Shown here one piece after another: positions 1 to 48,499 of a stretch of 48,499 bases of DNA; position 1 is the first letter of the stretch, and each line of letters starts with the position of its first letter. The position numbers and the translations under genes were made by a program. The notes under the pieces are model-generated. The model had not been told where the DNA came from. It did not search any database and saw nothing but the letters and a program-made list of their open reading frames with translations. Origin of the DNA: an uncultured bacterium (GTDB lineage Bacteria; Chloroflexota; Anaerolineae; J036; Brachytrichaceae); contig CAIXPS010000272.1 in assembly GCA_903921365.1 (NCBI GenBank), positions 1 through 48,499 on the forward strand. The letters run 5' to 3'.

Positions 1-223
1 CGGAGAGTCAACCACTGAACACACGGAAAGCACGGAACCAGAAAAGACTGATGATCGTGTCTACTTCCGTGTATTCAGTCTTTTCCGTGGTGAAATTCAG
101 AATCCGGAGAGTCAACCACTGAACACACGGAAAGCACGGAACCAGAAAAGACTGATGATCGTGTCTACTTCCGTGTATTCAGTCTTTTCCGTGGTGAAAT
201 TCAGAATCCGGAGAGTCAACCAC
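1..223. repeat. 104-bp direct repeat, two full copies plus 15 bp
   Basis: Copy 1 spans 1-104, copy 2 spans 105-208, and a third copy begins at 209 but keeps only about 15 bases before the sequence diverges. The full copies look identical. Each unit is rich in the words CACGGAA and TTCCGTG and contains an 11-bp inverted repeat (GAAAAGACTGA near 40-50, its complement near 76-86), so each can fold on itself. The array probably continues to the left of the window. The 15-bp stub overlaps the end of the YfhO-like gene and supplies its last codons and stop. It looks like an intergenic repeat family rather than CRISPR, because there are no unique spacers. Confidence 0.9.
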
Positions 224-3137
224 GGAAACGGACAGGGATAAATGACGCCGAATTCATTCGGTAGCCGATCGCGATGCCTGCCAGTATTAGCCAGCAGGCG
301 ATGCCCGCCGCAGTCAGGATCGCCCCGTAATAGACCGATTGCGGCTCATAGGTCATCACGATGTGATGTTTGCCGGGAAGCACCGGAATGGCGCGGAAGA
401 GTTTGTCAATCGGGCTGATCAGCGCGTAGTCGTTGTCGACCTTCGCCGACCATCCCGGATACCACGCATCGCGCACGATGACGTAGCCAGGCGCTTCTGC
501 CTGGATATCGAGCACCATTCTCTCTGGCGCATCCTCCATGATTTTCACTGTTCCCGCGCCGGCAGCGCCGTCGACCAGGCCTGACGTGGTGAGTTCGGTT
601 CCCACAGTGCTACATTCGGCCAGTGCGGCGATGGTTACTCGCGGCGCCGGTCGCAGGTTTTCGTATATCTTGACGTCGCCCGAATGCACTAGTTGCATAG
701 TGAAACTGGCATGAATTTGTTGTGTCTTGAAGGCGCCGCTTGCTTCGTGAATGCTTGTCATTCCGAGAAGCGTCGTGCCCGTGGCTGTTGGAGTCAGCAC
801 CACGCGGGTAGGGGATTGCTGTTTCTGCCACGCAACCCTGACGCCAAAGTAGGGCTGCGTCACGGCGACAGTAGCGCGGATAGCGTCGGTTGCGATCAGG
901 GTGTCGTGGTCATATATGGCGACGTCCAGAAGCGTGTCTCCTGGCGATGCGTTCTGGGAGGTTAGCACAAGCCCGAGGGCGGTCGAGTCAAACGGAGCAA
1001 GGGGCAGGTTCCATGTCGTCGTGATGGCCTGCGGGAACTGAAGGTCGTAGTACACGTTGTCGACAAAAACATCACGCGTTTTGTCGGTGATGATGAAACG
1101 CACCGACATCTGTTCGAGCCACGTGTTGTCTGGGATGGTTTTCAACGCCTCGCGCAGGCGACCATCTGAGGTGCGGGGCTTCGGGTTTCCGTCGCCGCTT
1201 CCTGCGATGAACTGCTGGGTAAAACTCGCATAGCGAGCCAGGGGAAGAAGACCGCCGTCATACCCATCAACGCCCTGAATACGGTAGTACAGCGATAAGT
1301 TTGGCGAAAGGATTTCCTTTTGTTTGGATGCAATCACCCGATCGTACAGCTCGTCGGCGTTGAGTTGATCGTGGTAGATCATACGTTGTTCGACCAAGTC
1401 GCCCGGGTCGAAAAACAAGCCGGATAACGCCAGGACTCGTGACGCCGCCGGGCTGGTGGGATCCGTCAGCGCTTTATCTGCGATGAGGCTGGCCGTGGAT
1501 GGCCTGAGGTCGGTGAGTGCCTGCTCGTCCGACGCGCGGGAGTAGGGCTGAAATTGTGACGCGATAAGGAGTTCGCTTGCCAGCAGGACAACGAAAGGAA
1601 TTCCCGCTATTCTGGCGAACTGACTTGCCTTCATCCTTTGGAGCGTCGCAATGACGACTGTGACTCCGACTGCGCTGGCACACCAGCCGATGATGACCGA
1701 ACTGGCCGGCAGGGTTTTGTATTCTGCTTCTGGCGAAAAACGCGCGCCTGCAAGCAGTCCAGCGACCATGGCGATGCAGAGCAGTAGCCACGCAGCCAGC
1801 CAGGCGCGTTTTTGAGGCGACGTGAGACCGTCACGCAACGCCTGAACGCCATAACCGATCAACATGGGTGCTCCAACGGCAAATAGGATCAACCAGCGTG
1901 TCTGGGCGCGGAACAGGTTAAAACCTGGCATCAGGCGGTAGAGCAGGTTGAAGAGCGGTGTTGCGATCCCAAGCGCCAGAACGACGCCGGAAATCGGCAA
2001 GATGACCGCAATCAGGAACCAGACCGCATCCTCACTTATTGAGCCACACTCTGAACTATTGCCGATCATTGACCGAAGCCGAGGCACAATAGAAACTGCG
2101 CCAAGGAGCGCCAGCGCGATTCCAGTGACACCCAGATAGGTGACATATTCTGGAAAGAGCGGGTCGCCGTAAGTTGGCAGGAGCGCGCGCGCGATGACCC
2201 ATGGGCGCCACGAGAATGAGCCAACCTCGTTGATGGGCAAGCCGCCTGACCGCGCCGATTGCGTGGCAAGTTCCGCGGTTGGCAGGAGCTGTATGGCGGA
2301 CACGAGAGCTGCAAGCCCGATCGAAACGGCGATGACTGTGAAGATTGCCATCATTGTGGTTATGCTGAATCGCGCCTTAGGCTTTGCAAGTGCGCGTGTG
2401 CGTGTACGAGAGATGATGCCAGCAACAGCGATGATTGTGAACGTGAACCCCGCGATCCCCAGCGCGACCATGCAGATATACAGCGACTGCGTATGCCCTG
2501 CCAGCAGTTGCAAGGCGATCAATAGTGACAACAGCGCGATGTGGCTGATGACCGAACGTTTTGTTGGTTTCACTGACCCAAGCAGCGCCAGTTCAAAGGG
2601 GAGCCAGGCAAGCACCTGGAGCTGGTTCAGGTGTTCCACCTGGGCGCCGAGGTATCCACCCAGGCCAAACGAGATTGCGCAGGCAAGTGAGGCGAGCGTG
2701 CCGAGTCGCAGCTGGGTGCGAGCGAGCACAAACATGCCGACGGCGGCGATGCAGAGATGCAGGGCGATGTTCCACGAAACGGCATGCCCAACAGGGAACC
2801 AGGCGGTGAGCACATTCAGGGGGTAAAAGAATCCCGCCTGGGAATTCGCCAGAAACGGCGCCCCCATAAACGTATAGGGGTTCCATAAGGGCAGTGTTCC
2901 TGTGCGTAATGCAGCAGAGGCGTAATCGCGCAACGGATAGAAATAGAGGAGCAAGTCGCCACGAGCGATCACACGGTTTCCCACCGTCAATTTCCATGTC
3001 GCAGCCAGCACGAGGAATAACGCCAGCGCGAAACCCAGCCACGTTAGCCCACTTGTGGAAAACCTGTGGATAGTGTTATGCTTGGGCAGTATAGAATGTG
3101 AATCGGTGTCAAGAGTTTCCGATCGTTGTCGCTTCAT
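216..3137 (-). CDS. YfhO-family multi-spanning membrane protein
   Basis: A 973-residue membrane protein resembling the YfhO family, which are GT-C-like proteins linked in Firmicutes to glycosylation of cell-surface polymers. Residues about 30-52 form the first membrane helix. The loop after it carries the family-like stretch RGDLLLYFYPLRDY, then PLWNPYTFMGAPFLANSQ. Further helices continue to about residue 540. Residues about 550-920 form a large extracytoplasmic part, and a last helix lies near 936-958, after a TYEPQSVYYG motif typical of YfhO tails. The ATG at 3137 gives a basic cytoplasmic N-terminus before the first helix and is divergent from rpsR. The last three codons and stop lie in a copy of the 104-bp repeat. 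Family is fairly sure; the sugar donor and acceptor cannot be told. Confidence 0.8.
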   Translation of the reverse strand: MKRQRSETLDTDSHSILPKHNTIHRFSTSGLTWLGFALALFLVLAATWKLTVGNRVIARGDLLLYFYPLRDYASAALRTGTLPLWNPYTFMGAPFLANSQAGFFYPLNVLTAWFPVGHAVSWNIALHLCIAAVGMFVLARTQLRLGTLASLACAISFGLGGYLGAQVEHLNQLQVLAWLPFELALLGSVKPTKRSVISHIALLSLLIALQLLAGHTQSLYICMVALGIAGFTFTIIAVAGIISRTRTRALAKPKARFSITTMMAIFTVIAVSIGLAALVSAIQLLPTAELATQSARSGGLPINEVGSFSWRPWVIARALLPTYGDPLFPEYVTYLGVTGIALALLGAVSIVPRLRSMIGNSSECGSISEDAVWFLIAVILPISGVVLALGIATPLFNLLYRLMPGFNLFRAQTRWLILFAVGAPMLIGYGVQALRDGLTSPQKRAWLAAWLLLCIAMVAGLLAGARFSPEAEYKTLPASSVIIGWCASAVGVTVVIATLQRMKASQFARIAGIPFVVLLASELLIASQFQPYSRASDEQALTDLRPSTASLIADKALTDPTSPAASRVLALSGLFFDPGDLVEQRMIYHDQLNADELYDRVIASKQKEILSPNLSLYYRIQGVDGYDGGLLPLARYASFTQQFIAGSGDGNPKPRTSDGRLREALKTIPDNTWLEQMSVRFIITDKTRDVFVDNVYYDLQFPQAITTTWNLPLAPFDSTALGLVLTSQNASPGDTLLDVAIYDHDTLIATDAIRATVAVTQPYFGVRVAWQKQQSPTRVVLTPTATGTTLLGMTSIHEASGAFKTQQIHASFTMQLVHSGDVKIYENLRPAPRVTIAALAECSTVGTELTTSGLVDGAAGAGTVKIMEDAPERMVLDIQAEAPGYVIVRDAWYPGWSAKVDNDYALISPIDKLFRAIPVLPGKHHIVMTYEPQSVYYGAILTAAGIACWLILAGIAIGYRMNSASFIPVRFRG
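3054..3073 (-). other. Pair of DnaA-box-like 9-mers inside a coding region
   Basis: TGTGGAAAA (3054-3062) and TGTGGATAG (3065-3073) read on the minus strand as TTTTCCACA and CTATCCACA, close to the DnaA-box consensus TTATCCACA, with starts 11 bp apart. They lie within the N-terminal codons of the YfhO-like gene, near the divergent promoter region of rpsR. Two matches this close are notable, but the sequence is also constrained by coding, so chance is quite possible. Confidence 0.3.
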
Positions 3138-3244
3138 CGCAATGATTGTAAACTGAACCTGTCATCGAGTGTAAATAGTGGTAAAATCACTTGCCCGATA
3201 CGGAAGGCAACTTTATCACGCATATTAGAGGTCAAGGAGCAGCA

Positions 3245-3583
3245 GTGGAAGATAATATCCCAGGCGCAATCGGCGCCGAAGATGATGGTTCGGATTCGCC
3301 CTCGCGCAATCGAGGTAAGCGACCATTCCGGAGCAACTCGAATAGTTATGATCGAAACGCGGTGCGCCCTAAGCGCATCGATGAGTTTGCCACAACCGGC
3401 ACTGTGCCAGATTATAAAGATTATGAGAAGCTGCGCCGGTATGTGAATCCGCAGGGCAAAATCCTGCCGCGCCGCCGATCCGGGTTGAACGCCAAAAATC
3501 AGCGTTTGCTTGCCCGCGCCATTAAGCGCGCGCGCCACCTGGCGCTGCTGCCGATTGCCGGCGCAACGCCGACCTGGATGTAG
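3245..3583 (+). CDS. rpsR: 30S ribosomal protein S18
   Basis: S18 binds 16S rRNA with S6 on the platform of the small subunit. The 112-residue product has an acidic then basic N-terminal extension of about 40 residues, followed by the conserved core [20 protein letters not shown], then [20 protein letters not shown] and ARHLALLPI. The start is taken as GTG at 3245 because AAGGAG lies at 3234-3239, five to six bases upstream; an in-frame ATG at 3191 lacks such a site and would add residues unlike S18. rpmG follows after 21 bases. The usual neighbours rpsF and ssb are not present; the gene starts divergently from the YfhO-like gene. Confidence 0.93.
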
Positions 3584-3604
3584 TCACAAAGAGAGGCAAT
3601 AGCC

Positions 3605-3769
3605 ATGGCAAAGAAAAAAGGAAACCGCGTCGTTATCAAGCTGAAGAGCGCCGAGAGCGGACATGTCTACTGGTCAGAGAAGAATCGCAAGAATGACACT
3701 GGCCGGCTTGAGATTCGCCGCTATGATCCGACGCTGCGCAAGCACGTCGTCTACAAAGAAGAGAAGTAG
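3605..3769 (+). CDS. rpmG: 50S ribosomal protein L33, cysteine-free type
   Basis: A 54-residue protein of the large subunit. It begins [15 protein letters not shown] and continues [19 protein letters not shown], then [18 protein letters not shown], which matches the L33 pattern of E. coli closely. It has no cysteine, so it is the zinc-independent (C-minus) form. A purine-rich AGAGAGGCAAT leader precedes the ATG, 21 bases after the rpsR stop, so the two are almost certainly co-transcribed. The basic composition and length fit the family exactly. Confidence 0.95.
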
Positions 3770-3777
3770 CAGAGAAG

Positions 3778-3849
3778 AGAGATTGGAGATTTGGGATTAG
3801 GGATTAGAGACTCCAATCTCCAATCTCCAATCTCCAATCTCCAATCTCT
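3778..3849. repeat. Five-copy TCCAATC heptamer array forming a hairpin after rpmG
   Basis: TCCAATC is repeated five times at 3812-3846. A perfect 12-bp inverted repeat, AGAGATTGGAGA at 3778-3789 and TCTCCAATCTCT at 3838-3849, brackets the array, with two GGGATTAG-like words in between. The purine-rich left arm can pair with several registers of the array. It fills the space between the convergent rpmG and sucD, so it may serve as a two-way terminator, although neither side carries a clear T-run. Heptamer number is likely to vary between strains. Confidence 0.8.
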
Positions 3850-3861
3850 AGTCCCTCTTTC

Positions 3862-4722
3862 CTACCTCAACAAGTCCGGAATCTGTGTCGGCAGGTCCGC
3901 CATTTTGATCCCGGCAGCCTGCATCGCCGTTACTTTCCCCTGCGCAGTCCCCATGCCGCCTTCGATGATGGCGCCGGCGTGACCCATGCGCTTACCTTCT
4001 GGGGCCGCTCGCCCGGCGATAAAGCCAGCCATCGGTTTCTTTACATGATCTTTGACGTAAGCGGCAGCAATTTCCTCGTCTGAGCCGCCGATTTCACCAA
4101 TCATGACGATCTTCTCCGTCTGCGGGTCTTCGTTAAACAACTTGATGGCGTCGAGGAAGTCCAGGCCGTGCACCGGGTCGCCGCCGATCCCGACGCAGGT
4201 GCTTTGCCCCATACCGCTCTGGGTCAGCGCATTAATGACTTCGTAGGTGAGTGTGCCGCTGCGCGACACCAGTCCCACGTTGCCCGGTTTGCAGATGGAT
4301 GCGGGGATGATGCCAATTTTGGCCTGTCCTGGCGTGATCAGGCCGGGGCAGTTGGGGCCAATCAGAATCACATCGAGCGTGTCGAGATAGGCGCGCACGC
4401 GGATCATATCCTGGACGGCAACGCCTTCGGTGATGCAGATGATCAGATGGATGCCGGCGTCTGCGGCTTCGAGAATTGCATCGGGCGCGAACCGGGCAGG
4501 CACGTAGATGACTGATGCATTTGCCCCGGTCTCCCGCACAGCCTGACCGACCGTGTCGAACACCGGCACACCGTAATCTGTTTTCAAGCCGCCTTTTCCA
4601 GGGGTGACGCCGCCGACGATTATCGAACTGTATGCCTGCATCTGGCGGGCGTGGAAATCTCCTTCGCGGCCGGTGATGCCCTGAACGATCAAGCGTGTGT
4701 TGCGATCTGCAAGAATAGCCAT
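3862..4722 (-). CDS. sucD: Succinyl-CoA synthetase (ADP-forming), alpha subunit
   Basis: Catalyses, with SucC, the interconversion of succinyl-CoA, phosphate and ADP with succinate, CoA and ATP in the TCA cycle; cytosolic. The 286 residues match family length (E. coli 289). The N-terminal CoA-binding Rossmann domain holds the stretch [20 protein letters not shown] and GGVTPGKGG. The phosphorylated active-site histidine is His248 in [10 protein letters not shown], with the glycine-rich [10 protein letters not shown] loop after it. The gene starts 15 bases after hisIE, with AGGGA upstream of the ATG, and is the last gene of the train. Its partner sucC lies more than 5.6 kb upstream, on the other side of the whole his operon. 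Confidence 0.95.
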
Positions 4723-4737
4723 TATTTACAATCCCTT

Positions 4738-5397
4738 TTATGTGTTGGACGGATAGTGTCTGTCGCTCAGTCGTTGAACGACTTGTCGAAGCGACACATT
4801 GCGTTCGTTTAACAGGACTAACAGGTGATAGATCAGGTCAGCGGATTCATCGATCAGTCGATCGTCATCCTGGGCAACGCCAGCCATTGCGACCTCCAAC
4901 CCTTCTTCGCCCACTTTTTGTGCGATCTTGTGTCGCCCCTTGGCGAACAACCGCGCTGTATAGCTGCTGTCGGGTGAGGCGGTGCGGCGTTGGGCGATGA
5001 TCCCGGCGAGTTCATCGATGAAACCTGCCGCCGGCCCTGTCTCGGCTGTGCCGATGGCTTTGTCGATGGCTTTGCCATCCAGGATCTGCCAGAAACAGCT
5101 TTCTTTGCCTGTGTGGCAGGTTGGGCCAGCCGGTTCTGCGCGAATCAGGAGGGCATCGCTATCACAATCCGCACGTAGCTCGCGCACACGCAGCACGTTG
5201 CCGCTGGTTGCGCCCTTGTGCCATAGCTCCTGGCGGCTGCGCGAGTAGAACCACACTTCGCCGTTATTCAGTGTTAATTCGAGAGACTCGGGGTTCATCC
5301 AGCCGAGCATCAGGACGCGACCCGTGATCGCATCCTGGACGATGGCGGCTATCAGCCCGTTCGCATCGTATTTGAGAGTGGTTGACATCGGGGTCAT
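4738..5397 (-). CDS. hisIE: Phosphoribosyl-AMP cyclohydrolase / phosphoribosyl-ATP pyrophosphatase
   Basis: Bifunctional enzyme for the second and third steps of histidine synthesis. The N-terminal HisI domain (about residues 5-110) shows [18 protein letters not shown], the signature [16 protein letters not shown], and zinc/metal residues in [10 protein letters not shown] and [11 protein letters not shown]. The C-terminal HisE domain (about 125-215) shows [20 protein letters not shown], then EGLEVA and the metal-binding [13 protein letters not shown]. The length of 219 residues is usual for the fusion. Starts at residue 1 (5397) or 4 (5388) are both possible. It follows hisF by 30 bases and precedes sucD by 15. 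Confidence 0.95.
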
Positions 5398-5427
5398 TAT
5401 AGGCGGTAAGGCATGCCAGCAAGGGCG

Positions 5428-6186
5428 CTACAGGCGCACGGGGATGCCTCTGCCCGCAAGATATTCCTTTACCTCGCGGACGCGAAAGGTTTTGTAATGG
5501 AACACCGATGCTGCCAGCACGGCGCTCGCGCCTGCGGCGATGGCGTCATAGAAGTGTTCTAATTTTCCTGCGCCGCCGGAGGCGATGACTGGAATGTTGA
5601 GAGCGTGACTGAGTGTGTGGAGCAATGGAAGATCATAGCCATCCTGTCGACCGTCCGTGTCCATACTGGTCAGCAGTATCTCGCCGGCGCCGCGCGCTTC
5701 AGCCTCAATGGCCCACTTCACCGCGTCCAACTCGGTCGGCACGCGCCCGCCATTCAGGTAGACGCGCCAGCCATTGATGGAGCTATCCGCCTTTGCGTCG
5801 ATGGCGACAACCACGCACTGCGCGCCAAATCGATAAGCCGCCTCGTTGATGAGGGTGGGGTTGCGCACCGCCGAGCTGTTGATGCTGATCTTGTCCGCGC
5901 CTGCCAGCAGCAACTCGCGAAAATCCTCCGGCGCGCGCACACCGCCGCCAATCGTGAACGGGATGAACACCTCGTCCGCCACTCGGCGCGCCATTTCGAT
6001 GGTCGTGCCGCGGCCTTCGTGCGAGGCCATGATGTCGAGAAATACCAGTTCGTCGGCGCGTTCATCGTTGTAGATGCGCGCCTGTTCGACGGGGTCGCCG
6101 GCGTCGCGCAGATTGACGAAATTGACCCCTTTGACGACGCGTCCATTGGCAACGTCGAAACAGGGAATGATCCGTTTGGCTAACAT
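5428..6186 (-). CDS. hisF: Imidazole glycerol phosphate synthase, cyclase subunit
   Basis: Closes the imidazole ring from PRFAR and the ammonia delivered by HisH, giving imidazole glycerol phosphate and AICAR. The 252 residues fold as a beta-alpha barrel. The catalytic aspartates are seen in [15 protein letters not shown] (Asp10 or 11 region) and [10 protein letters not shown]. Phosphate-binding loops are visible as [18 protein letters not shown], and [12 protein letters not shown], with [19 protein letters not shown] between them. It lies 8 bases after hisA, so translation is probably coupled. Confidence 0.96.
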
Positions 6187-6194
6187 GCGTTCCT

Positions 6195-6938
6195 CTAATA
6201 TCCCTTCGCTGCTTCGATGGATTCGCGCAACGATAGCGTGCCTTCATACAAAGACCGACCAATGATGACGCCTGCCACACCGCGATGGGCGTACATCAAA
6301 AGCTCCTTGATGTCGTCAAGGTTGCGCACCCCTCCGGAAGCAATGATCTGCAACTCGGTAAGCTGTGCCAGAGCGCCGGTCATCTCCGCCGCCGGGCCTG
6401 TCATCATGCCGTCACGCCCGACCTCGGTGTAGAGCGCGTGCACCACACCCATTTGGTGCATTAAAACGCCCAGTTCCGCTGCGGGCATTTGAGTGCTCTG
6501 TTTCCAGCCGCGGGTCACGATCATGCCGTCGCGCGAATCCAACCCGATCACGACGCGTTCCGCGCCGTAACGCGCCAGTGTTTCTGATACAAGGCGGGGA
6601 TCTTCAGCAGCCGCAGTTCCAAGCACGACGCGGTCAGCGCCGGCGTCAAACGCAGCCTTTATATCTTCGATCGTGCGCAGTCCGCCGCCAAATTGAACCT
6701 TGATTTTGATGCTTGAGGCGATCGCGGAAAGCGCCTGCCGGTTGGGGCGACCGGTCGCAGCGTCGCCAAATGCGCCGTCAAGGTTCACCACATGCAGCCA
6801 TGATGCGCCCTCACTCGCCCAGCGATTCGCGACGGCAATCGGGTCCTGTGAATAGGTTGTCTGTTGCGCCGGGTCGCCTTGCTTCAAGCGGACGACGTTG
6901 CCGTTGCGGATATCGATTGCGGCATAAACCGTAAACAT
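6195..6938 (-). CDS. hisA: ProFAR isomerase
   Basis: Isomerises ProFAR to PRFAR by an Amadori rearrangement, the fourth step of histidine synthesis. The 247-residue barrel has the general base in [17 protein letters not shown] (Asp8) and the general acid in [11 protein letters not shown]. Phosphate-binding loops are [15 protein letters not shown] and [13 protein letters not shown], and [13 protein letters not shown] is also typical. The ATG overlaps the hisH stop by one base (TGATG on the minus strand), which is a classic coupled start. A PriA-type dual role is not indicated, since a full his set but no trp gene is near. Confidence 0.96.
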
Positions 6939-7573
6939 CAGGCTGCCTCCACAAAGTTTCGGAGTATTCGCAGACCCACATCCTGGCTTTTCTCCGGGTG
7001 GAACTGGATACCCCAGATTCTGTCTTTTGCGACGATAGACGCGAAGTCATACCCGTAATAGGTGGTTGTCACCACGTAGGCGGGATCGTCAACGACCGGG
7101 TGATACGAGTGCACAAAGTAGGCGTAGCCGCCGCGCGGCACGCCGGCAAGCAGTGGATGTTCCTGCGCCGGTTCTATCTGATTCCAGCCAATGTGCGGCA
7201 CTTTCAGGTGGAGAACGGATGGGTCAGCACCGGCAAGCGCGTCAAACTTAAAACGCACGATGCGGCCTGGAATGAGACCCAGCCCGCTCCACTCGCCCAT
7301 CTCCAGACCCACATCAAACAGCAACTGCATGCCGACGCAGATGCCCAGCAGGGGTTTACCCGATCGCCCAATCTGCTGCAACGGCTCAAACAGGCCTCTA
7401 TCGATGAGCCCCTGACGGCAATCGGCAAAAGCGCCGACGCCGGGGAGCACGATCTTATCGGCGCTCTCAATGATTCGAATATCGCTGGTTAACACGGGCT
7501 GCGTGCCGACGTGTTCCAGCGCTTTGCACACATTGCGCAGGTTGCCTGCGCCATAATCAATCACTGCAATCAT
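6938..7573 (-). CDS. hisH: Imidazole glycerol phosphate synthase, glutaminase subunit
   Basis: Class I glutamine amidotransferase that supplies ammonia to HisF. With the ATG at 7573 the product is 211 residues and begins MIAVIDYGAGNLRNV, the usual HisH start; an upstream in-frame start at 7603 adds ten residues overlapping hisB and is less likely. The triad is Cys79 (GICVGMQL), His192 and Glu194 (QFHPEK), and the oxyanion loop is PGVGAF at 44-49. It begins 19 bases after hisB and its stop overlaps the hisA start. Confidence 0.95.
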   Translation of the reverse strand: MIAVIDYGAGNLRNVCKALEHVGTQPVLTSDIRIIESADKIVLPGVGAFADCRQGLIDRGLFEPLQQIGRSGKPLLGICVGMQLLFDVGLEMGEWSGLGLIPGRIVRFKFDALAGADPSVLHLKVPHIGWNQIEPAQEHPLLAGVPRGGYAYFVHSYHPVVDDPAYVVTTTYYGYDFASIVAKDRIWGIQFHPEKSQDVGLRILRNFVEAA

Positions 7574-7592
7574 GGTTTCAGGTTTCCTGTAA

Positions 7593-8183
7593 CTAGATAA
7601 CACCTTTGGTGGATGGAATGCCTGCTCGGCGCGGATCTAGGGTCGTTGCCGCGCTCAACGCGCGGCCAAGCGCCTTGAACAAGGCTTCCGCTTTGTGGTG
7701 GTCGTCGCGGCCATACAGCACGCGCGCGTGCAGATTCATGCGGGCGTGCACCGAGATCGACTCGAAGACATGCGCGATGAGCGACGATGACAGGGCGCCG
7801 ATGTGATCCTGCGTGAACTCTGCTGTGAACACACAATAGGGTCGCCCGCTGAGATCGACGATCACTTGAGCGAGTGATTCATCCATGGTGACAAACGCAT
7901 CAGCCATGCGCGCGATGCCGGCGCGGTTGCCCAGCGCCTGGTCGATAGCTTGCCCCAGCGAGATCGCGACGTCTTCGACCGTGTGGTGTTCGTCAATGTG
8001 CAGGTCGCCCGTGGCATTTATGGAGAGATCAAATAGGCCATGGTGGGCGACATGGTGGAGCATGTGATCGTAAAAGCCGATGCCGGTATGGATATCGGCC
8101 TGACCGACGCCGTCAAGGTTCAACAGGACTGCAACATCCGTTTCTTTTGTGACACGATGAATCTCACCCGTTCGACCACTCAC
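7593..8183 (-). CDS. hisB: Imidazoleglycerol-phosphate dehydratase
   Basis: Manganese enzyme that dehydrates imidazole glycerol phosphate to imidazole acetol phosphate. The 196-residue protein is the monofunctional form, without the HAD phosphatase domain of the E. coli fusion. Metal-binding histidine motifs are [25 protein letters not shown] and the C-terminal [17 protein letters not shown]. The early [18 protein letters not shown] stretch is typical. It lies 38 bases after hisC. No separate histidinol-phosphate phosphatase gene is in the cluster, so that step must be coded elsewhere. Confidence 0.96.
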
Positions 8184-8221
8184 GTTTTGCTCCTTTACAC
8201 ACGCCTACGGCGAGTACACAT

Positions 8222-9331
8222 CTACACATCCAGACTTTGTATCGCACTCAAGACGCGATCCGTATCTTCCGGGCGTCCGACGCTGATCCGGATGCAATCG
8301 CGCAGTCCCGCGCGATCGAAGTAACGCACGAGGATACCGCGCTGTTCAAACGCCTGTTTCAACCCTTTTGCGTTCCTGAACCCGGTCATTCGTTCGGCGA
8401 TGCGACATAACAGGAAATTCGCGTCGCTGGGACACACGCGCACGCATTCGAACTGACTGAGCCCTTCGCCCAGCCGGCTGCGCTCCGCGATGAGCTTGCC
8501 GACCACGTCGCGCAGGTACTCCGGGTCGCTCAGTGCTGCGATGGCCGCGATGCTGCCAGCCACATTCGGCGTATAGGGCTGTTTGATCTTCCACAGATGT
8601 TTAATTACATTCAATGGGAAAACCCCATACCCGACGCGCAACCCCGCCAGTCCGGCGAGCTTGCTGAAAGTGCGCAAAATGATCAGGTTGTCGTAGCGCT
8701 GCACCCAGTCGGCGCGGCTCGGCTGTGTGCTGAAATCGATATAGGCTTCGTCAAGCACAACGACGACCGGGAGATCCAACAGGTGTTTGATATCCTCGTC
8801 CTGCACCGATGACCCGTCCGGGTTGTTTGGGTTCGTGACAAACAACAGCTTCGGGCGCGCGGTGTTGTTGACGGCCATGCTTATCGCGTCCACATCTATG
8901 GAGAAGTCGCTGCGGCGCGGCACGCCCACGTACTGCGCGTTCACGACGTCTGCCTCGAAGCGATACATTCCAAACGTGGGCGGCAGATCGAACACGGCGT
9001 CGCCTGGCTCGATGAAGGCGCGACCGATGATGTCGATCAATTCGTCGGCGCCGGAACCGCACAGGATGTGCTCGGCTGGAACGTCAATAAACGCTGCTAT
9101 TGCTTCGCGCAGTGCGGCTTGAGCGGGATCGGGATAGATATGCAGCGTATCTGCGGCGGAGATGGCTGCCAGCGCGCGCGGCGACGGCCCGTATGGGTTC
9201 TCGTTCGCGTCCAGCTTCACGATCTCATCGCGCGTCAGTCCCAGCCGCTTCGACAGGACATCGAACGGGACAATCGGGGTGTATGGACTCATCGAGCGCA
9301 GGTGTGGCGCGATTAACTTTTCAACGTTCAT
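8222..9331 (-). CDS. hisC: Histidinol-phosphate aminotransferase
   Basis: PLP enzyme of fold type I that transaminates imidazole acetol phosphate with glutamate. Starting at the ATG at 9331 gives 369 residues beginning MNVEKLIAPHLRSM; an ATG at 9373 would add 14 residues that overlap nothing useful and is less likely. The substrate motif KLDANENPYGPSP lies at 39-51, the Asn/Asp pair in VTNPNNPDG and VLDEAYIDF, the Schiff-base lysine is Lys224 in RTFSKLAGLAGLR, and the phosphate-binding Arg is in IRISVG near the end. It follows hisG by 49 bases, the widest gap inside the his set. Confidence 0.95.
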   Translation of the reverse strand: MNVEKLIAPHLRSMSPYTPIVPFDVLSKRLGLTRDEIVKLDANENPYGPSPRALAAISAADTLHIYPDPAQAALREAIAAFIDVPAEHILCGSGADELIDIIGRAFIEPGDAVFDLPPTFGMYRFEADVVNAQYVGVPRRSDFSIDVDAISMAVNNTARPKLLFVTNPNNPDGSSVQDEDIKHLLDLPVVVVLDEAYIDFSTQPSRADWVQRYDNLIILRTFSKLAGLAGLRVGYGVFPLNVIKHLWKIKQPYTPNVAGSIAAIAALSDPEYLRDVVGKLIAERSRLGEGLSQFECVRVCPSDANFLLCRIAERMTGFRNAKGLKQAFEQRGILVRYFDRAGLRDCIRISVGRPEDTDRVLSAIQSLDV

Positions 9332-9380
9332 ATAGGGTGTGTGCCGGAGTGCACTGGCAGACAGTTGACGCACGAGCGCA

Positions 9381-10382
9381 CTATCTGCCTGCGGCCAATA
9401 GCTCCTTCAACGCGCGCACGCGATCAGGTTGTTCCTCAAAGATATAGGTAACTGGCGTCACCACCACGCCACTGCCTCCGATGCTGCGCAGTTGCTGGAT
9501 CGCGCCAGTCAGTTCATTGCGCGGCACGATCAAGTTGACGGCAAACCAGGGCTCGTGACCATGGCTGACATAGACGGGCGCAAGCGTCGGCCCTTGCAGA
9601 CCGCCCAGCGTCGTCTGTGTTCGCAGCGCGTGCGCCACAACCTCGGCGGTGTCGCCGCGCATATTGGCAAACACCATCACATAGCGTTCGGCGCGCAGAT
9701 GAGCCTCGAAGTATTCGAGCAGGGTAATCGCGATGGCCGTCACTTCGGGGCGTTGCAGCGACTGGCGGTTTGCTACCAGCGTGGATTGCGTGTTGAGGAT
9801 GACCCCGTCGCTGAGAGGCCGCAGCCGATTTTGCTGTAGCGTCGAGCCGGTCTCAGTGATATCCACAATGATGTCCGCGTAACCGATTTCAGGCACGACC
9901 TCAAGCGATCCTTCGGCGTCGATCAGTTGAAAAGGTTCCACGCCGTGTTGGCGCAGGAATGCGGCAGTCAGTTTGTGATACTTATTCACCACGCGCAGGG
10001 GTTCCGGTAATGTGGCGGTCTTGCGCGCCAGGTCGGCCATGGTGAACACATCACCCCAGCTTTCCGGCACTGCGACTACCACCTTGCATTTGCCATAGCC
10101 CAGAGCATCGTGCAGTACCGTCGTGTGGCCCTCGTCATCCACATCGGCGATGACGTCATACCCCGTGATCCCAAAGTCGACGCCGCCATTGGCGACGCTG
10201 ACGGCAATATCGCGCGGTCGTTGGAATAGAACGGTCACGCCCGGCAGGCTGGGAATGCTGCCCACATAGCTGCGCGAAACCGATTGTTTGACGTCGAACC
10301 CACAGTGCGCCAGGAACTCAAGCGTGGGCTCCTGCATGCGTCCCTTGGAGGGCAGGGCGATTCTAATGTCTGTGCGAGCCAT
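9381..10382 (-). CDS. hisG: ATP phosphoribosyltransferase, long form
   Basis: First step of histidine synthesis: joins ATP and PRPP to phosphoribosyl-ATP. The 333 residues include the periplasmic-binding-protein-like catalytic part (IRIALPSKGRMQEPTLEFL at the start, DFGITGYDVI near 70, and the PRPP loop in DITETGSTLQQNRL) and a C-terminal extension that fits the long, histidine-inhibited form that works without HisZ. It is somewhat longer than the E. coli enzyme (299). The ATG lies only five bases after the sucC stop and has no clear ribosome-binding site of its own, so its translation probably depends on that of sucC. Confidence 0.94.
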   Translation of the reverse strand: MARTDIRIALPSKGRMQEPTLEFLAHCGFDVKQSVSRSYVGSIPSLPGVTVLFQRPRDIAVSVANGGVDFGITGYDVIADVDDEGHTTVLHDALGYGKCKVVVAVPESWGDVFTMADLARKTATLPEPLRVVNKYHKLTAAFLRQHGVEPFQLIDAEGSLEVVPEIGYADIIVDITETGSTLQQNRLRPLSDGVILNTQSTLVANRQSLQRPEVTAIAITLLEYFEAHLRAERYVMVFANMRGDTAEVVAHALRTQTTLGGLQGPTLAPVYVSHGHEPWFAVNLIVPRNELTGAIQQLRSIGGSGVVVTPVTYIFEEQPDRVRALKELLAAGR

Positions 10383-10387
10383 GGGGT

Positions 10388-11533
<1,146 letters not shown>

Positions 11534-11570
11534 GTGGTTTCATCTGCCTCAAACATTCTAGTAAAAATTA

Positions 11571-12422
11571 TCAAGATTCAACGATACGCTTGATTGAATA
11601 GTCCAGGTGGATCAGGCCGTCAATCAGATCGGCCTCGGTGGCGGAGACCTCATTGCGAATAGCGCTCAAGTCACTGCCGCCTGCTGACAACACAATGGTG
11701 AGATGGATGCCGTCTTCAAGCATCTGACCGCGTGACTTGATATACACCGCCGGATGTCTGGATTGGGCGTGGAAGAGCATCTCGGCGATGCGGGATTCGT
11801 CGCCTCGATCCAGAACCAGTGTGCGCTCAATATATCCGCCTGCGCCGATGGTGTGCGCGAGCACTGGCTGCAATGAACTGGTGAAGATATCCTTCATCTC
11901 GGACGGCACGCCAGGCAGGCATACGATGGTCGTAATGCCGTTTACGTCAAGCACGATCCCAGGCGCTGCGCCGTTCGGGTTTAATATCGGCCGGCTGGTG
12001 CGCGGGATCAACGCCATCTTTCGCCTGGCCTCGTTCAAGTCTGCGCTGAAGTTGGGGCGGATGGAGGCAATATATTCATAGCGCTTGCGCACCATTTCGA
12101 GCGCAATTTCATCCTCGTATAACTCAAGATTGAGCGCGCGCGCCAGTGCGCGCAAAGTCAGGTCGTCGTCGGTTGGCCCCAGCCCGCCGGTAGTCAGGAT
12201 CAGGCGCGGCCCGCGCCTTAAACCGCTTGCGAGCGCCTCGGCAATCTCATCATATTCATCACGCAGAATCACCGCGCGGCGCACGCGCGCGCCAATGCCC
12301 GTCAGCGAGCGCACCAGCCAGTAGGTGTTGGTGTCCTGCACCTGCCCGACAAGGAGTTCGTTGCCGATTGCGAAAATCTCGACGCAACGATCACAATCGT
12401 CGCTTTTGTTCAGTTCATCCAT
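11571..12422 (-). CDS. CinA-like molybdopterin-binding-fold protein (no deamidase domain)
   Basis: The 283 residues match the N-terminal part of CinA (competence/damage-inducible protein A). They open EIFAIGNELLVGQVQDTNTY, followed by the family signature LTTGGLGPTDDDLT near 77-90 and PGVPSEMKDIF near 170. In CinA this domain has ADP-ribose/NADH pyrophosphatase-type activity. The C-terminal nicotinamide-nucleotide amidase (PncC) domain of full-length CinA, about 160 residues, is absent, and residues after about 250 do not replace it. The gene lies 26 bases after the M20 peptidase gene and 37 before sucC, in the same transcription direction. Confidence 0.88.
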   Translation of the reverse strand: MDELNKSDDCDRCVEIFAIGNELLVGQVQDTNTYWLVRSLTGIGARVRRAVILRDEYDEIAEALASGLRRGPRLILTTGGLGPTDDDLTLRALARALNLELYEDEIALEMVRKRYEYIASIRPNFSADLNEARRKMALIPRTSRPILNPNGAAPGIVLDVNGITTIVCLPGVPSEMKDIFTSSLQPVLAHTIGAGGYIERTLVLDRGDESRIAEMLFHAQSRHPAVYIKSRGQMLEDGIHLTIVLSAGGSDLSAIRNEVSATEADLIDGLIHLDYSIKRIVES

Positions 12423-12448
12423 AAATGCTGAGATGATACACTCAAACC

Positions 12449-13822
12449 CTACGCGGCGCCGGTGAATTGGCTAACAACCTCATACAACGCGCGAACGCCC
12501 CAACTGAGCGAGTCAATGGACACACGCTCATTGTGACCATGCACCATGTCGCTGAAGTGTTCGCCCTGCTTGAAGCGCATTGGTGAAAAACCGTAACAGA
12601 TCGCGCCGAGCTTGGCGACGTGCTTCGCATCGGTTGCGCCCGTGAGCATCGACGGAATCGGTATGCCGGCAGGGTCCAGGCGTTTGAGGGTCTGGCAGAT
12701 GGTTCTGTACAGCGGCGTAGCGGTGCTGAATTCGATTGGCGGTGAAACACTGTCCACTTCGAAAGTCATATTCTCCGCTTCGTTGCCCAGGGCGTGCATC
12801 AACTCATCGACCATTTCAGCAGCGCCGAAGCCTGGAACTGTTCGGCAATCGATGACCGCATCCGCATGCGAAGGGATGACGTTGGTTTTGCGTCCGGCGC
12901 GCAATCCGGTGGGTGTGACGGTATTGTGGGTGATGGCGCGCAATTCCGCAGCCAACCCGGCATCGCGAACGACATGCTCCAGCAACGGCGATCCATTTTG
13001 CTCGGTGTTGCCAAGCACGGCGCGTATGCCGGCGCCATGGGCGCCGCCCAGTCCGTCGGCCAACCCGGTGATAAACGCCCGCGCGGTCGGGCTCATGTGC
13101 ATGGGCAGACGGGCGCGCGACAGTTTGTCGATTGCGCGCGCCAGATGGACGACGGCGTTGTCATCGTGTGGGACGCTGGCATGGCCAGGCTTGCCCCTGG
13201 CGCGCATCCGCATCCACACGGTGCCTTTCTCGGCTGCCTGAATCGGGTAGAAGCACTTTCCGGCCGCATACATGGAATATCCGCCAAACTCGCTGATGCC
13301 GTATTCAGCGCGCAGAAGATCGGGGTGCTGTGCGATGAGCGGACCGATGCCCAGATCGGTGTCTGTTTCCTCATCGGCGGTTGCGGCCAAGATGATGTCG
13401 CGATGGGGAACAGCGCAGGTCTGCGCCTGCACTCTGCGGGCGATTGCCAGAAACACCGCGAGTTGCATAGCGCCGATCCCTTTCATATCGAGCGCGCCAC
13501 GACCGTAGACATAGCCATCCTGGAGGACGCCGCCGAAAGGGTCCACTGTCCAGTGTTCACGCTCAACCGGAACGACATCCGTATGCGAGTAAAGTAAAAA
13601 GGGAGCGGCAGTTCCATCCCCTTTGATTCGCCCGATAACATTTCCTCGTCCAGGCGCCATTTCGATGACGGTGGGTGTAATCCCGTTCTCATGAAGAATG
13701 TTGGCGATGTAACTGGCTGCGGCGCTTTCATTGCCAGGCGGGTTAGACGTGTCGATGCGAATTAACCCCTGTAGCAGGCGAACCGTTTCATCCGCCATCG
13801 CGCTCCAGTGTAGATCGGTCAT
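12449..13822 (-). CDS. M20-family metallopeptidase (ArgE/DapE/CPG2 type)
   Basis: A cytosolic two-zinc amidohydrolase of the M20 family, 457 residues from the ATG at 13822 (GGGAGA lies upstream; in-frame codons further up would run into the proS start). Metal and catalytic motifs are clear: LLYSHTDVVPVEREHW (zinc His and catalytic Asp), GRGALDMKGIGAM (bridging Asp), TADEETDTDLG (general base Glu and zinc Glu), and the dimerisation domain with RGKPGHASVPHDDNAV. The last zinc His is in VHGHNERVS. The substrate is not deducible; DapE, ArgE and general dipeptidase functions are all open. It starts the long leftward gene train and is divergent from proS. Confidence 0.9.
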   Translation of the reverse strand: MTDLHWSAMADETVRLLQGLIRIDTSNPPGNESAAASYIANILHENGITPTVIEMAPGRGNVIGRIKGDGTAAPFLLYSHTDVVPVEREHWTVDPFGGVLQDGYVYGRGALDMKGIGAMQLAVFLAIARRVQAQTCAVPHRDIILAATADEETDTDLGIGPLIAQHPDLLRAEYGISEFGGYSMYAAGKCFYPIQAAEKGTVWMRMRARGKPGHASVPHDDNAVVHLARAIDKLSRARLPMHMSPTARAFITGLADGLGGAHGAGIRAVLGNTEQNGSPLLEHVVRDAGLAAELRAITHNTVTPTGLRAGRKTNVIPSHADAVIDCRTVPGFGAAEMVDELMHALGNEAENMTFEVDSVSPPIEFSTATPLYRTICQTLKRLDPAGIPIPSMLTGATDAKHVAKLGAICYGFSPMRFKQGEHFSDMVHGHNERVSIDSLSWGVRALYEVVSQFTGAA

Positions 13823-13842
13823 GCAAGCATTCTCCCACATCG

Positions 13843-13848
13843 TATAAT
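13843..13848 (+). promoter_or_regulatory. Possible -10 element of proS (TATAAT)
   Basis: A perfect TATAAT lies 14 bases before the proS ATG, in the 40-base gap between the divergent M20 gene and proS. No good -35 is seen at the usual distance. If it is used, the transcript would start near 13855 and have a leader of only about eight bases, so proS would be almost leaderless. Confidence 0.35.
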
Positions 13849-13862
13849 GCTTCAGATAAAAA

Positions 13863-15293
13863 ATGGCAAAGATCACACCTCGGTCCAAAGATTATTCTGA
13901 GTGGTACCTTGACGTTATTCGTGAAGCAGATATGGCGGATTACGCGCCGGTGCGCGGCTGCATAGTTGTCAAGCCCTATGGCTGGTCGCTGTACGAGAAC
14001 ATGCGCGATTTTCTCGATAAGCGTTTTAAAGACACGGGACATAGCAACGCGGCTTTCCCCATGTTTATTCCCATGAGTTTTCTGCAAAAGGAAGCGGAGC
14101 ATGTAAAGGGGTTCAGCCCGGAACTGGCGATCGTCACAATTGGCGGCGGCGAGGAGCTGGAAGAGCCGCTGGCGGTTCGCCCGACGAGCGAGACCATCAT
14201 CGGGTACATGTACGCCCAGTGGGTGAAGTCCTACCGCGACTTGCCTGTTTTGATTAATACCTGGAACAGCGTGGTGCGTTGGGAGAAACGAACGAAACCA
14301 TTCCTGCGCACGATGGAATTTTACTGGCAGGAAGGTCATACCGCACATGCGACGCATGAAGACTCTCAGGCAGAAGTCATGCGGATGCTGGATGTGTATG
14401 AGCAACATGCGCTCACCGAGTGCGCCATCCCTGTGATCAAAGGGCGCAAGAGCATCAGCGAGCGCTTTGCGGGCGCTAACAACACGTACAGTATCGAGGC
14501 CATGATGGGCGATCGCAAAGCCTTGCAGTCGGGCACAAGCCACGACCTCGGGCAAAACTTTGCCAAAGCCTTCGATATCAAGTTCCTCGATCGCGATAAC
14601 ACCGAAAAACTGTGCTGGACGACGTCGTGGGGACTGAGTTGGCGCATGTTGGGCGCCGTTATTATGGTTCATGGTGATGATCAAGGGTTGCGCCTGCCGC
14701 CCAGGATTGCGCCCATTCAGGTCGCGATTGTCCCCATATACCGCAATGATGCCGAGAAAAGTGTCGTCATGGAGACCGCAGCCCGCGTCTTTAAGACACT
14801 CAAGGACGCAGGGTTGCGCGTCAAGCTGGATGACCGCGAAGAAACGCCTGGCTTCAAGTTTAACGATTGGGAAATGCGCGGCGTGCCGGCGCGGGTGGAG
14901 ATCGGGCCAAAAGACGTGGCGAATCATTCCGTGGCGTTGGCGCGCCGCGATGTGCCCGGTAAACCCGGCAAGGCGTTCGTGCCGCAGGACGGTTTGCCGG
15001 AGCGCGTGATTGCGCTTCTTGATGAAATCCAGGCCGGTTTGTTGAAGCAGGCAACCGCGTTTCGCGATGCCAACATCCGCGAAGTAAACACTTATGATGA
15101 ACTGAAGGCGGCCGTAGAGGACGGTTTTGCGCTGGCGCCCGTGGTTGACGACCCGGAGGTCGATGCAAAGATCAAAGAGGAAACCAAAGCCACCAACCGC
15201 AATTTCCCGCTTGATCAGGCCGAGGGCGAGTGGAAGTGCATCATCACAGGCAAGCCGGTGCGGGAGCGGGCATTGTTCGCCAGGGCGTACTAA
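13863..15293 (+). CDS. proS: Prolyl-tRNA synthetase, archaeal/eukaryote type
   Basis: Charges tRNA-Pro. The 476-residue protein is the short ProS type found in archaea, eukaryotes and some bacteria: it lacks the editing insertion between motifs 2 and 3 of the E. coli type. Motif 2 lies in VVRWEKRTKPFLRTMEFYW (about 138-156), motif 3 in WRMLGAVIMVHGDDQG. The anticodon-binding domain begins near IQVAIVPIY, and a C-terminal zinc-type domain ends with the tyrosine of RALFARAY, as is typical of this type. It is followed 15 bases later by a GH3-like gene with no functional link to it. Confidence 0.96.
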   Translation: MAKITPRSKDYSEWYLDVIREADMADYAPVRGCIVVKPYGWSLYENMRDFLDKRFKDTGHSNAAFPMFIPMSFLQKEAEHVKGFSPELAIVTIGGGEELEEPLAVRPTSETIIGYMYAQWVKSYRDLPVLINTWNSVVRWEKRTKPFLRTMEFYWQEGHTAHATHEDSQAEVMRMLDVYEQHALTECAIPVIKGRKSISERFAGANNTYSIEAMMGDRKALQSGTSHDLGQNFAKAFDIKFLDRDNTEKLCWTTSWGLSWRMLGAVIMVHGDDQGLRLPPRIAPIQVAIVPIYRNDAEKSVVMETAARVFKTLKDAGLRVKLDDREETPGFKFNDWEMRGVPARVEIGPKDVANHSVALARRDVPGKPGKAFVPQDGLPERVIALLDEIQAGLLKQATAFRDANIREVNTYDELKAAVEDGFALAPVVDDPEVDAKIKEETKATNRNFPLDQAEGEWKCIITGKPVRERALFARAY

Positions 15294-15308
15294 GTCCGAA
15301 CCATTGTC

Positions 15309-18305
15309 ATGCAATCACGGCACAGGCAAACCCAGAGGTTACACGGCCGCGACCACCGCGTTCTAAACGCATTCCTGGTGATCGTGGCGGTATTTTGTCA
15401 GGTGGTTGCCGCGCCGATGACGGCTGCTGGACAAACTGCGACGCCTCCGCCGTATGCCCGCAATGTTGCAGCCATCGTCAAGGGGATGACGGTCAATCAA
15501 AAAGTTGGTCAGCTCTTCATGGTGAGCTTCCCGGGCACTGATACGACGCCGACATCTGATATCGCCGATCTGATCATCAACTATCATGTTGGCGGCGTCC
15601 AGTTGCGCGCCGCGAATCAGAATATCACCAATGGGACGGACGGGACGCGCCAGCTTGCCGAGTTAACCAACCGGTTGCAGGCGTTGGCTGCCGTCACGCA
15701 GACCACTGTTGCACTTGACGTAACCGCTACGCCGGCAGGATTAAACGCGCTGCGCACCCTGCCACTCGGCGTTGACACCATTCCTCTGTTCGTTGCGACT
15801 TCTCAGGAAGGAGACGGCGCGCCCTATTCCAACATTACACAAGGGCAGACCCAGATACCCAGCGAACTCGCCATTGGCGCTACGTGGCGCCCGGACAATG
15901 CGGGCATCGTAGGCCAGATCACGGGGCGCGAGTTAACAGCTTTGGGCATCAATGTGTTGCTAGGCCCGATTCTGGACGTTCTGGACGATCCAAAACCGAC
16001 AACGCCAGTGGATATCGGCACCCGCGTCTTCGGCGGCGACCCCTACTGGGTGGGTCGATTTGGCGCAGCCTATGTGAGCGGTGTGCACATTGGCAGCCAC
16101 AACCGGATCGCTGTTGTGGCCTCCCGTTTCCCAGGGCTTGGGTCTTCTGACCGCAGTGTGGAAGATGAAATCCCCACCGTGCAGAAGTCGCTCGAACAAC
16201 TGAAGCAGATTGAACTGGCGCCATTTTTTGCGGTGACGCAAGTGTCGAATGACCAACCCATCACCGCCACCGTCGATGGTCTGCTGGTATCGCATATCCG
16301 CTATCGCGGTTTCCAGGGAAACATTCGCGCCAGCACAAGACCGGTGAGTCTCGACCCGATTGCGTATCAGGCGCTGATGTCTCTCCCCGAAATAGCGCCC
16401 TGGCGGAATGCGGGCGGCGTCACTTTCAGCGACAATCTGGGGGTGCGCGGCGTCAGGCGGTTCTACGATCCACTCGACCTGACCTTTAATGCCCGTCGCG
16501 TGGCTCAAGAAGCCTTTTTAGCCGGCAATGATGTTCTTATTCTGGGTAATTTCGGGCTGAACAACTCCTGGCAGGAGGAGCTTGCGAACATCAAGGACAC
16601 AATCCAGTTCTTCCGTGAGCGCTACGTCAGCGACCAGACCTGGGCGGCGCGTATTGATGCTGCGCTCGCGCGCATTATTGCGCTTAAGTTGAAGCTATAC
16701 CAGGGGGTGCTCACCACTGAGAATGTGGGCGTCAACGCTTACTTTGCCAGTCAAATAAATACCAGCAATGAGATGATCTCAAATATTGCCAAGCAAGCGG
16801 TGACGCTTTTGTCGCCCAGCGCGCGTGATCTGCCGTCGCTTGTGCCGGCCGCGCCCGGGAAGGATGAGAGCATCGTATTCATCACCGATGATCGCCAGAT
16901 ACGCGATTGCACCCGCTGCGCGCCTTATTCAGCCATCTCGCGCACTGCGTTGCAGGAAATCGCTCTAAACCTGTACGGGCCAAAGAGCACTGGACAACTC
17001 AACCCTTCGCGGGTGTCCTCGCTCTCGTTCAACGACTTGGCGGAGTACAACACGCGCGCAGCCGCTTTACCCACGCCCACGGTCAGCTTGTCAGTGACAG
17101 TAACGCCGACACTCACACCGATTACGTCAACCGCAACGCTGACCCCGACTGCGCTTAACGATTCGGTGAACGCACAGAAGGCGATCGACAATGCAGACAT
17201 GGTTGTTATCGCGATGCTTGACTTGAGCGCGGATTCCAAGTCGACGAAAATATTCCGCGATTTTCTTGCCCAGAGGGCCGATTCGCTGCGTGACAAACGA
17301 GTCGTAGTGTTTGCATTTGGCGCGCCGTACTATCTGGATACGACAGAAATCAGCAAACTGACCGCCTATTTTGGCGTGTATAGCCGGCAGCCCGTATTTC
17401 TTGAGGCGGCGATTCGGGCGCTGTTTGGTGAATTTCCGCCTGACGGCGCCTCGCCGGTTTCGATTACGGCACTGAACTACTCCTTGTTGCTGCAAACAGC
17501 GCCGGATCAGCAGCAGGTGATCACACTCATTGCGTCAAACCCGCTCTCAAATACGCAGGTGGCTACCGGGCCGCTTGAGATGAAGATCGGAGATAAACTG
17601 AAGCTGCGCGCCGGGCCGATCGTTGATCACAATAACCGTATTGTTCCGGACGGCACACAGGTTCAGTTTGTGCTGGCCTATCCATCAGAGCGTGTCGAGC
17701 AGCAGCAACCGGCTGTTTCCACACGCGACGGCATCGCAGAAACGATCGTCGTAATTGAGCGTAAAGGGACACTGGAGATACGGGCACAGGCCGATCCGGC
17801 GCTTACGTCATACGTCATCCGAGTGAACATCGGCGACAACGCGGTTTCCATTGAGACGATCAAGCCGACGGCGTTGCCCACTGCGACGCCGGAACCATCG
17901 CCGACGGCGACAGACAAACCCACGATCCCTGCGACGCTCTCGACAACACCGACGCTGGCGGCGCCGTCGGCGCCTGCGATTGTCAGGTCGAGTCTGGGTG
18001 GTTTTGTGATCACGATGCTCGTTTTAGTTGTAATTGCGCTGGTCGCGATCCTGACACTGAACGCGACCGGGCGGCTGCGTTCGGGGATGCGCTGGCGCGT
18101 GACATTGATCAGTTGGAGCGCTGGCTGGATCAGCTATGTCTTGTATGTCACGGGGGCGCCCGGAACGAATCGCATCGCGACCCTGATGGGCTGGTATGGG
18201 TCAGTGATCCTGGCTGTCGTGGTTGCATCCCTGGCGCTCATTGCCGGCGTAGCGGTCACCTTTTTTGTCAATCAGCAATCGAGTAGACCAGTCAGTGGAA
18301 GCTAA
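15309..18305 (+). CDS. Membrane-anchored GH3-like (NagZ-type) protein with altered active site
   Basis: A 998-residue exported protein. Residues 20-41 form a signal peptide or anchor (LNAFLVIVAVFCQVVAA). Residues about 55-420 resemble the GH3 barrel of beta-N-acetylhexosaminidases (GMTVNQKVGQLFMVSFPG; EGDGAPYSNI). The nucleophile is retained as Asp375 (FSDNLGVRGV). The usual KHFPGHG loop that binds substrate and carries the acid/base histidine further on is instead SRFPGLG at 272-278, followed by SSDRSVEDEIP with no histidine. A GH3 C-terminal-like domain follows, broken by a Thr/Pro linker near 590-615. After a second Thr/Pro stretch (about 855-890) come three membrane helices near the C-terminus. 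It precedes a GlmS-type isomerase gene, which suggests amino-sugar turnover; it could also be a non-catalytic wall-binding protein. Confidence 0.8.
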   Translation: MQSRHRQTQRLHGRDHRVLNAFLVIVAVFCQVVAAPMTAAGQTATPPPYARNVAAIVKGMTVNQKVGQLFMVSFPGTDTTPTSDIADLIINYHVGGVQLRAANQNITNGTDGTRQLAELTNRLQALAAVTQTTVALDVTATPAGLNALRTLPLGVDTIPLFVATSQEGDGAPYSNITQGQTQIPSELAIGATWRPDNAGIVGQITGRELTALGINVLLGPILDVLDDPKPTTPVDIGTRVFGGDPYWVGRFGAAYVSGVHIGSHNRIAVVASRFPGLGSSDRSVEDEIPTVQKSLEQLKQIELAPFFAVTQVSNDQPITATVDGLLVSHIRYRGFQGNIRASTRPVSLDPIAYQALMSLPEIAPWRNAGGVTFSDNLGVRGVRRFYDPLDLTFNARRVAQEAFLAGNDVLILGNFGLNNSWQEELANIKDTIQFFRERYVSDQTWAARIDAALARIIALKLKLYQGVLTTENVGVNAYFASQINTSNEMISNIAKQAVTLLSPSARDLPSLVPAAPGKDESIVFITDDRQIRDCTRCAPYSAISRTALQEIALNLYGPKSTGQLNPSRVSSLSFNDLAEYNTRAAALPTPTVSLSVTVTPTLTPITSTATLTPTALNDSVNAQKAIDNADMVVIAMLDLSADSKSTKIFRDFLAQRADSLRDKRVVVFAFGAPYYLDTTEISKLTAYFGVYSRQPVFLEAAIRALFGEFPPDGASPVSITALNYSLLLQTAPDQQQVITLIASNPLSNTQVATGPLEMKIGDKLKLRAGPIVDHNNRIVPDGTQVQFVLAYPSERVEQQQPAVSTRDGIAETIVVIERKGTLEIRAQADPALTSYVIRVNIGDNAVSIETIKPTALPTATPEPSPTATDKPTIPATLSTTPTLAAPSAPAIVRSSLGGFVITMLVLVVIALVAILTLNATGRLRSGMRWRVTLISWSAGWISYVLYVTGAPGTNRIATLMGWYGSVILAVVVASLALIAGVAVTFFVNQQSSRPVSGS

Positions 18306-18348
18306 CACAGGTGAGAGTAATTCAAGAAGGGAGACGGGAAGAACGACT

Positions 18349-18696
18349 ATGGGTTTTCTGAAACGCTTATTTGGCGGTGATAGCAAGCCGGTCTCGCGCG
18401 ATGAGAGTGATGCGAATGCCCTCATTCTGTATGTGAAGGGTAAGAAATGCGGCGCGATTGCGCGCGTCCGCGTGGACCTGCGCAACGATTTAAGCCTGGA
18501 TGACGATGGTGAAAACTATGTCGTTCGCAAGCAGGTTGTTGACAATGTCTGTTACGGGATGGCTGAACTGGAACTGCATTTTGACGTGAACCATAAGGAA
18601 GTAAGCCGCGCAGTTACAAATGGTGAGATTGTTGCGCGCGCGGACTGGGAACAGCAGGAGTCTTTGCGCATTGCGCCACGCTCGCGCAATCAGTAG
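18349..18696 (+). CDS. Small conserved-looking protein of unknown function
   Basis: A 115-residue protein I do not recognise. The ATG at 18349 is chosen because AAGAAGGGAGACGGGAAG lies just upstream and it gives the amphipathic start MGFLKRLFGGDSKPV; an in-frame start at 18265 would overlap the GH3-like gene. The middle, ALILYVKGKKCGAIARVRVD and LRNDLSLDDDGENYVVRKQV, looks like alternating beta strands, with a single CG motif and a later CYG. The basic, amphipathic N-terminus could touch the membrane. It lies between the GH3-like gene and the SIS protein gene on the same strand, with gaps of 43 and 16 bases, so it is probably in the same transcript. Confidence 0.7.
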   Translation: MGFLKRLFGGDSKPVSRDESDANALILYVKGKKCGAIARVRVDLRNDLSLDDDGENYVVRKQVVDNVCYGMAELELHFDVNHKEVSRAVTNGEIVARADWEQQESLRIAPRSRNQ

Positions 18697-18712
18697 CCAG
18701 TGGGATAATCGC

Positions 18713-19780
18713 ATGATGAATGACAGCCTGCCTGCCGCCCTGATGCGGCGTGAGATATTCGAGCAACCCACAGTTCTCACCAACCTGGTCAAAAACGCGC
18801 GCGCGACACTCACGGAAGTCGCGAAGCGGGCGCAGGATTGCCAGTTTGCGGTGCTGGCTGCGCGTGGTAGTAGCGACAATGCGTCTACCTATGGGAAGTA
18901 TTTGCTGGAGGGACTGGCAGGCATGCCGACGGCATTGGCGGCGCCGTCGCTCTATACGCTGTATCACACATCGCCAAGGTTGAAACGCGCACTGGTGATT
19001 GGCGTTTCCCAGAGCGGTCAGTCGGCTGATGTCGTCGAGGTTTTGCAGGAGGCGCGGCGACAAGGCGCGGTGACGCTTGCTATCACGAACACCGATGGTT
19101 CCCCCATCACTAATGCTGCTGATCATGTGATTTTGCTCGGGGTAGGGCTGGAGAGAGCGCTGGCTGCGACTAAAACGGTGACAGCACAGTGCGCAGCCTA
19201 TGCCCTGCTGGCAAGCCTGCTGGTCGCTAACAAAGAACTTGACAAGGCTCTTGGGGATATCGCAAGCTACGTGACCAACGTGCTCAATCAAGAGCAGGTT
19301 ATTGCGTCGCTGGTCATCGACTGGCTGACCGCAGGCCGGGCAGCCATCCTCGGCCGAGGTTACTGCTACGGCGCTGTTCAGGAGACAGCGCTCAAGCTTA
19401 AGGAGACGTGTTATCTCAGCGCGGAACCTTATTCCGCAGCCGACTTCAAGCATGGCCCGCTTGCGATGATTGAGGCAGATTACCCGGTGATGGCGCTGCT
19501 GAATAACGATGCGACGTTGCCCACGACGCTCGAACTCGTGCAGCAGGTGCGCGATCGAGGAGCTAAGGTGATTGGTATTGCGTCGGATCGTCATGCGCCG
19601 GGCATCTCCGGTGTCGCAAGCCTGGCGCTCAACGATCCGTCGCCCACCGCCCCGTCGCCATTGTTAAGCACGATTCCGTTCATCGTGGCGGGGCAGCTCT
19701 TTGCGATGCACCTGGCAACTCGCAAGGGCTATAACCCCGACCTTTCCCGAGGACTGAGCAAGGTAACAGTCACCCTCTAA
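18713..19780 (+). CDS. SIS-domain sugar-phosphate isomerase/deaminase (GlmS C-half / NagB-II type)
   Basis: Two SIS domains without the glutaminase domain of GlmS, 355 residues. The first has AARGSSDNASTYGKYLLEG and VSQSGQSADVVEVLQEAR; the second has ILGRGYCYGAVQETALKLKE and PYSAADFKHGPLAMIE, whose Glu and His match catalytic positions of GlmS. The C-terminus DLSRGLSKVTVTL keeps the lysine of the GlmS tail. Such proteins are often glucosamine-6-phosphate deaminases or related isomerases, so the likely substrate is glucosamine-6-phosphate (inference). ATGs at 18713 and 18716 are both possible; GGGA at 18702 fits either. A GH3-like gene upstream and an MFS carrier 34 bases downstream suggest amino-sugar uptake or recycling. 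Confidence 0.87.
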   Translation: MMNDSLPAALMRREIFEQPTVLTNLVKNARATLTEVAKRAQDCQFAVLAARGSSDNASTYGKYLLEGLAGMPTALAAPSLYTLYHTSPRLKRALVIGVSQSGQSADVVEVLQEARRQGAVTLAITNTDGSPITNAADHVILLGVGLERALAATKTVTAQCAAYALLASLLVANKELDKALGDIASYVTNVLNQEQVIASLVIDWLTAGRAAILGRGYCYGAVQETALKLKETCYLSAEPYSAADFKHGPLAMIEADYPVMALLNNDATLPTTLELVQQVRDRGAKVIGIASDRHAPGISGVASLALNDPSPTAPSPLLSTIPFIVAGQLFAMHLATRKGYNPDLSRGLSKVTVTL

Positions 19781-19814
19781 TCGCGCTTGGCGCGCGGAAA
19801 ACAGCCCACCCGTC

Positions 19815-21152
19815 ATGTCAAACGCCGTTATCCACAAGGGCGCAGTTCTGTTGCGCCGTATCGCTGGGCTTGATTACGCAGACGACGCCGCCCTGACGCC
19901 TGAGCAATCGGGCTGTCTGCGCAATATGTACCTGAACGGCATCTATTCGAATTTCTCGGATGGCGCCGCGGGTAATTACACCAGCCTCTTCATGGTGGCC
20001 CTGCGCGCGACAGACGTGCAAATAGGATTTCTGGCCACAATGGTGCAGGTACTGGCGGCGCTCTCACCCTTGCCTGGCGCCTATCTGGCTGAGAAGACAC
20101 ACGCTTACCGGGCCACTATCCTCTGGCCAAGCGTGACAGCGCGTGTTGGTTATTTGCTGCTTGTTCTGCTGCCATTCTTCCTGATCGGGCAGCCGGCCAT
20201 CGCATTGGCTATTCTGATCTTCGTCATGCGTTCGTTTCTCATCTCGTTGGTGGGAGCGCCATGGACGGCTGCGATGGGGCAGATGGTTCCGATCAGGTTG
20301 CGCGCCGCATATTTTTCGGCGCGGAACTTCGCCGGGGGGATCGCGGTGATTGCGGGCACGATGCTGGCCGGCGTGATCATCACATCACTCGGTTTCCCAT
20401 CCGGGTACCAGGCTGTCTTCCTGATCGCAGGATTGATGGGTTTTGCGGCATCCTACATCTACTCACGCGTGCCTCGGTCAGCCTATGGATCGCTAGAGGC
20501 GCGCGGGAAGCAGTCACAGACTGGGACTGGCCGTCTTACGCTGGCGACTATCCTGAGCCAGAAGCCCTTTATACGGTTTATGCTGTGCTCGTGCGCGCTG
20601 TCGTTCGCGGTGAACCTGGGCGGGCCGTTCATCGCACTATATCAGGTGCGGGAACTGCATTTCACTGCGGCGACGATTGGGCTATTGGTGTCAATAGAGC
20701 TGGCTGTGAACATCATCATGCAGCGGGTTTATGGGTCTGTGTTAATCCCCCGGTTTGGCGACTACCGCGTCATGCGCGCACTGCGGCTGGCGACTGCAAT
20801 TGTTCCACTTGCGTGGATGTTCGTGACCGATCCGCTGGCAGGGGCGCTCGTCGGCATGGTGGCAGGGGTGGTCTGGTCGGGTCATGACCTGGCGAATTTC
20901 AACGGGTTGCTGGAGATCACACCGGAAACCGGCAGAGCCAGTTATATCGCCATTCATACCGTCACAACTTCTTTGAGCGCAGCAATCGGGCCATTGATCG
21001 GCGGGTTGCTGACCTCGGTGATCGGATATCACCCGCTCTTTTTTGCGTCGGGGATACTGCGATTCCTGGCGGGCGTCCTGCTCATCGTTCTGGTTACAGA
21101 TTGGGCCGTCACTCGCAAGATACCAGCGTCGCACAAAGCAGAGCCGGGTTAA
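19815..21152 (+). CDS. MFS transporter
   Basis: A 445-residue carrier of the major facilitator superfamily with about 12 predicted helices. A soluble N-terminus of about 45 residues comes first (LTPEQSGCLRNMYLNGIYSN), then helices beginning near YTSLFMVALRATDVQIGFLA. The cytoplasmic loop EKTHAYRATILWPSV and the central loop near YGSLEARGKQSQTGTGR separate the two halves. The substrate cannot be told. It follows the SIS protein gene by 34 bases, so a sugar or amino-sugar is a reasonable guess. A second MFS carrier of similar build is at 45584-46864. Confidence 0.85.
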   Translation: MSNAVIHKGAVLLRRIAGLDYADDAALTPEQSGCLRNMYLNGIYSNFSDGAAGNYTSLFMVALRATDVQIGFLATMVQVLAALSPLPGAYLAEKTHAYRATILWPSVTARVGYLLLVLLPFFLIGQPAIALAILIFVMRSFLISLVGAPWTAAMGQMVPIRLRAAYFSARNFAGGIAVIAGTMLAGVIITSLGFPSGYQAVFLIAGLMGFAASYIYSRVPRSAYGSLEARGKQSQTGTGRLTLATILSQKPFIRFMLCSCALSFAVNLGGPFIALYQVRELHFTAATIGLLVSIELAVNIIMQRVYGSVLIPRFGDYRVMRALRLATAIVPLAWMFVTDPLAGALVGMVAGVVWSGHDLANFNGLLEITPETGRASYIAIHTVTTSLSAAIGPLIGGLLTSVIGYHPLFFASGILRFLAGVLLIVLVTDWAVTRKIPASHKAEPG

Positions 21153-21181
21153 CCCCATATGAATCGAGGTAAACTTAACGC

Positions 21182-22141
21182 ATGAGCGGCTTACAACCAC
21201 AAGACGATGAAGAAGATGACTCACAATTGCCAACATGGGCGCGCCAGTTGGGGAGGCAGGGATATCGCTCATTTATCACCTTGATCGAGACCTATTTCGC
21301 CAATCGGAACATGCCGGTCGCCATTGACTCAATGGAAGGACTGGTGAAACCGGAGTTAGGCGTTTTGCCATATAGCAGCACTTTTGGCCTGCAGAATATC
21401 GCCCAGATATGTCAACAGGCCGGCCGCGATGAATGGCGCGACTTGATCAATGCCCACTTCGGTTCGATATTTGACGCGAAGGATGATGATAACGCGCTCC
21501 ACGTGCATATGGATGACTTCGCCCGATTACGCGAACAGTTGCGCGCAAGGCTTTACCCTGTCGATATCGTCAGTCATGCGACGGAACTCATCGAACGTCC
21601 AGGGCCAGAGGGCACACTGGAAGTGCTCGCGCTTGATCTGCCCACCACCGTGCGGACAGTGTCGAAGTCTGAAGCTGACCTTTGGGGACTGGACGCTGCG
21701 CAGCTTTTTAACGTCGGCCGCGATAATTTGCGGCGCGGCGGGTTGCTCAAGGGCAATGTCGTGCAACTGGAGCAGGGGACGACTGTGACGGTGTATATGG
21801 GCGACCCGTTCTATGCTGCCAGTCATGCGTTGATCATCGATGACTATGTCACTGCCGACATGACGCACGGCATGCTGGTGGGCTTGCCTAAGCGTGATGT
21901 CATGCTTCTCCATCCCATTCGCAACGTGGGAGCAATGGAGGCTGCCGGCGCCATGCTGCAGATCGTCGTGGGGATGTATCGTGACGGCCCCGGCTCAATC
22001 AGCCCGAATCTGTACTGGTATCGCGAGGGTGAGTTTGTCGTCCTGCCGTATGAACTCCAGGATGACTTCCTGCAGTTCCTGCCGCCAGACGAGTTTAGCG
22101 ACTTGATCGACGAACTGGGTGAAGTCGCTGGATTTTCGTAA
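21182..22141 (+). CDS. DUF1444-like protein of unknown function
   Basis: A 319-residue soluble protein with an acidic N-terminus (residues 8-14). Residues about 145-185, LEVLALDLPTTVRTVSKSEA followed by DLWGLDAAQLFNVGRDNLRR, and about 215-260, ALIIDDYVTADMTHGMLVGL then PKRDVMLLHPI, resemble the YtpQ/DUF1444 pattern of a strand, a helix with a conserved Leu-Gly turn, and a PxRD strand. I cannot name a reaction. It is co-directional with the MFS gene (29 bases upstream) and the HAD gene (29 bases downstream). The family match is from memory of the motif and needs a profile search. Confidence 0.65.
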   Translation: MSGLQPQDDEEDDSQLPTWARQLGRQGYRSFITLIETYFANRNMPVAIDSMEGLVKPELGVLPYSSTFGLQNIAQICQQAGRDEWRDLINAHFGSIFDAKDDDNALHVHMDDFARLREQLRARLYPVDIVSHATELIERPGPEGTLEVLALDLPTTVRTVSKSEADLWGLDAAQLFNVGRDNLRRGGLLKGNVVQLEQGTTVTVYMGDPFYAASHALIIDDYVTADMTHGMLVGLPKRDVMLLHPIRNVGAMEAAGAMLQIVVGMYRDGPGSISPNLYWYREGEFVVLPYELQDDFLQFLPPDEFSDLIDELGEVAGFS

Positions 22142-22170
22142 ACGCTACGCAACCACTGTTTCAGGTGACT

Positions 22171-22812
22171 ATGCTCAAGGTAATTCTTTTCGACCTCGAT
22201 GAAACGCTGTATCCGCGCGCGTCAAGCCTGATGACGATCATCGGTAAACGCATCGAGCGCTACGTGAAGGGTGTTGTTGGCGGCACGCCTGAGCAGGCCG
22301 AGGAATTGCGGAAGCGCTGGCGGCGGACTTATGGCACTGCGCTGCGCGGAATGATGGAAGAGGGCTGGGCGGTCGATGTCGAGGATTACCTGCGCCATGT
22401 GCACGATGTTCCCCTGGAAGGGTTTATCTACCCGCAGCCGGAAGTTCGCGCCATGTTGCTTGGCTTGCCAGTGCGCAGGGCGGTTCTGACCAACTCAAAC
22501 ATCGAACATGCGGGACGGGTGCTAAGGCACATCAACCTGGAAGACTGCTTCGAGCGCGTGATCGATTTGCGCGCGTTGAATTTCATGAATAAACCGGATC
22601 CGCAGGCCTATCAAGTCGCGCTGTCCCTTATGGGCGTCAATGCTGACGAAGTGCTGTTTGTCGAAGATACGCCTATCAACACGCGGCCCGCCAAAGAGAT
22701 CGGCATGCACACGGTTCTGGTGGATTGCCCCCCGTCGGATGACGCCGACTACTTCGTTTCAAACGTGCTGCAGGTAGCCGGCATTGTCAACACGCTGCTT
22801 AGCGCCTCATAG
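22171..22812 (+). CDS. HAD-superfamily phosphatase (pyrimidine 5'-nucleotidase type)
   Basis: A 213-residue cytosolic phosphohydrolase. Motif I is FDLDETLYPR with nucleophile Asp8 and acid/base Asp10; motif II is VLTNSN; the lysine of motif III is in MNKPDPQAY; motif IV is VEDTPINTRPAKE. The small helical cap after motif I (SSLMTIIGKRIERYVKG, RWRRTYGTALRGM) resembles yeast Sdt1-type pyrimidine nucleotidases. The start is ATG at 22171; a GTG two codons upstream (22165) is possible. The last six bases overlap the end of the convergent CoA-transferase gene. Confidence 0.87.
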   Translation: MLKVILFDLDETLYPRASSLMTIIGKRIERYVKGVVGGTPEQAEELRKRWRRTYGTALRGMMEEGWAVDVEDYLRHVHDVPLEGFIYPQPEVRAMLLGLPVRRAVLTNSNIEHAGRVLRHINLEDCFERVIDLRALNFMNKPDPQAYQVALSLMGVNADEVLFVEDTPINTRPAKEIGMHTVLVDCPPSDDADYFVSNVLQVAGIVNTLLSAS

Positions 22813-24108
22813 ATAGATCAACTCGCGCGCGCATCGCGCCAGCTCTTCGCGAAACTCCGGATGCGCCACATCAATAAGCGCTCGCGCTCGTTGCCGGATG
22901 GTTTTGCCGTACAAGTTAGCCACGCCATACTCGGTGACAACAAAATGAACGTCGTTGCGGGTCGTCGTTACCCCGGCGCCTGGTTTGAGCGTTGCCACGA
23001 TCTTGCTGATCAGCCGGCCGTCTCGCGTTGTTACGGTGCTTGGCAGGGCGATGATCGGCTTGCCGCCAATGCTGTGCGCCGCGCCACGGATGAAGTCAAG
23101 CTGGCCGCCAACGCCGCTATACAGGCGCGGGCCGATGCTATCTGCGCACACCTGACCGGTCAAGTCAACCTCAATGGCTGAGTTGATCGCCACCATGTGG
23201 TCATTCTGGGCGATCAGGAACGGATTATTGACATATTCGGTCGGGCGGAATTCCATCGACGGGTTGTCGTTGACATAGTCGTACAGACGCTGTGAGCCGA
23301 GGCAGAAGCCGGCGATGATTTTGCCGGGATGCAGGTTCTTGCGTTCGCAGTTGATAATGCCGTGCTCGATCAGGTCAATGACGCCGTCGGAGAACATCTC
23401 GGTGTGCATGCCGAGGTTGCGCTTGCTGGTCAAATAAGGTAGCACGCCATTCGGGATCGCCCCGATACCCAGTTGCAGGCAATCGCCATCTTCGATCATG
23501 TCGGCGATTAGCTTGCCGATTTTTTCGTAAAGCGGGCCGCTCTCGGTATTCTGAAACTCAGGAAGGGGATAGTCCACATCTACGCAGTAGTCGATTTTGG
23601 ACATGTGGATGAAGCTGTCGCCCAGTGTGCGCGGCATGCGTGGATTCACCTCGGCGATTACGATGCGGGCGGATTCCGCGGCGGCCTTGGTCACGCCGAC
23701 CTCTACGCCAAACGAACAGAAGCCATGATCGTCGGGCGGCGAGACGTGGATAAATGCCATATCAAGCGGAAGCGCGCCCCGTTTGAATAGAAGCGGAATT
23801 TCGCTCAACCGGCATGGGGTGAAATCGGCGCGGCCATCATTCACGGCGGCGCGCACGTTTTCGCTGATAAACAGTGTGTTGACGCGCAAATGCCCTGCCA
23901 TCGCCGGTTGGACATAATCGGCATTTCCGATGGTAAGCACCTGCACTAACTCGACGTCGGTGAGCGCCGGAGCGCGCCGCACCAGTGCGGCGACAAGTTG
24001 TTGCGGAAAGCTGCAGTTCCCAGTTACGAAGATGCGCATACCGCTTTCGATGTGCGCAATGGCGTCGTCAGCGGTCAATGGTGGATTACAGATAGATAGA
24101 CGGTTCAT
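22807..24108 (-). CDS. Acetyl-CoA hydrolase/transferase family (4-hydroxybutyrate CoA-transferase type)
   Basis: Transfers CoA between short acyl groups through a glutamyl-CoA intermediate. The 433 residues match AbfT (4-hydroxybutyrate CoA-transferase) and Cat1. The catalytic glutamate is Glu237 in NLGMHTEMFSDG, next to the oxyanion/CoA site QLGIGAIPNGVLPYL at 212-225. Other family stretches are AFIHVSPPDDHGFCSFG, GGQLDFIRGA and VTEYGVANLYGKT near the C-terminus. It could use acetyl-CoA with 4-hydroxybutyrate, succinate or propionate. Succinyl-CoA synthetase and acetyl-CoA synthetase genes are in the same window, but not in its operon. The 3' end overlaps the HAD gene by six bases. Confidence 0.88.
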   Translation of the reverse strand: MNRLSICNPPLTADDAIAHIESGMRIFVTGNCSFPQQLVAALVRRAPALTDVELVQVLTIGNADYVQPAMAGHLRVNTLFISENVRAAVNDGRADFTPCRLSEIPLLFKRGALPLDMAFIHVSPPDDHGFCSFGVEVGVTKAAAESARIVIAEVNPRMPRTLGDSFIHMSKIDYCVDVDYPLPEFQNTESGPLYEKIGKLIADMIEDGDCLQLGIGAIPNGVLPYLTSKRNLGMHTEMFSDGVIDLIEHGIINCERKNLHPGKIIAGFCLGSQRLYDYVNDNPSMEFRPTEYVNNPFLIAQNDHMVAINSAIEVDLTGQVCADSIGPRLYSGVGGQLDFIRGAAHSIGGKPIIALPSTVTTRDGRLISKIVATLKPGAGVTTTRNDVHFVVTEYGVANLYGKTIRQRARALIDVAHPEFREELARCARELIYL

Positions 24109-24153
24109 GATGCGATTCAGTCAATGTGTTTTCACGAATGAAGAAAGTATTGC

Positions 24154-26268
24154 TTATTTGATTACAAACGAGTGTAGCATCAAACTGTTTCCTGCGGCAT
24201 CGTTCTGCGGATCGCTGATGTCGCGACGGGCGCCGCTGACGCGGTCGTAGACTCCCACGCGCACCTGGTAGACGCCTGGTTTCAGATCGGCCGGCAAGGT
24301 GAGCCAGTGCGGGTCGTCGACCACTTCCCCTTTCTGCCAGACTGGGAATGGGTATGAGCCATAAACCGGCTGCTGGTCGCCGATGAGCACAACGTTGCCA
24401 TTGGACTGATCGACGATGTGCAGCAGCACTGTGTCATCAGGCTGATGATCGGCGGTTGTCTGCCACTGTAGATCCACCGCAACCTCGCGCCGGACCGGGT
24501 CATAGTTGATGGCGCCGCCAAGCAACGTTAAGCCGCCTGCGAGGGCGGCGTTGCGCGTGGCGAGCGTCGGCGACACCGTAAAATCACGCGGTTTCTCTAT
24601 GGCCTGGTAGATTAATGTGTTTGGCGTGCCGCTGCGTTCGTTGAGCGTATCAAGCAAGGTCAGTTGTTTGTGCGCCCTGGCCGCAGCCCGCTCCAACACC
24701 TGAAAATGACCCCTAAACGCCGTCATTTCTGGCGTGTGGAAGAGGTAGACGTTGGCTGGATCACGCAACAGCACTGTGGCGACGTTGGCAAACTGGGGAG
24801 ACGGTTCGGGCAGGTACTCGTGCATCTCTTTGATGTAGACGCGCCCTTGCGTCAGAAACGCGACACTGCGCTCAAAACCCCAATCAAGAGCGATGATCGG
24901 GCGTCCTGCATAGTCCGACTCCAACTTTGGCGCGAGTTGGTAAAGCGCGTCTGACCACAACGCAGTGCCGCCGCTTTGCTCCAGATAGTTTTGGACAAGC
25001 CCGTTCGTGACAACGTGGTTGATAGTTAAGAGCAGGATGATTCCTGCGGTTAACGCAATGCGCGGCGTCTGTAAAGTGCGCGCATGGAGCCAGATCGGGA
25101 TGTCACTGATCGTGATCGCCACGAGCAACCACACCAGAGGCATGATGATGAACAGGTGGCGCGCGCCGATGTCGCTGATGCTGATGGTGCCGAGTGGGAT
25201 GACGGTTGCGACGGTGATCAGTAGAAACAATCGCAGCCGCAGGTACGGGCGCGCAGGCGCGCCGGTTTCACTTTGCAGGAGAGGCATTGCCTTGCGGTAG
25301 CGAATGCAGATGACGAGTGTGTAGAGCAGAACTAACACTACTGCGATGGCGCTCAGAGGCAAACCCGCCGGAGCGTCAAAATGCAACGTGTTGCCCCCCA
25401 TCATGCGGAGGAAGTCAGCAAGCTCAAATTGCACGTTTCCGATGAAATCGAGGTTGTTATGCCCATACGCGCGCGATTGCAGGGCATTTTCGGCGATAAA
25501 GCGGAAGGAGGCCCCGGAGGGGAGATTGTGCGCGATGAATGGCGCAAAACCAAGTCCAAACGCGACAACGGACGCAACGAGTGTGCCTGGTCTAATGGCG
25601 CGAAATGCTGACCAGCTATTCCTGAGACCGAGTATGAGCAATGCGCATAATCCCACAGGAAACAGCAACCAGGCGAACAGGAGCTTAGCGGTCAGGCCGA
25701 GACCGAACACGAATGCGGCGAGTATCAAGTGCGCGGGCTGACGTTTTCGCTGCCACGAATGCAGGAGCATGAGAAACACGATTGCCAGCGGCAACAAGGG
25801 GGCGGCAAAATGGATGCCAGCGCGGCTCCACCACAGGTAGACCGGCGCAGTCGCACACAGCAGTACGGCGATACTGGCCGTTAATGCGTTAACCCATCTG
25901 CGCGCAAAGAACCACAGCAAGACGAGTGTGAGCGCGCCAAGCACAAGCTGGCTGAACCGCAGCCCCGCGACCGTCGTCCCGAAGATCGCCATCCCGATGT
26001 AACTGGTGTAGATCGACGTGGGGCCGATGTAGTGCCCCATCATCAACGGAAGTCGAATGCCGAGGAGTGTCACGGCGTCGAACGCTGTGTTTGGCAGGCC
26101 ACGCAGCAACTCAAGTGCCGGCACCGCATCGGCAACCTCGTCGTTTTGCGGGCCGGGAACGGACATGTCCGCGCTGCCGTAGCCGAAATAGATCGCGAGG
26201 GCAGCCACGATCGCGATGACCACCAGGATTGAAGGAACATTTATCGACGCGCGCCGAGTATTCGTCAT
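24154..26268 (-). CDS. GT-C glycosyltransferase (ArnT/PMT type) with C-terminal beta domain
   Basis: A 704-residue integral membrane protein of the PMT/ArnT group, which moves sugars from lipid-phosphate donors to proteins or surface glycans outside the membrane. The first helix is at about 11-32, followed by the loop PGPQNDEVADAVPALELLRG with the likely catalytic Asp43-Glu44 pair. About 11 helices follow up to residue 430. Residues about 580-704 form a beta-sandwich-like tail (VDLQWQTTADHQPDDTVLLH, then LPADLKPGVYQVRVGVYDRV) also seen in the 765-residue GT-C protein of this window. It is followed by the CoA-transferase gene after 45 bases and preceded by another GT-C gene, 21 bases away. Substrate unknown. 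Confidence 0.82.
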   Translation of the reverse strand: MTNTRRASINVPSILVVIAIVAALAIYFGYGSADMSVPGPQNDEVADAVPALELLRGLPNTAFDAVTLLGIRLPLMMGHYIGPTSIYTSYIGMAIFGTTVAGLRFSQLVLGALTLVLLWFFARRWVNALTASIAVLLCATAPVYLWWSRAGIHFAAPLLPLAIVFLMLLHSWQRKRQPAHLILAAFVFGLGLTAKLLFAWLLFPVGLCALLILGLRNSWSAFRAIRPGTLVASVVAFGLGFAPFIAHNLPSGASFRFIAENALQSRAYGHNNLDFIGNVQFELADFLRMMGGNTLHFDAPAGLPLSAIAVVLVLLYTLVICIRYRKAMPLLQSETGAPARPYLRLRLFLLITVATVIPLGTISISDIGARHLFIIMPLVWLLVAITISDIPIWLHARTLQTPRIALTAGIILLLTINHVVTNGLVQNYLEQSGGTALWSDALYQLAPKLESDYAGRPIIALDWGFERSVAFLTQGRVYIKEMHEYLPEPSPQFANVATVLLRDPANVYLFHTPEMTAFRGHFQVLERAAARAHKQLTLLDTLNERSGTPNTLIYQAIEKPRDFTVSPTLATRNAALAGGLTLLGGAINYDPVRREVAVDLQWQTTADHQPDDTVLLHIVDQSNGNVVLIGDQQPVYGSYPFPVWQKGEVVDDPHWLTLPADLKPGVYQVRVGVYDRVSGARRDISDPQNDAAGNSLMLHSFVIK

Positions 26269-26289
26269 GTTATGCCGTTGCGTATCTTC

Positions 26290-28392
26290 TTATCTTAACG
26301 GATAAGGCATCGGAAGGTTGACGCCATTTTCGGGTTGTTTACCGTCTTCAGAAACCATCACGCTTTGCGCCTCTGGGAAGTGGTAGCTGCCGTAACGAAT
26401 GTATAAAGGATTGTCCGGGAGGGCAGCCTGCAATGGGATTCTAAACCGCTGCAACAAGTAGTCGCCGGGGCGCCAACTCGACGGGTGGACACCGCTTGCG
26501 TCCAGACCGACAAGCTTTGTCGATCCGTCAAAGATGTGGTTATACCAGTGGTAATTGACGCCATCCGGCTGCGCCTGCGTCACCTGCATGATGGTTTCCA
26601 TTGTGACGACGGTCGTCGTCATGCTCATGCGGAAACTCACCAGATCGATGCCTGATTCCCATGTGGCGGGGCGCGCCTGTTTGAAGCCAGCCAACTGCGG
26701 CAGACTTTTGATGCGGACATAGGTGTAACCCGCACTGCCGCTTGATCGTATGGGTGCGCTGCTGATCTGTGTCTCATCAGCATCGAAGTAGGCCAGCATG
26801 CGCGTCAGCATGGATTCGGTTCCAGGCGCAAAGATGTAGGAGGTTCCTTCGGGCCGGAATATCCAGCCATCCACTTTACTGTTTATGAACCGATGAGGGA
26901 TGTCAGCGAGTAAGGTGTTCAGGATGATGCCCTGTTCATGCCAGGGGGTCAGGTAGTCTTCGATCACAACAACGACCTGGTTACTCACCCCTTGAGCAGC
27001 GGCTTGTTTCGCCTGGTTGGCCGCGATCAGCGCGCTCCGCAGAGGCAGGCCATAACCACCGGTGGTGTCGTTGCGTTCTACAAAGCTCGTGAGCGCCATT
27101 ATCGAATACACTTGCCAGACTCCGATGACGGCGATTGTGAGTGCCAGGGCGGTTGCAATTCCCCGGTAGAGGGTGGTCTGTCGCAAACCAAAGTGGGCGC
27201 TGAACCGTTTGGCGCTGGTTAACGCTGCGTCGATGCCAATCGCCATCAGCAGGAACGGGGTGGGGTACAGGATGGTCAGATAATGGGTGACGATGGGTCT
27301 GCTGTGTCTGAGCTGCGCCAGGATTGGCAATACCCAGAACAGCACCGTGACTGCCGCGAAGAGGTAGTCATCTGACGCCGTCGCGGCGGTTGCGGAAGCT
27401 GCGCCAGTTGCGCCGGGTGCGCCCGTTGGGTTCGTCAGGCGACGCCGTCGACTCACAAGATGGCGCAGCAACTGAGTCATTGGAATGATCGCGCACACGA
27501 TCACCGCCAGTTGCTGCAGGTCGTCAAGTGAATTCAGCCATTTCAGCCACTGAGGAACCTGATCGTTCCATTGTTGTATCGCTCGGCCAGTCAGGTCGGA
27601 AATGTGCGCGCCGCCGCTGCTCCACAACGCCATATTCAAGGCATCCAGGTTCGTCACGACGACTTCGCTGGTTGATGACAGGACGCCTTTCACATTGACG
27701 AAACCGTTGGTTGCATCACTCGCCAGGTAGACCGCGAGCAGAAGGACGAGTGGCAACAAGCCGAGCGCCAGAGGTCTGAGCCTCAGTGTCTTCCGCCTGA
27801 AGACAACCGTGATGATCAGGATGGGGAGAAAGAAAATACTGGTCAGGTGGTTGCCAATGCACAACGCCAGGCCAAATCCAATCCATGTCCACGCCGCTGG
27901 GTTTCGGCGTATCCACACGTCATATAACCCATAGAGCAGTATGAGCGTGAAAATGGGCAGCAATTCGATGGACATTCTTCGCGCGGAGAGTATAGCTGCG
28001 GGCGCAATTGCAAAGAGGAGCATAGCCAATAGCGCAACGCGCTTATTGGCGAAACGCAGACACAACAGCCCCAGCACGGCGATGGCAGCAACATCGAGAA
28101 GCACGCGGAAGGTCACAACGGACATCAGGTCGCGCGTGAAGATCATGGGAATCGCAAGCACATAGAGAAACAAGGGCGGGTGGCTTGCCAGCGAGCCGCT
28201 GAACGGGGCAACGGCAATCAGGCGACCGTTGATGATGTCCAATGCGTACTGCACTGAACTGGCTTCGTCGTAGCGGTAATCAATCAGGTCGAGGCGGTAT
28301 AGGCGCAGTCCTGCCGCCAGGAGCAGAATAGCGAGAAACCAGAAGACCGTTTGACTTTTAGGGGGGTGCAGCGCCTGCTCAATAGCCTTCAT
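26290..28392 (-). CDS. GT-C glycosyltransferase (PMT type)
   Basis: A 700-residue integral membrane protein similar in build to its downstream neighbour. The first helix is at about 16-32, then LDLIDYRYDEASSVQYALDI with the likely catalytic Asp42-Glu43 pair, then the loop GSLASHPPLFLYVL common to this group. Helices continue to about residue 440. An Ala/Gly/Thr-rich cytoplasmic loop lies near 320-345. Residues about 445-700 are extracytoplasmic and end in a beta-rich stretch (HPSSWRPGDYLLQRFRIPLQ). It is divergent from acs. With the next gene it probably forms a two-gene glycosylation unit; the acceptor is unknown. Confidence 0.82.
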   Translation of the reverse strand: MKAIEQALHPPKSQTVFWFLAILLLAAGLRLYRLDLIDYRYDEASSVQYALDIINGRLIAVAPFSGSLASHPPLFLYVLAIPMIFTRDLMSVVTFRVLLDVAAIAVLGLLCLRFANKRVALLAMLLFAIAPAAILSARRMSIELLPIFTLILLYGLYDVWIRRNPAAWTWIGFGLALCIGNHLTSIFFLPILIITVVFRRKTLRLRPLALGLLPLVLLLAVYLASDATNGFVNVKGVLSSTSEVVVTNLDALNMALWSSGGAHISDLTGRAIQQWNDQVPQWLKWLNSLDDLQQLAVIVCAIIPMTQLLRHLVSRRRRLTNPTGAPGATGAASATAATASDDYLFAAVTVLFWVLPILAQLRHSRPIVTHYLTILYPTPFLLMAIGIDAALTSAKRFSAHFGLRQTTLYRGIATALALTIAVIGVWQVYSIMALTSFVERNDTTGGYGLPLRSALIAANQAKQAAAQGVSNQVVVVIEDYLTPWHEQGIILNTLLADIPHRFINSKVDGWIFRPEGTSYIFAPGTESMLTRMLAYFDADETQISSAPIRSSGSAGYTYVRIKSLPQLAGFKQARPATWESGIDLVSFRMSMTTTVVTMETIMQVTQAQPDGVNYHWYNHIFDGSTKLVGLDASGVHPSSWRPGDYLLQRFRIPLQAALPDNPLYIRYGSYHFPEAQSVMVSEDGKQPENGVNLPMPYPLR

Positions 28393-28470
28393 CAGCCTTC
28401 ATCGTTTGATCCCAGGAAAGTCATTTAAGAGATTATCCCCCATATTGTCGAAATGATAAGCAATGGCTTT

Positions 28471-28476
28471 TATAAT
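28471..28476 (+). promoter_or_regulatory. Possible -10 element of acs (TATAAT)
   Basis: A perfect TATAAT lies 49 bases before the acs ATG, in the 132-base gap between divergent genes. TTGTCG at 28445-28450 is the best -35 candidate but sits 20 bases away, longer than usual. The transcript would have a leader of about 40 bases with AGGAG at 28509-28513. Confidence 0.4.
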
Positions 28477-28524
28477 GTCCTTCGCTACCGAAAATCCCAA
28501 GTTCATATAGGAGCTACGAATAAT

Positions 28525-30447
28525 ATGTCGGACCAGATTGCGAGTGCTGTGACAGGCGACGCACAAAAAGAGAATCCAGAGTTTTACTATCCTTCTGCGG
28601 AAGTCATTGACCGGGCGCATGTAAAAAATTGGGAAGCGCTTGCGCATGAAGCGTCAAAAGACCCGCTTGGATTTTGGGCCGCGCGGGCGGAAGAGCTTGG
28701 ATGGTATAAAAAATGGGACACCGTTCTGGATGACACTAATAAACCATTTTACAAGTGGTTTTCAGGCGGTAAGACCAACATCATCCACAACGCAATCGAC
28801 CGTCACCTGCACACGCATCGCAAGAACAAGCTTGCGTACATCTGGCAGGGTGAGGATGGTAGCGAACACACGATGTCGTACTTTGCGCTGAATCGCGAAG
28901 TCAGCAAATTCGCAAACGTGTTGAAGGCGCTCGGCGTGAAGAAAGGCGATCGCGTCACGATTTATATGGGGCGCGTGCTCGAACTGCCGCTTGCGATGCT
29001 GGCATGCGCCAAGATAGGCGCCGTTCACAGCGTCGTGTACGGCGGTTTCTCGGTGGAAGCACTTCATAGCCGCATCGAGGATTCGCAAAGCCGTGTCCTG
29101 ATCACTTGCGACGGCGCTTTCCTGAATGGGAAAGTGGTCGAATTGAAGCAGATCGTCGATGAAGCGCTTAAGCGAACTGCGGCAGTAGAGACCGTTGTGG
29201 TCTACAGGCGCACTGGCAAACCCGTTCACATGGAAGAGGGACGCGACTACTGGTGGCATGAGTTGATGGCGCTGCCTATCGCGAGCACCAAGTGCGAAAC
29301 TGAACAGACCGATGCAGAGGATCCTCTGTTCATGCTGTACACATCGGGCACCACGGGTAAGCCAAAGGCGCTAGTGCACACGCACGGTGGTTACAGCGTC
29401 GGAATTGCCACCACCTTCAAATATGTTTTCGATATCGCCGAAGAGGATCGTTACTGGTGCGCGGCGGATCCCGGGTGGGTAACAGGGCATAGCTATATCG
29501 TTTATGCCCCGTTGATCACTGGCGCCACAAGCATCATGTACGAGGGGGCGCCGACCTATCCCTATCCGGATCGGTGGTGGCGTATCGTCGAGAAGTACGG
29601 AGTCACTATTCTGTACACGGCTCCGACAGCTATCCGTGGCCTGATGCGCTTTGGCGCAGCGTGGCCAAACCGCTGCGATCTGTCATCTCTGCGTCTGCTG
29701 GGCAGCGTGGGTGAACCGATCAATCCAGAGGCGTGGCGCTGGTATTACAAGAACATCGGCAAGGAACTGTGCCCGATTATGGACACCTGGTGGCAGACCG
29801 AGACGGGTATGTTCATGATCACGCCAACTCCGACTGTCCCGCTTAAGCCCGGCAGCGGCACGCGCCCGTTCTTTACGCTCAAAGCCGAAGTGCTTGACGA
29901 ACACGGCAATCAGGTTGGCCCTAACGAAGAAGGGTATCTTGTCATGACAACCCCATGGCCGGCGATGGCGCGCACAGTCTACCGGGACCCGGACCGGTAC
30001 GTTCAGACTTACTGGTCGAAGTACCCCGGCAAGTACTTTACGGGCGACTCTGCCCGCGTGGATGAGGATGGTTACTTCTGGATCATCGGACGAGTGGACG
30101 ACGTGCTCAAGGTCAGCGGTTACCGACTGGGCACCGCCGAGGTTGAAAGCGCGCTGGTCTCGCATCCTGCTGTGGCGGAAGCGGCCGCCATCGGTCTGCC
30201 GCATGAGATCAAGGGCAATGCGATTCATACCTATGTCATTCTCCGCACTGGTTTTGAGCCAAGTGAAAAACTGTCCGAAGAATTGCGCCTGCACGTTGGC
30301 AGCGAATTGGGGCCGATTGCCAAGCCTGAGACGGTCGAGTTTGTGGCGAAGCTGCCGAAGACCCGCAGCGGTAAGATCATGCGCCGCGTGTTGCGCGCCC
30401 GGGCGATGGGGATGCCAGAAGGCGATATCTCAACGCTTGAGGAATAG
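28525..30447 (+). CDS. acs: Acetyl-CoA synthetase (AMP-forming)
   Basis: Activates acetate to acetyl-CoA through acetyl-AMP. From the ATG at 28525 (AGGAG 11 bases upstream) the product is 640 residues; an in-frame ATG at 28453 would add 24 residues and lies before the likely promoter. Landmarks: the N-terminal domain of ACS ([19 protein letters not shown]), the P-loop-like [18 protein letters not shown], the acetate pocket and A4-A5 motifs [12 protein letters not shown] and DTWWQTETG, the hinge/ATP site [20 protein letters not shown], and the C-terminal [14 protein letters not shown] whose lysine is the known acetylation site. Length and spacing are standard. The ThuA-like gene follows after 119 bases with its own probable promoter. 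Confidence 0.95.
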
Positions 30448-30498
30448 GGCAGCCGCGACGAGTCGCGACGTGTCGCTCATCGATATGGCGATTTATCC

Positions 30499-30538
30499 TA
30501 CAATCACTATGGCGTCACCGCACAGTTGCGGTGACGCC
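30499..30538 (+). promoter_or_regulatory. Possible -10 box followed by a perfect 12-bp hairpin upstream of thuA-like gene
   Basis: TACAAT at 30499-30504 resembles a -10 box. GGCGTCACCGCA (30511-30522) and TGCGGTGACGCC (30527-30538) form a perfect 12-bp stem with a four-base CAGT loop. No T-run follows the stem, so it is a poor terminator for acs. If the -10 is real, transcription would start at the foot of the stem and the mRNA would begin with this hairpin, 28 bases before the ATG. No convincing -35 is seen. A weak acs terminator remains an option. Confidence 0.45.
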
Positions 30539-30566
30539 GGAAAATCAATTACGATTTAGGAGCGAC

Positions 30567-31298
30567 ATGTCAAAGTCTATAAACGTTACAGTCTGGAGTG
30601 AATACAGGCACGAGAAGTCCCATGAAGAGGTTGCGCGCGTGTATCCCAAGGGGATGCATGAGGCAATCGCAGAAGGGCTGCGAGCCTATCCCGAATATAG
30701 CGTCCGCACGGCAACCCTTGATGAACCCGAACATGGGTTGACCCAGGAAGTGCTCGATAGCACCGATGTCCTGACATGGTGGGGCCACATGGCGCATCAT
30801 GAAGTCAGCGATGCGATCGTCGAGCGAGTTCGCCAGCGCGTGTGGGCCGGCATGGGACTGATCGTTCTGCACTCAGGTCACTTCTCAAAGATATTCAAGG
30901 CGCTGATGGGCACCGGATGCAATCTGAAGTGGCGCGAGGCCAATGAGAAGGAACGCCTGTGGGTGATCAACCCCGGTCATCCGATTGTGGCGGGCATCGA
31001 AGAGTATTTCGAATTGCCGCATGAAGAGATGTACGGCGAGCATTTCGATATCCCCGCGCCCGACGAACTCGTGCTGGTGAGTTGGTTTGAGGGCGGCGAG
31101 ATATTCCGCAGCGGGTGCTGCTTCACGCGCGGCGCCGGCAAGATCTTTTACTTCCGCCCTGGCCATGAGACTTATCCGACCTACTTTGACGCAAACGTGC
31201 GCAAGGTGATCGGCAACGCAGTGCGCTGGGCTGCGCCGAATGGCAATCATGAGCCGATTCGTGGGAACGTCAAGCCGCTGGAGATCATCCGAAGCTAA
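30567..31298 (+). CDS. ThuA-like (trehalose utilisation) domain protein
   Basis: A 243-residue protein of the ThuA family, which has a class I glutamine-amidotransferase-like fold and is associated with sugar use in Rhizobiaceae. Typical stretches are [57 protein letters not shown], the central [10 protein letters not shown], and [17 protein letters not shown] near the end. The ATG at 30567 is chosen over an in-frame start at 30531 because AGGAG lies just upstream and [16 protein letters not shown] is the usual start. The biochemical reaction of the family is not well settled. It ends before a strong hairpin facing the convergent Bax-inhibitor gene. Confidence 0.87.
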
Positions 31299-31317
31299 AC
31301 GAGTTCCACCTTTAACG

Positions 31318-31357
31318 GAAACAGAAGAGGCGCACCATCGTGCGCCTCTTCTGTTTC
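31318..31357. terminator. Perfect 18-bp stem hairpin between convergent genes
   Basis: An 18-bp arm at 31318-31335 pairs without mismatch with 31340-31357 around a four-base loop. Each arm carries the GAAGAGGCGCAC core, so the 3' arm ends in CTCTTCTGTTTC, giving a pyrimidine-rich tail in either direction. It lies 19 bases after the ThuA-like stop and 19 bases before the stop of the opposite gene, as expected for a shared two-way terminator. Confidence 0.88.
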
Positions 31358-31376
31358 TGACATCCGGCTAAGCCGC

Positions 31377-32078
31377 CTAACGACGTCGTCCGAAGATGCG
31401 CAGCAGGCGGATAAACAGGTTGATGAAGTCCAGGTAGAGCGCCAGTGCGCCGAGCACGGCGGCTTTGCGCTGAACCTCCCCGTCCTCACCGATTCCAGAT
31501 GCCATGCGCTTGATCCGCTGGGTGTCATAAGCGATCAAGCCGACGAAGATGATCACGCCGACGCAGGTGATAATCCATTCCAAGGCGGAGCTCTGCAGGA
31601 ACATATTCACGAGCGACGCAACGATCAGGCCGATCAGGGCCATGAACAGCAGGTTGCCGATGCTGGTTAAATCGCGCTTTGTGACATACCCGTAGGCGCT
31701 GACTACCCCGAACGTCCCTGCGGTAATGAAGAACACCTGGGCAATTGATGTCCCGGTATATATAGTGAACAACATCGAGAAGGTTACCCCGGTGAGCGCG
31801 GAGTACAGGATAAACAGCCCGGTGGCAACGCTTGCGCTTAGCTTTCTGATCGCTGCGCTGAGCACCACGACCATCACCAGTTGCGCAACAATCACGATGA
31901 TCAGGAGCGGCGACCGCGTAATCGTCTGCATGAGACCGGAATTGGACGCAGTTGAAATTGCGACCAGACCGGTGATGACCAGGGCAAGCGTCATCCAGCC
32001 ATACACTTTTGTGATGAAGCTGCGGGTGGTAGAGTCATCGACAACGATATTCGTCTGAGCTGTGTCAAAGCGGTTCAT
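31377..32078 (-). CDS. Bax inhibitor-1 / YccA family membrane protein
   Basis: A 233-residue protein with seven predicted helices, in the family of bacterial YccA/YbhL and eukaryotic TMBIM proteins, some of which leak calcium or modulate FtsH. A cytoplasmic N-terminus (MNRFDTAQTNIVVDDSTTR) leads to FITKVYGWMTLALVITGLVA. The conserved central GVTFSMLFTIYTGTSIAQVF and the late VGLIAYDTQRIKRM are typical, and the C-terminal LYLDFINLFIRLLRIFGRRR is the family signature. Divergence from the next gene (32137) is not involved; both run left, with a 58-base gap. Confidence 0.93.
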   Translation of the reverse strand: MNRFDTAQTNIVVDDSTTRSFITKVYGWMTLALVITGLVAISTASNSGLMQTITRSPLLIIVIVAQLVMVVVLSAAIRKLSASVATGLFILYSALTGVTFSMLFTIYTGTSIAQVFFITAGTFGVVSAYGYVTKRDLTSIGNLLFMALIGLIVASLVNMFLQSSALEWIITCVGVIIFVGLIAYDTQRIKRMASGIGEDGEVQRKAAVLGALALYLDFINLFIRLLRIFGRRR

Positions 32079-32136
32079 ATCACACCTCGTTTGCGAGCAA
32101 AATGCTTTCGCATAAGACTATCTGACAATCGCCATT

Positions 32137-34434
32137 CTACTTCACGCGGATCTGCATCAACGAAATCTCGCTGCCAAGATAGATGCCATCCGCCCCGTAG
32201 GCGCCGATTCGGGCGAAGCTGCCGGGCTGGTATAGGACGAGCAAGAGTCGGTACACGCCGGGGGGGGCGTTCTTTGATACCTGTAACATGTGCGCGTCGT
32301 CAATGTGCTGCCCGGCTTTCCAACTTGATGTTGGCGCATTGCCGTCAACAGGCGCTGAGTCGTTCTGTGCGATCTTGTTCGTTTTTTCGTCGATCAGTTG
32401 CAGTGATACAACGTAATCCTCACCCACCTTCGTGTCAGCGCGCCACTGTAAAGTTACCGTAACCGGTTGGCCACTCTGTAAAGTCCTGGGTGAGACATCG
32501 TAACTCTGCAGGACGATTCCGTTGCCGTAGTCCAGTAACTTTTTAATTGCATTGGTTGCGGGTGTCATAGCCACATTGCCGAATTCCACGCCCTGCTCGG
32601 TGGCGGCGCCGGCAGTGATGGGAAGTCGTTCCCCGCTGGCGAGATCGTATACGCCGACCGCCCAATGCAGCTTCTGGGGCGCAGGCGCCAATGGCGAGAT
32701 GATCACATCGTAGTGATCTTGCCACGCAGTCCCGCTGCTCAGATCGCTGGTAGCGAGTGAGCCCTGACCTGGGTACATGTCACGTTGACCGACAATGACA
32801 TTGTCTTGGTTGAGCAAATGGACATAGACGCTGTAGTTGCGCGCCAAAGGGCTGGTGACGCGCCAGAAAAGTTTCAATGAGGCTGTGGCGCCAGGAGTAA
32901 CCGATTCCGTGGGAAATTCATATCCAATCAGGTCGAGGGCTCCACCGAACGTGTTGTTTAGCAGATGGGCTGGTTGTGCTTGCGCGAGCGGTTTGGCGTA
33001 AACTGGCGCAATGACTGTAAACGGAACCACAATGGCGAGCAGCGCGAATCCCACCACGACGGCGCCCAGCACAAGCTTGTGCACCCGGTAACACCCGTAG
33101 GCGATTGCCGCCGATATAACGGCGATGCACGGAAACATCAGCCGGCCCTGCGAAGCCGGGGTCAGCGATGTCCAGCGGAGCAATGCAATGAAGGTCATCG
33201 TCGTCCAGACGGAGCAGATTACCAGCGGCGCGAGACGCGTGAGTGTTTCATATCGTTGCGCGCGCCCTGACTGGCCGGTGACAGGCGCCTGGCGCTTTCG
33301 AGCGACGGCTGCAATGCCAGACCCGATCCAACCGGCGATGGCGACAATCACAACACCGTTGAGCACATCGTAGACGATATGCGGCATGACCACATTCAGC
33401 GTCCCAAAGACTCCCCAGTAGGCCCACACGAAGCCCTCGCGCTCACTCCAGAGTTGCGCTAACGACGCTGGTGGATCGCGGCGACCCACAGTATCCAGGA
33501 ATGCATTCCACCCCAGCCAGTCGCCATAGAGCATCTGGTTGCGCACAAACCACCAGCCAGCCAGAACAGCGGTTGTCACGACCATGACGAGGACGAAAGC
33601 GACGAAGCGGCGCATGAGTTCGCCCTTTTTATATCCCTCGTCATCAGCCATCTGGCGCAGGCCGTTGAATATCGCAGCCAGGCCGAATACGCCCAGCAGT
33701 CCAAGCGTGCTCGATTTGCTGAGCGCCGCACAGGCGGTGACTGCTCCTGCTATCACTGCCGTTTTGACCGATAGCTCGCCATGACGCGCCAGTCGTAATG
33801 CAACCCAAAGACCCAGCGTCGCGAACATGGCGGCTGCATTGTCATTGTTGACGGACCCGCTGATAAATGCAAACATCGGCACACATGCGGTGAGTATCAT
33901 CACGCCGAGGCGCAACCAGGCGCGGTCGTCATGGGCTGATTTTGCAGACGAGAGTGGGAATAGCTCGCGCGCCATGAGATAAGCGAACAAGACGGTGACT
34001 GTTGAGAACACGATGCTGACCAGCCGCGCGACATGGATAGCCAACGCCGCCCCCGTCCAGGGGAATTGCTCCGCCTCGGTATGCACAACGGCATTCAGGT
34101 TTCCGTCCGTTGTCGGGCGGCCGAGATCGCCATGAGGATTGATTCTGCGCAAGTCGCGCCAGTTTGATGAATCAAACGGCGCAGACGCCAGTGCTGCAAC
34201 GACGTAATAGAGCGGAGGCTGGCTGCCTTCCTGCCGCCAGGGGGCTTCGGCATCGGTCTGGTTGGGGTGTTGTGCGGGAAGATTACCCGTTGTCGCGATG
34301 TGCTGCACTAACGGGTAGTGCCAAAGCTCATCAGAAGCTTCGAATAACGGTGTGTTTAAACTGTATGTGAGAAAAAGAAGAAAGACGGCTGCCAGAACAA
34401 TGCCGGCAGCCCGCCTTTCCCTTCGAAGACTCAT
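32137..34434 (-). CDS. GT-C glycosyltransferase with two C-terminal beta domains
   Basis: A 765-residue integral membrane protein of the PMT/ArnT-like group. The first helix is at about 11-27, then LNTPLFEASDELWHYPLVQH with the likely catalytic Asp35-Glu36, then WRQEGSQPPLYYVVAALAS. Helices run to about residue 480. Residues about 500-765 are extracytoplasmic and appear to hold two related beta-sandwich copies (LKLFWRVTSPLARNYSVYVH ... LHWAVGVYDLASG, and VTLQWRADTKVGEDYVVSLQ ... PPGVYRLLLVLYQPGS). The latter matches the tail of the 704-residue GT-C protein. Its start overlaps the stop of the coiled-coil gene by four bases (ATGA), so the two are coupled. Substrate unknown. Confidence 0.82.
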   Translation of the reverse strand: MSLRRERRAAGIVLAAVFLLFLTYSLNTPLFEASDELWHYPLVQHIATTGNLPAQHPNQTDAEAPWRQEGSQPPLYYVVAALASAPFDSSNWRDLRRINPHGDLGRPTTDGNLNAVVHTEAEQFPWTGAALAIHVARLVSIVFSTVTVLFAYLMARELFPLSSAKSAHDDRAWLRLGVMILTACVPMFAFISGSVNNDNAAAMFATLGLWVALRLARHGELSVKTAVIAGAVTACAALSKSSTLGLLGVFGLAAIFNGLRQMADDEGYKKGELMRRFVAFVLVMVVTTAVLAGWWFVRNQMLYGDWLGWNAFLDTVGRRDPPASLAQLWSEREGFVWAYWGVFGTLNVVMPHIVYDVLNGVVIVAIAGWIGSGIAAVARKRQAPVTGQSGRAQRYETLTRLAPLVICSVWTTMTFIALLRWTSLTPASQGRLMFPCIAVISAAIAYGCYRVHKLVLGAVVVGFALLAIVVPFTVIAPVYAKPLAQAQPAHLLNNTFGGALDLIGYEFPTESVTPGATASLKLFWRVTSPLARNYSVYVHLLNQDNVIVGQRDMYPGQGSLATSDLSSGTAWQDHYDVIISPLAPAPQKLHWAVGVYDLASGERLPITAGAATEQGVEFGNVAMTPATNAIKKLLDYGNGIVLQSYDVSPRTLQSGQPVTVTLQWRADTKVGEDYVVSLQLIDEKTNKIAQNDSAPVDGNAPTSSWKAGQHIDDAHMLQVSKNAPPGVYRLLLVLYQPGSFARIGAYGADGIYLGSEISLMQIRVK

Positions 34435-34931
34435 GTATTGCTTCCGAAATCGGATGCAGGATTATTCAATGCAGCGGCGCGCGTGGCGCGATCCGATTCC
34501 AGTTTATCAACGCCATTTGACACCACCGTGGTGATATGTTCAACCTCGTCGCGGAGGCGCATCAGCGTTTCGAGGGCATAAGCGTCGGCCTCGCCACGCA
34601 TGCGTTCCACTTCGCGACGGGCGCGCTCTTCCATCGCCTGTGCGCGACTTTGCGCGATGGACATGACGGCCGTGTCGTCGGCCAGGTGCGCGGCTTCTTC
34701 GCGAGCCATCTCGCGCAGATGATCGGCTTCTTCCTGCGCTTGCGCCAGAATGCGATCATGTTCTTGCTGGATGCGTTGCGCCTTCTTAATCTCTTCAGGG
34801 ATGGCAAGCACCATCTGATCGATTAACTGAAAGCAACGGTCAGCATCTACCAACCGCATCTTGGTGCCCGGCAAACGGCGGCTCTCTAAAAGAATTGCCT
34901 CGAGTCTCCCCAGAAGATGTTGTATGTCCAT
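34431..34931 (-). CDS. DivIVA/SepIVA-like coiled-coil protein
   Basis: A 166-residue soluble protein made mostly of a long coiled coil. The N-terminal part, MDIQHLLGRLEAILLESRRL followed by PGTKMRLVDADRCFQLIDQM, resembles the start of mycobacterial SepIVA (Rv2927c), a DivIVA-domain septal regulator. Residues about 48-135 are charged heptads (EEIKKAQRIQQEHDRILAQA, EEADHLREMAREEAAHLADD). The C-terminus is short and polar. A role at the division site is an inference from this similarity and from the position near coaD and recG. Two DnaA-box-like sites lie 63-82 bases upstream. The next gene, a GT-C enzyme, overlaps by four bases. Confidence 0.7.
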   Translation of the reverse strand: MDIQHLLGRLEAILLESRRLPGTKMRLVDADRCFQLIDQMVLAIPEEIKKAQRIQQEHDRILAQAQEEADHLREMAREEAAHLADDTAVMSIAQSRAQAMEERARREVERMRGEADAYALETLMRLRDEVEHITTVVSNGVDKLESDRATRAAALNNPASDFGSNT

Positions 34932-34993
34932 TTTGCTTATATACCTATACCAGCAGAAACTGGTCAGTTAAAAGTTCGATCCACATGCTTGCA

Positions 34994-35013
34994 CTATCCA
35001 CACATTATCCACA
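34994..35013 (+). promoter_or_regulatory. Two adjacent DnaA-box-like sites
   Basis: CTATCCACA (34994-35002) and the perfect consensus TTATCCACA (35005-35013) lie in tandem, starts 11 bp apart, in the 133-base gap upstream of the coiled-coil gene and downstream of coaD. The gap is AT-richer than its surroundings. It may be a DnaA-responsive control region for the division-type gene. It is too small, and has too few boxes, to be called an origin. Confidence 0.5.
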
Positions 35014-35064
35014 GAATTTCAGTTTTTGTGCAACTTTTGCGTCGCAGTTCTATTGTGGTAATAC

Positions 35065-35574
35065 TCAAATGGCGCCAGCAAGCGCTGGCTGCGACCTTTT
35101 AACAGCTATTGCGGCTGCAACACAGGGTGGAACCAGTTCGGACACGTCTCCTCCCAATGTCGCGACTTCTCGAACAAGCGTTGCGCTGACGAACGTATTC
35201 GGCTCATTCGCAAACAGGCACACGATTTCGATCTCACTGGCAAGCCAGTGATTTGTCTGCGCCATTTGCCACTCAAAGTCGAAATCCACCCCGTTGCGCA
35301 AACCGCGCACGATCACCTGAGCGTGGTTCTCACGCGCAAAGTGCACCGTCAATCCAGAATAGCCGACGACACTGACGCGCCCATGGTGGTTTAGCGCTGC
35401 GAGCGCTTCGGTGGCGAGCGCGATCCGTTCTGTGTGCGAGAACAGGATTTGCTTTGCCGGGGCGATATAAACGGCGAAGATCAATTCATCGAACAAGGCC
35501 AAAGCCCGCCGCGCGATGCTGAGGTGTCCGTTGTGAAATGGATCAAAGGTGCCCGGATATACAGCAGTAACCAT
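35065..35574 (-). CDS. coaD: Phosphopantetheine adenylyltransferase
   Basis: Adds AMP to 4'-phosphopantetheine in the fourth step of CoA synthesis. The 169 residues fit the family (E. coli 159). The nucleotidyltransferase motif is YPGTFDPFHNGHLSIARRA at 6-24, and SHTERIALATEAL, RGLRNGVDFDFEWQMAQTNH and the ATP-binding FVSATLVREVATLGGDVSELV (first part) are all standard. The ATG overlaps the recG stop by one base, so the pair is translationally coupled; the two genes are near each other in many bacteria. Confidence 0.95.
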   Translation of the reverse strand: MVTAVYPGTFDPFHNGHLSIARRALALFDELIFAVYIAPAKQILFSHTERIALATEALAALNHHGRVSVVGYSGLTVHFARENHAQVIVRGLRNGVDFDFEWQMAQTNHWLASEIEIVCLFANEPNTFVSATLVREVATLGGDVSELVPPCVAAAIAVKRSQPALAGAI

Positions 35575-38363
35575 TAACTGGCGTCTCCATGTGTTTCGCG
35601 TGAAGTCCAGAATGACAGGATCTTTTCCGCGAGTAAGCGATTTTCCGGAGCGGCGAGTTGCGCGTCCTGCTGGAAAATACGCTCTGCCTGTTCCCGCGCG
35701 ATCATCAGCAGGTCGCGATCGTGGATGTTGACTAATTTGAGCTCGGGTTCTCCGCTCTGGCGCGTGCCAAAGAATTCGCCTGGGCCGCGAATCTCAAGAT
35801 CCTTCTCGGCGAGTTTGAAGCCATCCTGCGTCGTTACGATCGCCATGAGGCGCTCATCACTGATCGATGCAGTTGAATCGGCGATCAGCAGACAGTATGA
35901 CTGATACTGCCCGCGCCCCACGCGCCCGCGGAACTGGTGAAGTTGAGACAATCCAAAGCGGTTGGCGCCCTCGATCATCATGACGGTTGCATTCGGGACG
36001 TCGATGCCTACCTCGACTACGGAGGTCGATACCAGGATATTCAGCTCGCCTGAGGCAAACTGCGCCATAACGCTTTCTTTGGCTTCGGCTTTCATGCGCC
36101 CGTGCAGTAATCCGAGTTTATGCTTGGGGAACACCTCGCGTTGCAGGCGCTCGTGTTCTTCGATTGCGGCTTTCGCCTCAATCTTTTCGGATTCCTCTAC
36201 CAGCGGGCAGATGATAAATGCCTGCCGTCCCTCGTTGATCTGATGGGTCACAAAGCGGTACGCGCGCTCGCGCTCTGCCGGCGTGAACCAATGAGTCTCG
36301 ATGGGCTGGCGGCCCGGCGGCATTTCATCCAGCACCGTGTTGTCCAGGTCGCCATATAGCGTCAGCGCCAGCGTGCGCGGAATCGGCGTCGCAGTCATCA
36401 CCAGTGTGTGCGGGTTGGCGCCCTGCCCCTTGGTGCGCAGCGCTTTGCGTTGCTCCACACCGAAGCGGTGTTGTTCATCGATGACCACCATTCCGAGTTT
36501 CTTGAAGGAAACACCTTCTTGAATCAAGGCTTGCGTGCCAATCGCGATCTGTATGCTCCCATCGGCCAGACCGGCATAGATGGCGCGCTTGTCGGCGGCA
36601 GAGACGCTGCCGGTCAGGAGCGCTATCTTGATCGATTCGCCCACGCCTTTCTCGTGGATGCTTTCAAACAATCGCGTTAGGTTCTTGTAGTGCTGTTCCG
36701 CCAGGATTTCCGTTGGCGCCATGAGCGCCGATTGCGCTCCGCTCTTGGCAGCCAGCGCCATCGCCAATACGGCTACAACGGTCTTGCCGGAACCGACGTC
36801 GCCTTGCAGCAGTCGGTGCATGGCGGCAGTCTTGCCCAGGTCGTTTGCGATGGCATCAATCGCGCGGGACTGTGCGCCTGTTAACGTGTATGGCAGTGCG
36901 CCTTTCAGCAACTCAAGGTGACTCTGGTCAACCGATATGGGTTGCGCCGTTTCGTCCTGCCACTCCTTGCGCTGCTTCAAAATGGCGGATTGCAGCAGGA
37001 ATAGCTCATCGAATGCCAGGCGCCTGCGCGCGCGCTCCTGAGTGTTGAGATCGCGCGGGAAGTGAATTTCGCGCAAGGCATCCGTCGTGGACATCAATCC
37101 AGCGGCATAGCGCGCGGAAGCCGGGACAAAGTCCTGCACATGCGATGGCCAGTATTCGACCAGCCGTTTCATGACGCCCCGCAGGAGCAGCGGCTGAAGT
37201 CCCTCAGTAAGTCGGTATACCGGCACGATGCTCCCGCCGGTAAGCCATTCTTTCTCCACTGGTTCATGCAGTGGGCCCTGGAACATCAGCTTGCCGAGGT
37301 ATTCGGTGACCTTCCCGCTGATGACAATTTCACGCCCTGCGACGAATTGCTTCATCAGGTTTTCGACAAAGCGCTCGGTGGTGAACCAGGAACACTCAAT
37401 TTCACCTGACAAATCCTCGACCCTGACCCGGACGATGACCGCGCCCGATTTTGTGCGGTGTTTGAACGCTGCCGCAACGCGAGCAATAATCGTGACAGAC
37501 TCTCCGTACTCGAGTTGATTGATTGTTTTTAGCGCGCTATAGTCGTCGTATCGAGTGGGGTAGTGATACAACAGGTCGCGGATCGTAAATACCCCAAGCT
37601 TGGCCAGAAGGTCCACTCTTGTCGGGCCAATGCCGGTCAGCGTGCTGACCGGCGCATCAAGGCCAACCCCGGTATATTTGCTGGCTTGCGAACGGCTGGC
37701 AGGGCGCGCTGAGCGTTGTTCAGAAGCGCGCGTTTCTGCCGGCGGTCTTGAAATATGCTGCGGTGGACGAGTTGCAGGTTTTGGTGTTGCCGGCGCAGTC
37801 TCGCGCGCCACCACAGGAGCCTCTACCATCTTTTCCACCGGCGTGAGTTCAGCCGTGGGCGGTTCAGGCGGAAACCCTTCGGGTTGCGTCTCAGGTTGTG
37901 CTGGTTCAACAGGGGCAGGTTGCCGGTTGGCTGGAGCGGGTCTGGGAGCGCGCAGCGGGCGGACGCCCTGTGGCCGATCTGCAAACTGTGGGGCCGCGCG
38001 CGTTCTTTCGGGGCGCGCTTCCCTATCGGGGCGCGCTTCCCTGGGGGGGGCGACGACCTGTTCACGCGCCTGAGGTTGTGGCGTGTTGCGCAGCGCCTGA
38101 TGGGTTGGGGTAGGCGCCTGAAGGCGCGTTATCAATGCGCTCATGGCCGCGCGGCGTTCGGCGACGTCGGTTGCGGCGCTATAAGAGCGCATCTCGTCAG
38201 CAACTGAATTTGCCCAGGCAGAATCGATGCTCATTTTTGCGGCATCCGCGAGCCAGGCTGCCGCAAATGAAGCCAGTCCACGTGTGACGGCCTTGTCCTG
38301 GTATCCTCTTTCTGCTTCGAGTTTCAGTATCTTAAGTAATTTCTCAGTGGCGCTATTTGGCAT
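35574..38363 (-). CDS. recG: ATP-dependent DNA helicase RecG with long N-terminal extension
   Basis: Branch-migrates and reverses stalled replication forks. The 929 residues exceed the usual 690-780. Residues 1-100 are a helical segment (KLLKILKLEAERGYQDKAVT), and about 100-225 are a Pro/Arg/Ala/Glu-rich linker. The usual RecG begins near 230: STLTGIGPTRVDLLAKLGVF, then the wedge OB domain (YGESVTIIARVAAAFKHR). Helicase motifs follow: Walker A GDVGSGKT at 521-528, motif II DEQHRFG, motif III MTATPIPRTLAL, VSTSVVEVGIDVPNA, and motif VI QFRGRVGRGQYQSYC. A similar helical N-terminal segment is known in RecG of several phyla, including cyanobacteria. The gene is coupled to coaD. Confidence 0.93.
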   Translation of the reverse strand: MPNSATEKLLKILKLEAERGYQDKAVTRGLASFAAAWLADAAKMSIDSAWANSVADEMRSYSAATDVAERRAAMSALITRLQAPTPTHQALRNTPQPQAREQVVAPPREARPDREARPERTRAAPQFADRPQGVRPLRAPRPAPANRQPAPVEPAQPETQPEGFPPEPPTAELTPVEKMVEAPVVARETAPATPKPATRPPQHISRPPAETRASEQRSARPASRSQASKYTGVGLDAPVSTLTGIGPTRVDLLAKLGVFTIRDLLYHYPTRYDDYSALKTINQLEYGESVTIIARVAAAFKHRTKSGAVIVRVRVEDLSGEIECSWFTTERFVENLMKQFVAGREIVISGKVTEYLGKLMFQGPLHEPVEKEWLTGGSIVPVYRLTEGLQPLLLRGVMKRLVEYWPSHVQDFVPASARYAAGLMSTTDALREIHFPRDLNTQERARRRLAFDELFLLQSAILKQRKEWQDETAQPISVDQSHLELLKGALPYTLTGAQSRAIDAIANDLGKTAAMHRLLQGDVGSGKTVVAVLAMALAAKSGAQSALMAPTEILAEQHYKNLTRLFESIHEKGVGESIKIALLTGSVSAADKRAIYAGLADGSIQIAIGTQALIQEGVSFKKLGMVVIDEQHRFGVEQRKALRTKGQGANPHTLVMTATPIPRTLALTLYGDLDNTVLDEMPPGRQPIETHWFTPAERERAYRFVTHQINEGRQAFIICPLVEESEKIEAKAAIEEHERLQREVFPKHKLGLLHGRMKAEAKESVMAQFASGELNILVSTSVVEVGIDVPNATVMMIEGANRFGLSQLHQFRGRVGRGQYQSYCLLIADSTASISDERLMAIVTTQDGFKLAEKDLEIRGPGEFFGTRQSGEPELKLVNIHDRDLLMIAREQAERIFQQDAQLAAPENRLLAEKILSFWTSRETHGDAS

Positions 38364-38389
38364 AAAATCTCGTTGTTGTTGAGCCCGAA

Positions 38390-39238
38390 TTATACGTCGA
38401 CAGCCATGGCTAAACCCAGCGCCATGGGGCCGACATGAGTTCCAATAACCGGGGCGACCTGCATGGTGTATTGTTGGTCGTAAGGGACAAGGTCGCTCAG
38501 TTGCAGGCGCAGGTTGGCGATATCGTTTTCTGCGCCCGTTGTTGTGCTTAATACAGACAGATGGCTTGTATGCTGATGGGTATGAGCAGCCTCGATCAAG
38601 CGGGAAATGCCGCGCGCGCGCGTGCGAACCCGGTCAAGCTGCTCGACGTTGCCGTCTCGGACGCAGATCAGCACCTTGATCTTCAGCATGTCGCCGATGC
38701 CGGCGACGACGGCGTTGGCCCGTCCGCCTTTCCGAAGATATTTCAAGGTGTCGATGAGCGCATAGATGCGCGCGTGTTTGCGCAGGTCTTTAACTCTTTC
38801 AATGATCGCGCTGGCCGTTGCGCCCTCGCGCGCCATTCGGGCTGCGGTGATTGCAAGCCAACCCAATCCCATGGTCACCGTTTCGGAATCGACAACAGTT
38901 ACTTTCTGACCGCTCGCGTTTACTTCCCGCGCTGCCACATCGGCCATGTTGCATAAGCCGCTGAACTTTCGATTGACGTGTATTGCGACGACCTCGTCTT
39001 CGGCATGGGTTAGCTTTGAGCGATAGACGCGCACAAACTCATCCAGTGACGGGGAAGCGGTTTTGGGTATATCGCGGTAGCTGTTCATATTCGCATAGAA
39101 CTGCTGCCGCGTAATGGATATGCCATCCACCAGCGTCGTGCCGTCAATCTGGAGAATGACAGGGACGACGCTGATATCCAGTTGAGAAGCGATCTCAGTC
39201 GGAAGGTCTGAGGTCGAGTCTGTGACGATTTTAACCAT
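38390..39238 (-). CDS. DegV-family fatty-acid-binding protein
   Basis: A 282-residue cytosolic protein that binds a fatty acid; in Firmicutes DegV proteins such as FakB present it to the kinase FakA for phospholipid synthesis. The signature start [19 protein letters not shown], the [14 protein letters not shown] strand, [13 protein letters not shown] near 60, the central [12 protein letters not shown] and [13 protein letters not shown], and the C-terminal [12 protein letters not shown] are all typical. A FakA gene is not in the window. Its start overlaps the LLM oxidoreductase stop by eight bases. Confidence 0.92.
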
Positions 39239-40295
39239 TAGCGAAAGTATCTATCATCAGCTTAACGTCGCCAAGCGGGTAGAGGATCGGTGAAGTGCAA
39301 CCGTTGGCGCGATACTCTTCCACCTTGCGGCGCGCTTCATCCGGCGTCCCGCTGGCGGTGATCAGTTGCACGACATCGTCTGTAACCAATTCCATCGCCC
39401 GCTCAATCTGTTCCTCAGTTGCTGGCCAGGTTAACACTTTGCTGATTGACTCCAGCAGGTCGCTGCTGACGCCGCTTGCTTTCATGATGTGAGGTTGCTG
39501 ACCAAGGTATTGCGTCACCAGTTTGCGCGCGCCATCCAGCGCCTTCTTCCGATCGTGGTCAACGCTGCACACCACGAGCTGGGGGCGGTCGATGTCGTCG
39601 ATCTTCTTGCCCGCTCGCTTCGCGCCGATTTCGAGTAGTTGGAGCGCCTTCTCGTTGTACTTCGGCGCTACCAGATAGTTCAGGACGATGCCGTCTGCAA
39701 TCTCACCCGTAAGTTCGACCATCTGGTCGCCGGTGGCGCCGATGTAAATCGGAACGTTGCGCGGTTCACGCCGGCCATGGACAATGTCGAGTTCGACGCC
39801 GTCCAGGTGGACAAATTCCCCATGAAATGTGACTCGTTTCATGGCCAGCAGGTCGCGCACTACGGTGACGCATTCACGCATGGCCTTGAGAGGCTTGCTG
39901 CGGGTAATGCCCACATTCTTTGCAAGAGGATCCCACCAGGCGCCAATGCCGCAGTAGATGCGGTTGGGCGCGAGATCATCGAGTGTAAGGAACGTCGCGG
40001 CAATGAGCGCCGCGTTGCGCGTCCAGTTGTTTATCACGCCGCTGCCGATGTGTATTTTCTCTGTGACGGCGGCAAATGCCGCCATCGGGACAATTGCATC
40101 GCGAACCATGCGCGATTCAGCCTGCCAGACCGCCTCAAAGCCCATCTTCTCAGCATATTGCACATATTCCATCCCTTCGCGCAAAGGGTGTGCGTCCTGC
40201 AGGTACATGGCAACGCGCGCTTTCGGTTTTCTCATCGCACCTGTGTCTGACTGATTTATTCGCTCCATTTGCTCCATCTGCTCCAAATGCTCCAT
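39231..40295 (-). CDS. Luciferase-like (LLM class, F420-type) oxidoreductase
   Basis: A 354-residue TIM-barrel flavin/F420 oxidoreductase of the bacterial luciferase family. Residues about 27 onward match the class: [60 protein letters not shown] and [17 protein letters not shown]. The substrate is unknown; the sequence suits the methylenetetrahydromethanopterin-reductase-like group that often uses F420. The ATG at 40295 has GGGAGTGG upstream; the in-frame ATG at 40235 ([10 protein letters not shown]) is an alternative. The first 15 residues are a run of [12 protein letters not shown] built from a short GGAGCAAAT-like repeat, with no match in the family. Confidence 0.85.
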
Positions 40296-40316
40296 AATTC
40301 CACTCCCGTATGCCCA

Positions 40317-40345
40317 TTGACCTTCATTTTACTGTCGCCTATAAT
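40317..40345 (+). promoter_or_regulatory. Near-consensus sigma-70 promoter of infA
   Basis: TTGACC at 40317-40322 and TATAAT at 40340-40345 are separated by exactly 17 bases: five of six and six of six matches to the vegetative consensus. Transcription would start near 40352, giving a leader of about 46 bases before the infA ATG. This is the best promoter match I found in the window. Confidence 0.75.
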
Positions 40346-40397
40346 AACAATAACTTAATTCAGTTGCATCTATTATTAGACATTAGAAAAGGAACCA

Positions 40398-40673
40398 ATG
40401 GCAAAAAACCAAAAAGAAGAGTACAAGCAAAAAGAGGGCATGATTGAAGTCGAAGGCGAAGTGATCGAAGCTCTGCCTGGGACCATGTTTAAAGTTCGCA
40501 TCGAAGGCGGTCATGAAGTTCTCACAACACTCGCAGGAAAGTTGCGCAAGTTCTATATTCGCATCCTTCTCGGCGATCGCGTAAAGGTGGAACTGTCGCC
40601 CTACGACCTGACCCGCGGCCGCATCACTTATCGCCTGCACTCCAACCGTGGCGGCGGCCCGCCGGCAGCCTGA
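40398..40673 (+). CDS. infA: Translation initiation factor IF-1
   Basis: IF-1 binds the A site of the 30S subunit during initiation. The 91-residue product is longer than usual (71-73): a 14-residue lysine- and glutamate-rich N-terminal extension precedes [20 protein letters not shown], and about eight Gly/Pro residues follow the core. The OB-fold core is well kept ([40 protein letters not shown]). The ATG at 40398 follows AAAAGGAACC; a start at the internal Met15 would give a normal N-terminus but has no better site. The gene is alone behind a strong promoter and not in a ribosomal-protein operon within this window. Confidence 0.95.
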
Positions 40674-40714
40674 CCTGACTGCCGGTTGTTGGTCCTCTTC
40701 GTTGCATCAACGCA

Positions 40715-41659
40715 TCAACGATTTGCCTGACAAACCAGGCATACCCAGTCGGCTATCTGGTTTTGTTCAACCACATCGAGACCGGCGCGTGTGGCGGCAT
40801 CGCGCACCTGAGTCACTTGCGTGTCCAGGATGCCGGAGAAGATGAACTGCTTCCCCACCAAGGCCAGCCCGTTTGCGAGCATTTTGATGATCACGCCGGC
40901 GAGAATGTTGGCAGTGACGATGTCGTAGACCCCGCTCGCCCGATCAAATGAGCCGGCGTCGACCTTTACAATCCCATCGACCCCGTTTATCGTCGCGTTT
41001 TCATGGCCAACGCGGACGGCCTCAGGGTCGATGTCAACCCCCAGCACTTCGACAGCGCCAAGTTTGGCGGCAAGGATCGACAGAAGCGCCGAGCCACTCC
41101 CCACATCCAGAACGCGCATGCCGGCCGTGACGCGCCCTTCCATGGCTATGCCGCAGAGCTGTGTCGTTGGATGAAGGCCAGTGCCGAAGGCCAGACCCGG
41201 ATCCAGAGAAATGACGATATCGTTTGGCTGGGGAACGACGTCAATCCACGACGGGTGCACCAGGATTCGCGTGCCGATGCGCAGCGGTTTGAACGCCACC
41301 TTCCAGGCTTCTGCCCAGTCGGCTTGCGCAAGCGATCGATACGTGGGCATGGGGATCGGAAGAACGAGATTGAGACAGCGCAAGGCATATTCGACCTTCG
41401 CGCGGCGCACCTCAAGCGTGCCGTCCAGCGGCAGGTACCCTCGCACAATCACGGGCCCTGTAGCGACCTCTTCCTCCCAGCGGTCTAGCGCATTATTTGA
41501 AGCCAGTTGCTCGGTTGCGACGCCGCCTTCGACGTATGGGTAAATTGCCTCGCTGATGGCTTCGGCAAGTTCACTGTTTGTTTCAATGGCCAATTCGAGC
41601 CATTCGGGGTTGTCACTCACGGTTTTATCCTTTTGGTCAGTCATGTCGTGCTGATCCAC
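40715..41659 (-). CDS. prmA: Ribosomal protein L11 methyltransferase
   Basis: SAM-dependent enzyme that trimethylates L11. The 314 residues fit the family (E. coli 293). The N-terminal substrate-binding domain is weakly kept (PEWLELAIETNSELAEAISE, then the linker DWAEAWKVAFKPLRIG). The catalytic domain has DPGLAFGTGLHPTTQLC, the SAM motif VLDVGSGSALLSILAAKLGA, the acidic VLGVDIDPEAV, and VTANILAGVI with the family NILA. The start may be at 41659 or at the ATG five codons later. It is convergent with infA, 41 bases apart. Confidence 0.93.
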   Translation of the reverse strand: MDQHDMTDQKDKTVSDNPEWLELAIETNSELAEAISEAIYPYVEGGVATEQLASNNALDRWEEEVATGPVIVRGYLPLDGTLEVRRAKVEYALRCLNLVLPIPMPTYRSLAQADWAEAWKVAFKPLRIGTRILVHPSWIDVVPQPNDIVISLDPGLAFGTGLHPTTQLCGIAMEGRVTAGMRVLDVGSGSALLSILAAKLGAVEVLGVDIDPEAVRVGHENATINGVDGIVKVDAGSFDRASGVYDIVTANILAGVIIKMLANGLALVGKQFIFSGILDTQVTQVRDAATRAGLDVVEQNQIADWVCLVCQANR

Positions 41660-41758
41660 ATATCACTATTCTATCAACACCGCAGATGTTTACTCTTTTG
41701 CCTGGTTTGACCAGTCAATCTACGCAGAATGCGCGCGCATGGGGCTAAAATAGCGCTT

Positions 41759-43819
41759 ATGAAAATGGAGCGGTTCACCCCATCGTGCTACATCAATCGC
41801 GAGTTGAGTTGGATCGAGTTCAACCAGCGTGTTCTTCAGGAAGCTCGCGACCCAAGTCACCCGCCTCTGGAACGCGCCAAGTTTCTGGCGATTTTCGCGA
41901 CCAACCTCGATGAATTTTTCATGATCCGCGTATCCGGCCTGAAAAAACAGATTGACGCGGGAGTGGTAGAGGTATCGCCGGACGGAAACACCCCGGGCAC
42001 AACGCTCGATCACATCGTCACCCGGCTGACGCCGTTGCTGCATGAACACTCGCGCATCTGGAACGAGGACGTGAAACCATTGCTCTGCAAGCGGGGCGTG
42101 TGTGTCTTGAACTATGACGAGTTGAATGCCAGACAAAAAGAGCTGGCTGTTGAGTATTTTCAACGCCATGTATTCCCGGTGCTGACGCCGTTGGCTTTTG
42201 ATCCAGGGCACCCGTTCCCACACATCAGCAACCTGAGCCTGAACCTGGCTGTCATGCTGCGCGATGAGAACGACCGCGAACGGTTCGCCAGGGTAAAGGT
42301 TCCACCCTCATTGCCGCGCTTGATAGCATTGACCGAGTGTGGCGAGGCTGAGGACTGCCCGCACACGTTTGTGTGGCTTGATCAGATGATCACGGCGAAT
42401 GTCTCTGCCCTGTTTAATGGGATGACGGTGCAGCGCACCTACGAATTTCGCGTGACCCGCGACACGGACATTGAGATTCAGGAGGATGAGGCTGACGACT
42501 TGCTGTCTACTATCCAACGCGTCATGCAGGATCGGCGTTTCGGCTCGGTTGTGCGTCTTGAGATTGCCAACGACATGCCCGACCGCGTGCGCGACATCCT
42601 GGTGCATAACCTGCAACTTGACACGCGCGACGTGTATCGCGTCGATGGCGCGCTCAGCCTGAGCAACTTGATGGAACTGATGCGGCTGCCTCTGCCCGCC
42701 CTGAAGGACGTTCCATATACCGCGCGCATCCCGTTCAGTGTGGAAAACGGCGAAGATATCTTCAACCAGATACGGCGCTCCGATATATTGTTGCAGCACC
42801 CCTACGATTCGTTCGCGCCAGTGGTCGATTTCATCCGCGCTGCTGCGGGCGACCCGCTAGTGCTTGCGATCAAGGTAACGCTGTACCGCGTGGGTTCGAA
42901 TTCACCGGTGGTAGAGGCGCTCATCGAGGCCGTCCGGAACGGGAAGCAGGTTGCCGTTCTGGTGGAATTGAAAGCGCGGTTTGACGAGGAGAACAACATA
43001 CAGTGGGCGCGCGCGCTTGAGGAAGAAGGCGTGCATGTTGTGTATGGGTTGCCCGGTCTGAAGGTGCATTGCAAGGTGGCGTTGGTGGTGCGCAGGGAGG
43101 ATGACGCCATTCGCCGTTACGTGCATTTGAGCACAGGTAACTACAATGCGACCACAGCGCGCATTTATACAGACTTGGGATTGTTTACGTGCCGAGACGA
43201 TATTGGCGAAGATGCATCTGACCTGTTTAACTTGTTGACGGGGTACTCTCGCCAGCGGGAGTTCCGCGAGATGTATGTGGCGCCAGTGAACTTGCGGGAT
43301 AGCCTGTTGAAACTGATTGAACGCGAAATCGAGATGCACAAGCAGTTCGGCGACGGGCGATTGATCTTTAAACTCAATTCACTGGTTGATCCGACGATGA
43401 TCAACGCGCTCTACACGGCGTCACAGGCCGGCGTGCAGGTTGAGTTGATTATTCGCGGTATTTGTTGTCTCCGCCCGAACATGCCGGGGATCAGCGACAC
43501 CGTTCGTGTGATCAGTATTGTCGGGCGCATGCTCGAACACAGTCGCGCGTATTACTTTCGCAATAACGGCGACGAACGTGTTTACGCCGGCAGCGCCGAC
43601 TTGATGCCGCGCAATCTGGACCGTCGCGTCGAGGTGGTATTCCCTGTGCTCGATCCCATCCTGCGCGATCGTATTCGCGATGAAGTGATGTTTCTCCAGT
43701 TGCGCGACAACGTGAAAGCGCGACAATTGAGCGTCGATGGATCTTACCAGTATGTGCTGCGTGAAGCAGATCAGCCGGCCATAAATAGTCAGGAGGAAAT
43801 GATCAAACGGAAGGCTTGA
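41759..43819 (+). CDS. ppk: Polyphosphate kinase 1
   Basis: Makes inorganic polyphosphate from ATP; membrane-associated. From the ATG at 41759 it has 686 residues (E. coli 688); an in-frame ATG at 41729 lies ten codons upstream, without a good site. N-terminal domain: SCYINRELSWIEFNQRVLQE and FLAIFATNLDEFFMIRVSGL. The two catalytic histidines of the PLD-like domains are in LKVHCKVALVVRR and RMLEHSRAYYFRNNGDERVY. YAGSADLMPRNLDRRVEV is the last signature. The next gene, the ROK-GmhA fusion, starts 33 bases downstream. Confidence 0.95.
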   Translation: MKMERFTPSCYINRELSWIEFNQRVLQEARDPSHPPLERAKFLAIFATNLDEFFMIRVSGLKKQIDAGVVEVSPDGNTPGTTLDHIVTRLTPLLHEHSRIWNEDVKPLLCKRGVCVLNYDELNARQKELAVEYFQRHVFPVLTPLAFDPGHPFPHISNLSLNLAVMLRDENDRERFARVKVPPSLPRLIALTECGEAEDCPHTFVWLDQMITANVSALFNGMTVQRTYEFRVTRDTDIEIQEDEADDLLSTIQRVMQDRRFGSVVRLEIANDMPDRVRDILVHNLQLDTRDVYRVDGALSLSNLMELMRLPLPALKDVPYTARIPFSVENGEDIFNQIRRSDILLQHPYDSFAPVVDFIRAAAGDPLVLAIKVTLYRVGSNSPVVEALIEAVRNGKQVAVLVELKARFDEENNIQWARALEEEGVHVVYGLPGLKVHCKVALVVRREDDAIRRYVHLSTGNYNATTARIYTDLGLFTCRDDIGEDASDLFNLLTGYSRQREFREMYVAPVNLRDSLLKLIEREIEMHKQFGDGRLIFKLNSLVDPTMINALYTASQAGVQVELIIRGICCLRPNMPGISDTVRVISIVGRMLEHSRAYYFRNNGDERVYAGSADLMPRNLDRRVEVVFPVLDPILRDRIRDEVMFLQLRDNVKARQLSVDGSYQYVLREADQPAINSQEEMIKRKA

Positions 43820-43852
43820 GCGAGCGCTCTCGCATATCACTATAAATGCACT

Positions 43853-45412
43853 ATGAACACGATTATTGGCCTTGACATCGGCGGAACCAAGACGGCCATA
43901 TTAGAGGGCGATTATGACGCCGCTATTCTGCAGCGCATCGAGATACCCACGCAGGCAAGCGATCCATTCACGGTCACTTTTGAGCGCATTTGTGCGCAAG
44001 TGGACGCTGCGCTGAAAACCGCGCGTGACGCCGGGCGCAGTGTAGACGCCGTGAGTGTCTCGATAGGCGGCCCGCTCAAGATTGAGGAAGGCATCATCCT
44101 GGCGCCTCCGCATCTGCCCAACTGGGTGGATGTCCCGTTGAAAGCCCTGCTGCAGCAGCGCTATGGGTTGCCGGTTTTTGTTGAGCACGATGGCAACGCC
44201 GGCGCGCTCGCAGAGTACTATTTCGGGGCGGCGCAAGGGACGCGTAACGCGATTTTTCTGACCGCCGGCACAGGACTGGGCGGCGGATTCATCCTCGATG
44301 GGCGCTTGTATCGCGGCACGACAGATACTGCTGGTGAAGTCGGGCATATCCGCCTGTCTGAAGAAGGCCCGGTTGAGTATGGGAAAGCCGGTTCGTGGGA
44401 GGCGTTTTGCAGTGGCGCAGGGATGGTCAAGCTGGCCCACAGGTTGTATCCGGGATACTGGCCGCAAACACTCACGACGCGCGAACTCGTCACGGCTGCA
44501 AACGCTGGAGACGAAGCCGCGCGACAGGTGATTCGCCGGTCTGGTGAGTATCTGGGACGCGGCCTGGCGATTCTCGTCGATACGCTTAATCCTGAGGTGA
44601 TCGTCCTTGGCAGCCTGGGCGGCGCTTTGGGTGATCTCTTTCTTGACCCGGCGCGACAGGTCGTTCGTGACGAATGCCTGTCTCAACCGGCAGCGGCCTG
44701 CCGTATCGCCCCGGCTGCCCTTGGCGCCCGCATCGGCGATGTTGCAGCGCTGGTTGCCGCTATCAGCGCTCAGCGCAATAAGATCAAAAGCGGCACACCA
44801 CCGCCAAACCATGATGATGGAGTAACAATGTCGAATTCGACAATCGCAGTGACCACTCAGTTTTCAAACGCACTCGCCGATAGCGTCAGAGTGCAGACCA
44901 GTCTGATTCAGATCGCAGATGTCATCGAGGCCTCGGCGCAGGCGATCGTCGGCGCATTGCAGCAGGGTCGCAAGGTGATCGTCTGCGGTAATGGCGGAAG
45001 CGCCGCACAGGCACAGCATCTTGCCGGCGAGTTAGTCGGCAAATACGGCCCGGTGCGCAAGGCGTTGCCATCCATCGCGCTCACCGCCGACTCCGGGATC
45101 GTGACATGCATCGCGAACGATTTCGGTTATGACCAATTGTTCTCGCGGCAGGTAGAAGCCTATGCCCAGTCCGGGGATATCGTGATCGGGATCACGACGA
45201 GTGGGAAATCGCCCAACGTGCTCAAGGCGCTGGAAACTGGTCGTCAGAAGGGTGCAGTAACGATTGCCATGACCGGCGAGCGCGGTCTGGTCGGATCACA
45301 GGCCGATTGTGTCGTTGCCGTGCCAAGCGGCAGCACAGCGCGCATCCAGGAGGCGCATGCGTTTATCGTGCATTACTGGTGCGATGCCGTCGACGCTGCT
45401 TTCCCGGCCTGA
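43853..45412 (+). CDS. Fusion of ROK sugar kinase and GmhA-type phosphoheptose isomerase
   Basis: A 519-residue two-domain protein. Residues 1-305 are a ROK kinase: ATP site GLDIGGTKTA (6-15), catalytic Asp113 in EHDGNAG, and TAGTGLGGGF. The ROK zinc site keeps His165 (GEVGHI), but the three cysteines of the CxCGxxGCxE motif are Val174, Tyr176 and Ser181. A 20-residue linker follows. Residues 326-519 match GmhA, which turns sedoheptulose-7-phosphate into heptose-7-phosphate: CGNGGSAAQAQHLAGELVGK with His389 and Glu393, FGYDQLFSRQVEAYAQSGD, and Gln499 and His507 at the E. coli zinc-ligand spacing. A GGAG site and an in-frame ATG at 44828 could also start the GmhA part alone (194 residues; E. 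coli GmhA 192). Confidence 0.9.
   Translation: MNTIIGLDIGGTKTAILEGDYDAAILQRIEIPTQASDPFTVTFERICAQVDAALKTARDAGRSVDAVSVSIGGPLKIEEGIILAPPHLPNWVDVPLKALLQQRYGLPVFVEHDGNAGALAEYYFGAAQGTRNAIFLTAGTGLGGGFILDGRLYRGTTDTAGEVGHIRLSEEGPVEYGKAGSWEAFCSGAGMVKLAHRLYPGYWPQTLTTRELVTAANAGDEAARQVIRRSGEYLGRGLAILVDTLNPEVIVLGSLGGALGDLFLDPARQVVRDECLSQPAAACRIAPAALGARIGDVAALVAAISAQRNKIKSGTPPPNHDDGVTMSNSTIAVTTQFSNALADSVRVQTSLIQIADVIEASAQAIVGALQQGRKVIVCGNGGSAAQAQHLAGELVGKYGPVRKALPSIALTADSGIVTCIANDFGYDQLFSRQVEAYAQSGDIVIGITTSGKSPNVLKALETGRQKGAVTIAMTGERGLVGSQADCVVAVPSGSTARIQEAHAFIVHYWCDAVDAAFPA
44819..44830 (+). promoter_or_regulatory. Internal Shine-Dalgarno and ATG in the ROK-GmhA gene
   Basis: GGAG at 44819-44822, five bases, then ATG at 44828-44830, in frame at residue 326. 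The position is exactly the start expected for a free-standing GmhA (MSNSTIAVTTQFSNALADSV). This site would allow a second, shorter product, or may be a relic of two formerly separate genes joined by loss of a stop codon. Confidence 0.6.
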
Positions 45413-45462
45413 GCGTTTGACGCGCACAGGTGTGCTGTCCGGGAATGCAATCCGTTTATGAA

Positions 45463-45547
45463 TAGGGCGGGTGGGAGTCGAACCCACACGCTACTTTCGT
45501 AACAGAAGATTTTAAGTCTCCGGCGTCTGCCATTTCGCCACCGCCCC
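45463..45547 (-). tRNA. tRNA-Leu(UAA)
   Basis: An 85-base tRNA on the minus strand. Acceptor stem GGGGCGG pairs with CCGCCCT (a G-U pair at 1-72), followed by discriminator A. The D arm is GCG-AAATGGCAGA-CGC, the anticodon arm GGAGA-CTTAAAA-TCTTC with anticodon TAA, and the T arm GTGGG-TTCGACT-CCCAC. A long variable arm (TTAC GAAA GTAG core) marks a class II tRNA as expected for leucine. The 3' CCA is not encoded. It decodes UUA. It lies between the converging ROK-GmhA gene and a divergent MFS gene. Confidence 0.96.
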
Positions 45548-45566
45548 ATATTCACGGATACAAATA

Positions 45567-45575
45567 ATTGTAGCA
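45567..45575 (-). promoter_or_regulatory. Possible extended -10 element of tRNA-Leu
   Basis: On the minus strand the sequence reads TGCTACAAT, matching an extended -10 (TGn plus five of six of TATAAT). It lies 20 bases before the tRNA 5' end. No good -35 was found, which extended -10 promoters can do without. Confidence 0.4.
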
Positions 45576-45583
45576 CGGACATC

Positions 45584-46864
45584 ATGAGAAAAATGGCAGT
45601 CACTCGGTCTGACAAACGCAATTTCTGGGCGCTGGTCGCAGAAAAGGCAGGCTTCGGCTTCGCCCTTTCGTTCGCCGGCCCCTATACGGTTCTGACCGCG
45701 CTTGCAGCACAACTGACCACATCCGCGATTGTGATTGGCTCCATCACGACCGTATGGAATGGGGCGCTGTTTCTCCCGGTTTCGTTCGTGGCGCGCTGGA
45801 TACGCAATCACAGCGAGCGCATGCCGATCATTCGCCGTTTATTCCTGGGCCGCGCACTGGCTTTCCCGGTTGTGGCGCTGTGGCTATTCTTCACCAGGGC
45901 GGCAGACCCAGTCTTGACCCTCGCCGTATTGATCGCCGGCATGCTGGTCTTTTGCCTGTCGGACGGGGCAAACTCGATTCCGTACATCGATATGGTGGCG
46001 CGCATCATGGACTCAAAGACGCGCGCCAAAATGACCTGGCAAGGGCTATTGCTTGGCGGCGTATTGGGGATCGCTGGCAGTTTTGTGGTGCAACGCGTTC
46101 TCACCCCAGGCGTGATGCCTTTCCCCGTTAACTTTGCGTTTCTGCTGGGGCTGGCTGGGCTGATTTTCTTTGGCGCATGGCTGTGTATCTGCCTTGTCCC
46201 GGAGCGAGATGTCCAGGCCGCGCGACACCGCGCGCAGGTCGAGGGCGATGCAGCGGATCGTCGCGGCTTTGTGGAGATTCTCCGCCATGACCGGGTCTTC
46301 CGCCGCATGCTGCTTACCCGGTTATTCACAGGCGCCGATCAGATGGCCGTGCCGTTTTATACCGTATTCGGGCTGACGGTTTTGAAGTTATCTCCCGAGA
46401 CGGTGGGGCTTTTTGTGGGCGCGCAGACGATTGGCGCGTTGTTGGCCCCGATCATCTACGGCTGGATCGCCGTGAATTCAGGCGCGCATCGGGTGATACA
46501 AGTGGGTGCGCTTGTTCAGCTCAGCAGCCCGTTAATTGGCGTTGCCGTCGTAGTGCTGGGGGCTGTTGTGCCTGCGCTCAGCCCTGCCATTGCACTGGCT
46601 TTTGTTGCAACTGGGTTCAGCAACAGCGGCATGGCGCTGGGATACTATAACTATCCGCTGGACTGGTGTCCTGACTGTGACCGCCCCAATTACATGGCGC
46701 TACTGAGTATTGTCAGCGCGACATCGATGCTTGCGCCGCTGATTGGCGGCTTGGTTGCGCAGTCATTCTCATATCTCGCCTTGTACGGGTTTACAGCGTT
46801 GCTTGTCCTCCTTGGCGCAGTCATCGGGGTCGGCCTGCCGGATATGCGCATGCGCCATACATAG
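45584..46864 (+). CDS. MFS transporter
   Basis: A 426-residue major-facilitator carrier with about 12 predicted helices, beginning near KAGFGFALSFAGPYTVLTAL. The first-half cytoplasmic loop is WIRNHSERMPIIRRLFLGRA; the central loop with RDVQAARHRAQVEGDAADRR separates the halves; the last helix ends near VIGVGLPDMRMRHT. ATGs at 45584 and 45593 are both possible. Its substrate is unknown. An enolase-superfamily dehydratase gene starts 28 bases downstream, so uptake of a sugar acid is possible (inference only). It has the same overall build as the MFS protein at 19815-21152. Confidence 0.85.
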   Translation: MRKMAVTRSDKRNFWALVAEKAGFGFALSFAGPYTVLTALAAQLTTSAIVIGSITTVWNGALFLPVSFVARWIRNHSERMPIIRRLFLGRALAFPVVALWLFFTRAADPVLTLAVLIAGMLVFCLSDGANSIPYIDMVARIMDSKTRAKMTWQGLLLGGVLGIAGSFVVQRVLTPGVMPFPVNFAFLLGLAGLIFFGAWLCICLVPERDVQAARHRAQVEGDAADRRGFVEILRHDRVFRRMLLTRLFTGADQMAVPFYTVFGLTVLKLSPETVGLFVGAQTIGALLAPIIYGWIAVNSGAHRVIQVGALVQLSSPLIGVAVVVLGAVVPALSPAIALAFVATGFSNSGMALGYYNYPLDWCPDCDRPNYMALLSIVSATSMLAPLIGGLVAQSFSYLALYGFTALLVLLGAVIGVGLPDMRMRHT

Positions 46865-46892
46865 TTTAAGATTCGAGACAGGAGACAACCAA

Positions 46893-48047
46893 ATGAAGAT
46901 CACGGATGTGAAGACGTATATCGCCGGAAACCCCTGGAAAAACTGGGTGTTTACCCGTGTGGAAACGGATGAGGGTGTTCACGGAATAGGCGAAGGAACG
47001 CTGAACGGATTTGCTAAGACAGTGGAAGCAGCCATTCACGAACTCAAGCAGTTTGTGATCGGTGAGGACCCGTTCAATGTAGAAACGCATTCCTTGCGGA
47101 TGTTCCGCGACGTGTATTCTGACGGCGGTCAGATTCAGGGTAGCGCACTGGCTGCGATCGAATACGCCTGCTGGGATATCATGGGCAAAGTGACGAACCA
47201 GCCCGTTTACAAACTGCTGGGCGGACGATCACACGACCGCTTGCGGGTATACGCCAACGGGTGGTATCGCGGGCCGCGCACGCCGGAGAGTTTTCATGAA
47301 AAGGCGAAGGCCGTTGTCGCGCGCGGGTATACGGCGCTGAAGTTTGACCCATTTGGCCCCGCCTGGCGCGCGGTTGATCGTGAAGACTTTGCGCTCGCGA
47401 TCGAGATCATTGGCGCAGTGCGCGCCGCCGTTGGGCCGAATGTCGATGTGCTGGTTGAAGGGCACAACCGCTTCAGCGTGCACACTGCGTTGCAGTTCGC
47501 GGACGCGATGGCGAAGTTTCAGCCGACCTGGTTCGAGACGCCGGTGCCGCCGCAGCGAATCTCATCGATGGTTGCTGTCGCGCGACGGAGCCCGGTCCCG
47601 ATTGCCTGCGGCGAAGATTATTACACGCGCGAACAATTCAGCGAGTTGTTGATGCACGACGCCGTTCATATCATCCAGTTGGAGCCGCAGTTTCTGGGGA
47701 TTACGGCCGCGAAGCAGGTGTGCGCGATGGTGCATGCCTACAACGGCGTAACCGCGCCACATAGCGCGCAGGGGCCGCTGTGCTCGGTGGCGTGCGCACA
47801 TTTGAACACGGCTACGCCCAATTTCTTCATCCATGAGATATTCGATGACTTCAACGACGATTGGAGCGGTGAAATATTGACAAACCCGGTCAAGGTCGTG
47901 GATGGGCACATTACGCTGGGTGATGATCTGCCGGGGTGGGGCACTGACTTGAACTACGAGGAGATTGCCAAACACCCCTATAACCCGAACAACTTCCTGC
48001 CATTGTTCCGGCAGGGTTGGGAACGCCGCAAGCCGGTGGAGAGGTAG
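46893..48047 (+). CDS. Enolase-superfamily sugar-acid dehydratase (galactonate-dehydratase-like)
   Basis: A 384-residue barrel enzyme of the mandelate-racemase/muconate-lactonising group. From the ATG at 46893 (GGAGACAACCAA upstream) it begins MKITDVKTYIAGNPWKNW; the reading frame is open further up, into the MFS gene, but without family similarity. Metal ligands are Glu189, Glu215 (WFETP) and Glu241 (CGED), at the 26-residue spacing of E. coli DgoD, whose first ligand is Asp. His191 (EGH) and His290 (APHSAQGP) match the DgoD acid/base histidines, and Lys150-x-Asp152 occupies the second-strand position. The substrate is therefore likely a sugar acid, but not surely galactonate. Confidence 0.87.
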   Translation: MKITDVKTYIAGNPWKNWVFTRVETDEGVHGIGEGTLNGFAKTVEAAIHELKQFVIGEDPFNVETHSLRMFRDVYSDGGQIQGSALAAIEYACWDIMGKVTNQPVYKLLGGRSHDRLRVYANGWYRGPRTPESFHEKAKAVVARGYTALKFDPFGPAWRAVDREDFALAIEIIGAVRAAVGPNVDVLVEGHNRFSVHTALQFADAMAKFQPTWFETPVPPQRISSMVAVARRSPVPIACGEDYYTREQFSELLMHDAVHIIQLEPQFLGITAAKQVCAMVHAYNGVTAPHSAQGPLCSVACAHLNTATPNFFIHEIFDDFNDDWSGEILTNPVKVVDGHITLGDDLPGWGTDLNYEEIAKHPYNPNNFLPLFRQGWERRKPVER

Positions 48048-48085
48048 CCACCGAATGAATTCGGCGTCTGAGACCACATCAGGCG

Positions 48086-48499
48086 GCCGCTACGTGGACA
48101 ACTGACGTAGGGCGCGGACCCATGTGTCCGCCCGGCTGTATGCTGGGTCGCGGCTACGCGGACAAATGACGTAGGGCGCGGACCCGTGTGTCCGCCCGCC
48201 TGTATGCGCCATATCGGGCGACCACACTGGGTCGCGGCTACGTGGATGAGTGACGTAGGGCGCGGACCCGTGTGTCCGCCCGCCTGTATGCGCCATATCG
48301 GGCGACCACACTGGGTCGCGGCTACGCGGATGAATGACGTAGGGCGCGAACCCGTGTGTCCGCCCGGCTGTATGCGCCACATCGGGCGACCACACTGGGT
48401 CGCGGCTACGTGGATGAGTGACGTAGGGCGCGGACCCGTGTGTCGGCCATGTGTTGTATGCGCCACATGAAGCGACCACACTGGGTCGCGGCTACGTGA
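48086..48499. repeat. 84-bp tandem repeat array reaching the window edge
   Basis: Units starting with GACGTAGGGCGCG occur at 48104, 48168, 48252, 48336 and 48420; steps are 64, then 84 three times. The first unit is 20 bp shorter because it lacks GCCATATCGGGCGACCACAC. The last unit is more diverged and the array continues past the end. Each unit contains the near-palindrome GGGCGCGGAC-N6-GTCCGCCC (one bulged base), which can form a hairpin. The period is a multiple of three, so long open frames exist on both strands (for instance minus 47978-48481), but they are repetitive and most likely not genes. This fills the 452-base gap after the dehydratase gene. Confidence 0.9.

Follow-up and report, generated by a model that had tools for sequence, protein, structure and literature searches.

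PASTA-type Hanks kinases (PknB, PrkC, StkP) are cytosolic kinases with one transmembrane helix and a possible wall-glycan signal, and FHA-domain proteins are their likely targets. Wall monitoring in the Anaerolineae, a widespread and hard-to-grow class, is unstudied to our knowledge. Among described GH3 proteins, LpqI of mycobacteria is presented in excerpts of PMC6572805 as a hydrolase acting in peptidoglycan recycling. For RmNag of R. miehei, the excerpted text of PMC4680927 reports a dyad distance of 6.3 A, that substitution H192A or D268A abolished hydrolysis, and that in GH3 beta-glucosidases the acid/base Glu is supplied by the second domain. Here we describe a GH3-like membrane-anchored protein (GH3L) encoded in a 48,499-nucleotide stretch of DNA (the window) from an uncultured Anaerolineae bacterium, which is probably a non-hydrolytic outside subunit of a split receptor kinase, working with a Ser/Thr kinase. 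No prior description of the GH3L family or its kinase pairing was found in excerpts from the top-ranked open-access literature.

The GH3L reading frame (998 aa, 15309..18305 on the forward strand, as are all features below) starts with ATG and contains no internal stops, and a small protein of about 115 aa (18349..18696) adjoins it in the window's lineage. A match to Pfam Glyco_hydro_3 (PF00933; 109.6 bits, cut-off 27) places the protein in the GH3 superfamily. The AlphaFold2 model (mean pLDDT 87.2) had GH3 N-acetylglucosaminidases as its nearest solved folds by VIA-align (4zm6, Z 47.2, 522 residues, 2.7 A; 3bmx, Z 43.8, 549 residues aligned, 3.0 A), indicating a two-domain GH3 fold, and the LpqI structure 6gfv matched with Z 38.7. 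A hydrophobic N-terminal helix, probably a signal peptide (aa 12-33, 15342..15407; model and hydropathy), is followed by the TIM-barrel (GH3 N-terminal) domain defined by PF00933 (aa 61-433, 15489..16607) and by GH3 domain 2 (aa 486-730, approximate limits, 16764..17498; model, alignment and structure comparison), which contains a CxxC invariant within GH3L (C534, C537; 16908-16919) and a low-confidence Pro/Thr-rich insert (aa 586-616, approximate limits, 17064..17156; sequence and model). Beyond these lie an Ig-like beta domain (aa 730-845, approximate limits, 17496..17843; model and Foldseek), for which the top Foldseek match was a weak one to alpha2-macroglobulin (E 7.6e-4), a Pro/Thr/Ser-rich linker (aa 846-895, 17844..17993) and C-terminal helices 896-919, 925-948 and 963-991 forming the membrane anchor (17994..18281), the last two features being delimited by model and hydropathy. 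In the tail of the window protein the hydropathy scan marked two strongly hydrophobic segments and no more; of 77 family members, 31 had three such segments, 37 had two, 8 had one and 1 had none, a hydrophobic tail being kept in 76/77. The first-pass annotation had read a signal peptide, Thr/Pro linkers and three C-terminal helices from the sequence and had set the protein apart from cytosolic or periplasmic NagZ; the model contains a hydrophobic helix at 12-33, low-confidence Pro/Thr-rich stretches near 586-616 and 846-895, and three helices within 896-991.

The same annotation had described a kept nucleophile, a changed substrate loop and a replaced acid/base dyad, and the alignments agree on all three. 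D375 (16431..16433), the counterpart of the GH3 nucleophile, sits in FSDNLG, which fits the (S/T)D motif of that Asp. Where KHFPGHG is expected the protein has SRFPGLG (aa 272-278, 16122..16142), and the stretch SSDRSVEDE (aa 279-287, 16143..16169) has lost the Asp-x-His dyad of NagZ, with S283-V-E285 in its place. A further aligned stretch, SHIRYRGFQGNIR, spans aa 328-340 (16290..16328). In the alignment with 4zm6, the window sequence KHFPGHGDTATDSH faces SRFPGLGSSDRSVE without gaps. A dyad masked by misalignment was rejected, as the loop also aligned ungapped with canonical NagZ from related bacteria.

Conservation was scored in a family alignment of 77 rows, made of the window protein and 76 of 80 loci (the best 80 of 433; near copies L051, L072 and L113 and the broken frame L069 were left out), and in 22 controls consisting of E. 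coli nagZ and 21 loci with matches of at least 100 bits to the NCBIfam NagZ model NF003740; three more such matches came without a locus and so lay outside the control set. The complete dyad was present in 0/77 members versus 22/22 canonical controls. Taken singly, its Asp position was D in 1/77 and its His position H in 3/77, never in the same row, against 22/22 for each in the controls. D281 and R282 were invariant (77/77), as was R331, which was found in 0/22 controls, and these three residues lie near pocket residues in sequence; E287 was kept in 75/77, H329 in 72/77 and D527 of domain 2 in 72/77. The D375 position was D in 73/77. The K-H pair of KHFPG, which is S272-R273 in the window protein, was intact in 55/77 members and 22/22 controls, with 22/77 members lacking it; among those that keep it is L105, from the cultured strain Thermanaerothrix daxensis. 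The sugar-binding Asp ahead of the QEG motif, S165 in the window protein, was D in 12/77 members and 21/22 controls. The GxR(S)F motif keeps its Arg, R239 in the window protein (64/77 members, 22/22 controls), and R239, K272, H273 and D375 were all kept in 44/77. Against NF003740 the window protein scored 39.3 bits versus a cut-off of 207; among the 21 controls taken from relatives, all of which carry the dyad, 10 likewise fall short of this cut-off.

Orthologs were found in 42/60 relatives, and the loop was free of gaps in 26 alignment rows, so chance or a local artefact was rejected; the first family alignment comprised the window protein and 25 of 29 family loci (L011, L013, L014 and L025 left out). 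The family extends across one Chloroflexota class, the Anaerolineae. The one genome outside the class (G069) has a listed contamination of 8%, and its copy may therefore be foreign DNA. On a tree of 99 rows the GH3L family formed one side of a branch with SH-aLRT 99, and loss of the dyad mapped as a single change at the base of the class-wide family. Loss of K-H (22/77 rows) took 12 changes on this tree and loss of D375 (4/77 rows) took 3. The change of K-H to S-R is thus a later loss in some lineages: the S-R pair is the derived state of a few of them, whereas the loss of the dyad is class-wide. Canonical NagZ at 100 bits or more was absent from 30 of the 42 GH3L-bearing relatives.

Within 4 kb downstream of GH3L, 41/74 loci encoded a Ser/Thr kinase that carries a membrane helix at its C-terminus, and 34/74 encoded an FHA-winged-helix protein, compared with 2/70 (31% identity) and 0/70 upstream; of the 80 loci, 74 had at least 1 kb of sequence downstream and 70 upstream. 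Two of the 41 kinases (L109, L116) were distant matches with 45-47% identity, and 39/74 were both close and adjacent. In the alignment of 33 of 35 kinases (L083 and L103 left out) the VAIK-type Lys (K45), HRDxKPxN (H147-R148-D149-K151-P152-N154) and DFG (D167-F168-G169) were invariant (33/33), identifying these proteins as Hanks-type kinases. All 33 had a single C-terminal hydrophobic helix, followed by no tail or a short one (longest in L120, roughly 55 residues), and a fused extracellular sensor domain, the mark of PASTA receptor kinases, was found in none of them. The FHA proteins were aligned from 25 of the 27 clustered beside GH3L. Neither the bacterial family of the window nor certain other families have the kinase adjacent to GH3L; in the window's own genome the kinase (Pfam Pkinase, 143.9 bits) and FHA genes adjoin each other on a contig other than that of GH3L. 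Of the four members without D375, L058 and L059 have an adjacent kinase gene, and for L055 and L090 no kinase was present within 4 kb downstream. A gene fusion in G357 was discarded, a motif scan of the 1682-aa frame giving no kinase motif and the kinase lying on the opposite strand. A role in defence was also discarded: the kinase alone was picked up by PADLOC, through kinase models belonging to defence systems, a match that could be expected of any Hanks kinase.

Presence of the two genes was then compared across genomes, with counted kinase orthologs scoring 395 bits or more; the score limit is imperfect in that the second kinase of G184 scores 359.9 bits. In the phylum sample (251 genomes) both genes were found in 27, neither in 224, and either one alone in 0; the 27 are 28 GH3L matches minus G006, whose match of 178.7 bits is a canonical NagZ. 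The class sample (150 genomes) gave both in 100, GH3L only in 2, kinase only in 3 and neither in 45, and the sample of 60 relatives gave 42, 0, 3 and 15, respectively. Over all distinct genomes, since the samples overlap, both genes occurred in 129, GH3L only in 2 (G368, G399) and kinase only in 6 (G001, G014, G017, G343, G400, G404). In four of the five class mismatches the contig runs out in the direction in which a linked partner would be expected; this explanation is weak for G343, as its congener G365 has GH3L and kinase on different contigs, and does not apply to G400. Five paired GH3L matches (G303, G328, G333, G369, G393) were each counted as one split gene. By our reading of the coordinates five class genomes carry two GH3L copies; four of these have two kinases above the limit, and the fifth (G184) has its second kinase adjacent, so that copy number follows the kinase. 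When the limit was loosened, 3 of the 15 relatives lacking both genes yielded matches, 5 in all and the best at 271 bits, below the 395 or more of counted orthologs, and a diverged kinase in these genomes was rejected.

Genome completeness as the source of the co-occurrence was weakened by the same 60 genomes, in which canonical NagZ showed no association (p 0.14) and the FHA protein one weaker than that of the kinase (p 0.007), Fisher values for co-occurrence taking no account of relatedness. The FHA protein was present in 12 of the 18 GH3L-less relatives and therefore has further roles or partners. An rpoB tree of 55 genomes yielded 8 independent pairs, of which 6 agreed and 2 were uninformative, the tree-corrected p being only 0.031, and canonical NagZ, used as a control on the same tree, showed no association. 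Genomes for this tree were picked with their GH3L and kinase states known and do not include the five class mismatches. The set consisted of 28 genomes of the window's bacterial family with G053 and G059, less five with missing or fragmentary rpoB (the mismatch G014, and G003, G004, G007 and G020, which have both genes), plus 15 of 20 listed GH3L-less genomes (the other 5 being already included), G231 and 14 positives. When restricted to the bacterial family of the window, the rpoB tree held few pairs, 2 agreeing and 2 uninformative. Taken together, the coupling of GH3L and kinase is well supported.

This pairing shifts the likely role of GH3L from wall hydrolase to receptor part. The first-pass annotation had left the choice between a wall hydrolase and a glycan-binding pseudoenzyme; the latter is favoured, and the former is less likely given the kinase. 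Most likely GH3L no longer hydrolyses glycans efficiently. Conservation of D375 and, in 44/77 members, of the four pocket residues goes beyond the needs of a dead enzyme and counts against a pseudoenzyme, and some chemistry or binding may persist. An active surface glycosidase would have D375 attack, with the proton coming from D281, from E287 or from domain 2, for example from D527, and the kinase would regulate the enzyme or its wall target, not the reverse. The high conservation of all four residues speaks for this, as does the domain-2 acid/base Glu of the beta-glucosidases; however, D375 is absent from four members, two of them still kinase-adjacent, K-H has been lost repeatedly, and either RmNag substitution abolished hydrolysis, and we consider such an enzyme rather unlikely.

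A non-catalytic scaffold, in which GH3L anchors or positions the kinase at the wall, or serves the kinase as a substrate or for its targeting, with no sensing of a small ligand, would suit the variable pocket residues beside a nearly constant hydrophobic tail and the copy number that tracks the kinase. A plain scaffold would, however, need neither the four GlcNAc-pocket residues kept together nor the invariant D281, R282 and R331, and this reading is unlikely too. That GH3L is an ordinary NagZ with an equivalent dyad from another loop is very improbable: the nearest folds are N-acetylglucosaminidases and GH3L could supply the activity in the relatives without canonical NagZ, but the loop aligns gap-free with canonical NagZ, the NagZ model score is far below its cut-off, and the window protein also lacks the K, the H and the sugar-binding Asp.

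In the favoured split receptor, a secreted protein of the NagZ branch, membrane-anchored at its C-terminus and derived from an ancestor that lost the dyad once, would hold its GH3 domains and Ig-like stalk toward the wall, with its C-terminal helices in the membrane next to the single tail helix of the kinase, which it would contact. Filling of the old sugar pocket, presumably by a wall glycan, or a change in the shape of this pocket would alter kinase activity, and the kinase would probably signal to the neighbouring FHA-winged-helix protein, as FHA biology and gene order suggest. More tentatively, the Anaerolineae may have turned a peptidoglycan-recycling glycosidase into a receptor Ser/Thr kinase subunit whose pocket reads wall glycans or muropeptides, whose helices gate the kinase and whose message an FHA-winged-helix protein relays to DNA. 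If true, this would be a wall-sensing pathway across a class and a functional parallel of the PASTA kinases. A catalytic fold would have been reused as the outer half of a kinase receptor, in a pairing readable from genomes that offers a two-gene target, and GH3L-type genes call for caution before they are tallied as GlcNAc-ases in metagenome carbohydrate-enzyme counts.

In contrast to the PASTA kinases, the outside domain here is a separate, GH3-derived protein. The WalK accessory proteins YycH and YycI serve a histidine kinase system and have folds unrelated to that of GH3L. In the excerpted text of PMC7355866 they are, like GH3L as proposed here, membrane accessories tuning a wall-related kinase. 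LpqI is a lipoprotein according to its PDB entry and, in the excerpts cited above, a hydrolase, whereas GH3L lacks the dyad and has C-terminal helices. The two-domain GH3 N-acetylglucosaminidases (B. subtilis NagZ/YbbD, 3BMX and 4GYJ; RmNag, 4ZM6) share with GH3L both domains, the nucleophile Asp and the FPGxG loop; unlike them, GH3L lacks the dyad, in the window form also K-H, and adds an Ig-like domain, a Pro/Thr linker, C-terminal membrane helices and a kinase partner.

The ORF at 15309-18305 on the forward strand encodes a product of 998 aa, in which Glyco_hydro_3 was the single Pfam family recognized (aa 61-433, 109.6 bits) and for which the closest solved structures by sequence are GH3 N-acetylglucosaminidases. 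We refer to this GH3-like protein and its orthologs as GH3L. In the AlphaFold2 model (mean pLDDT 87.2, pTM 0.79) a hydrophobic helix at the N terminus precedes a TIM barrel and a second GH3 domain; next comes a beta domain, which a disordered linker joins to the C-terminal helices. Superposition on NagZ was proposed in the first-pass annotation; the model aligned to both B. subtilis NagZ 3bmx (Z 43.8, 549 residues, 3.0 A) and RmNag 4zm6 (Z 47.2, 522 residues, 2.7 A). The three C-terminal helices described there were predicted in the tail of the full model and again, with the beta domain, when the tail was modelled separately (mean pLDDT 87.6, pTM 0.49). The residue reading, SRFPGLG at 272-278, SSDRSVEDE at 279-287 and a retained nucleophile D375, was confirmed by the window translation and the family alignment.

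According to an excerpt of the report on RmNag (PMC4680927), its pocket is lined by Asp80, Arg149, Lys179, His192, Asp268 and two Met residues, and H192A or D268A abolishes hydrolysis; an excerpt on RmNag3 (PMC6987092) gives Asp227-His229 as the Asp-x-His acid/base dyad, with the sugar hydrogen-bonded by Lys216 and His217. Window residues were matched to these positions through our own alignments. A named-genome scan gave 433 loci, of which the best 80 were retained, and 76 of these were aligned with the window protein. Among these 77 members, drawn from the best 80 of 433 loci, D281, R282, R331, C534 and C537 were invariant, with Glu at 287 in 75/77 and His at 329 in 72/77. D375 was Asp in 73/77, position 272 Lys in 60/77, positions 273 and 239 His and Arg in 64/77 each, and the residue preceding the QEG motif Asp in only 12/77. 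The dyad His position was His in 3/77 and the Asp position Asp in 1/77, never both in one member. In 22 canonical NagZ controls (21 from the 60 related genomes and one from E. coli) the Lys-His pair of the KHFPGHG loop, both dyad residues and the nucleophile were each present in 22/22. The invariant cysteines form a CxxC in the second GH3 domain (window 16908-16919; 77/77); as the protein is probably secreted, this motif may close a small disulphide loop or bind a metal.

On a quick tree of these 99 sequences, which carried a warning of long canonical branches, a single branch (SH-aLRT 99) separated GH3L from the controls, and dyad loss required 1 change, Lys-His loss 12 and nucleophile loss 3. 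Thus the dyad was lost once, early, and the Ser-Arg of the window is one of several later losses. Genome G184 carries two modules of GH3L, kinase and FHA genes (L218 and L219), one GH3L reading AGSFPG and the other AKHFPG, which makes them a natural pair for testing the effect of Lys-His loss.

Orthologs (matches above 240 bits) were found in 42 of the 60 relatives. Relatives in the named genomes are, judged by their record titles, Chloroflexota, including Anaerolineae, Anaerolineales, Ardenticatenales, Thermoflexales and Roseilinea. Canonical NagZ (at least 100 bits) was present in 12 of these 42 and missing from 30, and is therefore no required companion of GH3L. The window's own genome (6.88 Mb, 603 contigs, completeness 96.9%; the window lying on contig C272) gave four GH3 matches, none passing the NagZ cut-off (best 50.9 bits vs 207).

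Linkage was counted at loci with at least 1 kb of flank, from the best 80 of 433. Within 4 kb downstream of GH3L a Ser/Thr kinase gene was found at 41/74 loci and a gene for an FHA plus winged-helix protein at 34/74; upstream the counts were 2/70 (31% identity) and 0/70. The most frequent arrangement was GH3L forward, kinase reverse and FHA forward, and at L098 all three genes ran in the same direction. Pkinase, FHA and Trans_reg_C were recognized by Pfam in two gene sets and in the pair from the window's genome, where the kinase gene adjoins the FHA gene on a different contig from GH3L (C511:23471-25223). All 33 aligned kinases had invariant catalytic motifs and a single C-terminal hydrophobic helix.

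Other neighbours were also recorded. In this lineage (window 13863-19780) GH3L starts 15 bases past proline--tRNA ligase and is followed first by a small protein (some 115 aa) and then by one with a SIS domain that resembles glucosamine-6-phosphate deaminase NagB-II (221 bits, below the cut-off of 430), a connection to amino sugars. The small protein (18349-18696) immediately followed GH3L at 11/81 loci examined, and a relative from L047 had no Pfam match. Mostly upstream, at loci such as L105 (5864-8007), lay an AAA-type ATPase cluster (19/81; named from Pfam on one ATPase) and a cluster that we take to be glycerophosphodiester-phosphodiesterase-like (13/81). Histidine biosynthesis genes (HisIE, HisA/F type, HisG, aminotransferase) with a CoA-ligase-type and a MoCF-domain protein on the reverse strand (3862-12422) were ordinary, and a 319-aa ORF (21182-22141) had no match in Pfam or NCBIfam.

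GH3L and the kinase were present or absent together in three overlapping samples. Both were found in 42 of the 60 relatives, GH3L only in 0, kinase only in 3 and neither in 15, where the best kinase match was 271 bits (counted orthologs, at least 395). For 150 genomes of the same class, apparently Anaerolineae, the figures were 100, 2, 3 and 45, and for 251 of the phylum 27 had both, 224 neither and 0 were discordant. The phylum total comprised 26 class genomes and one outside, G069 (listed contamination 8%), which had GH3L, kinase and FHA genes together, and omitted a 178.7-bit match in G006 that is canonical NagZ. All distinct genomes pooled gave both in 129, GH3L only in 2 and kinase only in 6. 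Class mismatches G368, G399, G343 and G404 had a contig edge on the side expected for the linked partner, and G400 had none. This explanation is supported for G368 and G404 by congeners with the genes side by side (G320, G327), and weakened for G343, whose congener G365 has them on different contigs. Coordinates indicated two GH3L copies in five class genomes (G029, G184, G313, G357 and G382, whose copy is partial); four of these were the only genomes with two kinases above the limit, and in the fifth, G184, a second kinase at 359.9 bits adjoins the second GH3L. When 55 genomes were placed on an rpoB tree, GH3L changed 13 times and the kinase 11; supported branches gave 8 independent pairs, of which 6 agreed, 2 lacked a kinase difference and 0 disagreed (p 0.031), a result that is supportive, not decisive, since the genomes were chosen with both states known and some rows were dropped. 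Canonical NagZ showed no association in the same test.

GH3L is thus a glycosidase fold lacking the acid/base dyad, on an ectodomain predicted to be membrane-anchored, with a kinase that comes and goes with it. The kinase is adjacent in two of the four members without the nucleophile (L058, L059; none within 4 kb downstream in L055 and L090), so a receptor or adaptor fits better than an enzyme. A purely structural role is argued against by the four pocket residues kept together in 44/77 members (from the best 80 of 433 loci) and by D281, R282, E287 and R331, invariant or nearly so and close to them in sequence. These conserved positions lead us to favour ligand binding without efficient turnover, in which occupancy of the GH3L pocket would be passed on through the kinase as output; from ancestry and predicted topology the ligand may be peptidoglycan. 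None of the portions of the open-access literature searched described a tail-anchored kinase paired with a GH3 ectodomain that lacks the dyad; the GH3 fold and the kinase type are each already known.

What the first reader, a model, noticed from the sequence alone, without database searches (positions are those of the whole stretch)
43853..45412. ROK kinase fused to GmhA isomerase, with lost zinc cysteines and an internal start site
Sugar kinase and sedoheptulose-7-phosphate isomerase domains lie in one 519-residue frame. All three zinc cysteines of the ROK motif are replaced (Val174, Tyr176, Ser181) while His165, ATP-site and catalytic Asp113 remain, suggesting a zinc-free ROK with unusual substrate. 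The GmhA half keeps His389, Glu393, Gln499 and His507. A good ribosome site plus ATG at residue 326 could give GmhA alone, so one gene may yield two products. The pair could couple isomerisation of a heptulose phosphate to phosphorylation of a heptose, bypassing a separate HldE kinase (inference).
Basis: partly seen in the sequence, partly recalled or inferred. Interest (0 to 1): 0.65.

Follow-up and report, generated by a model that had tools for sequence, protein, structure and literature searches.

The report
Fused sugar kinase and heptose isomerase
One gene of an uncultured Chloroflexota bacterium encodes a sugar kinase joined to a seven-carbon-sugar isomerase; the fusion is real and kept in a small group of relatives, and both halves carry unusual active-site changes that can be tested, but its exact substrate is unknown.

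Summary
The 519-codon frame at 43853-45412 encodes a complete ROK sugar kinase (residues 1-312), a disordered linker and a complete GmhA-type isomerase (333-519). It is not an assembly error: six genomes of the window's family carry the full fusion (a seventh is cut at a contig end), as does one more distant Anaerolineaceae genome.

The missing zinc cysteines mark a whole ROK clade, mostly unfused, in several phyla; zinc-free ROK kinases are already known. The internal ATG is not conserved. Bypass of HldE is unlikely: the genome also encodes an HldE-like PfkB kinase fused to a HAD phosphatase, next to a GSU2086 gene.

The best unfused counterpart lies in an operon GSU2086-SIS / PfkB / ROK / GmhA.

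Most likely it is a bifunctional kinase-isomerase of heptose-phosphate metabolism; the substrate is inferred. It is a new domain architecture built from known families.

The parts
43853..45412 (+). Fused ROK kinase-GmhA isomerase gene, 519 aa
   Evidence: translation; Pfam and NCBIfam; full-length homologues; AF2 model mean pLDDT 90.6
43853..44788 (+). ROK sugar-kinase half, residues 1-312
   Evidence: Pfam ROK 5-295; VIA-align Z 32-35 to ROK glucokinases and ManNAc kinase
44186..44191 (+). His112-Asp113: catalytic Asp, preceded by His where most ROK kinases have the sugar-binding Asn
   Evidence: alignment of ROK relatives; role of Asn and Asp in PsNagK (PMC10031466)
44372..44395 (+). Former zinc motif, residues 174-181 (VEYGKAGS instead of CxCGxxGC)
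   Evidence: alignment
44789..44851 (+). Variable, disordered interdomain linker, residues 313-333
   Evidence: pLDDT under 50 at 317-333; length and sequence vary between fusions
44819..44830 (+). Possible internal ribosome site GGAG and ATG (Met326); not conserved
   Evidence: sequence; other fusions lack it
44849..45409 (+). GmhA-type isomerase half, residues 333-519, with zinc ligands H389, E393, Q499, H507
   Evidence: NCBIfam gmhA; alignment with 2xbl; VIA-align Z 29.3 to 1tk9, rmsd 1.4 over 187
45008..45010 (+). Gln386 at the position of GmhA Asp61 (half-site coupling residue)
   Evidence: Gln in all six complete family fusions, Glu in L037, Asp in 57 of 74 rows compared; D61 role in PMC5705639
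41729..43819 (+). Polyphosphate kinase PPK1, 33 nt upstream on the same strand; kept beside the fusion in five other genomes of the family
   Evidence: NCBIfam PRK05443; synteny

Best explanation
The gene encodes one bifunctional enzyme of heptose-phosphate metabolism. The zinc-free ROK half most likely phosphorylates the terminal hydroxyl of a seven-carbon sugar (or a related sugar) with ATP. [quoted passage not shown] The pair would feed, or drain, a second fused enzyme encoded elsewhere in the genome, an HldE-like 1-kinase joined to a HAD phosphatase beside GSU2086. Shown: the fusion, its conservation, intact catalytic residues, the two fold assignments, the clade-wide motif changes, and the operon with the unfused counterpart. 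Inferred: both reactions, the substrate, the direction and the link to the PfkB-HAD enzyme.
For: Both halves fold as complete enzymes and keep catalytic residues. An unfused ROK that groups with the fused ones (branch 100/99; exact place open) lies in the operon GSU2086-SIS / HldE-I-like PfkB / ROK / GmhA / ROK2 in L039, with ROK and GmhA in the fused order. A second zinc-free ROK group has a GmhA-like gene directly beside it in three genomes (L019, L020, L023). GSU2086 stands between hldE and gmhA in Geobacter, where transposon hits in all three give similar defects (PMC5585712). In the window's class the ROK clade occurs with GSU2086 in 13 of 15 genomes against 38 of 283 others (Fisher p 2e-9); inside the window's family 4 of 5 against 0 of 16 (p 8e-4). 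G000 carries GSU2086 plus the PfkB-HAD fusion and no other GmhA.
Against: The GSU2086 link is not general: in the class of G311 (Ignavibacteriota) 2 of 7 ROK-clade genomes have GSU2086 against 57 of 142 others, and the strong class-wide p-value is inflated by relatedness. Fusion genomes G099, G301 and L037 lack GSU2086. In G000 the fusion and the GSU2086-PfkB-HAD pair lie on different contigs. ROK-only relatives sit in unrelated neighbourhoods. L037 has lost the ExGH His (GEVGF). Substrates cannot be read from the sequence.
Confidence: 0.42

Rival explanations
1. The ROK half is an ordinary hexose (glucose or mannose) kinase and the GmhA half an independent isomerase; the fusion joins two neighbouring genes without metabolic coupling.
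For: Nearest solved ROKs are glucokinases (3vov). ROK-only relatives lie in varied contexts. The GSU2086 association fails in another class.
Against: The Asn-to-His change beside the catalytic Asp is clade-wide and Asn contacts the sugar in NagK. Zinc-free ROK and GmhA-type genes are also adjacent, unfused, in L019, L020 and L023 and in the L039 operon. The linked state is kept with strong purifying selection on both halves.
Confidence: 0.28
2. A salvage enzyme: ROK phosphorylates free D-glycero-D-manno-heptose (or a similar aldose) and GmhA runs in reverse to sedoheptulose 7-phosphate, which enters the pentose phosphate pathway. Logic as in mannose kinase plus mannose-6-phosphate isomerase.
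For: G000 has no GmhB hit and no second GmhA, so a full canonical heptose-nucleotide route is not evident. Relatives that do have canonical GmhA-HddC-GmhB type genes (L144, L145, L149) keep the fusion as a separate gene, which suggests a separate role.
Against: G000 has an HldE-like kinase-phosphatase fusion that could serve synthesis. No heptose transporter or glycosidase link was shown.
Confidence: 0.18
3. One reading: the ROK half takes the place of HldE and phosphorylates the heptose phosphate made by GmhA.
For: A kinase is fused to the GmhA step; no HldE over the curated cut-off in G000.
Against: ROK kinases act on a terminal hydroxyl, which in the GmhA product is already phosphorylated. 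G000 has an HldE-domain-I-like PfkB fused to a phosphatase. L039 has PfkB and ROK in one operon.
Confidence: 0.05
4. The kinase half uses polyphosphate instead of ATP, made by the PPK1 encoded just upstream.
For: PPK1-fusion synteny in six genomes of the family; a polyphosphate/ATP glucomannokinase (1woq) is among the ROK matches.
Against: L037 lacks PPK1 beside the fusion. Similarity to 1woq is weak (9.5e-15). The standard ROK phosphate motif DIGGTK is intact.
Confidence: 0.07

Closest known systems
ROK family sugar kinases (Thermus GlcK 3vov, Streptomyces GlkA 3vgk, ManNAc kinase 2yhy)
   Same: Fold, DxGxT phosphate motif, catalytic Asp, ExGH motif
   Different: No zinc cysteines; His instead of Asn before the catalytic Asp; joined to an isomerase
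Fusobacterium nucleatum NanK (5nck), a zinc-free ROK kinase
   Same: Loss of the CxCGxxGC motif with the rest of the active site kept (PMC5458393)
   Different: Keeps the sugar-binding Asn; single-domain; 26-27% identity in the aligned structure
GmhA, sedoheptulose 7-phosphate isomerase (2xbl, 1tk9)
   Same: Fold and all four zinc ligands; 39-42% identity
   Different: Gln in place of Asp61; fused to a kinase; below the curated NCBIfam cut-off
Human GNE (UDP-GlcNAc 2-epimerase / ManNAc kinase)
   Same: A ROK kinase fused to another sugar enzyme of the same pathway (PMC2742894)
   Different: The partner is an epimerase and lies before, not after, the kinase; different sugar
HldE and HddA/GmhB heptose pathway enzymes
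   Same: Same likely metabolite, heptose 7-phosphate
   Different: Heptose kinases are PfkB or GHMP folds that act on C1; none is a ROK

Membership tests
ROK family kinase | Pfam ROK domain over gathering score | tested here: met
   188.9 bits against 22.9
ROK family kinase | DxGxT phosphate motif, catalytic Asp, ExGH sugar motif | tested here: met
   DIGGTK, Asp113, E162-V-G-H165; motif definition from PMC5458393
ROK family kinase | CxCGxxGC zinc motif | tested here: not met
   V174, Y176, S181; absent in the whole clade. Published ROK kinases without it exist, so this does not exclude membership of the fold family, only of the zinc-containing majority
ROK family kinase | Sugar-kinase activity | not testable with these tools
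   needs purified protein
GmhA phosphoheptose isomerase | Zinc ligands H64, E68, Q175, H183 | tested here: met
   H389, E393, Q499, H507
GmhA phosphoheptose isomerase | Curated equivalog cut-off (TIGR00441 209 bits, PRK13936 276 bits) | tested here: not met
   174.3 and 182.2 bits; no GmhA in 28 family genomes passes the TIGR00441 cut-off, so not decisive. I call it GmhA-type, not a proven GmhA
GmhA phosphoheptose isomerase | Asp61 of the inter-site water channel (half-site coupling) | tested here: not met
   Gln386; Gln in all complete family fusions, Glu in L037; D61A leaves 6% activity and no half-site effect in B. pseudomallei (PMC5705639)
HldE heptose kinase | PfkB fold with C1 phosphorylation | tested here: not met
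   The kinase half is ROK, not PfkB

The most novel reading that the evidence does not exclude
The EHDGN-type zinc-free ROK clade is a new substrate class, a heptose or heptulose 7-kinase. With a GmhA freed from half-site coupling by the Asp61-to-Gln change, and with the PfkB-HAD fusion beside GSU2086, it would form an undescribed heptose-phosphate route condensed into two fused enzymes.
Probability: 0.22. Interest if true: 0.7.

Novelty: new variant of a known kind. Interest (0 to 1): 0.42.

Why it matters
No ROK kinase is known to act on heptoses (own knowledge; none surfaced), and heptose metabolism in Chloroflexota is little studied. The fusion points to a candidate 7-kinase clade, to a GmhA that should lack the half-site cooperativity described for Burkholderia GmhA, and to a possible role for the uncharacterised GSU2086 family. 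Each can be tested with purified proteins.

Tried and rejected
Assembly or frameshift artefact: rejected, because independent genomes carry the same fusion. Two products from the internal ATG: not rejected for this genome, but not conserved. A universal ROK-GSU2086 link: rejected after the control in a second class gave 2/7 against 57/142, although 11 of 16 hand-picked ROK-clade genomes outside the first sample had GSU2086. Zinc loss as a special trait of the fusion: rejected. Fused GmhA as the canonical GmhA of all relatives: rejected, since G238, G099 and G301 have a second GmhA in clusters with HddC-like and GmhB-like domains. Monophyly of the fused ROKs: one origin is possible, but the tree leaves L037 and L039 unresolved. 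One family scan failed on wrong coordinates. Literature on a ROK-GmhA fusion: none found in the held library.

Full report
What is there. The frame at 43853-45412 (+) encodes 519 residues. Residues 5-295 match Pfam ROK (1.9e-55) and 353-475 match SIS_2 (7.6e-25); NCBIfam gives phosphoheptose isomerase for the second half, below the equivalog cut-offs. Nearest solved chains are Thermus glucokinase 3vov for the first half and Burkholderia GmhA 2xbl for the second. An AlphaFold2 model from a 28-row alignment has mean pLDDT 90.6, with one disordered stretch, 317-333, between two well-formed domains. VIA-align gives Z 34.8 to glucokinase 2qm1 over residues 1-311 and Z 29.3, rmsd 1.4, to phosphoheptose isomerase 1tk9 over 331-517. 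The fold matches show families, not substrates.

It is not an artefact. A search of 298 genomes of the class found full-length fusions only in the window's genus (G000, G293) and one sister genus (G238, G275, G099). A search of all 28 genomes held for the order added G301 in full, and G300, whose fusion is cut at a contig end. The genome-contig scan added the Anaerolineaceae bacterium NAT290 (L037, 54% identity). dN/dS against L034, L036 and L037 is 0.06-0.23 in both halves; dS against L035 was saturated. PPK1 lies directly upstream in all six of the family's genomes that could be read there, but not in L037.

The kinase half. In 27 relatives with 50-60% identity, from Chloroflexota, Acidobacteriota, Ignavibacteriota, Bacteroidota and a planctomycete, all but one unfused, the three zinc cysteines are absent wherever the stretch is covered, and the loop reads [YF]GKxGS[WL]E. 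So zinc loss is a clade trait. Fusobacterium NanK shows that a ROK kinase can lack the zinc site with its active site intact (PMC5458393). The same clade has His in place of the Asn before the catalytic Asp (EHDGN instead of ENDAN). In PsNagK that Asn (N104) binds the sugar and the Asp (D105) is the catalytic base on the 6'-OH (PMC10031466). A changed substrate is therefore plausible, but which one is inference. L037 has in addition lost the ExGH His.

The isomerase half. The four zinc ligands of Burkholderia GmhA are kept. The residue at Asp61 is Gln in all six complete fusions of the family and Glu in L037; Asp stands there in 57 of 74 rows compared, and no unfused row has Gln (my script's 2xbl numbering runs one higher than the published numbering). 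In Burkholderia GmhA, Asp61 links paired active sites through a water channel; D61A has 6% activity and no half-site effect (PMC5705639). The fused isomerase is thus predicted, not shown, to lack half-site coupling.

Gene context. Five lines link these proteins to heptose metabolism, of unequal weight. (1) L039, an Anaerolineae contig, has the operon GSU2086-SIS fusion / HldE-domain-I-like PfkB / ROK of the same clade / GmhA / another ROK; its ROK groups with the fused ones plus an acidobacterial set at 100/99, with its exact place open. (2) A second zinc-free ROK group has a GmhA-like gene immediately upstream in L019, L020 and L023. (3) GSU2086 lies between hldE and gmhA in Geobacter sulfurreducens, and insertions in the three give similar defects on electrodes (PMC5585712). 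(4) HAD, GSU2086 and PfkB genes recur together in this class, and in G000, G293, G238 and G275 the PfkB kinase and the HAD phosphatase are themselves fused beside GSU2086. (5) In the class, the ROK clade and GSU2086 co-occur (13/15 against 38/283; p 2e-9), and within the family 4/5 against 0/16 (p 8e-4). The class p-value treats relatives as independent and overstates the case; the within-family one rests on few events.

A control cut this down. In 149 genomes of the class of G311, 7 have the ROK clade and 2 of these have GSU2086, against 57 of the other 142. The link is therefore a feature of Anaerolineae at most, not of the ROK clade in general.

Pathway state of the genome. G000 has no GmhB hit, no GmhA other than the fused one and no HldE over the cut-off, but it has the PfkB-HAD fusion, which could supply a 1-kinase and a phosphatase. 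Several relatives (G238, G099, G301) hold in addition a canonical-looking cluster: in G099 one 675-residue protein with SIS, nucleotidyltransferase and HAD domains, and a GHMP kinase nearby. The fusion is thus not simply their standard GmhA.

The internal start. GGAG and ATG326 are present in the window. Of the other six complete fusions only L034 has a Met there, without a GGAG. A separate 194-residue product is possible in this genome but has no comparative support.

Verdict. The most likely role is a bifunctional kinase-isomerase on heptose phosphates (0.42). The HldE-bypass idea is unlikely (0.05). Novelty lies in the architecture and in the candidate substrate class; both protein families are well known.

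Noticed in passing
L151 (G000:C33) 2751-5919: GSU2086 gene followed by an HldE-like PfkB kinase fused to a HAD phosphatase (702 aa); same pair in G293, G238 and G275. Looks like a kinase-phosphatase fusion for heptose 1,7-bisphosphate turnover.
   Followed up: partly
L145 (G099:C16) 5104-7128: A 675-aa protein with SIS, nucleotidyltransferase and HAD domains in one frame (GmhA-HddC-GmhB type fusion), near a GHMP kinase gene.
   Followed up: partly
L039 223-1893: GSU2086 domain fused to a GmhA-like SIS domain; same fusion in L206, L207 and L208.
   Followed up: partly
L021 1426-2436, L022 1483-2475: ROK-like proteins with degenerate active-site motifs (EHRSN, GDIGN or GDIGR), probably not kinases.
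   Followed up: no
window 45462-45548: tRNA-Leu (TAA) on the minus strand just downstream of the fusion.
   Followed up: no
window 46743-48047: Enolase-superfamily gluconate/galactonate dehydratase-like gene, conserved downstream of the fusion in L034 and L035.
   Followed up: no
L042, L043, L051, L052: In Ignavibacteriota and a Bacteroidota genome the ROK clade gene lies with an ArgE/DapE-type deacylase, a uroporphyrinogen-decarboxylase/MtaA-like protein and a large uncharacterised protein; function unknown.
   Followed up: no
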